Assembly (NCBI GenBank): GCA_017467805.1
Contig: JAFUKJ010000002.1
Location: forward strand, 1 to 35,811
DNA length: 35,811 nt
Reading direction: 5' to 3'
Origin: Lachnospiraceae bacterium
GTDB taxonomy: Bacteria > Bacillota > Clostridia > Lachnospirales > Lachnospiraceae
In this document: piece after piece, positions 1-35,811 of the stretch
How positions within the stretch are numbered: position 1 is the stretch's first letter
Layout of the letters: the number at the start of each line of letters is the position of its first letter
The notes under the pieces: model-generated
What the model was told of the DNA's origin: nothing
Databases searched by the model: none
Seen by the model: the letters and a program-made list of their open reading frames with translations, nothing else
Position numbers and translations under genes: made by a program

Positions 1-179
1 GTCACCAGCCCCAACGCACCCACGGCTTTTATAAATTTACCTTTCTTTGCCTTTTCCAGCTCCGGAAGAAGTTTATCATATAGCTCACCTCTGATAACGA
101 TAACGGTTTTTTCGCGTAGGGTGGCTTCGGATAATTCCGTTTCACTTGTAACCGTTGTTGCTTTGATCACTAATTTCAT
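1..179 (-). CDS. Hypothetical protein, N-terminal 59 residues only
   Basis: The gene is cut by the left edge of the window. It starts with ATG at 177-179, about eight bases after AGGAG, and stays open to the edge. The visible part begins MKLVIKATTVTSETELSE, then has a beta-like run (KTVIVIRGELY) and a Lys-rich stretch before a hydrophobic turn (AVGALGLV). There is no signal peptide. I do not recognise the family. The good ribosome binding site and the open frame support a real gene; its function cannot be told from 59 residues. Confidence 0.6.
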   Translation of the reverse strand, partial: MKLVIKATTVTSETELSEATLREKTVIVIRGELYDKLLPELEKAKKGKFIKAVGALGLV

Positions 180-261
180 ACTGATTCTCCTTGTAGTTGT
201 TTTTAGTCTTATCAAAATATAATTCATATCTTGTAGATAGTATATCATATTTTTTAGCTCC

Positions 262-290
262 TGTCAATATCCTTTTTGATTTGGTACAAT
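262..290 (+). promoter_or_regulatory. Weak sigma-A-type promoter for the small XRE gene
   Basis: TGTCAA (262-267) and TACAAT (285-290) are 17 bases apart and lie just upstream of the gene at 311. The -35 is poor, so this is tentative. Confidence 0.35.
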
Positions 291-310
291 ATTATTAGTG
301 AGGTGGAGCT

Positions 311-544
311 ATGAATTTACAGTATGAATCCGAGTATATGCAGCTCGGTTTAAAGATTGCATATTATCGTAAATTGCGTGGATTAACGCAGGAACAGCTG
401 GCAGAGAAGATAAACCGTACCCCTGCTTTTATCGGTCACGTTGAAGCACCCAATATTAACAAGGCGGTGTCGCTTGATACGCTTTTTGAAATTGCAAGCG
501 TGCTTAACGTTCCCGCATATAAGTTTTTGATGTTTGATGAATAA
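311..544 (+). CDS. Small XRE-family helix-turn-helix regulator
   Basis: This 77-residue protein is almost entirely one Cro/C1-type DNA-binding domain. LGLKIAYYRKLRGLTQEQLAEKI is helices 1-2, RTPAFIGHVE is the recognition helix region, and SLDTLFEIASVLNVPAYKFL is the C-terminal half. It has no effector or dimerisation domain. The start follows GAGGTGGAGCT. It stands alone and is convergent with the next gene, with a shared terminator between them. Single-domain XRE proteins are common in accessory DNA, where they often repress a nearby promoter; the target here is unknown. Confidence 0.85.
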   Translation: MNLQYESEYMQLGLKIAYYRKLRGLTQEQLAEKINRTPAFIGHVEAPNINKAVSLDTLFEIASVLNVPAYKFLMFDE

Positions 545-585
545 AAAATGCCGGTTGGCGCAAAATTGCGGTAAACGGTATAAGA

Positions 586-618
586 AAAGTCCCGAAAACA
601 TTGTTTTTTCGGGACTTT
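586..618. terminator. Shared terminator between convergent genes
   Basis: AAAGTCCCGAAAA (586-598) pairs with its complement ending at 618. The A/T-rich flanks let it act in both directions, for the XRE gene at 311-544 and the membrane regulator at 686-1294. Confidence 0.75.
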
Positions 619-685
619 ATCTTTGGAAAATTAATGCCTATTCAGCTCGACAAATTGTAATTGTACACTCCAACAATTTGAGAGT

Positions 686-1294
686 TTATTTCTTTATTAC
701 TTTCTTACACCAAGTACGTTTGTTGCATTTAGGGCACTTTAAGTAACGGGTAGTTCCGCTGTGCATCGCCCAAAGTGCTTCCGAATAAGTAGGCACAATT
801 TCGTGACCGCAGTTTTTGCACTTGTAAACACCTACGCTGACTTCAAGCTTTAACGCATAGAAGCACGGTATCAAAAATACAACACAAATGCCGAGTATTG
901 TAACAATCTGCCACACCCCTTCGGGTATTAAAAATGCGGCAATCATTAAACCTGCCAAAAGGGCGATCATGCTTACGGTCAGAATTGCCCACATTGATTT
1001 CCATATAGTTTTGTTTTTCTTCTCTAATTCTTTTGCCATTTCGAGCAGAAGCTGCTCGTTTTTTTGATTGTTGTTTTCCATGTTGATTTTCTCCCCACTT
1101 AATAATTCATTTACACTGATACAAAGAATATCACAGAGTTCAAGCATTATCGAAGTATCAGGCATTGCCAAGCCGCGTTCCCACTTGGATATTGCTTTAT
1201 CGGTGATACCCAGTTTTTCTGCCAACTGCATTTGTGTTAAGTTTGATTTCTTTCTGCACTCAGCAATAAATCTTCCAATTTTTATTTGGTTCAT
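686..1294 (-). CDS. XRE regulator with two membrane helices and a C-terminal zinc ribbon
   Basis: The 202-residue protein has three parts. Residues 1-65 form an XRE helix-turn-helix (GRFIAECRKKSNLTQMQLAEKL, with KAISKWERG as recognition helix). Residues 102-122 and 128-148 are hydrophobic membrane segments. The tail holds two Cys pairs, C159/C162 (CKNCGHE) and C187/C190 (CPKC), which look like a zinc ribbon. GGAGG lies just upstream of the ATG. Membrane-anchored XRE proteins of this layout are common in clostridia and are mostly uncharacterised. I infer that it senses something at the membrane or through the zinc site. Its target is unknown. Confidence 0.85.
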   Translation of the reverse strand: MNQIKIGRFIAECRKKSNLTQMQLAEKLGITDKAISKWERGLAMPDTSIMLELCDILCISVNELLSGEKINMENNNQKNEQLLLEMAKELEKKNKTIWKSMWAILTVSMIALLAGLMIAAFLIPEGVWQIVTILGICVVFLIPCFYALKLEVSVGVYKCKNCGHEIVPTYSEALWAMHSGTTRYLKCPKCNKRTWCKKVIKK

Positions 1295-1695
1295 AGGCTA
1301 CCTCCTTTCGCATACAGTATAACTGCTATTTCGCATAAAACACACCTACCATTGGCTTAGTGAGGAGAAGTAAACCGTTGGTAGAGTAAAAATTGACCGT
1401 CAAATTCAAGTTATATATCTCTTACCATCTATTGTTCTAGCATACGGATATTTTCGGCTATATACCTCTTTTTCTCCGTATTTTGCTATCCCACCTCCAA
1501 AAATCCAGCCGTTCTGTGTCTGCCATGCTTCGGAGTCGCTTCCTTTTCACTTGAGCGCGACAAACTGGAATTGGCCAATCACTTTAAAGCGAGGGATGAT
1601 AATTGAACGAAGTTCAATTGTATGGAATAGAGAGTTAGACAACTTCAAATTCATGCGTGCTTTCAGACTCACCATTAGCCTGAAAATTTCGTTTG
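1295..1695. other. 400-base stretch without an intact gene; degraded coding DNA
   Basis: No complete gene fits here. On the minus strand there are two protein-like pieces: one at 1406-1546 (listed separately) and a shorter one ending at a stop at 1635-1637 and reading ANGESESTHEFEVV. They are in different frames and are separated by stops. A perfect hairpin, AATTGAAC-GAA-GTTCAATT, lies at 1601-1619. The stretch looks like decayed sequence between two accessory genes. Confidence 0.5.
1406..1546 (-). pseudogene. Gene remnant, C-terminal 46 codons
   Basis: This frame runs from just after an in-frame stop at 1547-1549 to a TGA at 1406-1408. It has no start codon or ribosome binding site. The composition is nonetheless protein-like: SEAWQTQNGWIFGGGIAKYG, then a basic and aromatic tail ending KRYIT. 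The WQTQNGWIFGGGI part resembles the end of an SH3-like domain (W...GW...G), but that match is by eye only. I read it as the tail of a larger gene that has been lost or frameshifted. Confidence 0.4.
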
Positions 1696-2205
1696 CTAAT
1701 TATGGTTTATAGCCGCTTGGTCTGCGGATGTCATTGCTCCAGGCAGATTTTTCTTTCCGGTGATTTTGTCGAGTACAATCTTTCCGACTAGCAAATGACT
1801 TATTCCCATGCATCGGTCAAGAGGGTATTCCTGATATCCATAATGAGAGAGTAGGACTTTTAGACCATGCTTGATTTCATCAACATCCGTAAGTATCTGA
1901 CATTTGCCAAAACCAATTACACTTTCATAACGAGTGGTAATACCATGTGTAGTCTTTTCAACTTGAATGAAGATGTCTCCCTCAACACAGACATTCGGGG
2001 TTGCTCTTAGCAAATCAACTTTAAGCCCCTGTTGTGCACAATGAAAATAGATAACAGCATTACCATTCACAACTTCCATTCCAAAGGACACGGGAACAAC
2101 ATAAGGGTACTGGTTGCCCAGCATTCCTATTCGAATGGTATCGCACCGATTAAGCATATTGAATACCTCTGTCTTATTCTGAACTTCTCTGTCCTTGCGT
2201 CGCAT
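1696..2205 (-). CDS. Pyridoxamine 5'-phosphate oxidase-like flavin protein (NimA-related)
   Basis: The 169-residue protein begins MRRKDREV, the usual opening of NimA-type split-barrel flavoproteins. It continues with the family core: YPYVVPVSFGMEV, then IYFHCAQQGLKVDLLRATPNVCVEGD, the strand-helix-strand around the FMN site. Length is normal. Some members reduce 5-nitroimidazole drugs to harmless amines, but most have unknown substrates, so resistance should not be assumed. The start follows GGAGG. It is a single gene between a decayed stretch and the rplT terminator. Confidence 0.85.
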   Translation of the reverse strand: MRRKDREVQNKTEVFNMLNRCDTIRIGMLGNQYPYVVPVSFGMEVVNGNAVIYFHCAQQGLKVDLLRATPNVCVEGDIFIQVEKTTHGITTRYESVIGFGKCQILTDVDEIKHGLKVLLSHYGYQEYPLDRCMGISHLLVGKIVLDKITGKKNLPGAMTSADQAAINHN

Positions 2206-2311
2206 AACTTATGTCCTCCGTAAAATTCTAATCTTCCTCTCTATTGTAGCAAAAAATATTCCATCCAAAAATAGATTTACATAATATTTCATGGCATATA
2301 CAAACCGAACG

Positions 2312-2340
2312 AAAAAAATCCCCGTGAAAAACACGGGGAT
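2312..2340 (-). terminator. Terminator of the infC-rpmI-rplT operon
   Basis: Read on the minus strand, ATCCCCGTG pairs with CACGGGGAT around a five-base loop and is followed by seven T. It lies 25 bases beyond the rplT stop. Confidence 0.95.
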
Positions 2341-2365
2341 AAATATTCTCTATAATAATATAGAA

Positions 2366-2722
2366 TTAAGCTAACTTAGACTTTGCAAGCTCTGCTAATG
2401 TCTTGAAGCCTTCTGCATCGTTAACTGCCATCTCAGCTAACATCTTTCTGTTCATCTCGATACCTGCAAGCTTTAAGCCGTACATGAACTTGCTGTATGA
2501 TAAACCGTTCATTCTAGCTGCAGCGTTGATACGAGCAATCCAAAGCTGTCTGAACTGACGCTTTCTCTCTTTTCTACCAGCGTATGAAGAAGCTAATGCT
2601 CTCATAACTGACTGCTTAGCTACTCTATACTGCTTAGATCTTGCTCCTCTATAGCCCTTTGCAAGCTTTAATACTCTATTATGTCTCTTCTTTGCGTTTA
2701 AACCGCCTTTGATTCTTGCCAT
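2366..2722 (-). CDS. rplT: Large ribosomal subunit protein bL20
   Basis: bL20 is an early assembly protein of the 50S subunit that binds 23S rRNA. In Firmicutes and enterobacteria it also represses its own operon by binding the leader mRNA. The 118-residue protein has the typical basic N-terminal arm ([24 protein letters not shown]...) and the conserved [18 protein letters not shown] segment. GGAGG precedes the start. It is last in infC-rpmI-rplT, 23 bases after rpmI, and is followed directly by a strong terminator. Confidence 0.99.
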
Positions 2723-2745
2723 CTCTTATTCCTCCTAACTAAACC

Positions 2746-2943
2746 TTATAAATATGGTAAAATCTTCTTCATATTCTTAACGTTTGTTGCATCTGTCATA
2801 GCATCTTTTCTAAGATTTCTCTTTCTCTTTGCTGACTTCTTTGTTAAGATATGGCGCTTGTAAGCCTTTTCTCTCTTTAACTTACCTGTTCCTGTTAATT
2901 TAAAACGTTTTGCAGCTGCTCTGTTTGTTTTCATTTTCGGCAT
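2746..2943 (-). CDS. rpmI: Large ribosomal subunit protein bL35
   Basis: The 65-residue, strongly basic protein has the bL35 signature [20 protein letters not shown] at the start and ends in [10 protein letters not shown]. It is a structural protein of the 50S subunit. AGGAGG lies at normal distance before the ATG. It is the middle gene of infC-rpmI-rplT and should share the L20-dependent control of that operon. Confidence 0.98.
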
Positions 2944-3011
2944 AGTTGTTTCCTCCTAAACTAAATAATTCATCTATTTTAACTGTACAAACTGTCTGTT
3001 ACTCTAACAGC

Positions 3012-3518
3012 TTAGCGTTTCTCAGCTAAAAACATTGTCATGCTTCTTCCTTCTACCTTTGGCTCTTTCTCAATGACTGCTACATCACTAAGCTTCTCAC
3101 CAAACTCAGTTAAGATGTGCTTGCTGTTCTGCATATGTGCCATCTCACGGCCTCTGAAACGAAGTGTTACCTTTACCTTATCGCCCTTAGCCAAAAACTT
3201 TCTTGCGGCATTCATCTTTGTGTTCAAGTCATTAGTATCGATATTTGGAGATAAACGAATCTCTTTTACGTCAATTACCTTCTGCTTCTTCTTAGCTTCC
3301 TTTTCTTTTCTGGTCTGCTCATACTTGAACTTACCGTAATCAACAATCTTACATACAGGTGGCTTTGCTGTCGGAGCAATCTTTACTAAATCCACACCAG
3401 CCTCTTCTGCAAGCTTCAAAGCTTCCTTCGCTGACATGATACCTAACTGCTCTCCGTCCTCGCCAATCACACGTACTTCCTTGTCTCTAATTTGTTCGTT
3501 AATCATTAAATCGCTAAT
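3012..3518 (-). CDS. infC: Translation initiation factor IF-3, with an AUU start codon
   Basis: IF-3 binds the 30S subunit, checks the start codon and keeps the subunits apart. The protein has the N-terminal domain (MINEQIRDKEVRVIGEDGEQ), the basic linker (KEKEAKKKQKVIDVKEIRL) and the C-terminal domain (KVTLRFRGREMAH). The first ATG (3504-3506) is 21 bases from the only good ribosome binding site, GGAGG at 3528-3532. An in-frame ATT at 3516-3518 is nine bases from it and adds M(I)SDL before MINEQ, giving 168 residues. IF-3 rejects AUU starts, so an AUU start lets the protein limit its own synthesis, as known in E. coli. I choose the ATT. Confidence 0.95.
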   Translation of the reverse strand: MSDLMINEQIRDKEVRVIGEDGEQLGIMSAKEALKLAEEAGVDLVKIAPTAKPPVCKIVDYGKFKYEQTRKEKEAKKKQKVIDVKEIRLSPNIDTNDLNTKMNAARKFLAKGDKVKVTLRFRGREMAHMQNSKHILTEFGEKLSDVAVIEKEPKVEGRSMTMFLAEKR

Positions 3519-3749
3519 AACCTTACACCTCCATAAGAAAATATGTTGTTATGCACTTACGTGCAATGTATAAAAAAAGTGGATAGTCAGACTATCCACC
3601 TAAAATCCATAAATAAAATTCGCCCCTCTGCGAATCTCAAATATATGAACACCTATAAGCCTAATTGCCATAGGGTGAGAGCGGATACTCTGCTTGAATA
3701 ATATGTTTGATTCTCAAACACAATATACTTTAGCATAGTATCCGCTCTC
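3519..3749 (-). promoter_or_regulatory. Structured leader of infC-rpmI-rplT (L20-leader-like)
   Basis: The 230 bases before infC hold, in transcription order: one arm of a 13-base perfect inverted repeat (3737-3749), an internal hairpin (3704-3720), the other arm (3677-3689), then a terminator hairpin (3572-3599), then the ribosome binding site. Firmicute infC operons are known to carry an L20-binding leader that ends in an attenuator, and the layout fits. That this is the same RNA family is inferred from position and layout, not from a covariance match. Confidence 0.65.
3572..3599 (-). terminator. Attenuator in the infC leader
   Basis: On the minus strand GTGGATAG pairs with CTATCCAC around TCTGA and is followed by seven T. 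It lies about 54 bases before the infC start, inside the leader, so it should stop transcription before the operon unless prevented. Confidence 0.85.
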
Positions 3750-3755
3750 TGTCAA
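3727..3755 (-). promoter_or_regulatory. Candidate infC promoter with extended -10
   Basis: TTGACA (3750-3755), a 17-base spacer and TGC-TAAAGT (-10 at 3727-3732) form a fair sigma-A promoter. Its spacer coincides with the 5' arm of the 13-base inverted repeat, so if this promoter is used that arm would not be transcribed. Confidence 0.55.
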
Positions 3756-3763
3756 CATTATTT

Positions 3764-4078
3764 TTACTTTTCTTTAAACGTTGCACAAGCAGTATCTCCG
3801 CTTGCCATTGCCCGATTTCCTGTGATATCTACATGCTCTGCCTTGCATCTGTAATTGTCATTATAAATGCACTTAATGGCTTCACAATCAATGCTGATAG
3901 TCCTGCTTGGATGTGCTGTCGAATTTGTATATGACTCTGCACTCTGCTCACGAAAGCTCTCACAGCATGTATTATCACTGCTGTCTGCATGCTTTCCACC
4001 TACCATGATATCACCCTTGCAGCAACACTTGTCCTTATTATAAGTACAAGTTACTGCTCCACATATTAATTCTGCCAT
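3764..4078 (-). CDS. Cys-rich protein with two DUF1540 domains
   Basis: The 104-residue protein is two copies of a short Cys-rich module. Copy one runs LICGAVTCTYNKDKCC to NTCCESF; copy two runs DCEAIKCIYNDNYRC to TACATF. The spacing CxxxxCxYNxxxxC is that of DUF1540, a clostridial family of unknown function that probably binds a metal. The frame is open further upstream, to a GTG at 4180, but no ribosome binding site precedes that and a Fur-type box lies inside it. Family members begin just before the first Cys, so I take ATG at 4076-4078, although its binding site (CAGG) is weak. The gene sits between thrS and the infC leader. Confidence 0.75.
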   Translation of the reverse strand: MAELICGAVTCTYNKDKCCCKGDIMVGGKHADSSDNTCCESFREQSAESYTNSTAHPSRTISIDCEAIKCIYNDNYRCKAEHVDITGNRAMASGDTACATFKEK

Positions 4079-4154
4079 ACCTGATACCTGTACCTTTCCG
4101 ACATCACAGAACATTACTCTGCTATGCCTGCCTTGTACGCATCCATCGCACTTA

Positions 4155-4171
4155 TTGATAATTATTATCAA
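4155..4171. promoter_or_regulatory. Perfect Fur-type operator (7-1-7 palindrome)
   Basis: TTGATAATTATTATCAA contains TGATAAT-T-ATTATCA (4156-4170), identical to the Bacillus-type Fur box TGATAATNATTATCA. It is 77 bases upstream of the chosen DUF1540 start and downstream of thrS, so it probably controls the DUF1540 gene. Confidence 0.6.
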
Positions 4172-4230
4172 CATTGCCACAAATGCTTACACAGATAGTA
4201 TGAACAGTTTTTATCAGAGTATACCTGATT

Positions 4231-6195
4231 TTATTTACTCTCTTCAGTTACTTCAATCTTTCTGATTTCCTTTGTTCTGATTTCTTTGCAGATATCATTT
4301 ACAAAAGTATCAAGAGGCTTCTGACCTTCATCACCTGCATAACGGCTGCGAACTGAAACAACACCAGCCTCCTGCTCCTTCTCACCTACTACGAGCATAT
4401 AAGGAATTCTGTCTAATCTTGCCTCACGAATCTTGTAACCAATCTTCTCTGAACGCTCATCAACAGTAGCGTCAATACCATTCTTCTTAAGCTCAGCAAG
4501 TACGCTGTTAGCATAGTCAATATATTTATCAGAAATAGGAAGTACTCTTACCTGCTCAGGACATAACCATGTTGGGAATAAACCTGCATACTTCTCAATT
4601 AACCACGCCAGTGTTCTCTCATAGCATCCCATAGAGGTACGGTGAATGATATATGGTCTCTTCTTCTCGCCATTCTCATCAATATAGTACATATCAAACT
4701 GCTCAGCAAGAAGTGCATCCCACTGGATAGTAATCATGGTGTCTTCCTTACCATATACGTTCTTAGCATTGATATCTACCTTAGGACCATAGAAAGCAGC
4801 CTCTCCAACATCCTCTGTAAATGGAATATTAAGCTCATTCAACATATCGCGGATATGCTGCTCTGTCTCTTCCCAAACCTCAGGAGTTCCAATATACTTT
4901 GTCTTATTCTCAGGATCCCACTTAGAAAGATGATAGGTTACATCCTCCTCTAAGCCTAATGTCTGCAAGCAGTACTGTGCAAGTGCGATACAGTCCTTGA
5001 ACTCCTTTACCATCTGGTCAGGTCTAACAATTAAGTGTCCCTCTGAAATTGTGAACTGTCTTACTCGTGTTAATCCGTGCATCTCACCTGAATCTTCATT
5101 TCTGAAAAGTGTAGATGTCTCACCATATCTGCATGGTAAATCTCTGTAACTCTTCTGGCTTGCCTTGTATACATAGTACTGGAATGGACATGTCATAGGA
5201 CGAAGTGCAAATACTTCCTTATCCTTCTCCTCGTCACCAAGTACGAACATACCGTCCTTATAGTGATCCCAGTGTCCTGAAATCTTATAGAGGTCAGACT
5301 TAGCCATTAAAGGAGTCTTTGTACGCATATATCCACGGCTTGTCTCTTCATCCTCAATCCATCTCTGTAATCTTTGAATCATCTTAACACCGTTTGGCAT
5401 TAATAAAGGAAGTCCCTGACCAATTACATCTACAGTTGTGAAAATTTCCATCTCACGTCCTAACTTGTTATGGTCTCTTTCCTTAATCGTCTCAAGATAC
5501 TTCAAATACTCTTCAAGTTCTTCCTTCTTATTAAATGCTGTACCGTAAATTCTCTGCAGCATTGGTCTGTTAGAATCACCTCTCCAGTATGCACCTGAAG
5601 ATGAAATTAACTTAAATGCCTTGATATTCTTAGTAGACATTAAGTGAGGACCTGCACAAAGATCTGTAAATCCATCTCCCTGGCTATAGAAGCTAATCTC
5701 TGCATCTGCAGGTAAATCCTGAATCAACTCAACCTTATATGGCTCGCCCTTCTCTTCCATGAACTTAATGGCATCTTCTCTTGATAATGTAAATCTATCA
5801 AGCTTGTTGCCTTCCTTGATAATCTTCTTCATCTCTGCCTCAAGCTTATCCAAATCCTCTCTTGAGAATGGAGCATGCTCGAAATCATAATAGAATCCTG
5901 TGTCAATAGATGGTCCGATTGCAAGCTTTGCATCAGGGAAAACTCTCTTCACTGCTTCTGCTAATACATGACTTGTTGTATGTCTTAATGTAGAAAGACC
6001 TGCCTTATCATTTGCTGTTAAAATGCTTAATGTACAGTCTGTATCTACTACTGTTCTTAAATCTACTACTTCTCCGTTTACTTCACCTGCACATGCCATT
6101 CTGGCAAGACCTTCACTGATGTCTGCTGCGATGTCTATTACTGACATTGCTGATGCGTACTCTTTTACTGAGCCGTCTTTTAATGTTACCTTCAT
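4231..6195 (-). CDS. thrS: Threonyl-tRNA synthetase
   Basis: The enzyme charges tRNA-Thr with threonine using ATP. The 654-residue protein has the full bacterial layout: a TGS domain (residues 1-62), the editing domain with HTTSHVLAEAVKRVFPDAKLAIGP and the later DLCAGPHL, the class II catalytic core (motif 2 around TLFRNEDSGEMHGLTRVRQF, motif 3 near GCYERTLAWLIEKY), and the anticodon-binding domain (PEQVRVLPISDKYIDYA...). The Cys of RPMTCPFQYYVYK, a zinc ligand in this family, is present. AGGAGG precedes the ATG. It is a single gene controlled by the T-box upstream. Confidence 0.99.
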   Translation of the reverse strand: MKVTLKDGSVKEYASAMSVIDIAADISEGLARMACAGEVNGEVVDLRTVVDTDCTLSILTANDKAGLSTLRHTTSHVLAEAVKRVFPDAKLAIGPSIDTGFYYDFEHAPFSREDLDKLEAEMKKIIKEGNKLDRFTLSREDAIKFMEEKGEPYKVELIQDLPADAEISFYSQGDGFTDLCAGPHLMSTKNIKAFKLISSSGAYWRGDSNRPMLQRIYGTAFNKKEELEEYLKYLETIKERDHNKLGREMEIFTTVDVIGQGLPLLMPNGVKMIQRLQRWIEDEETSRGYMRTKTPLMAKSDLYKISGHWDHYKDGMFVLGDEEKDKEVFALRPMTCPFQYYVYKASQKSYRDLPCRYGETSTLFRNEDSGEMHGLTRVRQFTISEGHLIVRPDQMVKEFKDCIALAQYCLQTLGLEEDVTYHLSKWDPENKTKYIGTPEVWEETEQHIRDMLNELNIPFTEDVGEAAFYGPKVDINAKNVYGKEDTMITIQWDALLAEQFDMYYIDENGEKKRPYIIHRTSMGCYERTLAWLIEKYAGLFPTWLCPEQVRVLPISDKYIDYANSVLAELKKNGIDATVDERSEKIGYKIREARLDRIPYMLVVGEKEQEAGVVSVRSRYAGDEGQKPLDTFVNDICKEIRTKEIRKIEVTEESK

Positions 6196-6227
6196 TTCTT
6201 CTCCTCCTTTGGGTTAATGACGAGCGT

Positions 6228-6524
6228 GCATCTACGCGGAGTATTTTGTTTCAAAGGAAACAAAAATCCCATGCACTACTCACGTAGCGCATGGGACGAA
6301 TAATCGCGGTTCCACCCTGCTTGCCTGCTGCGCACTAAAATAAGCTACGTCTTACACAGACCTCTCATTAGATGATAACGGAATCACCGGACCTGATTGG
6401 GGTCACTCAGAGTTAGTTTTCAAATATCTCCCGTAAGGATAATCACAGCACAGCTTCCGCCGTTATCCCTCTCTGATACGTTCTAATATCCTACTCGTCT
6501 CGTCAACGTGTTATGTGTATTCAT
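6228..6524 (-). promoter_or_regulatory. T-box leader of thrS (Thr specifier)
   Basis: The conserved T-box sequence AGGGTGGAACCGCG is present on the minus strand at 6305-6318. Upstream is a long stem I closed by CAGAGAG and CTCTG. Just before the closing side, GAAA-ACT-A gives a likely threonine specifier codon ACT at 6415-6417. The competing terminator follows at 6262-6296. Uncharged tRNA-Thr should stabilise the antiterminator and switch thrS on. Confidence 0.95.
6262..6296 (-). terminator. T-box terminator before thrS
   Basis: A 13-base-pair stem (6267-6279 with 6284-6296, one G-U pair) around a GTGA loop is followed by TTTTT. Its 5' part would be freed when the antiterminator forms. Confidence 0.92.
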
Positions 6525-6530
6525 AAAGAT

Positions 6531-6559
6531 ATTTTATGCCTACAAATTCATTTTGTAAA
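6531..6559 (-). promoter_or_regulatory. Promoter of the thrS T-box transcript
   Basis: TTTACA (6554-6559), 17 bases, TAAAAT (6531-6536). Transcription would start about seven bases later, just ahead of stem I. Confidence 0.7.
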
Positions 6560-6573
6560 GTGTCTTTCAGAAA

Positions 6574-7089
6574 TTAATTCTTTCCGCAGCACTTCTTAGA
6601 CTTCTTACCGCTACCGCATGGACATGGATCATTTGGATAAACCTTAGCATCCCTAACGATAGTTGTAGAAGACTTCTGTTCCTTATAAAGAGCCTTCTTG
6701 GTATCTGCATCAAAGATTGCATTCCACTCTTCAAGATCATATAACCAGTCAGCCTCTGCTGCAATCATATTCTTGTAAAGTAATTCCTTATCGAAGATGA
6801 GGTTAACTTCTGTCTCCTCTTCCATTGTCTCGATAGGATTTGCTTCCTTTAAGCTGTCGTTGATTCCATCAAGGAAACCAACCATAGTCATAACATCTAC
6901 CTTATATTTGTCAGCAAGCTCCTTAACAGTTCCCTTAACTTCCTCATCAGGGTTAGCTAAAAGCTGCTTATAAATCTCCTGTTCCTTCTGGAAATAAGTA
7001 ATCCATAACTTCTGGAGCTTCTCCTTATCAGCCTTCTCATCGTAAGCCTTTGATCTCCACTTCTCTAATAATGTCTTCTTCTTTGCCAT
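6574..7089 (-). CDS. SEC-C motif protein
   Basis: The 171-residue acidic and helical protein ends in a SEC-C motif: [21 protein letters not shown], with the CxCx8CC zinc ligands. The same zinc-binding tail on SecA contacts SecB and ribosomes; on other proteins it is probably a docking module. The rest (residues 1-145) is mostly helix with no motif I know. AAAGGATG lies upstream of the ATG, and the gene has its own promoter at 7169-7197. It is a single gene, so the neighbours do not suggest a job. Confidence 0.85.
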
Positions 7090-7168
7090 GATTCTAACAT
7101 CCTTTCGCTATTGGCGTTTTTATCGGAATTGTCACCACGTTCCCGCGGTCTGTCCATCATATGACAGT

Positions 7169-7197
7169 AGTATATACTAAATCCTTTAGAAAGTCAA
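7169..7197 (-). promoter_or_regulatory. Promoter of the SEC-C gene
   Basis: TTGACT (7192-7197), 17 bases, TATACT (7169-7174). It is back-to-back with the plus-strand promoter at 7216-7244, and only 18 bases separate the two -35 boxes. Confidence 0.75.
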
Positions 7198-7215
7198 AGG
7201 GAAGTATTTTACAGG

Positions 7216-7244
7216 TTGATTTTCTTTTACCTTCTTTTTATAAT
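7216..7244 (+). promoter_or_regulatory. Promoter of the small membrane protein gene
   Basis: TTGATT (7216-7221), 17 bases, TATAAT (7239-7244), 50 bases before the chosen start at 7294. Confidence 0.75.
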
Positions 7245-7293
7245 GAAAGTGTTACTGCGTAACAAAATACAATTCATAAGGAAGGTCTATATT

Positions 7294-7641
7294 ATGAAAA
7301 AGTCACCGAAACAAATCGCTGCAATCATTGCATTAATCGCTATTGTCGCACTTATTATCGCTTATTTTGTATCAGCAATTATAGCAACACCTGAGTCAGG
7401 TAATACATTTTTTGCATTCTTCTTTGCAATCATTGCAATTCCGATTCTTCTGTGGCTGTTCTTATTCTGCTATGGTCGCCTCACTCAAAAGCATACTATA
7501 GCTGAATACTTCCCTGAGAACGACGAAGAAACCAAGAAAATATTGGAAGAAATCGAACTTAACAGGTTCAACGAAGCTATGGCTGCCGAAACCGAGAATA
7601 TGGAAACTAACGATACTTCGGCTAATGCTTCAGATGAATAA
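7294..7641 (+). CDS. Small two-helix membrane protein of unknown function
   Basis: The frame opens at 7216, but the promoter lies there and the good ribosome binding site, AAGGAAGG, is eight bases before ATG at 7294. The protein is 115 residues: a short basic N-terminus (MKKSPKQ), a membrane segment at about 8-31, a second at about 38-60, then an acidic helical cytoplasmic tail rich in Glu and Asn. I do not recognise the family. It is convergent with the lysR gene, and its terminator lies inside the 3' end of that gene on the opposite strand. Confidence 0.75.
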   Translation: MKKSPKQIAAIIALIAIVALIIAYFVSAIIATPESGNTFFAFFFAIIAIPILLWLFLFCYGRLTQKHTIAEYFPENDEETKKILEEIELNRFNEAMAAETENMETNDTSANASDE

Positions 7642-7643
7642 TT

Positions 7644-8534
7644 TCATCGTGAAATAATTTCAAACAATTTCCCTGCTGCCGCGGACAGTGGGGATTTTTT
7701 ATTGCGTACAATACAGATTTGTCTTTTCGGAATCATTTGATTAAATCGTAGTTCAAACAGGCTTCCTTCCTCTATAAATTCTCTTGCAAAATTCTTTACC
7801 ACATATCCAATTCCCAGATTACGCAACGCAAACTGCACAATCATTTCACTGGTAGCCAGCTCAAACTCTGGATTCAATACAACATCTTTTTCCTTCAAAA
7901 ACTGCTCTATATACCTTCGACTGGAGGTATTTCCTTCCAGACAGATTATCTGCATATTCTCCAAATCCTTAAAATCCAGCATATGATTTTTATAGGAAAT
8001 GAACCTTCTACCTGCGACAAAAACATCCTCTACCTCCTGCACCGCAATTGATTCTATATCAGTCGGAAGCACAAACGGTGTCGTCACGATACCAAAATCT
8101 ATCTTCCCTTCTTCGAGATTGGACAAAGTTTCAGGTGTCGGGACATTGGTAACACTAATCTTGATATTAGGATAGCTTTCATGAAATTTCTCAAGAAACG
8201 GCAGCAAAAAGTACTGTAAAGTCATATCACTTGCACCAATCTTTATCTCACCAAGCTCTATATTTAGCATCTGCTCTAATGCCTTTTCGCCTAACGCAAA
8301 CTGTTCATAGCCTTTTTCCACATGAGCATATAAAATCTCACCTTCTTTGGTTAGCTTCACGCCCTTAGCCGTTCTTTGAAACAGCTTTGTACTAACGCTA
8401 TCCTCTAACAGCTTAATTGCCTGGCTAACAGCAGGCTGTGTAATCGAAAGCTCCTTTGCCGCTTCTGTAAGACTTCCACACTTTGCCACTATATAAAAGA
8501 CTCTGTATTGCTCAAGATTATTTTTTACCATCAT
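7644..8534 (-). CDS. LysR-family transcriptional regulator
   Basis: The 296-residue protein has the LysR winged helix at 1-65 (LEQYRVFYIVAKCGSLTEAAKELSITQPAVSQAIKLLE) and a substrate-binding-like effector domain (residues 90-296, GEIKIGASDMTLQYFLLPFLEKFHE...). The start codon overlaps the purA stop in ATGATG, with no strong binding site of its own, so translation is probably coupled to purA. LysR genes are more often divergent from their targets; placement as the last gene of a purine operon is unusual. It resembles the CysL/CbbR-like branch, but the ligand is unknown. Confidence 0.9.
   Translation of the reverse strand: MMVKNNLEQYRVFYIVAKCGSLTEAAKELSITQPAVSQAIKLLEDSVSTKLFQRTAKGVKLTKEGEILYAHVEKGYEQFALGEKALEQMLNIELGEIKIGASDMTLQYFLLPFLEKFHESYPNIKISVTNVPTPETLSNLEEGKIDFGIVTTPFVLPTDIESIAVQEVEDVFVAGRRFISYKNHMLDFKDLENMQIICLEGNTSSRRYIEQFLKEKDVVLNPEFELATSEMIVQFALRNLGIGYVVKNFAREFIEEGSLFELRFNQMIPKRQICIVRNKKSPLSAAAGKLFEIISR
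7671..7700 (+). terminator. Terminator of the small membrane protein gene, inside lysR
   Basis: CCCTGCTG pairs with CAGTGGGG (two G-U pairs) around CCGCGGA and is followed by six T. On the opposite strand this sequence encodes the C-terminal end of the LysR protein. Confidence 0.7.
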
Positions 8535-9808
8535 ACTCTATAAATAATATCCTCTCTTGCAGGTCCGTTACTTACCATAGTAATCGGATAACCAATCTGC
8601 TCCTCGATAAACTCAATATATTTACGACAGTTCTCAGGAAGTTCCTCATACTTGCGAATGCCTCTAATCTCACACTTCCAGCCTGGTAATGTCTTTAATA
8701 CAGGCTTAGCCTTTTCAAGCTTGGCTGTTACAGGGAAATCTGTTGTTACCTCCCCATCAATTTCATATCCTACGCATACTGGAATCTCATCTAAGTATCC
8801 TAATACATCAAGGACTGTAAAGCATACATCTGTAGTTCCCTGCAGACGGCAGCCATACTTAGATGCTACACAGTCAAACCATCCCATACGTCTTGGACGT
8901 CCTGTGGTTGCTCCATACTCACCACCATCACCACCGCGTCTTCTAAGCTCATCTGCCTCATCGCCAAAAATTTCTGATACAAACGCACCAGCACCAACTG
9001 CCGAAGAATAAGCCTTGCACACGGTATAAATCTTCTTAATCTCATATGGTGGAATACCTGCACCAATCGCACCATATGCTGCAAGTGTAGAGGATGAAGT
9101 AACCATCGGATAAATACCGTGGTCTGGGTCCTTTAAAGTTCCTAGCTGTCCCTCTAATAAAATATTTTTTCCTTCTTTAATCGCCTTGTCAAGATATAAA
9201 GATACATCGCATACAAATGGTGCAATCATATCTCTGTACTCGTGTAATGTTTCCAATAATTCCTTTGCATCAATCAATGGCTTCTTATATAAGTGTTCAA
9301 GAATAATGTTCTTCTGTTCACATACTCTCTCTACCTTCTCCTGTAAAAGCTCTTCCTCAAAAAGCTCACTTACCTGGAAGCCAATCTTTGCATATTTATC
9401 TGAATAAAATGGTGCAATACCTGACTTTGTAGAACCAAAAGACTTTCCTCCAAGTCTTTCCTCTTCATACTGGTCAAATAAAATGTGATAAGGCATTACT
9501 ATCTGCGCTCTGTCTGATACCAAAATCTTAGGCATTGGTACATTTCTATCCGTAAGTGACTTAATCTCATTCATAAAAATCGGAATATTTAATGCCACGC
9601 CATTTCCTATAATACTGGTAGTATGGTTATGAAATACTCCAGATGGTAATGTATGAAGAGCAAACTTACCATATTCATTTACGATTGTATGTCCTGCATT
9701 TGCGCCTCCCTGAAAACGGATAATAATATCTGCTTCCTTTGCGAGCATATCTGTAATCTTTCCTTTACCTTCATCGCCCCAATTGGCGCCAACTACTGCC
9801 TTTACCAT
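8531..9808 (-). CDS. purA: Adenylosuccinate synthetase (variant P-loop)
   Basis: The enzyme makes adenylosuccinate from IMP, aspartate and GTP, the first step from IMP to AMP. The 425-residue protein has the GTP loop GANWGDEGKGK (residues 7-17; most members have GTQWGDEGKGK), the catalytic Asp in GDEGKGK, His40 in GGANAGHT, the IMP-contacting EGQLGTLKDPDHGIYPMVTSS segment, and TTGRPRRMGWFD near the end. It is clearly PurA but from a divergent branch. GGAGG precedes the ATG. It follows purF after 210 bases of hairpin-rich DNA and overlaps lysR by four bases. Confidence 0.95.
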   Translation of the reverse strand: MVKAVVGANWGDEGKGKITDMLAKEADIIIRFQGGANAGHTIVNEYGKFALHTLPSGVFHNHTTSIIGNGVALNIPIFMNEIKSLTDRNVPMPKILVSDRAQIVMPYHILFDQYEEERLGGKSFGSTKSGIAPFYSDKYAKIGFQVSELFEEELLQEKVERVCEQKNIILEHLYKKPLIDAKELLETLHEYRDMIAPFVCDVSLYLDKAIKEGKNILLEGQLGTLKDPDHGIYPMVTSSSTLAAYGAIGAGIPPYEIKKIYTVCKAYSSAVGAGAFVSEIFGDEADELRRRGGDGGEYGATTGRPRRMGWFDCVASKYGCRLQGTTDVCFTVLDVLGYLDEIPVCVGYEIDGEVTTDFPVTAKLEKAKPVLKTLPGWKCEIRGIRKYEELPENCRKYIEFIEEQIGYPITMVSNGPAREDIIYRV

Positions 9809-9837
9809 TAATCATTCCTCCATATAAAATATATAAT

Positions 9838-9905
9838 CGAGCAGATGCATCTGCTCGCAGTGCCAAGTGCATGTAGCAAAGCTACATATTCCTTATGCAC
9901 TTGTG
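9838..9905 (-). promoter_or_regulatory. Hairpins in the purA leader
   Basis: A perfect 20-base palindrome (CGAGCAGATG / CATCTGCTCG, 9838-9857) lies 30 bases before purA. Just upstream of it, CAAGTGCA at 9865-9872 and its complement near 9897-9904 enclose a second hairpin, ATGTAGC-AAA-GCTACAT. On the minus strand an A/T-rich run follows the palindrome. These may form an attenuator or protect mRNA ends; no known riboswitch is recognised. Confidence 0.5.
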
Positions 9906-9917
9906 CAAATAATTAAA

Positions 9918-9969
9918 GGGATAAAACAAAATACAATCCCTACATAGATATCATATCTTGTTTTATCCC
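9918..9969 (-). terminator. Long inverted repeat after purF, possible weak terminator
   Basis: GGGATAAAACAA (9918-9929) and TTGTTTTATCCC (9958-9969) form a perfect 12-base-pair stem with a 28-base loop. Read leftward it ends in CCCTTTAATTATTT, a poor T-run, so it may only partly stop transcription between purF and purA. Confidence 0.45.
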
Positions 9970-10018
9970 ATAAGTAAAATCAATATTTATTATAAGTAAT
10001 ATAAGTTGCACTTATGCC

Positions 10019-11428
10019 TTACTCTTTACCATCCCAGCAGTAAGTACAAAGCTTAGAAGGGTCTAAACCTACAGATGCAATCATGTCATCCAATCTGTGA
10101 TAACGAAGTGTTGTAAAATTAAGCTTCACACGAATCTTCTCTATCATCGCTGCATACTCTGGCGAATCAGGGTTCACATAGGCATTCAGATGAGTCATAT
10201 ACTTCTCACCCTCAAGCTCTTGCATCACCTGATGTGTAATAAGCTCCATCGCAGATGATGTACGTGAGAAGTTCAGATACTTACATCCAAACATCAACGG
10301 TGGACATGCTGGTCTGATATGAACCTCTTTCGCACCACTCTGATATAAGAACTCTGTTGTCTCACGAAGCTGTGTACCACGTACAATAGAGTCATCTATT
10401 AATAACATTCTATTATCCTGAATCAAATCGTGAACAGCAATCAGCTTCATCTTCGCAATCATATTACGCTTCGTCTGAATCGTAGGTGTAAATGAACGAG
10501 GCCAGGTTGGTGTATATTTGATGAAAGGTCTCGAAAACGGAATACCCGACTCATTAGCATAACCAATCGCGTGTGCCGTACCCGAATCAGGAACACCCGC
10601 TACAATATCCGCCTCTACATTATCACGCTTTGCAAGCTCAGCACCACAGTTATAACGCATCTTCTCTACGCTGATACCTTCATATGAAGATGAAGGATAA
10701 CCATAATATACCCAAAGGAAGGTACAAATCTTCATATCCTTACCTGGTGCTACTAATGGCTTCACTGCCTCAGGAGTCACAATTACAATCTCTCCAGGTC
10801 CCAACTCACGAACAGGCTGATAGCCAAGATTCAGATACGCAAAGCTCTCAAATGCTACACAATACGCACCGTCCTTCTTACCAATTGCCACAGGGGTTCG
10901 TCCCATCTTATCACGAGCCGCATAAATTCCCATCGGTGTCATAACCAGTATTGTCATGGAACCATCAATTAAATCCTGTGCATGTTTGATTCCTTCAATT
11001 AAATTCTCTCTTTGATTAATAATCGAAGCTACAAGCTCTGTCGGATTAATGTCTCCACCACTCATCTCAAGGAAATGTGCGCCGTGGCTGTCTCCAAAAA
11101 TCTCATTTACAATCGCATCTGTGTTATTAATCTTTCCAACGGTTGTGATTGCATAAGTACCATGATGTGAACGTACAATCAATGGCTGTGGTTCATAATC
11201 TGAAATACAACCAATTCCAAGATTACCGCTCATCTTGGAAACATCTCTATCAAACTTAGTACGGAATGGTGAATTCTCAATATTATGAATCGCACGGTCA
11301 AAGCCATTCTCCTTACCATACACCGCCATACCTGCACGTCTTGTTCCTAAATGTGAATGATAGTCTGTTCCGAAAAACAAATCAAATACACAATCTTCTT
11401 TTGATGCTACCGCAAAAAATCCGCCCAT
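10019..11428 (-). CDS. purF: Amidophosphoribosyltransferase homologue lacking the glutaminase cysteine
   Basis: PurF makes phosphoribosylamine from PRPP and glutamine. This 469-residue homologue keeps the phosphoribosyltransferase half: the PRPP loop LLIDDSIVRGT (342-352), and Cys235, Cys382, Cys461 and Cys464 (LCTYCWDGKE), which align with the four Fe-S ligands of Bacillus PurF. The glutaminase half has changed. The protein begins MGGFF rather than MCGI, so the catalytic Cys1 is gone. The GHVRYST segment is replaced by GIGCISDYEP, and HNGNLVN by TVGKINN. The KNRYVGRTF loop is also altered. It may use ammonia or have another role; the gene symbol is given by homology only. The ATG is preceded by AGGAG. 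It lies 38 bases after purB. Confidence 0.85.
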   Translation of the reverse strand: MGGFFAVASKEDCVFDLFFGTDYHSHLGTRRAGMAVYGKENGFDRAIHNIENSPFRTKFDRDVSKMSGNLGIGCISDYEPQPLIVRSHHGTYAITTVGKINNTDAIVNEIFGDSHGAHFLEMSGGDINPTELVASIINQRENLIEGIKHAQDLIDGSMTILVMTPMGIYAARDKMGRTPVAIGKKDGAYCVAFESFAYLNLGYQPVRELGPGEIVIVTPEAVKPLVAPGKDMKICTFLWVYYGYPSSSYEGISVEKMRYNCGAELAKRDNVEADIVAGVPDSGTAHAIGYANESGIPFSRPFIKYTPTWPRSFTPTIQTKRNMIAKMKLIAVHDLIQDNRMLLIDDSIVRGTQLRETTEFLYQSGAKEVHIRPACPPLMFGCKYLNFSRTSSAMELITHQVMQELEGEKYMTHLNAYVNPDSPEYAAMIEKIRVKLNFTTLRYHRLDDMIASVGLDPSKLCTYCWDGKE

Positions 11429-11466
11429 AGGAGCCTCCTAATTCTTTTCTTTATCTATCCAATTAA

Positions 11467-12900
11467 TTATACATTGATTTCAGCCTGAATACCAAGTAAA
11501 TCCTTATTTGCATCTAAAATCGGCTGTACTACCTTCGCAAGGAAGTTATCTACCTGAATCTCTGAACGACCGATATACTTAGATGGGTCCATTGCCTTCT
11601 GTAAATCTTCAAGAGACATATTAAAGGCAGAATCATTTGCGATTAACTCTAACAGATTATTCTCTTTACCCTCTACCTTGACATTCTTACCTGCCTCCAT
11701 GGACAAGGTACGAATCTTCTCATGAAGTTCCTGTCTGTCTCCGCCAAGCTTTACAGCATCCATCATAATATTCTCTGTTGCCATAAATGGTAACTCACTC
11801 ATTAATCTCTTCTCAATTACCTTAGGATATACCACAAGTCCATCCACTACATTCAGGCAAAGGTCAAGAATACCATCCACTGCTAAAAAGCCCTCGGCAA
11901 TCGCAATACGCTTATTCGCTGAGTCATCAAGCGTTCTCTCGAACCACTGTGTTGCTGATGTAATAGCGGGATTCAAAGCGTCCACCATAACGTATCTTGA
12001 AAGTGAAGCAATTCTCTCACTTCTCATAGGATTTCTCTTATATGCCATGGCTGATGAACCAATCTGGCTCTTCTCGAAAGGCTCCTCAATCTCCTTTAAA
12101 TGTTGAAGCAAACGAATATCATTACTCATCTTATGAGCGCTTGCTGCGATACCAGCCAAGATATTCATCACGCGGGTATCTACCTTTCTGGAATAAGTCT
12201 GTCCTGATACAGGGTAGCAGTCTGTAAAGCCCATCTTCTTAGCAATCATCGGATCAATCTTATCAATTGTCTCCTGGTCTCCATCAAACAACTCCAAAAA
12301 GCTTGCCTGTGTACCTGTAGTTCCCTTTGAGCCAAGGAGCTTCAAAGAACCGAGTACATACTCCAAATCCTCCAAATCCATGCAAAACTCCTGTGTCCAA
12401 AGTGTTGCTCTCTTACCAACTGAGGTTGGCTGCGCAGGCTGAAAATGTGTGAAAGCAAGTGTTGGCTGTGCCTTATATTCATCAGCAAACTTCGCAAGCT
12501 TTGCGATTACATTGACAAGCTTCTTCTTCACAAGCTTCAACGCCTCTGCCATAACAATAATATCTGTATTATCTCCTACATAGCACGAGGTTGCACCAAG
12601 GTGAATAATTCCCTTCGCCTTAGGACACTGTACGCCGTATGCATATACATGACTCATAACATCATGACGTACTTCTTTCTCTCTTGCTCTTGCCACATCA
12701 TAATTAATATCATCCTGATGTGCCTTCAACTCATCAATCTGCTCCTGGGTGATATTTAAGCCTAACTCTTTCTCTGTCTCCGCAAGTGCAATCCACAGCT
12801 TTCTCCATGTTCTGAACTTCATATCAGAAGAGAAAATGTACTGCATCTCTTTACTTGCATAACGTTCTGATAACGGACTTGTATATCTGTCTGTACTCAT
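11467..12900 (-). CDS. purB: Adenylosuccinate lyase
   Basis: The enzyme releases fumarate from SAICAR and from adenylosuccinate, so it serves both the IMP pathway and the AMP branch. The protein has the fumarase-superfamily signature SSAMAYKRNPMRSE, the HLGATSCYVGDN segment and the catalytic His region TLAFTHFQPAQPTSVGKR. It belongs to the longer, about 475-residue PurB branch. An ATG at 12909 is only one base from AAAGG, so I choose the ATG at 12898-12900 (MSTDRYTSPLSERYASKEMQ), ten bases away and matching relatives. It follows purC by about 60 bases in the same operon. Confidence 0.97.
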   Translation of the reverse strand: MSTDRYTSPLSERYASKEMQYIFSSDMKFRTWRKLWIALAETEKELGLNITQEQIDELKAHQDDINYDVARAREKEVRHDVMSHVYAYGVQCPKAKGIIHLGATSCYVGDNTDIIVMAEALKLVKKKLVNVIAKLAKFADEYKAQPTLAFTHFQPAQPTSVGKRATLWTQEFCMDLEDLEYVLGSLKLLGSKGTTGTQASFLELFDGDQETIDKIDPMIAKKMGFTDCYPVSGQTYSRKVDTRVMNILAGIAASAHKMSNDIRLLQHLKEIEEPFEKSQIGSSAMAYKRNPMRSERIASLSRYVMVDALNPAITSATQWFERTLDDSANKRIAIAEGFLAVDGILDLCLNVVDGLVVYPKVIEKRLMSELPFMATENIMMDAVKLGGDRQELHEKIRTLSMEAGKNVKVEGKENNLLELIANDSAFNMSLEDLQKAMDPSKYIGRSEIQVDNFLAKVVQPILDANKDLLGIQAEINV

Positions 12901-12959
12901 ATCTACCATACCTTTCTACCGTCTAAGCTTTCACTTAAGACCTATATGTATTCTATTGA

Positions 12960-13832
12960 TTACTGAATCTCTTTTCCTGTTAATAACGCATATGCTTCCT
13001 TATACTTGGCAATTGTCTTACCAACAACCTCCTCAGGAAGTAAATAATCACTGTCAGGATTCGCCTTGAGCCAGTCTCTTACATACTGCTTATCAAAAGA
13101 AGGCTGTCCCTTACCTGCCTCATATCCGTCTAACGGCCAGAATCTCGAGCTGTCAGGTGTCAGCATCTCATCCCCAAGTACAACATCACCATTCTCGTCC
13201 AAACCAAACTCAAACTTGGTATCTGCTATGATAATTCCCTTACTTAACGCGTACTCTGCGCACTTTTTATATAAAGCAATCGTTGCATCCTTAATCTTAG
13301 TTGCATACTCTTCACCCCTGCCAGGATAAAGCTTTTCTAATACTTCAATACTCTTTTCAAACGAGATATTCTCGTCATGGTCCCCAATCTCTGCCTTTGT
13401 ACTAGGCGCGTAAATAGGCTCTGGTAGCTTCTGCGACTCTACCATACCTTCAGGCAGCTTAATCCCGCAAACTGTTCCATCTGCCTTATAGCTTTCCCAA
13501 CCACTTCCAGAAATGTATCCTCTTACAATACACTCAATCGGAAGCATCTCAAGCTTCTTGCATAACATACTATTGCCATCAAATCTTTCCTGTCTGAAAT
13601 ACTCAGGCATATCCTTAGTATCTGTTGAAATCATATGATTGGGCAACACATCCTTAGTAAGCTCAAACCAGAACTTTGACATCTGTGTCAAAATTGTACC
13701 CTTAAGGGTAATCCTGTTCTTTAAAATGTGGTCAAATGCGGAGATTCTGTCTGTAGCAACAATAATCAAAGTGTCGCCATTGTCATATACCTCTCGCACT
13801 TTACCTTCCTTAAATGGTTGATACTCTTGCAT
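12960..13832 (-). CDS. purC: SAICAR synthetase
   Basis: PurC joins CAIR and aspartate with ATP to give SAICAR. The 290-residue protein starts FKEGKVREVYD and has ATDRISAFDHIL, the ECIVRGYISGSGWESYK segment, and ADTKFEFGLDENGDVVLGDE with DSSRFW. All are standard for the family; length fits the yeast-like longer form. AGGAGG precedes the ATG. It is first in the purC-purB-purF-purA-lysR run, so the leader at 13851-13926 should control the whole set. Confidence 0.97.
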   Translation of the reverse strand: MQEYQPFKEGKVREVYDNGDTLIIVATDRISAFDHILKNRITLKGTILTQMSKFWFELTKDVLPNHMISTDTKDMPEYFRQERFDGNSMLCKKLEMLPIECIVRGYISGSGWESYKADGTVCGIKLPEGMVESQKLPEPIYAPSTKAEIGDHDENISFEKSIEVLEKLYPGRGEEYATKIKDATIALYKKCAEYALSKGIIIADTKFEFGLDENGDVVLGDEMLTPDSSRFWPLDGYEAGKGQPSFDKQYVRDWLKANPDSDYLLPEEVVGKTIAKYKEAYALLTGKEIQ

Positions 13833-13850
13833 GTTTATCCTCCTACGCTA

Positions 13851-13909
13851 TCGTGGACCTATATGAAATTAAAAGTCAAAAAAACGCATAAAGGCGCATA
13901 CATCCACGA
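13851..13909 (-). promoter_or_regulatory. Loop-to-leader pairing in the purC 5' region
   Basis: The loop of the leader terminator holds TCGTGGA (13903-13909 on the minus strand). Its exact complement TCCACGA lies at 13851-13857, just before the purC ribosome binding site. The two could pair as a pseudoknot or alternative fold after read-through. No known purine riboswitch motif is seen. Confidence 0.45.
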
Positions 13910-13926
13910 GAGTACACGCCTTTATG
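13878..13926 (-). terminator. Leader terminator before purC
   Basis: CATAAAGGCG pairs perfectly with CGCCTTTATG around a 20-base loop, followed by CG and seven T. It begins within about four bases of the predicted transcript start, so it is the first thing transcribed. Confidence 0.8.
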
Positions 13927-13935
13927 TACGAAAAG

Positions 13936-13965
13936 ATTATAATACATCACTTTTTTTCAAGTCAA
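13936..13965 (-). promoter_or_regulatory. Promoter of the purine operon
   Basis: TTGACT (13960-13965), 18 bases, TATAAT (13936-13941). No other promoter of this quality is seen upstream of purC. Confidence 0.75.
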
Positions 13966-14044
13966 TGCGTTTCAAAATCTTTTCATACTTGTTCCATATA
14001 AAAAATTTAGTACTATTTCCTAATTTTTTTGTGTAATTTGCAAA

Positions 14045-15232
14045 CTATGCCAATGCTCTTTCATATTCTGACACGAGTTCTAATATTTTCTTGGCATATT
14101 CTGGGAAGGTCTGCACAACATCCTTTACCTCATCCTGTGCATCCTGCGCCATCTTTGCATTATATTCCATCTGCTTGCGCAGCTTCTGTCTTCTGATGAT
14201 TAATCCATGTCTGATTTCTACCATTTCCTTATTGTCATATAACGCTACCGCCTGATGCAGCCAGATATTCGGGTCCTGAATCTTACACTTTCTAAGCTGC
14301 TTTACCAATGATGCCTGATAAAAATCAATATCACTTTGTACCTGTTGTTCTGCTTCTCTTTGCTTCTTCTCTTCGAGATATTTATCCCAAAGATTCTTCA
14401 ACTGTGCGGAACTGTCTACATTATACTTTACATATAAATATTCCAGAAGATTGGTATTATTCACATATCGGATTTTCACTGTATTCTGTAATAATATCAG
14501 CTTATTAATCGCCCTGTCTACCTTCTTCTCTTCTTTGCGAAGCTCATTGAACTTCACATATACATAGGTCATGGCACCTGCTGCCACAAGTACCGCTATA
14601 ATACAACCAAGCTCCACATCCAAATGGAAGGTAGTGCCGATAACTGCCAGTATTAAGAGCAATATAGCCATTGCTCCCACACAAATTGCAATCATACCCT
14701 TTAGGTTATTCTGCCCAGTCTGCAGCTCAGTTCTTCTAAAATGATATGCATGCTTCTCGCCATCTAATCTATTCAAATCCTTCTTCACAAGCACCTGATA
14801 ATCTTCTGCTTCCTTAAGCTTATCATACCCTTCTGGCATGTATTCAGAAATTCGCTCCATCTGTAAATACTGCACATCCGTCATAATTGCTTTTCTCCCA
14901 AGCAGCTTCTTTTGATTGCCCTGCAGCTCTACAATATGCTTTGCGCAGTTAGCAAGCTGTTCTCTCATTTCAGGCGGCATGGCATCTATCTCTTCCATAT
15001 CCGTCAAATACGACGTTACCAGATTATACTCATATCCTAAGGTCTCCAACTCCTTTGAAGCCTCTCCCATTTGGTCTAAGCACGCTTTTACATAACGTTC
15101 TCTTTGCTGCCTGTCATGGAAGTCCATGTCCTTTCTTCTGATGCCTGTTTCCTGCACCTGCTGAAAATCCACTTCCTCTGCCACCTTGTTCTTCTTACTG
15201 AAATGTTGTGTCAAACTTTTGAGTAACCCCAT
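14045..15232 (-). CDS. Membrane-anchored coiled-coil protein (fourth gene of the DUF5717 unit)
   Basis: The 395-residue protein is charged and helical, with two membrane segments in the middle: about 180-200 (MIAICVGAMAILLLILAVIG) and 207-227. The segments before (40-175) and after (228-345) are rich in Glu, Lys, Gln and Leu and likely coiled coil. Both ends would be on the same side, presumably the cytoplasm, because only a very short loop separates the helices. There is no signal peptide. GGGGGAA precedes the ATG. It is last in a four-gene run with the TPR, Hsp70-like and DUF5717 genes and probably anchors them to the membrane. I do not recognise a named family. Confidence 0.8.
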   Translation of the reverse strand: MGLLKSLTQHFSKKNKVAEEVDFQQVQETGIRRKDMDFHDRQQRERYVKACLDQMGEASKELETLGYEYNLVTSYLTDMEEIDAMPPEMREQLANCAKHIVELQGNQKKLLGRKAIMTDVQYLQMERISEYMPEGYDKLKEAEDYQVLVKKDLNRLDGEKHAYHFRRTELQTGQNNLKGMIAICVGAMAILLLILAVIGTTFHLDVELGCIIAVLVAAGAMTYVYVKFNELRKEEKKVDRAINKLILLQNTVKIRYVNNTNLLEYLYVKYNVDSSAQLKNLWDKYLEEKKQREAEQQVQSDIDFYQASLVKQLRKCKIQDPNIWLHQAVALYDNKEMVEIRHGLIIRRQKLRKQMEYNAKMAQDAQDEVKDVVQTFPEYAKKILELVSEYERALA

Positions 15233-15252
15233 TACACTTCCCCCTTATGCCT

Positions 15253-16071
15253 TTACACAGTCTGTCTACGATAGTCATCCTTTAATGCCTTCATAATCTC
15301 GGCATCACTACTTCTATCCTTCCATTTTGCCAGTATGCTAATTTCCGCAGAAGTACACCAATCGCTGTCTGTCGCCTCCCATAGCTTTGCTACTGTTGCA
15401 AAATCATCTTCCCAGTCGGGATTATCCCTCATAAATACACCATAATCATAATCTGATAATGCCATCCGCATCGCCTGAATATAAGTTTGCCTGATATGCC
15501 TGTCGCCACTGATTCGATAGGCCTCCAGATAATACTTTGCAGCCTGTTCATATGCAAAATCCATCGCATATACAGATGCCAGATTGTGATATAGTATAGC
15601 TTTTGACCGTTCTTCCACACCAGGCTGTAACAACAGCTCCTGATAAATCTTCCCGGCCTGCGCAAAACGACCTGTTGCAAAATAATGCTCTGCCCGTTTC
15701 TTCATGCGTTCAAAGGGCGTTAATGCCGCCTGTTCCTTTAAGATACGATCTACCTTTCTGACAATTTGCTCATCATAAATCTGCGTTTTCTCCAGAATCG
15801 TTGTTACGAAAGCTGCCAATGACAACTTTTTCCTGATATATATGTCCAGTTCATCCGCCAATTCCTTCAATCCACATTCTTTACGAATCCATTCCGTAAG
15901 CCTTTGATTCATTAGGTCAGAATCCAATAAATGTATCTTATCTATTAAATAATAACACAATTCTTCGATTGAGTATACATAAATATCTGAAATTTCTAAA
16001 TAAAATGGACAATTTGCAAAATTTCCTACGCACAAATATACATTGTTCACTACAAATCCATTTCCTTCCAC
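15253..16071 (-). CDS. TPR-containing protein (third gene of the DUF5717 unit)
   Basis: The 272-residue protein starts with GTG directly after the stop of the Hsp70-like gene; the binding site AAGGA lies inside that gene, so the two are tightly coupled. Residues 1-110 are a mixed domain (VYLCVGNFANCPFYLEISDIYVYSIEELCYYL) of unknown fold. Residues 120-200 contain TPR-like helix pairs: KRAEHYFATGRFAQAGKIYQ, then ILYHNLASVYAMDFAYEQAAKYY. TPRs bind other proteins, so it may bridge the Hsp70-like and membrane partners. There are no catalytic motifs. Confidence 0.8.
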   Translation of the reverse strand: MEGNGFVVNNVYLCVGNFANCPFYLEISDIYVYSIEELCYYLIDKIHLLDSDLMNQRLTEWIRKECGLKELADELDIYIRKKLSLAAFVTTILEKTQIYDEQIVRKVDRILKEQAALTPFERMKKRAEHYFATGRFAQAGKIYQELLLQPGVEERSKAILYHNLASVYAMDFAYEQAAKYYLEAYRISGDRHIRQTYIQAMRMALSDYDYGVFMRDNPDWEDDFATVAKLWEATDSDWCTSAEISILAKWKDRSSDAEIMKALKDDYRRQTV

Positions 16072-17394
16072 TTATAAATCCTTCAACGAAAACTCTTCCT
16101 GCCATACCTGTCCAGATGATGGAAATATATCTCCAAAACCCTTGTCTTTTAAAGAAATTCTCACCGTATGGGCGTCCGTCATATCCATCCGAATACCTAC
16201 CCGATTGGTACGATTCCCCCTGACATGCAGCCCTTCCAAGGTAATCTCTGCTTTCCTTGCAGCCCTTCCATCCACAGGTGTAATTGTTATCGGAATCTTA
16301 TTATTCACGGATAACATAACATCCAGTTCCTTTTCAGCCTCATACCAGTTTGTGCCCGCATGCAATAGCGGCAGATAAATCTCCTGCATACCCTTGTTAC
16401 AATTTATCCCCAAATTTGCAATCAGCTTCTCATCCGAAAGATGCACATACTCCTGCTTCAGAGTTGACGGCATCATCTGCTCTCTTGCACCGTAGCACGC
16501 ACCCTTGCAGAAAAGATTATTCCCTTGAAATACCCTTCGTCCCTTACACAAATACCGAATGGACTCCTTGCACCATTGTGTTGAAAACTCATCTCCCAGT
16601 AAAAAAACGGAAGTAATATGTCTCTTCTCACACTTTTCTCTAATAATCTCCAAAAAAGCTGCATCCAATTGAAGCTGATAGGCTTCCTTCTGCTCTCTTA
16701 TGGAAGTTGTAAGTCCCTGCTGCTTCATCTGCGGAAAAAGCTCTTCCTGTATCATACACACTATAGGTCTGGTCTTTAGATTCTTCTCCAGCAAATAGCT
16801 TTTTACACCTGATGTGCCATATTCAAAAAGCAATACATCATGAATCCACATTTCCTCAGGCTGATGTATGATATACTGAAAAAAGCAATCCTTTCTAGAC
16901 ATAAATTGCACCTGTACACCATCCAGCTTTAACTCAGCCACTGCCTTTTTCAGAACAGCCATAAGCTCAGGTGTCACCGTTCGAAGCGAAAATGCAATAT
17001 GAGATATATCCTGTGGTGTTGCAAATGCAGATACCAGACCAAGACATTTCTTCAAGAAGATTTCCATAAGCTCTTCTATGGCAAATTCCATATCGCCAAC
17101 TTCCACTGTGCTTCCATTATTAGCAAACAGCACCAAATCCTCTACCAGTATTCCCTCTCCTGCCTGTGCCTTCTGCAGAGCTTCCTTTCCATAATACCAC
17201 TGATGCTGCTCCTGATTGCGGCAAAGTACAGTTGGAATATTATACTGCTCCTCACCGTTTACCAGACTGATTGTCTCTGGCATACTTTGGTCTGCTCTGC
17301 AATAGGTAATCTGCGTGATATCATTTCCAAAATCAATACCAAGCGCTACTTTATTCTTTTTTGTAAGCTCGTCCAATGTTCGTTCCAACAGCAT
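16072..17394 (-). CDS. Hsp70/actin-fold protein, DUF5716-like (second gene of the DUF5717 unit)
   Basis: The 440-residue protein opens with an actin/Hsp70 phosphate loop (VALGIDFGNDITQITYC, residues 16-32), followed by IPTVLCRN and YYGKEAL, which match the IPS and vGeeA positions of Hsp70. Residues up to about 325 form the ATPase-like domain. The last 110 residues are beta-rich (NKIPITITPVDGRAARKAEITLEG), like the beta half of an Hsp70 substrate domain, and there is no helical lid. Length is well short of DnaK. I link it to DUF5716 from memory. It lies between the large DUF5717 gene and the TPR gene. The AGGAG site is 13 bases from the ATG, longer than usual. Confidence 0.75.
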   Translation of the reverse strand: MLLERTLDELTKKNKVALGIDFGNDITQITYCRADQSMPETISLVNGEEQYNIPTVLCRNQEQHQWYYGKEALQKAQAGEGILVEDLVLFANNGSTVEVGDMEFAIEELMEIFLKKCLGLVSAFATPQDISHIAFSLRTVTPELMAVLKKAVAELKLDGVQVQFMSRKDCFFQYIIHQPEEMWIHDVLLFEYGTSGVKSYLLEKNLKTRPIVCMIQEELFPQMKQQGLTTSIREQKEAYQLQLDAAFLEIIREKCEKRHITSVFLLGDEFSTQWCKESIRYLCKGRRVFQGNNLFCKGACYGAREQMMPSTLKQEYVHLSDEKLIANLGINCNKGMQEIYLPLLHAGTNWYEAEKELDVMLSVNNKIPITITPVDGRAARKAEITLEGLHVRGNRTNRVGIRMDMTDAHTVRISLKDKGFGDIFPSSGQVWQEEFSLKDL

Positions 17395-17433
17395 CCTTTT
17401 ATAAGCTCTCCTATGTCCTCAATTAATCTTATT

Positions 17434-17481
17434 TATTAATTATATTAATTTATCAATTATATTAATTTATTAATTATATTA
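17434..17481. repeat. 17-base AT-only tandem repeat between the DUF5717 and DUF5716 genes
   Basis: The unit TATYAATTATATTAATT occurs 2.8 times (17434-17450, 17451-17467, 17468-17481). It overlaps the stop codon of the DUF5717 gene and fills much of the gap. It is rich in short palindromes and could be a weak processing or DNA-bending site, or simply slippage DNA. Confidence 0.85.
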
Positions 17482-20400
17482 CCGTAAATAACTGCCTTGT
17501 ATAAAAATCCTTCTTAAGATATTCCTCCAACAGCTGTGTAGCAGTTGCATCATCCTGCATACTGCATGCAGTCATCACATCATTCAACATCGCAAAGCGC
17601 CCCGCGCCGCTCTGCAGCCCCTGCACTGGTGAAACCAACTCACCGCTTTGGGTTATTACTTCACCATCAGAATGCTCTGTAATATAATATTGAAGCACCT
17701 CACCATGAAACAAGGTAAAGTTCTTTACATACATCCCCTCATATAAGTCCTTCATATCCTCTGTGACATAACAGTTATCTTCCTCTTCACCGCCATCAAT
17801 AATATAATGAACCCGAACAACTGTCCCTGGTGCTGCCTTATACTCCAGAAACACCTTATCTTCATACTTGTATAACTCAGGTACCCAGTCTATATATTCT
17901 ATAAAGAAAGAAAAACATATATCACTCTGCAAAAATTCTTTGATGAACATTGAAACACTTTCTCTTGCCGCCTCCCGACGCAATGCGGAATGCTCTGCCC
18001 AACATTTAAGCAACGCAAGCTTACAAGTGCTATTCAATGCTCCTGTCTGCCTATAAAGTTCATAGATTCGGTCAAAAACAGCCTCGTCTACCAGTACATC
18101 TTCTATCAGATAGGAGTAAGCAACCTCTGTCAGCATATGTCTTACCAGGGTATCATCATGTCTCGGATGCTCTGCATAACATAAAAGCACCTCTGTCTTA
18201 CGTGCCATAAATGCATCTGTATACCACAGTTGCCTTAACATTCTCTGCATTAACTCGCAGGTATCAAGGCCAAGCTCCTGTGCCGCATCCCAAATATCAC
18301 AAAGTTCAGAAGACTTTCCCTCATAATGTCGTGATAAATATTTTAAAATATTCTCATCATAACGCGTATGTCTGAATATATAATACGCAACATTTAGCAA
18401 AAATTCCTCTTTGGTAAAACCATTATCCACGATTCTTCGGCTGATTAATCTCGCTACAGACTTAGGATGAACTCCCTTCATGCCAAATCTACGAATCCAA
18501 ATATATGCCTTTTCAAACATACCTCTGTAGATTAGATACTGAATAAACTCCGCACGCTCTTCTGCATCCAGATTCTCGGGTTCAATCTCCTCCAGATAAT
18601 TATCCAGTTCACCGATCATGTCATTCTCATAATAGAATCTTAATAGATTTGTTCTAATCTCCTTTTTGAAGGAATCTACAATCTGCTCTGACTCTACCAG
18701 ATACTTAAATCGCTTCACATTCTCCTGATTAATCACTATGTAGTCTTTATTTGCTTCACACAGATACAAATCAAAGCTAAGTCTGCCCTCCACGCACTTC
18801 TCAAGTACAGGCATAAATCTCTCCGTCTCCATAAGCCGATGATTCTCAAAAGCTATACTTGCACAATAGCGGTTATTCTCTCTATCCTGAAGCAGTAGCT
18901 GATAATCCTCTCCATAAATTGGAAGCTGACACTTTCCATTTATTACGGGATAAATACTTTCTCCATTTACCCTGTCATGCAGAACAACCACTGATGTAAT
19001 CTGTGGATTTTTAACTACAATGCGATGCATAAATAACAATGGCGTAAAGGCATAAGCCATCTCATCACGAAGCATCTGCGGCGCTACCATCTGCTGATAC
19101 AGATATGCAAGATTCTGATTGATATGCCCCTGCTTAATCTGCTCCAATACAAATCTCTCAATGGCAATACGATAATTCACCTCAATGTCAGGATATTGCT
19201 CCTTATGTCTCTCGATATACGCATACAGATATGCATTCCTCTCATAATCAAGGTCGCTTTGATATGCAAAATACATTAGAAGCATCTTAGGAAGAGCATA
19301 CTCCTTCTCAAGATCCAATGACATCATATAACACTCATATAATCTTGGAACTCTTACTTCCTTCTCGACACCCTTTTCATACCATTCCAAATACTGAGGT
19401 CCACACTTATTACCAAGTACCAACAGCTTGCATATCGCCTGTATCGTCTGGGTTGACTTCGTAATACGATAAACCTCCGCTAATGTTCTGTATAGCAACG
19501 GAGAATATTCCGAAATGCGTACCACCAGATACTGAAGCTGCTCTATCAGTCCCTGATACAATGCCCCCTTCTTCGCCGCATACCAAAGCACGTTCTGCTC
19601 AAACTCATCCAGCCTTAAAATATAAGATGGATGCTCCTCTAACAGCATCACTGCTTCACAGAAAAGAATCGGACTGGTGCAGCCTAATTTAAACTGCTCC
19701 TGTAAAAAGAGCCACTTAAACTCAGGATTCTTTGTATACTCTTCGTCAGCGTACATTAAAAGCCACGCTAAACGCCATTCCTTACGATTGTTGGCAAAGG
19801 CAGTTTCAATCTCATCCAGTACCACCTGAATAAAATTCTCATCACGATTATACAGTGTAGTCAGATACATGTAATAGCACTGCTTTACTATATCCGTCTT
19901 GTCATCTAAAGCCTTCATTCGAATAGCTTCAAGATACGACCTGGCTTCCTGAAAGCGTTCTCTTTCTATCAGAATCTGAATGCGATAGAGCTGCGCTGTC
20001 AAATTATCTTCGTCAAACTCCAAAAGCTCCTCCACTGCCTGTGTAGCTTTTGTGAGCCATACATCCTTGGAAAGCTTCTTTAGGCGAACCTCTGTATAGC
20101 CTTTCATGATTTCGACTAACGCTTTCTGCTCTGCCTTTCGCTTATTACGATTACCTTTTCTCACAGTCTGCGAAATCGTTACAGGTACCCTTAAGCAATT
20201 ACAGCTATCTGAAATCACTATCTCTCCCTTATTTATCCCTGGGCTAAGTCTTGTCGCATCAATATCAAGCTCCAGACGGCAGATATCCTGCTGAAAATCC
20301 TCTGCTGTTATCCACTTCTTATCAATCTGCAAAAATGCACCACTTGTCTCTATCCTAAGGTCTGTATATCCCCATCCGCGCCTGATAATACTCAGTGTTC

Positions 20401-21025
20401 TCTGTGTACTGTTCTTCACATCCTCCAGCACGAAAGCCTCTATATCTAATTCGTATGAAATTGGCTCTTTCTTATGAATCTGCACCAAAAACTCTTCCAC
20501 ATTTCTTTGGTTACCCGCAAAACGTGAAAGTCCCTGATACAACACTTTGTACTTCTTATCACTATTCTGAAATATATTCGCAAAATCCTCACTGTAAAAG
20601 AAGTCTACTGCGCCCTTCCAGTCAGTTTTTGCCAGATTAGTAAAATGAAACAGATTCCTGATATTTCCCATAGATGTTTCCATCTGCGGCTTCGTCACCT
20701 GAATACGATATGGCAGCTCATACTCACCACGATTACTAATCACAGTAAACTTTCCCCTTACAAAGCTGCCTTCCTCTAAATTTGTAGCATCAAGAAAATA
20801 TTCAATCTCTATTTCTTTTCCTAAGAAATGCTTCGCAAATGTCTTCATTCTTGTATCGGAAGAAAAAATATCCCCCTCAGCATCTACTCCATCTGTGTAA
20901 ATAATAAAGATTCCTTCCATCCTTTCCCCAGGATAGATAGAAAACTCCAGCTTAGGACATGAAAACTCCAGATAACGCTTATTCAATTCTTCTCGCCTTG
21001 TTTCCTCTGCGTAATTCTCATGCAT
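17474..21025 (-). CDS. Giant DUF5717-like protein: beta domains plus helical solenoid
   Basis: The 1183-residue protein has no signal peptide or membrane segment. Residues 1-110 are beta-rich (LEFSIYPGERMEGIFIIYT, with a second strand set at FVRGKFTVISNRGEYELPYRI) and look like an Ig-type domain; another such unit covers about 190-290. From about 300 to 1000 it is an alpha solenoid of TPR-like helix pairs (AQLYRIQILIERERFQEARSYLE, LLYRTLAEVYRITKSTQTIQAI), broken by a beta insert near 660-740. The end is again beta-rich (VFLEYKAAPGTVVRVHYII). I link it to DUF5717 from memory. It is the first gene after a strong promoter. Function is unknown; it has the shape of a scaffold or client-binding partner for the Hsp70-like protein. 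Confidence 0.75.
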   Translation of the reverse strand: MHENYAEETRREELNKRYLEFSCPKLEFSIYPGERMEGIFIIYTDGVDAEGDIFSSDTRMKTFAKHFLGKEIEIEYFLDATNLEEGSFVRGKFTVISNRGEYELPYRIQVTKPQMETSMGNIRNLFHFTNLAKTDWKGAVDFFYSEDFANIFQNSDKKYKVLYQGLSRFAGNQRNVEEFLVQIHKKEPISYELDIEAFVLEDVKNSTQRTLSIIRRGWGYTDLRIETSGAFLQIDKKWITAEDFQQDICRLELDIDATRLSPGINKGEIVISDSCNCLRVPVTISQTVRKGNRNKRKAEQKALVEIMKGYTEVRLKKLSKDVWLTKATQAVEELLEFDEDNLTAQLYRIQILIERERFQEARSYLEAIRMKALDDKTDIVKQCYYMYLTTLYNRDENFIQVVLDEIETAFANNRKEWRLAWLLMYADEEYTKNPEFKWLFLQEQFKLGCTSPILFCEAVMLLEEHPSYILRLDEFEQNVLWYAAKKGALYQGLIEQLQYLVVRISEYSPLLYRTLAEVYRITKSTQTIQAICKLLVLGNKCGPQYLEWYEKGVEKEVRVPRLYECYMMSLDLEKEYALPKMLLMYFAYQSDLDYERNAYLYAYIERHKEQYPDIEVNYRIAIERFVLEQIKQGHINQNLAYLYQQMVAPQMLRDEMAYAFTPLLFMHRIVVKNPQITSVVVLHDRVNGESIYPVINGKCQLPIYGEDYQLLLQDRENNRYCASIAFENHRLMETERFMPVLEKCVEGRLSFDLYLCEANKDYIVINQENVKRFKYLVESEQIVDSFKKEIRTNLLRFYYENDMIGELDNYLEEIEPENLDAEERAEFIQYLIYRGMFEKAYIWIRRFGMKGVHPKSVARLISRRIVDNGFTKEEFLLNVAYYIFRHTRYDENILKYLSRHYEGKSSELCDIWDAAQELGLDTCELMQRMLRQLWYTDAFMARKTEVLLCYAEHPRHDDTLVRHMLTEVAYSYLIEDVLVDEAVFDRIYELYRQTGALNSTCKLALLKCWAEHSALRREAARESVSMFIKEFLQSDICFSFFIEYIDWVPELYKYEDKVFLEYKAAPGTVVRVHYIIDGGEEEDNCYVTEDMKDLYEGMYVKNFTLFHGEVLQYYITEHSDGEVITQSGELVSPVQGLQSGAGRFAMLNDVMTACSMQDDATATQLLEEYLKKDFYTRQLFTVI

Positions 21026-21063
21026 GTCTTTTCTTCCTCGCGCAAAAATACTATGTTAACTTA

Positions 21064-21092
21064 ATTATACGGTATTTTCAAAAATGATTCAA
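21064..21092 (-). promoter_or_regulatory. Promoter of the DUF5717 four-gene unit
   Basis: TTGAAT (21087-21092), 17 bases, TATAAT (21064-21069), about 40 bases before the first start codon. No operator-like palindrome is seen, suggesting housekeeping expression. Confidence 0.75.
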
Positions 21093-21096
21093 CAAC

Positions 21097-21126
21097 AAAG
21101 GAGATTGTATGACAACAATCTCCTTT
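21097..21126 (-). terminator. Terminator of ilvE
   Basis: AAAGGAGATTGT pairs perfectly with ACAATCTCCTTT around six bases, ten bases beyond the ilvE stop. The T-run (TTTGTTGTTG) is imperfect. It separates ilvE from the DUF5717 unit. Confidence 0.8.
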
Positions 21127-21135
21127 AATATCATC

Positions 21136-22164
21136 CTATAATTCGATTTCAACAACCCATCCTTCTGGAGCTTCGATACGTCCCATCTGGATACCTGTTA
21201 ATGTCTCATATAACTTCTTAGTAGTAGGTCCCATCTCAGCCATACCGCTTGGTAAGCAAATCTCCTTACCATGGTCTACAATCTTACCTACAGGTGAAAT
21301 AACTGCTGCTGTACCACAAAGACCACACTCTGCGAAGTCCTTAAGCTCATCAACATATACTTCTCTCTCTTCAACCTCAAGTCCAAGGTACTCCTTAGCA
21401 ACTACCATCAACGAACGACGTGTGATAGATGGTAAAATAGTATCAGACTTAGGTGTTACAATCTTATTGTCCTTTGTAACGAAGAGGAAGTTCGCTCCAC
21501 CAGTCTCTTCTACCTTTGTTCTTGTAGCTGAATCAAGATACATATTCTCATCAAAGCCATTCTTATGAGCCTCTGTAATTGCATGTAAGCTCATTGCATA
21601 GTTAAGTCCAGCCTTAATATGTCCTGTTCCGTGTGGTGCTGCACGGTCATAATCACTAATGCAAAGTGTTAATGGCTTAGCGCCGCCCTTGAAGTAAGGT
21701 CCTACAGGTGTTGTAAAGATTCTGAACTGATATTCATTAGCTGGCTTAACACCGATTACAGGGTTAGTACCAAACATATAAGGACGAAGGTATAAAGTAG
21801 CACCTGAACCAAATGGTGGTACATATTCTGCATTCGCCTTTACTACAGCCTTAACAGCCTCTACAAAACGTCCATCAGGTAATGTCGGCATTACCAGTCT
21901 TGTACAGCTGTCTTTCATACGCTGCTCATTCAAGTCAGGACGGAAGGTTACGATACGTCCATCTTCTGTTGTATAAGCCTTTAAGCCCTCAAAACAGGTC
22001 TGTGCATACTGGAAAACGCCTGCGCACTCATTCAGCACGACATTAGCATCCTCAGTGATGACGCCCTCATCCCATGCTCCATTTTTATAGTTGGTTACAT
22101 ATCTCTTCTCTGTCTGTACGTAACCAAATCCAAGATTTGCCCAGTCAAGATTTTTCTTTTCCAT
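21136..22164 (-). CDS. ilvE: Branched-chain amino acid aminotransferase
   Basis: The enzyme moves the amino group between glutamate and the keto acids of Leu, Ile and Val, using PLP. The 342-residue protein is of the longer fold-type IV BCAT branch: YAQTCFEGLKAY, YLRPYMFGTNP, the PLP lysine in HGTGHIKAGLNYAMSLHAI, then MYLDSATRTKVEETGGANFLFV, and CGTAAVISPVG near the end. AAAGGAAG precedes the ATG. It is transcribed alone from the promoter at 22253-22281 and closed by its own terminator. Confidence 0.97.
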   Translation of the reverse strand: MEKKNLDWANLGFGYVQTEKRYVTNYKNGAWDEGVITEDANVVLNECAGVFQYAQTCFEGLKAYTTEDGRIVTFRPDLNEQRMKDSCTRLVMPTLPDGRFVEAVKAVVKANAEYVPPFGSGATLYLRPYMFGTNPVIGVKPANEYQFRIFTTPVGPYFKGGAKPLTLCISDYDRAAPHGTGHIKAGLNYAMSLHAITEAHKNGFDENMYLDSATRTKVEETGGANFLFVTKDNKIVTPKSDTILPSITRRSLMVVAKEYLGLEVEEREVYVDELKDFAECGLCGTAAVISPVGKIVDHGKEICLPSGMAEMGPTTKKLYETLTGIQMGRIEAPEGWVVEIEL

Positions 22165-22252
22165 GATACATGTCTTCCTTTCATCTAAGTAATGTTTTCA
22201 GATTAAGAAACAGCCTGTTATCGGTCGTTTTCTAGTCCATAAACTTCTTTTC

Positions 22253-22281
22253 ATTATCTTACTAATAAAATAAATTGTCAA
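22253..22281 (-). promoter_or_regulatory. Promoter of ilvE
   Basis: TTGACA (22276-22281), 17 bases, GATAAT (22253-22258). The leader of about 80 bases shows no T-box or leader peptide. Confidence 0.8.
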
Positions 22282-22292
22282 CCTCTTACGGC

Positions 22293-22781
22293 TTACTTTT
22301 TCTCATACTTGAGGAATACATACTCCACATCAAAATAGGTCTGTTCCTCACTATCCGCGGGGATCTGCCACTCTTCCATCTCATCCAGATTCGGGAAATG
22401 AGCATCTGCCTGATAGCTGTAATCAATCTTAGTTACGTGAACCGTATCGCAATAAGGAAGCAGCTGTTCATAGACACTTTGTCCGCCTACAATATATACA
22501 TCCTCACTATCGTACTGCTTAAGCTCCTCCAGTAATTCTTCTATAGAATGAACAACAATCGCTCCCTTTACCTGATAGTTCTTATTCTTAGACAGTACAA
22601 TATTTACTCTGCCCTGAATCGGCTGTTGCTGGGAAAAAGTCTCCAAAGTCTTTCTACCGTATACAACTACCTTTCCCGCTGTCATCTGGCGAAATATCTT
22701 TTGGTCATTAGGAATCTTCACAAGAAGATTGCCATTTCTTCCGATTGCCCAATTGTTGTCTGCTGCTACTACTATGTTCAT
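22293..22781 (-). CDS. folA: Dihydrofolate reductase
   Basis: The enzyme reduces dihydrofolate to tetrahydrofolate with NADPH. The 162-residue protein has the start MNIVVAADNNWAIGRNGNL, the catalytic Asp in IPNDQKIF, the NADPH segment GKVVVYGRKTLETF and VYIVGGQSVYEQLLPYCD. The usual Trp after the Met20 loop is replaced (NLLVKIP rather than xxPWxLP). It begins eleven bases after thyX, with AGGAG before the ATG, and clearly shares its transcript. A DHFR beside ThyX is notable because ThyX does not produce dihydrofolate. Confidence 0.95.
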   Translation of the reverse strand: MNIVVAADNNWAIGRNGNLLVKIPNDQKIFRQMTAGKVVVYGRKTLETFSQQQPIQGRVNIVLSKNKNYQVKGAIVVHSIEELLEELKQYDSEDVYIVGGQSVYEQLLPYCDTVHVTKIDYSYQADAHFPNLDEMEEWQIPADSEEQTYFDVEYVFLKYEKK

Positions 22782-22792
22782 CCGGTGCTCTC

Positions 22793-23470
22793 CTACTTCT
22801 CTAATCTTGGCTTTCTACCACAGCATTTCTTCTCTGTACAGTAGCCAGCCACCTCACACTTAGGCATAAAATAATGTTTCACCAGATATGCCCACTCTTC
22901 TGAGTAAGCCTCTAATTCCTTCATAATATCCTGCATCAGTCTGCGGTATTCCCAATATGCTCTGGTACATAATCTCTGATGTGACATCTCAATTAAGTTA
23001 CGCACATTTCTCTTATCGACAATCTTAGTACCCATTCCAAGAGGAAGCAGCATAGCCGCATCCTCTCTCGGTACACCACACTCTGTCTCAAGCTTGCTAC
23101 AGGTATCTGCAATCTGCTGCATCAACTCTGTATAAAGTGCCTTCGCCTCCTCGTTCTTCTCAACTGTTGGCGGAATAACATACTCAAAATTCTTATAATT
23201 AATATATCTTGTGCTTGCCTGCAATCTGGTTGGTGCGCCACCGATGTGTGTATACCACTCTCTGATAACTCTTGCAGAATAGCCATCCAGTATCATCTCC
23301 ACATTTACATATTCTAATACACGGTGATGACCTGACTCAATACAGTCCAAACCTCTCTTATAGTTCTTCTCTTTATCACTAATATCGGCTCCCCAGCACA
23401 CACCTGCTCTCTCACCTACAAGTGTTATCGGGTTCTTTGGTGTCTCACTTATAATTGTAACTTTAGCCAT
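22793..23470 (-). CDS. thyX: Flavin-dependent thymidylate synthase, variant signature
   Basis: ThyX makes dTMP from dUMP using FAD, NADPH and methylene-tetrahydrofolate. The protein has SGHHRVLEYVNVEM, the STRYINYKNFEYVIP segment, LLPLGMGTKI, and the helix LIEMSHQRLCTRAYWEYRRLM, all at ThyX positions. The family signature RHRxxSxxExSxRY is changed: here it reads THIGGAPTRLQASTRY, two residues longer and without the RHR. A Cys-rich tail (CEVAGYCTEKKCCGR) is typical of clostridial forms. I take the ATG at 23468-23470 (MAKVTII), after AAGGAG at a rather long distance; a GTG at 23506 has no binding site. It sits between the beta-CASP hydrolase and folA. Confidence 0.88.
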   Translation of the reverse strand: MAKVTIISETPKNPITLVGERAGVCWGADISDKEKNYKRGLDCIESGHHRVLEYVNVEMILDGYSARVIREWYTHIGGAPTRLQASTRYINYKNFEYVIPPTVEKNEEAKALYTELMQQIADTCSKLETECGVPREDAAMLLPLGMGTKIVDKRNVRNLIEMSHQRLCTRAYWEYRRLMQDIMKELEAYSEEWAYLVKHYFMPKCEVAGYCTEKKCCGRKPRLEK

Positions 23471-23493
23471 ATCCAGTAAATTACTCCTTCCTC

Positions 23494-25092
23494 TTATCTG
23501 TCCCACTTATCGCATAATGAATTAATCTGGTCTGCGAACTTCGCCAAATCCTTATTGGCACCGCCCTCATTCTTATGAATAACTGAAATCAGGCGCTGTC
23601 CTGCTGCCAAAAGTCTTGTAAAGACATCGGATACTACGATGATTCTCTTCTTCTTTACAACAGGTGCTGCCTCGTACTCAATGGTATTGGTAATCAAATC
23701 TACCCTTGTACCAGAATATGGGGCATATGCACGGATTCCATGCTCTATCTTAAGGCATTCGGTGAACAAATTGCAAACACTATCTTCACCATGCACAACA
23801 AATACTCTGTCAGGCTTCTTCTCAAAGGCAGTAATCCAATCAATTAATCCTGCCTTATCGGCATGACCGCTAAGTCCTGGAAGCTTCGTAATATTAGCTC
23901 TTACCTCCACAGGCTCACCGAAAAGTTTAACCTCTTTTGCCCCATCCACAAGTACTCTTCCCAAGGTTCCCACAGACTGATAGCCAACGAAAAGTATTGT
24001 ACACTCAGGTCTCCAAAGATTATGCTTCAAATGATGTCTGATTCGTCCTGCCTCACACATACCGCTGGCAGAAATAATTACCTTCGGCTTATCATCAAAG
24101 TTAATCTGCTTAGACTCATCACTGGTAATAGAAAGCTTTAAGCCTGGGAATGTTAAAGGATTAACCCCCTTCTTCACCAGCTCCATAGCCTCCTCATCAT
24201 AACAGTCAAAGACATTCTTCTGGAAAATACCTGTCGCCTCAACTGCCAACGGACTGTCTACATATACCTCAAACTTCGGATAAGAGGTTACCAGTCCGTC
24301 TGCCTTAATCTTACGGATAAAATATAAAATCTCCTGCGTTCTACCTACCGCAAAGGATGGAATTACGACATTACCGCCCTGCGAAAAGGTCTTATTCATG
24401 ATATCCGCCAGGTCCTTTATATAATCAGGCTTCTCGGCACTATGCATCCTATCACCGTAAGTTGACTCCATAACAACATAGTCCGCCTCTTTGGTATAAA
24501 TCGGGTCTTTTATCAAAGGCTGATTCTTATTACCAATATCACCTGAGAATACTATCTTCTTCGTGACATCGCCCTCTGTCAGCCATACCTCAATACTTGC
24601 TGAGCCAAGTAAATGACCTACATCCGTAAAACGAATCTTAATCCCTTCTGCAAGCTCTATTTCCTTATTATAATCACAAGGAACAATTCTCTTAATGGTT
24701 CCCTGTGCATCTTCCATCGTATATAAAGGCTCTGCCTGCTCTACGCCTGAGTGTCTCTTTGCCTTACGATTCTTCCACTCTGCCTCTGTCATCTGAATAT
24801 GCGCACAGTCACGAAGCATAATAGAGCACAAATCAGCAGAAGCCTCCGTCATGTAAATATGACCTCTAAAGCCCTTCGCATATAAAAGCGGCAGATGTCC
24901 TGAGTGGTCTACATGTGCATGTGTCAGCAGCACATAATCAATACTTGCCTCATCTACTGGAATCTCACAATTTTCAAATACATTAACGCCCTGCTCCATG
25001 CCGCAATCTACCAGAATATTCTTACCACACGCCTGAATATAATGACAGCTTCCCGTTACTTCATGTGCAGCTCCGACAAAAGTCATTTTCAT
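23494..25092 (-). CDS. Beta-CASP metallo-beta-lactamase hydrolase (CPSF/YSH1-like, probable RNase)
   Basis: The 532-residue protein has the metallo-beta-lactamase start MTFVGAAHEVTGSCHYI, the zinc motif THAHVDHSG, the third site DVGHLLGSAS, and FSGDIGNKNQPL. The beta-CASP part follows (VVIPSFAVGRTQEILYFI, SASGMCEAGRIRHHLKHNL), and the last His motifs are GLSGHADKAGLIDWI and FVVHGED. Such proteins cut RNA; the bacterial members outside RNase J are little studied. A C-terminal extension of about 60 residues (KKKRIIVVSDVFTRLLAAGQRL) is extra. AGGAGG lies eight bases before the ATG. thyX and folA follow in the same direction. Confidence 0.93.
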   Translation of the reverse strand: MKMTFVGAAHEVTGSCHYIQACGKNILVDCGMEQGVNVFENCEIPVDEASIDYVLLTHAHVDHSGHLPLLYAKGFRGHIYMTEASADLCSIMLRDCAHIQMTEAEWKNRKAKRHSGVEQAEPLYTMEDAQGTIKRIVPCDYNKEIELAEGIKIRFTDVGHLLGSASIEVWLTEGDVTKKIVFSGDIGNKNQPLIKDPIYTKEADYVVMESTYGDRMHSAEKPDYIKDLADIMNKTFSQGGNVVIPSFAVGRTQEILYFIRKIKADGLVTSYPKFEVYVDSPLAVEATGIFQKNVFDCYDEEAMELVKKGVNPLTFPGLKLSITSDESKQINFDDKPKVIISASGMCEAGRIRHHLKHNLWRPECTILFVGYQSVGTLGRVLVDGAKEVKLFGEPVEVRANITKLPGLSGHADKAGLIDWITAFEKKPDRVFVVHGEDSVCNLFTECLKIEHGIRAYAPYSGTRVDLITNTIEYEAAPVVKKKRIIVVSDVFTRLLAAGQRLISVIHKNEGGANKDLAKFADQINSLCDKWDR

Positions 25093-25202
25093 ATTGCATT
25101 CCTCCTTTTGTTTTTCCCCACTTCTTTGTTCTTAGTGTATCACAAATGTGCTAATAATTACATGAAACATCACTAATTTTTACATTTTTATTTTATAGGT
25201 TT

Positions 25203-25229
25203 ATGATATAATATCGTCAGATATTATAT
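25203..25229 (+). promoter_or_regulatory. yicI promoter with operator-like inverted repeat over the -10
   Basis: TGATATAAT gives an extended -10 (TATAAT at 25207-25212). It lies in a perfect inverted repeat, ATATAATATC (25206-25215), GTCA, GATATTATAT (25220-25229). A repressor bound here would block the promoter. Confidence 0.55.
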
Positions 25230-25251
25230 TGAGCCGAATGGCATGGAACTT

Positions 25252-25276
25252 ACTGTAATCACGAAGTGATTATAGT
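25252..25276 (+). promoter_or_regulatory. GAA-loop hairpin in the yicI leader
   Basis: ACTGTAATCAC, loop GAA, GTGATTATAGT: eleven pairs with one G-U. It lies in the untranslated leader, 78 bases before the start. It could stabilise the mRNA; no T-run follows. Confidence 0.5.
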
Positions 25277-25354
25277 AAAATGTATATTGATTAGTACTGC
25301 GTCCGACGTTGTACATGATAATGAAATAAAATCCCTGAAAGGAAGGTATATGAT

Positions 25355-27694
25355 ATGAAATTTAGCAATGGCTGCTGGTTACAGAAGGAAGGAACCGAGT
25401 GCTTTGCTCCACAGGAGGCATACTTCACCAAGGTGGAAGCTGACAAGGTTACCATCTGCGCACCAACAAACAGAATCAACCACAGAGGTGATACTCTCGG
25501 CGGTATTAACTTAACTTTAGTAATTACAACTCCAATGCCAGAGGTTATCCGTGTACAGACCTATCATCATTTAGGTGCTGTTAAGAAGGAGCCTGCATTT
25601 GAGATTAATGCAAACAACTTACCAATTAAAGCTGAAGAGGATGATGATAAGGTAATCGTTTACAGCGGTTCTCTTGCATTAGAAATTGGTAAGAAGTCAT
25701 GGTACATGAGATACACAAGAAACGGCAAGCTTGTTACAGAGTCTAAGGGACGTGACCTTGCTCTTATGAAGACTGACTGGAGAGGCTTTGCTTATGATAA
25801 AGGCGACAATCAGGATACCTTTATCCGTCAGCAGTTAAGTCTTGGTGTTGGTGAGTTATTATACGGTCTTGGCGAAAGATTTACTCCATTTGTAAAGAAT
25901 GGACAGTCTGTAGAAATCTGGAATGCTGACGGCGGTACAAGTACAGAGCAGTCTTATAAGAATATTCCATTCTACCTTTCTAACAAGGGATATGGTGTAT
26001 TCGTAAATCATCCAGAAAATGTTTCCTTCGAAATGGGTACTGAGATGGTAACAAGAGCTGAGTTCTCTGTTGAGGGTTCTTATCTTGATTACTTCTTAAT
26101 CAATGGTCCTGAGATGAAGGATGTATTGGAGAGATATACAGATATTACAGGTAAGCCATCACTGCCTGCACCTTGGACATTTGGTTTGTGGCTTTCTACA
26201 TCATTTACTACTAATTATGATGAAGAGACAGTTATGAGCTTCGTTGATGGTATGTTAGACAGAGGTATTCCTCTTAGAACCTTCCACTTTGACTGCTTCT
26301 GGATGAAGGAATTCCACTGGAGTGATTTCTTATGGGATGACAGAGTATTCCCAGACCCAGTTGGAATGTTAAAGCGTATCAAGGACAAGGGCTTAAATAT
26401 CTGTGTATGGATTAACTCTTATATCGGTCAGGAATCCGTACTTTTCAAAGAAGGTATGGAAAAGGGCTACTTCATCAAGCGTCCTAACGGAGAAGTATGG
26501 CAGTGGGATATGTGGCAGCCTAGCATGGCTATCGTAGACTTTACGAATCCAGAGGCATGGAAATGGTTCCAGGATAAGCTTGAAGTTCTGTTAGATATGG
26601 GCGTTGACTGTTTCAAGACAGACTTCGGTGAGAGAATCCCTACAGATGCCGTATACTATGATGGCTCTGATCCTAAGAAAATGCATAACTACTATACATA
26701 TTTATATAATAAGTGCGTTTATGAATTATTAGAGAGAAAGCGTGGCAAGGGCGAGGCAGTTCTCTTTGCACGTTCTGCTACTGTTGGTGGTCAGAAGTTC
26801 CCTGTTCACTGGGGCGGTGACTGCTGGTCAGATTATGAGTCAATGGAAGAAAGCTTACGTGGTGGTCTTTCACTCTGTATGTCAGGCTTTGGCTTCTGGG
26901 CTCACGATATCGGCGGCTTCGAGCATACCTCTACTGCTGATGTTTATAAGCGCTGGGTAGCATTTGGCTTACTCTCTTCTCACAGCCGTCTCCACGGAAG
27001 CTCATCTTACAGAGTTCCTTGGGTATACGATGACGAGGCTGTTGATGTTGTTCGCTTCTTCACAAGATTAAAGGCTAAGATTATGCCATATCTTTATAAG
27101 ACAGCGATTACAGCATCTACCAAGGGTATTCCTTGTATGAGAAGTATGGTACTTGAGTTTACAAAGGATAAGACCTGCCATTACCTTGATAAACAGTACA
27201 TGTTAGGTGACAGCTTGCTGGTTGCTCCTATCTTCAATGATGAAAGCCTTGCAGAGTACTACCTTCCTGCTGGTATCTGGACCAACTTCTTTACAGGTAA
27301 GGAGTACAAGGGTGCTACATGGTATGAGGAGAAGCATGATTACTTAAGCCTTCCTCTTATGGTAAAGGAGAACTCTATCGTGGCTATCGGTGCTTGCGAT
27401 GACAGACCTGACTATGACTATGCTGACGGCGTAGAGCTTCGTATCTATGCACTTCATGATGGCATGAAAGCTGAGACTGAGGTATACAGCATGAGCAACA
27501 CTGTTGACCTTAGCGTATCTGCAAAGCGTCAGGGCAGAACTATCTATGTAAATGTAGACGGCAGTAAGCCTTACTCTATCCGCATGGTTAATATGCAGGC
27601 TACCGAAGCTGTAAATGGCTTTGTAGTAGTTGAGGGTAATGACTCTATTATTACACCTGATACAAATGCGAGTGTGATTGAGATTAAGTTTTAG
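25355..27694 (+). CDS. yicI: Alpha-xylosidase, GH31 (YicI type)
   Basis: The enzyme removes alpha-1,6-linked xylose from xyloglucan oligosaccharides. The 779-residue protein has the GH31 layout: N-terminal beta domain, (beta/alpha)8 barrel and C-terminal beta domains. Asp423 in KTDFGERIP is the nucleophile and Asp489 in GGDCWSDYESM the acid/base; their spacing of 66 equals that of E. coli YicI (416 and 482). HFDCFWMKEFHWSDF is the YicI-type substrate segment. No signal peptide, so it acts in the cytoplasm on imported oligosaccharides. AAAGGAAGG precedes the ATG. It is the only large plus-strand gene here, alone between its promoter and terminator. Confidence 0.95.
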   Translation: MKFSNGCWLQKEGTECFAPQEAYFTKVEADKVTICAPTNRINHRGDTLGGINLTLVITTPMPEVIRVQTYHHLGAVKKEPAFEINANNLPIKAEEDDDKVIVYSGSLALEIGKKSWYMRYTRNGKLVTESKGRDLALMKTDWRGFAYDKGDNQDTFIRQQLSLGVGELLYGLGERFTPFVKNGQSVEIWNADGGTSTEQSYKNIPFYLSNKGYGVFVNHPENVSFEMGTEMVTRAEFSVEGSYLDYFLINGPEMKDVLERYTDITGKPSLPAPWTFGLWLSTSFTTNYDEETVMSFVDGMLDRGIPLRTFHFDCFWMKEFHWSDFLWDDRVFPDPVGMLKRIKDKGLNICVWINSYIGQESVLFKEGMEKGYFIKRPNGEVWQWDMWQPSMAIVDFTNPEAWKWFQDKLEVLLDMGVDCFKTDFGERIPTDAVYYDGSDPKKMHNYYTYLYNKCVYELLERKRGKGEAVLFARSATVGGQKFPVHWGGDCWSDYESMEESLRGGLSLCMSGFGFWAHDIGGFEHTSTADVYKRWVAFGLLSSHSRLHGSSSYRVPWVYDDEAVDVVRFFTRLKAKIMPYLYKTAITASTKGIPCMRSMVLEFTKDKTCHYLDKQYMLGDSLLVAPIFNDESLAEYYLPAGIWTNFFTGKEYKGATWYEEKHDYLSLPLMVKENSIVAIGACDDRPDYDYADGVELRIYALHDGMKAETEVYSMSNTVDLSVSAKRQGRTIYVNVDGSKPYSIRMVNMQATEAVNGFVVVEGNDSIITPDTNASVIEIKF

Positions 27695-27710
27695 GATATT
27701 GTGATTTTTC

Positions 27711-27746
27711 AAATGGGATGTGTCATTGCGCGCATCCCATTTTATA
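27711..27746 (+). terminator. Terminator of yicI
   Basis: AAATGGGATG (27711-27720) pairs with CATCCCATTT (27733-27742), followed by a short A/T run, 16 bases after the stop codon. Confidence 0.85.
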
Positions 27747-27827
27747 TTACACGTTTGCTTTGTTTGACTCTCCACCAAGACAAATGATAATTCCTGCAAA
27801 TACCACCATACAAATTACTACGAACAT
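27747..27827 (-). CDS. Small hydrophobic peptide, 26 residues
   Basis: The peptide starts at ATG 27825-27827, seven bases after a perfect AGGAGG, and reads MFVVICMVVFAGIIICLG, then GESNKANV and TAA. It is one membrane helix plus a short polar tail. An ATG six bases earlier (27833) is only one base from the AGGAGG and less likely. It sits just after the dtd terminator and converges with yicI. No promoter is obvious, so it may be expressed by read-through or be attenuated. I do not know the family. Candidate roles are a small membrane regulator or a toxin-like peptide; neither is shown. Confidence 0.6.
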   Translation of the reverse strand: MFVVICMVVFAGIIICLGGESNKANV

Positions 27828-27854
27828 ATTCATACCTCCTCTTAACGTAAATAC

Positions 27855-27900
27855 AAAAATGGAACCAACCATAGGGGTAGTCCCTTTGATTGATTCCATT
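27855..27900 (-). terminator. Terminator after dtd, before the small peptide gene
   Basis: AATGGAATCAA pairs with TTGGTTCCATT (one G-U), with an inner AGGG/CCCT pairing, and is followed by TTTTTG. It lies 35 bases beyond the dtd stop and 22 bases before the small peptide's binding site. Confidence 0.8.
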
Positions 27901-27934
27901 GTATTCGTTATGGTGTACGATAAGAATGACAGTT

Positions 27935-28384
27935 CTACAATATCTCCGCCGAATCCAGTACGATTGTAAATGGTCCGTCATTCAACAATGACACCTTCAT
28001 ATCTGCGCCGAAGGATCCGTGCTGTGTTGGGAAGCCCTTTGCCTCCAATGAGGAAATCACATACTCATACAGTTCATTTGCCATATCAGGCTTGCCTGCG
28101 TCAATAAAGGACGGACGATTGCCCTTCTTACAGTTCGCATATAGAGTGAACTGGGAAATGATAAGAAACTCTCCCTGCACATCTGAGATGGAAAGATTCG
28201 TCTTACCATCTGCATCATCGAAGATTCTAAGCTTTATCAGCTTATCAATCATCTTATCCGCTATCTGCTGATTGTCAGTGCCAGATACGCCTACCAGTAC
28301 CAATAAACCATGTCCAATTTCTCCTATTACTTCTCCATCTACCTTAACAGATGCCTCTGTTACTCGCTGTATTACAAATTTCAT
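27935..28384 (-). CDS. dtd: D-aminoacyl-tRNA deacylase
   Basis: Dtd removes D-amino acids (and glycine) wrongly attached to tRNA. The 149-residue protein has the standard start MKFVIQRVTEASV, the SQFTLYANCKKGNRPSF motif and the KVSLLNDGPFTIVLDS end. Both the SQFTLY and GNRP (Gly-cisPro) motifs are intact. An ATG four codons earlier (28396) is only one base from AAAGG; I choose the family start at 28384, at a distance of 13. It follows the GH26 gene in the same direction, with a hairpin at 28409-28445 between them. Confidence 0.95.
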   Translation of the reverse strand: MKFVIQRVTEASVKVDGEVIGEIGHGLLVLVGVSGTDNQQIADKMIDKLIKLRIFDDADGKTNLSISDVQGEFLIISQFTLYANCKKGNRPSFIDAGKPDMANELYEYVISSLEAKGFPTQHGSFGADMKVSLLNDGPFTIVLDSAEIL

Positions 28385-28408
28385 TTTAATAACCATGCCT
28401 TTCCACTA

Positions 28409-28445
28409 CCTGCAAACTTTCAGATGCTTTAGCATCTTGCGCAGG
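28409..28445 (-). other. Hairpin between the GH26 and dtd genes
   Basis: An outer CCTGC/GCAGG pair encloses AGATGC-TAAA-GCATCT. No T-run follows, so it is more likely an mRNA structure than a terminator. It ends about 24 bases before the dtd start. Confidence 0.45.
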
Positions 28446-28473
28446 CACAATATTTTTCAAACTACTCTCTTTC

Positions 28474-29442
28474 TTATTTTACTTCATATAGCTTTGGAAG
28501 CTTATCCAATGTAACGGCATACTCATGCTGATAAAGCCTATTTAATGCCTCATACTCATTGAACTTCTCTATCATCACAAAATCCTTGCTCCAGGTCATA
28601 TACCACAGCCATGAAGTGTTGGTCTTTATTAACTCATCTGCATCAGGAATGATGCCTGTCTCAGCCAAAGCCGTTCCCTTTGCTGCCGATGTGATTTTTA
28701 CCAGTTCGTCATACTTATCCCTAAATGCACCATAAGCATGCTCTGGCGGATAGATATCCCTTGAGATAATGTCACAGCACGCATCTCCCACATAGCCCTC
28801 TGCTACTGGCGAATTCCATACCCATATCAGGTTATTCAGATGATGCTTCTTCGTATAATATTGATACATGAATTGGAATAGCTCCTTTGCTACCTGAGGT
28901 CCCTTTGACCCCCACCAGAACCACGCTCCCTCAGACTCATGAAATGGTCTCCACAGTATCGGCACATGCTTATCGCAAAATGGCTGTAACAGCGAAGCCA
29001 TATGGTCCAAATCTTTACACATGGCTTCATGCTCTGGCGTTCCTTCCTTCAACGCTTCTATTGGATTAAAGTCCGTATTTTCACTATAAAATGACTTGTC
29101 TTTTCCCCCTAAAGGTGAAAACCAATGCCATGTAAAGGTAATAAGTCCACCTTTTTCTGCCCATTCCCATGCTTTTTCAAGAGTTCCTCTATTCTGTTCA
29201 ACCTCTGTGATACATGCCTCATTGGCTATTTCCAGCTTGATATTAGGCGAATATGCCAACAGCTCAAAGCCACATACTGCTGGAAGCTTTCCAGTGACTT
29301 CTTGAATCTTTACAAGCTCCTCCTGCTCTAATGTCTGTGTATGCTGCCCTGTAAGGATTCCCTTTCCCTCCAGCTTTGCCAGATATTCCATTACATTTCT
29401 TACTTCTTCTATCGCATTCTGATTACAAGGTGTACAAATCAT
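28474..29442 (-). CDS. Beta-mannanase-like glycosidase, GH26
   Basis: GH26 enzymes mostly cut beta-1,4-mannan or mannooligosaccharides. The 322-residue protein has the family motifs: GILTGQHTQ at the start, TFTWHWFSPLGG, the acid/base Glu in LWRPFHESEGAWFWWG (Glu169), and the nucleophile Glu in ALAETGIIPD (Glu261). No signal peptide or carbohydrate-binding domain is present, so it acts inside the cell, unlike secreted mannanases. The frame also opens at a TTG at 29469, but GGAGG sits eight bases before the ATG at 29440-29442, which I choose. It follows the exoA terminator and precedes dtd. Confidence 0.92.
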   Translation of the reverse strand: MICTPCNQNAIEEVRNVMEYLAKLEGKGILTGQHTQTLEQEELVKIQEVTGKLPAVCGFELLAYSPNIKLEIANEACITEVEQNRGTLEKAWEWAEKGGLITFTWHWFSPLGGKDKSFYSENTDFNPIEALKEGTPEHEAMCKDLDHMASLLQPFCDKHVPILWRPFHESEGAWFWWGSKGPQVAKELFQFMYQYYTKKHHLNNLIWVWNSPVAEGYVGDACCDIISRDIYPPEHAYGAFRDKYDELVKITSAAKGTALAETGIIPDADELIKTNTSWLWYMTWSKDFVMIEKFNEYEALNRLYQHEYAVTLDKLPKLYEVK

Positions 29443-29467
29443 ATGTTGCGCCTCCGTTCTTTTCAAC

Positions 29468-29497
29468 AAACGAGCAGGCTTTTTTACCTGCTCGTTT
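29468..29497 (-). terminator. Terminator of exoA
   Basis: AAACGAGCAGG pairs perfectly with CCTGCTCGTTT around eight bases. A short T-run (TTTGTTG) follows. It lies between the exoA stop and the GH26 ribosome binding site. Confidence 0.8.
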
Positions 29498-29520
29498 CGC
29501 TTCTATATTCACTTGAACCT

Positions 29521-30273
29521 TTACTTTAACGTCAGCTCCACAGGACAATGGTCTGAACCCATAACATCCGTATGAATCTTTGCATCTGCCAGTCGTTCTT
29601 CCAAAGCCTTTGACACTACAAAGTAGTCAATACGCCACCCTGCATTCTTCTGTCTTGCTTGGAACATATACGACCACCATGAGTAAATACCCTCCATATC
29701 AGGGTAGAAGTAACGGAATGTATCAATAAAGCCATTCTCCAATACTCTGGTAAAGCAGCCTCTCTCCTCGTCCGTAAAGCCTGCATTCTTGTGATTAGTC
29801 TTTGGATTCTTAAGGTCGATTTCTTTGTGCGCCACGTTTAAATCTCCGCAGAAGATTACAGGCTTCTTCTCTTCCAGCTTCTTAAGATACTGTAAGAATG
29901 CCTCTTCCCACTGCATACGATACTCCAAGCGTGTCAGCTCTCTCTGCGCATTCGGTGTGTATACAGTCACTACATAGTAGTCCTCAAACTCTGCCGTAAT
30001 CACACGACCTTCCTTATCATGCTCCTCAATACCGATTCCGTAGGCTACACTTATCGGCTCCTTCTTGGTAAAAAGCGCAGTTCCCGAATAGCCCTTCTTC
30101 TCAGCATAATTCCAGTACTGATGATAGCCTGGAAGCTCCAAATCATGCTGACCTTCCTGAAGCTTTGTTTCCTGCAAGCAGAAAACATCCGCGTCTGCCT
30201 CATTAAAAAAATCCATAAAGCCCTTTCCTAAACAGGCTCTGATACCATTTACATTCCAAGATATTAATTTCAT
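29521..30273 (-). CDS. exoA: Exodeoxyribonuclease III / AP endonuclease
   Basis: The enzyme cuts DNA at abasic sites in base excision repair. The 250-residue protein has all the family motifs: [18 protein letters not shown] (metal-binding Glu), [39 protein letters not shown] and GSDHCPVEL (catalytic Asp-His). Length and motifs are normal. GGAAAG precedes the ATG. It lies 33 bases after the flavodoxin-fold gene, with which it is probably co-transcribed, and is closed by the terminator at 29468-29497. Confidence 0.98.
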
Positions 30274-30306
30274 GTCTTTCCTATTCTGCCTTTCATTTTA
30301 AATCTA

Positions 30307-31632
30307 TTATAACTTGTCCAATACCTTCTTATAAGGCATGAGCATACCTTCCGTCATCTTATTTCCCATCTTGGACACAAGCTTTTTATTTGAAAGTATT
30401 GCGCCAACCAGCATCATTGCCCAAGCCATCGGACGCTTCTTCTGTGGGAAATCGTACATTCCATGCTGCTTATAAAACTTATGGTCTGCCTTCATCATTC
30501 CACGCATAACCCAAATCAAATCGCGGAATATCTTCATGCCGCCAATGCCCCAAAAGGTCTGTGGTAGCATCACTTTATGCTCCATAGCATATTCTAAGGT
30601 CTGTGCCAGTTCCTCAACGCCAACAGCATCTGTAGCTACTCCTGCAAGGAAGTTACTTCCCACATCAGCTCTTGCTTCTATGATATTACTAAGATTGGCT
30701 TCTCGCGCCAAATCGCCATATACCAGATAACCGACAGGCATTCCCATAGTCACGGTGCGATGTCCATTACAGAACTGACGGTCATCATACAGCTTCATCC
30801 TTGCTCCCATGGAATGGTCTTTTATGGAAAAAGCATAAACTGTTGCATCCGCCGTCTGTATCTCATTACGGAGAAACTCATCAAAATTATCCTTATAAAC
30901 ACACTTTCCAGAAACTGCGCACTTAAAGCATCCAAGACAGCCACCATCAAATGGATAATCCATCAGATTCACAAGCTTTGTCGGATAAGGTGCAACCGCC
31001 TGAAAATCCTCTATCATAGCAATTAAGCTCTTATCTTCCTCAGTATAGCTGGCAACGATAACAATCTCCTTGCCATCCTTCTTAGGCGCCTGCTCCCACT
31101 GTCTGACATACTCTGGCACGGACTTTGTTTCCCATGCGATACGTGGTAGTGAAATACAATTCTCTGCCCTCCATTGTACAAGCTCCCAGAAGCTTATCGC
31201 TTCCTGCTGTCCCTTTTCCTTAGGCAAATCATCCATATCAGCTGAAAGTCCTCCCAGATAACGCATTCCCATATCATCACAGTTCTCCTGAATAAAACGC
31301 TGTGCCGTCACATCATAGAAATGCTTAGAGGTACATATCTGCGCCACCATCTTCTCTGAGAAATCTGCCTCACTTGCCTTCATCAGCTCAATAAATCTAT
31401 GCAACTGTGCAGGTACAATAAAGGTATAAACAGGATAGCAGAATAATAGCAAATCAGCGCGCAGCATTGTCTCAATTGCCGCTGACATATCCTGTTCAAA
31501 GCTGCGAATTCTTTGCCCCACATGAAGTGTTTCAAACTCACATTTTGGAAATTTCTTTTGCAAAAACAGTACCGTCTGATAGGTAATACTATTTTCTCCC
31601 TTAGGACTTCCTGATATTACACAAATCTTCAT
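30307..31632 (-). CDS. Double flavodoxin-fold oxidoreductase with a four-Cys cluster
   Basis: The protein (441 residues from this start) contains two flavodoxin-like domains. The first (1-180) has the FMN phosphate loop ISGSPKGENS and the aromatic FCYPVYTFIVPAQLHRF segment. The second starts near 188 (KEIVIVASYTEEDKSLI) and carries GGCLGCFKCAVSGKCVYKDNF, with Cys232, Cys235, Cys238 and Cys244, as in iron-sulfur flavoproteins and related NAD(P)H oxidoreductases. AGGGG lies eight bases before the ATG at 31630-31632; earlier ATGs are too close or lack a site. It probably reduces a small electron acceptor; the substrate is unknown. The DUF134 gene lies upstream. Confidence 0.8.
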   Translation of the reverse strand: MKICVISGSPKGENSITYQTVLFLQKKFPKCEFETLHVGQRIRSFEQDMSAAIETMLRADLLLFCYPVYTFIVPAQLHRFIELMKASEADFSEKMVAQICTSKHFYDVTAQRFIQENCDDMGMRYLGGLSADMDDLPKEKGQQEAISFWELVQWRAENCISLPRIAWETKSVPEYVRQWEQAPKKDGKEIVIVASYTEEDKSLIAMIEDFQAVAPYPTKLVNLMDYPFDGGCLGCFKCAVSGKCVYKDNFDEFLRNEIQTADATVYAFSIKDHSMGARMKLYDDRQFCNGHRTVTMGMPVGYLVYGDLAREANLSNIIEARADVGSNFLAGVATDAVGVEELAQTLEYAMEHKVMLPQTFWGIGGMKIFRDLIWVMRGMMKADHKFYKQHGMYDFPQKKRPMAWAMMLVGAILSNKKLVSKMGNKMTEGMLMPYKKVLDKL

Positions 31633-31662
31633 TTGCATTGCCCCTTTTATCCCTTTTCTATT

Positions 31663-31692
31663 ATTATAGTGCCTTATGTAAGGTTTTTTCAA
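31663..31692 (-). promoter_or_regulatory. Promoter of the flavodoxin-fold gene, with a palindrome in the spacer
   Basis: TTGAAA (31687-31692), 18 bases, TATAAT (31663-31668). The spacer holds CCTTATGTAAGG (31672-31683), a perfect 12-base palindrome that could bind a regulator. Confidence 0.6.
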
Positions 31693-31709
31693 GAAGAAAG
31701 AATGTACAT

Positions 31710-31746
31710 AAAAAGCTCATGTAAAATTATATATTTCTACATGAGC
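31710..31746 (-). terminator. Terminator of the DUF134 gene
   Basis: GCTCATGTA and TACATGAGC pair over nine bases around a 14-base A/T loop, followed by TTTTT. Confidence 0.85.
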
Positions 31747-31754
31747 CTCTCATT

Positions 31755-32054
31755 TTATAAAACACCATCATATATGCGGTAATTACCGCCTGTAATCAAC
31801 AGATGCTTTCCGTTAATAATATGTTCCGAAAGCTTATATCTGGCCTTCTCATAAATCTCTGTCACCGTGGTTCTTGATACATTCATACTTTGTGCACATT
31901 GTTCATGAGTTTTCTTCTCGAAATCCACAAGTCTAATGACCTCATACTCATCTACGGTTAATATTACGGTATCCACGGCTTCTGTTCCAGCCGTAAAAAA
32001 CTCTCTAAAGATTGGTTCCTTACAAATCCTTCTACAACGCTGTCTTCTTGGCAT
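31755..32054 (-). CDS. DUF134 family helix-turn-helix protein
   Basis: The 99-residue protein starts MPRRQRCRRIC, the hallmark of DUF134, and continues with VDEYEVIRLVDFEKKTHEQCAQSMNVSRTTVTEIYEKARYKL, a sigma-70 region 4-like helix-turn-helix. A frame opens nine codons earlier (32081), but GAGG lies eight bases before the ATG at 32052-32054, and relatives start there. Members are often near flavin- or Fe-S oxidoreductase genes; here the flavodoxin-fold gene is directly downstream with its own promoter, so it is a likely target. Confidence 0.88.
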   Translation of the reverse strand: MPRRQRCRRICKEPIFREFFTAGTEAVDTVILTVDEYEVIRLVDFEKKTHEQCAQSMNVSRTTVTEIYEKARYKLSEHIINGKHLLITGGNYRIYDGVL

Positions 32055-32110
32055 ACAAATATCCTCACTTCTGTCATTCAAACCAACTATACTTCAAATT
32101 CAACATCGTG

Positions 32111-32139
32111 ATTATAATGCTTTTTTCCGACTTTGTCCT
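32111..32139 (-). promoter_or_regulatory. Promoter of the DUF134 gene
   Basis: AGGACA (32134-32139), 17 bases, TATAAT (32111-32116). The -35 matches four of six positions. Confidence 0.55.
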
Positions 32140-32175
32140 GCTTAAAAGTGCTTTCTTTTCCGCATCTTTGCCAAA

Positions 32176-34476
32176 TTATGCAAATACCAATACTGTTACG
32201 GAATGTGGTGCAAAGGTGTAGTTCAAGGTGTTATCCAAGAGTATCTGCTTTTCTGTTACAGGACTTATCTTCTCAGGCTTATCCAGCTCATTTTCCTCAG
32301 TAAGCGCATGATCTCTTAACGCATTTACAAATGCAAGATGCTTCTCCTCGCCTTCCAATACAAGCTGTACCTCCTTTGCCTCTCCTGTCAGATTGACCAC
32401 CTTTAAAATAGTATTACCTGTCTCTTCATCCGTTGCCGCAGTCACATACAGCTCCTCTAATTCTGGGAGTCTGTCAACTGTATCATTATAAAGCACACCA
32501 TTTACATAGGTCTTGATACCTCTGCCATTTACTTCAAGGCGAAGTGTGTACTCAATATCCTCTACATGAAAGATTCTGTGGGAAATGGTAGAGCCTCTGC
32601 CATTTACAATCGACATAATATTACAATCCCAGTTATCCCAGCCGCCGAACTCCCACTGAACTCTACTGTTGTCCGTAGTGCCAAAGAAAATCTTTAAGCC
32701 CTTTCTTCCCGCGCTTCTCTTAAACTTAAACTCTAAGCTATATTGTGCATCCTGCTCTACCTTATGTAAGATATGCTCTGTGTTATCTGTGATATCAATA
32801 TCAGAAAGCTTCTTTATCTCACCTGCCGTAGTATAAGTTACGTCCCATATCTTACCCTCTACATCATTTCCCGCTATGATAATATCTCCTGCAAGATTTT
32901 CTGTATCAGTAAGCTTAATCACCTCATCCAGATTTTCCATATCAAATCTGACTGCATCAGTTCCCTGATTCTCCATAAAGAGCTTCTGCACATAGTAATT
33001 TGGTGTCTTCATTATCGCATGGTTATTGAACCAGAGCATATCAGGTTTCCAGTTTACATAATCTACATTGCAAAGCATCGGCGCATAACAAGCCAAAGCG
33101 ACTGCCTTAGAGCGCTCCAAATGAGTCATGTAAGCCGCTTCTACTATTGCATTGTAATAGGTATTGCCCCATGAAGCATACTCACCAAGGAAAACCTTTG
33201 GACCATTCTCATCATAATCCTCATAGTGATGCATATTCGCAAGGAACCACTCTGGTGATGAATAGTAATGCTCATCTACCAAATCCGAACCATACTTCTT
33301 AGCACTTTCCCAACCTACATCATAGCCTTCGCCCACTGCAAAAGGACCTGCGGTATTGATAATCTTAATCTCAGGATATTTCTCTCTGATTGCATTATGG
33401 AAATATGGATATCTCTCGAAAAATCCGTCACCAATTTCCTCATTTCCAATTCCAAGATACTCCATATTAAATGGCTGTGGATGTCCCATCTCAGCTCTCA
33501 CACCACCCCATTTGGTATCTGTTGCCCCATTTGCAAATTCAATCAAATCAAGGGCTTCCTGTACCCATTCTCCAATATTTTCGATGGCTACACCCTCACC
33601 CTTATGTGGGTTAAAGCCACCTGGTAACACAGGTAACGGCTTAGCTCCGATATCCTCACAGAAACAGAAATACTCATAATATCCAAGTCCCAGTGTCTGA
33701 TTATAGCGCCAGTTATTTCTCCATGTAGGTCGCTCCTCTACCTTTCCCAAGGTTCTTCTCCAACGATACATGGAATTTCTATCCTTATCATTTAAGCTAC
33801 CATCATGTGTCAGACATCCTCCTGGGAAACGCATGAACTTCGGCTTCATTTCCATTAATGCTTCTGCGATATCCTTACGAAGTCCGCCCTTTCTTCCCAT
33901 AAAAGTATCCTGCGGAAAGAGCGAAACCATATCAAACTCATACACGCCAGCCTCTTCAAATGTAATCACCAGCTTGGCCTCATAACTCGTATCTGCCGCT
34001 TTCATCGTCAGCTCATACTTTTTCCACTCACCTTTGGTATCTTCAAGTGTCAGTCTATTCAATGCATATACTTTTCCTGTTATATCCTGAATTGTAACTG
34101 CTACTGTTGCTGCCCTTTCTGCTCTTGCAAACACGGAAAAGTCGTAACGTTTTCCCGCTTCTACAAAGATTCCTGTATTGTAGCCTGCATTTCTGATAAA
34201 ATCTCCTGCCCCTGCCTCTACTCTGAGGTGATGAAGATTCTCCTGATTAAGCGGTCTATCTGATATAACCTCCCACTTAGCCCCCTCAGACTTGTCCCAT
34301 GCTGTAAACGGCGTATAGTCCTGCTTATCTATCTCACAATATTCAAAAGAACGATTTTGAATCAATTCTGCATATAATCCGCCATCTGCCGCATGATTAA
34401 TATCTTCAAAAAATAATCCATATAAATCCCCAAGCTTTTTATAGCTTTCATCCTGATAAACTGTAATCCTCTTCAT
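32176..34476 (-). CDS. Alpha-L-arabinofuranosidase, GH51, with extra sugar-binding-like domains
   Basis: The enzyme removes arabinose from arabinoxylan or arabinan. The 766-residue protein has the GH51 start (KLGDLYGLFFEDINHAADGGLYAELIQNRSFEY), an inserted beta domain at about 60-190 (CBM4-like: FSVFARAERAATVAVTI), the barrel with Glu346 (GNEEIG) as acid/base and Glu432 (FLGEYA) as nucleophile, and a C-terminal beta domain. A second insert at about 565-670 (YSLEFKFKRSAGRKGLKIFFG) looks like a LamG or DUF1080-type jelly roll. No signal peptide, so it is probably cytoplasmic. The ribosome binding site is weak (AAAGG, 12 bases off). Confidence 0.93.
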   Translation of the reverse strand: MKRITVYQDESYKKLGDLYGLFFEDINHAADGGLYAELIQNRSFEYCEIDKQDYTPFTAWDKSEGAKWEVISDRPLNQENLHHLRVEAGAGDFIRNAGYNTGIFVEAGKRYDFSVFARAERAATVAVTIQDITGKVYALNRLTLEDTKGEWKKYELTMKAADTSYEAKLVITFEEAGVYEFDMVSLFPQDTFMGRKGGLRKDIAEALMEMKPKFMRFPGGCLTHDGSLNDKDRNSMYRWRRTLGKVEERPTWRNNWRYNQTLGLGYYEYFCFCEDIGAKPLPVLPGGFNPHKGEGVAIENIGEWVQEALDLIEFANGATDTKWGGVRAEMGHPQPFNMEYLGIGNEEIGDGFFERYPYFHNAIREKYPEIKIINTAGPFAVGEGYDVGWESAKKYGSDLVDEHYYSSPEWFLANMHHYEDYDENGPKVFLGEYASWGNTYYNAIVEAAYMTHLERSKAVALACYAPMLCNVDYVNWKPDMLWFNNHAIMKTPNYYVQKLFMENQGTDAVRFDMENLDEVIKLTDTENLAGDIIIAGNDVEGKIWDVTYTTAGEIKKLSDIDITDNTEHILHKVEQDAQYSLEFKFKRSAGRKGLKIFFGTTDNSRVQWEFGGWDNWDCNIMSIVNGRGSTISHRIFHVEDIEYTLRLEVNGRGIKTYVNGVLYNDTVDRLPELEELYVTAATDEETGNTILKVVNLTGEAKEVQLVLEGEEKHLAFVNALRDHALTEENELDKPEKISPVTEKQILLDNTLNYTFAPHSVTVLVFA

Positions 34477-34558
34477 CGCTTTTCTTTACCTTTCTCTTAT
34501 TTGTAACCCTGTTTTATTTTAAAATAATCACATCTGTTTCTATTATTATTATCGCTAA

Positions 34559-35233
34559 CTATGCCTTGAGCCATGTATCAATTGTCTCGGCAATATCATT
34601 TACAACAAATTCTATAAAAGTATTAATACCTCTTGCCGATAAAAAACGATACTTTGATATATCAACTGCATCAACATCATATTGCGAATTTAATAAATGA
34701 TTTCTTTGTTTTTCAATATCCGCTTGGCATACAAGCCCTTCCACATCAAATACCATAGCTTCTGAAAGCATCTTGCAAATTGCATCAGTATTCTCACTAT
34801 TTTGATGAAGCCACAAATCAATTCCTCGAGCCTCTGGATAGTATGCATCTTTAAACTCTTCGAAATTCATAGGCGGTATATTCTCACTCTGAAGCTTTTT
34901 CCAAATTTCTATATCATTCCAATAATCCGTCAAGCAATGTACACATAATCCAAACACAAAATCTCTGTAAACTTGTCCTTTTTCTGTCACCGCATATTTA
35001 CAGAAAATATCATTGATATTACTATGCCAGCGTTGATAATCTTGAGTATCACTCCATATCCCACACCCTTTAAACATATGCGATTTAATCTTCATATTGA
35101 CATCATAATTCGGATTCATATGCACAGAATCTGGTGCTACAGAACCAAGAATAAATTCTGCAGCGTTTTCTATTTGAGGTATTCGCTTTAAAAGTCTATA
35201 TGCAACTTCCATATGTATCATCTGAAAAGACAT
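34559..35233 (-). CDS. Zinc-dependent phospholipase C-like protein
   Basis: The 224-residue protein has the start MIHMEVAYRLLKRI, then FILGSVAPDSVHM and RDFVFGLCVHCLTDYWND. These helical His/Asp motifs are those of the zinc-dependent phospholipase C superfamily, which in clostridia includes many non-secreted proteins of unknown substrate. There is no signal peptide, so it is not a classic secreted toxin. The central sequence (SHMFKGCGIWSDTQDYQRWHSNI) fits the family. AAGGAGG precedes the ATG. It has its own promoter region with a palindrome over the -10, and no clear partners. Confidence 0.78.
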   Translation of the reverse strand: MSFQMIHMEVAYRLLKRIPQIENAAEFILGSVAPDSVHMNPNYDVNMKIKSHMFKGCGIWSDTQDYQRWHSNINDIFCKYAVTEKGQVYRDFVFGLCVHCLTDYWNDIEIWKKLQSENIPPMNFEEFKDAYYPEARGIDLWLHQNSENTDAICKMLSEAMVFDVEGLVCQADIEKQRNHLLNSQYDVDAVDISKYRFLSARGINTFIEFVVNDIAETIDTWLKA

Positions 35234-35287
35234 TATCTATTTCCTCCTTACCTTTTACTGCGGTCAATTCATCTTCAGCCCCGTTCT

Positions 35288-35304
35288 AGGAATTATAAAT
35301 TCCT
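35288..35304 (-). promoter_or_regulatory. -10 box inside a perfect palindrome, upstream of the phospholipase-C-like gene
   Basis: AGGAATT-ATA-AATTCCT contains TATAAT on the minus strand (35292-35297), but no good -35 is at the expected place. The palindrome looks like a repressor site. Confidence 0.45.
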
Positions 35305-35322
35305 TAATAGCAAAATAATATA

Positions 35323-35339
35323 TAATATCTCAGATATTT
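35323..35339. other. Second copy of an inverted-repeat motif seen at the yicI promoter
   Basis: TAATATCTCAGATATTT differs from TAATATCGTCAGATATTA at 25210-25227 only by one missing base in the middle and the last base. It lies 90 bases upstream of the phospholipase-C-like gene. Confidence 0.35.
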
Positions 35340-35465
35340 ATTTTAGTTCAAACTATAATATTTCAATACCCATTTACAGTATCATAGTTTTCACACTTTA
35401 TCTACTCATAATTCTTATACTTATGCGCATTTTATGCCATAAAATTGCGATTTACATGAGCCATG

Positions 35466-35609
35466 CACCTATGTGCTTGAATTGTCTGTGGGAGCTTGCT
35501 CACAAGCAGACACATTCAAGTGCAGAGGTATACGGCGAAGCCGCGCGATGAGCAAGTGCCGCAGGCAGTTGCGAATGCGGCATTGGCGGGGTGCGAATGC
35601 GACATGGCA
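35466..35609. repeat. GC-richer palindromic repeat cluster without a gene
   Basis: CTTGAAT and GTCTG (35476-35488) pair with CAGAC and ATTCAAG (35507-35520) around a GAGC-TT-GCTC tip. A GAA-loop hairpin (CGGC-GAA-GCCG) follows near 35533, then a direct repeat, TTGCGAATGCGGCATTGGC (35569-35587) and GTGCGAATGCGACATGGCA (35591-35609). It is richer in GC than the surrounding A/T-rich DNA and looks like a dispersed palindromic element. I see no gene in it. Confidence 0.6.
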
Positions 35610-35668
35610 GCAAGAACCATGACAATATCTATTTGGAACATAAGCAAAAAGTGTACAGTAACAATTAA

Positions 35669-35811
35669 TTTACTGTGGTACACCCAATGGGGCTATTTTT
35701 CTTGGATTTCTGCCCCAAATGGTATACAGCAAACGAAAAACTTGCTCTGGTACACCCATTATAGCTATTTTCAATACATTTCAAATCAAAATGGTATACA
35801 GTAAACGAAAA
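35669..35811. repeat. 72-base tandem repeat, running off the right edge
   Basis: Two copies start at 35670 and 35742. Conserved blocks are CTSTGGTACACCCA at the left and AAATGGTATACAG then AAACGAAAA at the right; the middle differs. Each copy can form an imperfect hairpin (CTGTGGTACACC with GGTATACAG). A degenerate piece, GTGTACAGTAAC, precedes copy one. The period is 24 codons, so both strands show repeating peptides, but no start or binding site supports a gene. Confidence 0.8.

Follow-up and report, generated by a model that had tools for sequence, protein, structure and literature searches.

A conserved Lachnospiraceae gene unit with a degenerate Hsp70 paralogue: possible reduced core of a multi-Hsp70 array

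Lachnospiraceae rank among the principal gut bacteria of humans and ruminants, and the question raised here is what they do with a group of tightly packed genes, two of which encode full members of the Pfam families DUF5717 and DUF5716, to which Pfam assigns no function. The window analysed is the whole 35,811-nucleotide stretch of contig JAFUKJ010000002.1 from a Lachnospiraceae bacterium. A sequence-only reading had described in it a four-gene unit of no described function, and indeed no paper describing the unit's function was found in the literature searched. The features that concern us are the following.

21096..21127, minus strand: hairpin between ilvE and gene A, likely the ilvE terminator (MFE -19.7 kcal/mol, z -5.73)
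21064..21092, minus strand: promoter-like site TTGAAT-17-TATAAT upstream of gene A (10/12 match)
17474..21025, minus strand: gene A, DUF5717 protein, 1183 aa (Pfam DUF5717_N, E 1.3e-288; DUF5717, 2.2e-85)
16072..17394, minus strand: gene B, DUF5716 protein, 440 aa (Pfam DUF5716_C, 6.9e-99), Hsp70 nucleotide-binding domain (NBD) plus SBD-beta fold
15253..16071, minus strand: gene C, TPR protein, 272 aa if read from its first GTG (TPR_12, 5.9e-07; profile matches)
14045..15232, minus strand: gene D, coiled-coil membrane protein, 395 aa (hydrophobic stretch, weak coiled-coil matches)

The four ORFs lie at the stated place (14045 to 21092) on the minus strand and, as had been claimed, run in one direction, in the order A, B, C, D, with gaps of 79 nt (A-B), 0 nt (B-C) and 20 nt (C-D); the second gap becomes 21 nt if C begins at codon 8, also a GTG, the start at 16050 that the family alignment favours. 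The distances to the neighbouring genes are 110 nt (ilvE to A) and 212 nt (D to purC) and, since the hairpin upstream of A is strong, the unit begins after a likely terminator and apart from ilvE. The "one strong promoter" of the earlier reading was upheld in part: the site is plausible from its position, but promoter-like matches are not commoner in the region than chance (25 versus a mean of 28.5 in shuffles), and the match alone lends no support. The unit is flanked by purine genes (in 57 of 81 near loci, the purC cluster) or by genes for transporters, which we read as a matter of position and not of function.

We found A and B each present in 244 of 250 sampled Lachnospiraceae genomes, and 0 sampled genomes outside the order had an over-cut-off match to either. 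Being so widespread in the sampled family, with such matches elsewhere confined to the order, the unit marks a core function of the group. All four genes were present in 79 of 80 near loci, and A, B and C shared a strand in 39 of the 40 divergent loci, the remaining one being cut by a contig end; A-B-C was contiguous in nearly all loci read. B and C also occur as a natural fusion, for example in the 723-aa ORF of L186. The genes are thus not usually apart, and their grouping is far beyond chance. Gene D is a different case. Among 70 genomes picked because their A or B was weak or missing, its profile found it in 25 and three more were recognised on reading, so that D was recognised in 28 of the 63 divergent family genomes having both A and B. 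The core therefore consists of three genes with D as an accessory. Two weak matches were not counted: one with the A1 profile (E 3.7e-4, in a 3,899-aa ORF) in a class-level sample of 148 genomes, where the profile otherwise matched five in-family genomes, and one of genome G027 to PF18983 (E 6.5e-4, below cut-off) in the phylum sample.

The domain make-up of the products agrees largely with what had been read from the letters. Protein A, announced as a 1183-residue beta/solenoid protein, opens with two PapD/ASH-like Ig domains (about 20-290, the fold match spanning a whole domain), continues with a long helical solenoid bearing a beta insert (about 666-730) and ends in a beta sandwich (1057-1131) and helices; its profile had no match among PDB sequences. 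Protein C is a TPR protein: its TPR_12 score (30.0 bits) is just below the cut-off of 30.1, its profile matches solved TPR proteins down to 8e-13, and the C proteins of three array relatives (see below) match many TPR models. Protein D, for which a Pfam scan gave no family, has weak coiled-coil matches (best E 0.0073) and a single hydrophobic stretch (residues 175-228) with room for two helices, which we read as a transmembrane hairpin; at least 38 such hydrophobic residues occur in 38 of 38 aligned D rows, including that of the window. This fits the membrane coiled coil described before. The linkage of the proposed "membrane-linked machine" depends on D, which is not universal.

Protein B is predicted with high confidence, as a single chain, to have the Hsp70 NBD fold plus SBD-beta, and a median of only 25 residues follows the last SBD-beta anchor, versus 161 in DnaK, the SBD-alpha lid being absent; the earlier proposal of an Hsp70-like protein that has the beta domain but lacks the lid is borne out. 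Fold alone does not pick out one relative, since Ssz1, DnaK and Hsp110 tie within 1 Z. In sequence, a Pfam scan of B itself gave no HSP70 match, its profile had one chance-level match (E 3) among PDB sequences, and a direct comparison with the intact paralogue X was poor (hhalign probability 8%). The link is provided by B1, the counterpart of B in other families of the order: B1 of locus L200 matches both HSP70 (7.2e-17) and DUF5716_C (2.6e-27), B1 of locus L197 matches DUF5716_C without HSP70, and B aligns with B1 at 4e-48 (hhalign). Through this link and through its fold, B belongs to the Hsp70 superfamily. No match to B was found in viral contigs, by a search sensitive to close relatives only.

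In those other families the same genes lie in a colinear array, A1-A2-X-Y-B1-B2-Z-C(-D). Between A and C it has three Hsp70s that lack the lid but keep their catalytic and phosphate-loop residues (X, B2 and Z, the last fused to vWA), a protein ending in a GrpE domain (Y) and the degenerate B1. The earlier statement that there is no GrpE-like gene is thus true of the Lachnospiraceae unit but not of the array. The reported lack of a J-domain HPD motif is confirmed, the HPD tripeptide occurring in 0 of the 4 proteins of the unit; ten B2 proteins do contain the tripeptide, but we did not take it for a J domain because these proteins are Hsp70s and none of the 21 array proteins scanned has a DnaJ match. 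The division of A does not sort cleanly into split outside and fused inside the family, as 4 of the 20 outside loci have a fused A and L196, a locus of the family, has a split one.

Two directions of change could connect both layouts. We infer, on parsimony, reduction rather than expansion, the ancestor of Lachnospiraceae having lost X, Y, B2 and Z. The reverse, an ancestral short A-B-C-D form into which the other families inserted Hsp70 duplicates, GrpE and vWA parts, is unlikely in our judgement. It draws on the gene order, which by itself is symmetrical, on the weak tree support (0.507) for B1 plus B to the exclusion of B2, which is why reduction is put no higher than parsimony, and on locus L213 (1 of 20 array loci), where A, X and Y are present but the 5 kb that follow Y contain none of B1, B2 and Z, so that the array itself varies. 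Against it, the ancestor of B must have been an Hsp70 whose residues were intact, and B groups with B1 of G498, itself in a full array with D; moreover, X and B2 show good conservation among the families read (X 57-100% and B2 59-100% to L200), whereas B is a fast, degenerate branch (root-to-tip 5.3 versus 1.95 for B2).

The degeneration of B bears directly on the ATP switch assigned to it in the sequence-only reading. At the positions which, in DnaK numbering, we take to be catalytic or to form the phosphate loops, the 49 aligned near B rows have no K70, no E171, no GGG loop and no T11, and T199 in three, while these residues are kept in DnaK (10/10), X (19/19), B2 (16/16) and every row of Z with a letter there. 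Judged by residues and lid, B does not seem to be a canonical ATP-cycling Hsp70, for it lacks the phosphate-loop residues, the catalytic Lys and Glu and the SBD-alpha lid. It might still be an ATP-driven switch, a non-canonical Hsp70 binding ATP and hydrolysing it slowly with replaced residues in an active chaperone machine of four genes. The fold of B, the retention of D8 (45/49) and G341 (49/49), the acidic D194 column (D in 27, E in 22) and the fact that X and B2, taken as active, also lack some adenosine-side residues of DnaK (E267, R345, D366), so that the site tolerates change, all favour such a switch. Nevertheless, the loss is already seen in B1 (K70 0/16, E171 1/16, T199 0/16) beside paralogues that keep the residues, B has evolved much faster than B2, and GrpE and J genes are absent from the unit, so that we regard the switch as quite improbable and the earlier assignment as unsupported. 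Since D8, G341 and G10 (40/49) are kept, weak nucleotide binding by B is possible.

The reading that we prefer, and hold with about even confidence, is that the unit represents a reduced core, left over from the order's multi-Hsp70 chaperone machine, and works independently of ATP as an Ssz1-like scaffold or holdase. Ssz1 is a fixed Hsp70 that binds ATP without hydrolysing it and whose SBD-beta holds a segment of its partner; B is lidless and without catalytic residues. What was left after the loss would be the scaffold A, the degenerate Hsp70 B and the TPR adaptor C, joined in many members by the membrane anchor D. B would be a fixed adaptor that does not cycle ATP, its SBD-beta either occupied by a segment of A or C that serves as built-in pseudo-substrate or binding a client with low affinity; the Ig and solenoid domains of A would organise the complex, C would recruit the client and D, where present, would tether the complex to the membrane's inner face, although tethering cannot be essential to all because many divergent members lack D. 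The job of the complex may be to hold or assemble, without ATP, some cellular component found across the family.

Compared with the canonical DnaK-DnaJ-GrpE system, B shares the NBD plus SBD-beta fold, and the array of other families likewise has catalytically intact Hsp70s and a GrpE-domain protein; in contrast, B has neither the lid nor the catalytic and phosphate-loop residues, J proteins are not seen, and B is linked instead to A, C and D. A DnaK-like match, separate from B and interrupted by contig ends, is present in the genome. The likeness to the yeast Ssz1/Zuo1 complex (RAC) would be one of working and need not mean common descent as a system; the unit shows no ribosome-binding J protein, and no active Hsp70 is left at the Lachnospiraceae locus. 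What these comparisons add to the Pfam entries is the placing of B as an Hsp70 paralogue and of A as an Ig and solenoid scaffold. The wider history, in which the order invented a machine of three lidless, catalytically intact Hsp70s (one with vWA), a built-in GrpE domain, an Ig/solenoid scaffold and a catalytically dead fourth Hsp70, and Lachnospiraceae then shed motors and exchange factor but retained the dead Hsp70 and scaffold as a near-universal ATP-independent complex, is advanced tentatively, at a little under even confidence. If true, what was once an Hsp70 machine now serves as a structural or holding complex, with a family-defining core function that has no described counterpart. The order has both the full array and the motor-less version, a natural experiment in which matched pairs can ask what the Hsp70 fold does without ATP cycling.

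A third possibility is a conflict or immune system of the Hsp70/GrpE type known among the GAP1-N2 GTPase systems, here minus the GTPase. In Kaur et al. 2020 (PMC7159879), those systems come with HSP70 and GrpE, a second HSP70 and vWA parts, and firmicute FNIII proteins fused to TPR are described; their second theme, as given there, has HSP70, GrpE, second HSP70, Ig/FNIII and TPR in common with the array, vWA belonging to the other themes. The array, however, has three lidless, catalytically intact Hsp70s and one degenerate one, and no GTPase match was obtained with Pfam in the unit, in ten neighbouring window genes or in the 21 array proteins. Moreover, the unit is order-restricted in our samples and near-universal in one family, with co-evolution, unlike a patchy conflict system; no PADLOC match was better than E 0.31, and the SLATT_1 match of D (6 of 38 members at E up to 1, best 0.063) is below cut-off. 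We consider this reading improbable.

A sporulation accessory, suggested by the many spore formers of the order, is very improbable, as Spo0A_C, the one marker used, shows no association with A (outside the family it is found in 42 of 50 genomes with A versus 41 of 55 lacking A, Fisher P 0.34; within the family, 5 of 11 genomes carry A but no match to Spo0A_C).

The four genes of the unit, for a DUF5717 protein (A), an Hsp70-like DUF5716 protein (B), a TPR protein (C) and a membrane coiled-coil protein (D), lie in the window between ilvE and purC, flanking labels taken from Pfam matches:

17474-21025, minus strand: A, DUF5717 (Pfam)
16072-17394, minus strand: B, DUF5716 (Pfam)
15253-16071, minus strand: C, TPR protein (Pfam)
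14045-15232, minus strand: D, membrane coiled coil (ORF)

The intergenic gaps are 79 (A-B), 0 (B-C) and 20 nt (C-D), with 212 nt from D to purC. A strong hairpin ahead of the unit is probably the end of the ilvE transcript. The promoter-like match upstream of A, read from the sequence alone as a strong promoter, is in the right position; such matches are no more frequent here than by chance.

The unit is conserved and contiguous in its close relatives. Among the best 80 of 519 loci (near loci), a set weighted towards close relatives, A, B and C were present in 80/80 and D in 79/80, the order being A+B+C+D+ in 79/80 and the median gaps 27 (A-B), 26 (B-C) and 28 nt (C-D). At L140 (Eisenbergiella tayi), the D match was absent and masked bases follow C. 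For the 43 near loci with all six of A, B, C, D, purC and purB, pairwise distances within A/B/C/D correlated at 0.95-0.99, versus 0.70-0.83 against purC or purB. Regressing out purC and purB left 0.85-0.95, only a partial control; linked genes of a single lineage correlate regardless. Mean identities in these loci were 46-57% for A-D, 67% for purC and 88% for purB. Many relatives (L095-L145) carry, between D and purC, three genes that on reading their sequences resemble an amino-acid ABC transporter. A PurF-like protein of the window (469 aa; 10019-11428, minus strand), which many relatives have close to purC and purB, matches TIGR01134 at just 184 bits (cut-off 350) and Pfam GATase_7 weakly.

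We then considered 70 family (Lachnospiraceae) genomes chosen by eye for weak or missing A or B. Both genes were found in 63 and neither in five, and G268 (67% complete) carried B only and G394 (68%) A only, neither of these two with a C or D match. C was matched in 64/70, including, at E 0.001 only, G277, which is without A and B; in the five genomes lacking both (69-99% complete), D was absent and there was no convincing C. D was matched by profile in 25/70. The loci of 40 of the 63 A+B genomes were read, a set biased against D because 37 lacked a D profile match; A, B and C were co-stranded in 39/40, L177 being broken by a contig end. Reading added three D, at L169 and L192 (profile) and L189 (hydrophobic hairpin). 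As D thus occurs in only 28/63 of these A+B genomes, themselves chosen for weak or missing A or B, and A-B-C is near-constant in the divergent loci, A-B-C is the core of the unit and D is accessory. B and C are fused into a single ORF at seven loci (a frame of 690-727 aa in 7/64 C matches) and at none of the near loci, where C has 269-284 aa. Five of the six fusions included in the tree formed one clade (0.81) and L163 was separate, so that at least two fusion events occurred.

In an even sample of Lachnospiraceae, A (PF18983) and B (PF18980) were each found in 244/250 genomes, and each in 199/202 of those >=90% complete and <=5% contaminated, with a single match place in nearly all family genomes with matches. 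Across the phylum sample each was above cut-off in 4/249 genomes, every one Lachnospiraceae, and one more A match (G027) fell below it. In the order sample (Lachnospirales), PF18984 (A) was above cut-off in 61/116 genomes: 11 belong to Lachnospiraceae, and the other 50, out of 105 non-family genomes sampled, span 14 families. The N-terminal A domain profile detected, in a class sample of 148 genomes, five family genomes plus one weak match, which corresponds to a 3,899-aa ORF from outside the order (G709, contig C30; L250, L251) with two weak matches to the profile of A1, the N-terminal part of split A.

The unit is colinear with a larger array in other families of the order, which we read in 20 of the 50 outside genomes with A (mostly better matches; eight families). 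A consisted of two ORFs (~390-430 and 870-910 aa) in 15 of them, of a single one of ~1,330 aa in four and of 931 aa in L216; a split A was also seen inside Lachnospiraceae (L196). The order 3' of A was X, Y, B1, B2, Z:

Array genes 3' of A (counts combine two sets of sequence stretches)
X, Hsp70: 554-581 aa when whole, in 20/20 array loci
Y, GrpE-domain protein: 279-645 aa, in 19/20
B1, degenerate Hsp70 corresponding to B: 457-542 aa, in 17/20
B2, Hsp70: 539-572 aa, in 16/20
Z, Hsp70: ~690 aa, after B2 in 16/16

L202, L203 and L212 were incomplete at the end of the contig or of the stretch read, and L213 was a partial array (A, X, Y) with ~5 kb after Y devoid of B1, B2 or Z and no contig-end break. 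Additional ORFs were interspersed in L210, L212 and L213. Where the stretch beyond Z was also read (16 of the 20), C followed Z in 16/16, with one more ORF between them in L226 and C itself split in two in L229; D came next after C in 4/16. Over L197-L232 the array comprises nine genes, whose products include a degenerate Hsp70, a protein with a GrpE domain and three lidless Hsp70s that keep their catalytic residues, one of these carrying a vWA fusion.

Pfam scans identified HSP70 in X (one scanned, 5e-76), in B2 (one, 4e-63, plus DUF5716_C 3e-10) and in Z (four, ~1e-95), both whole Z proteins among them also matching vWA (VWA_4 3e-11 and 3e-10). Y (three scanned) carried a C-terminal GrpE domain (5e-11 to 5e-12), and both B1 scanned had DUF5716_C, with HSP70 (7e-17) in that of L200 only. 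The lid was absent from X, B1 and B2, and DnaJ had zero matches among the 21 array proteins scanned.

The Hsp70-like fold of B is accompanied by missing catalytic residues. In a joint alignment, using DnaK numbering and anchors located by motif, D8, G10, T11, T12, K70, E171, D194, GGG and T199 were intact in DnaK (10/10), X (19/19), B2 (16/16) and every Z row having a letter there, "intact" covering catalytic and phosphate residues only, since on the adenosine side DnaK's E267 is missing in X and B2, and R345 and D366 in X, B2 and Z. Among 49 near B rows, K70, E171 (H in 42), GGG and T11 were kept in none, T199 in 3, D8 in 45 and D194 in 27. The 37 divergent B rows kept K70 in 0/30 with a letter, E171 in none, T199 in 1 and D8 in 30, and the 16 B1 rows K70 in 0, E171 in 1, T199 in 0 and D8 in 15. 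Judged from these alignments, B, for which an ATP switch had been proposed, appears to be an Hsp70 without its motor. In a FastTree phylogeny rooted on DnaK, B joined B1 of G498 (0.996) inside a B1+B2+B clade (1.0), B1+B excluding B2 having a support of just 0.507, and the root-to-tip length was 5.3 for B versus 1.95 for B2. By hhalign, B matched B1 at E 4e-48 and X, directly, weakly.

HSP70 match places in 23 genomes numbered 7-11 in seven array genomes, 2-4 in four outside genomes without A and 2-6 in twelve family genomes. No array-type Hsp70 was recognised among the matches of those twelve, which by their lengths we take to be DnaK, MreB-like proteins, a 953-aa frame in G432 and, for part of the genomes, an HscC-like protein. 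Lachnospiraceae may have lost X, Y, B2 and Z. By analogy with Ssz1, B could have a scaffold or holding role. According to PMC7083937, Ssz1 is lidless and binds ATP that it cannot hydrolyse, a Zuo1 segment acting as pseudo-substrate; B is likewise lidless and is without the catalytic residues. In an open-access library searched for DUF5717, DUF5716, Hsp70/GrpE/vWA arrays and Lachnospiraceae core or signature proteins we found no description of the unit; DUF5717 gave no paper, and the one for DUF5716 is by its title unrelated. The closest described system is that of Kaur et al. 2020 (PMC7159879).

Elsewhere in the window, a 224-aa ORF (34559-35233, minus strand) gave no match in Pfam/NCBIfam at 1e-5, and 23494-25092 (minus strand) encodes a beta-CASP metallo-beta-lactamase nuclease, whose top NCBIfam matches, neither of which reaches its cut-off, were to the type VII CRISPR Cas14 model (413 bits against a cut-off of 800) and to aCPSF1.
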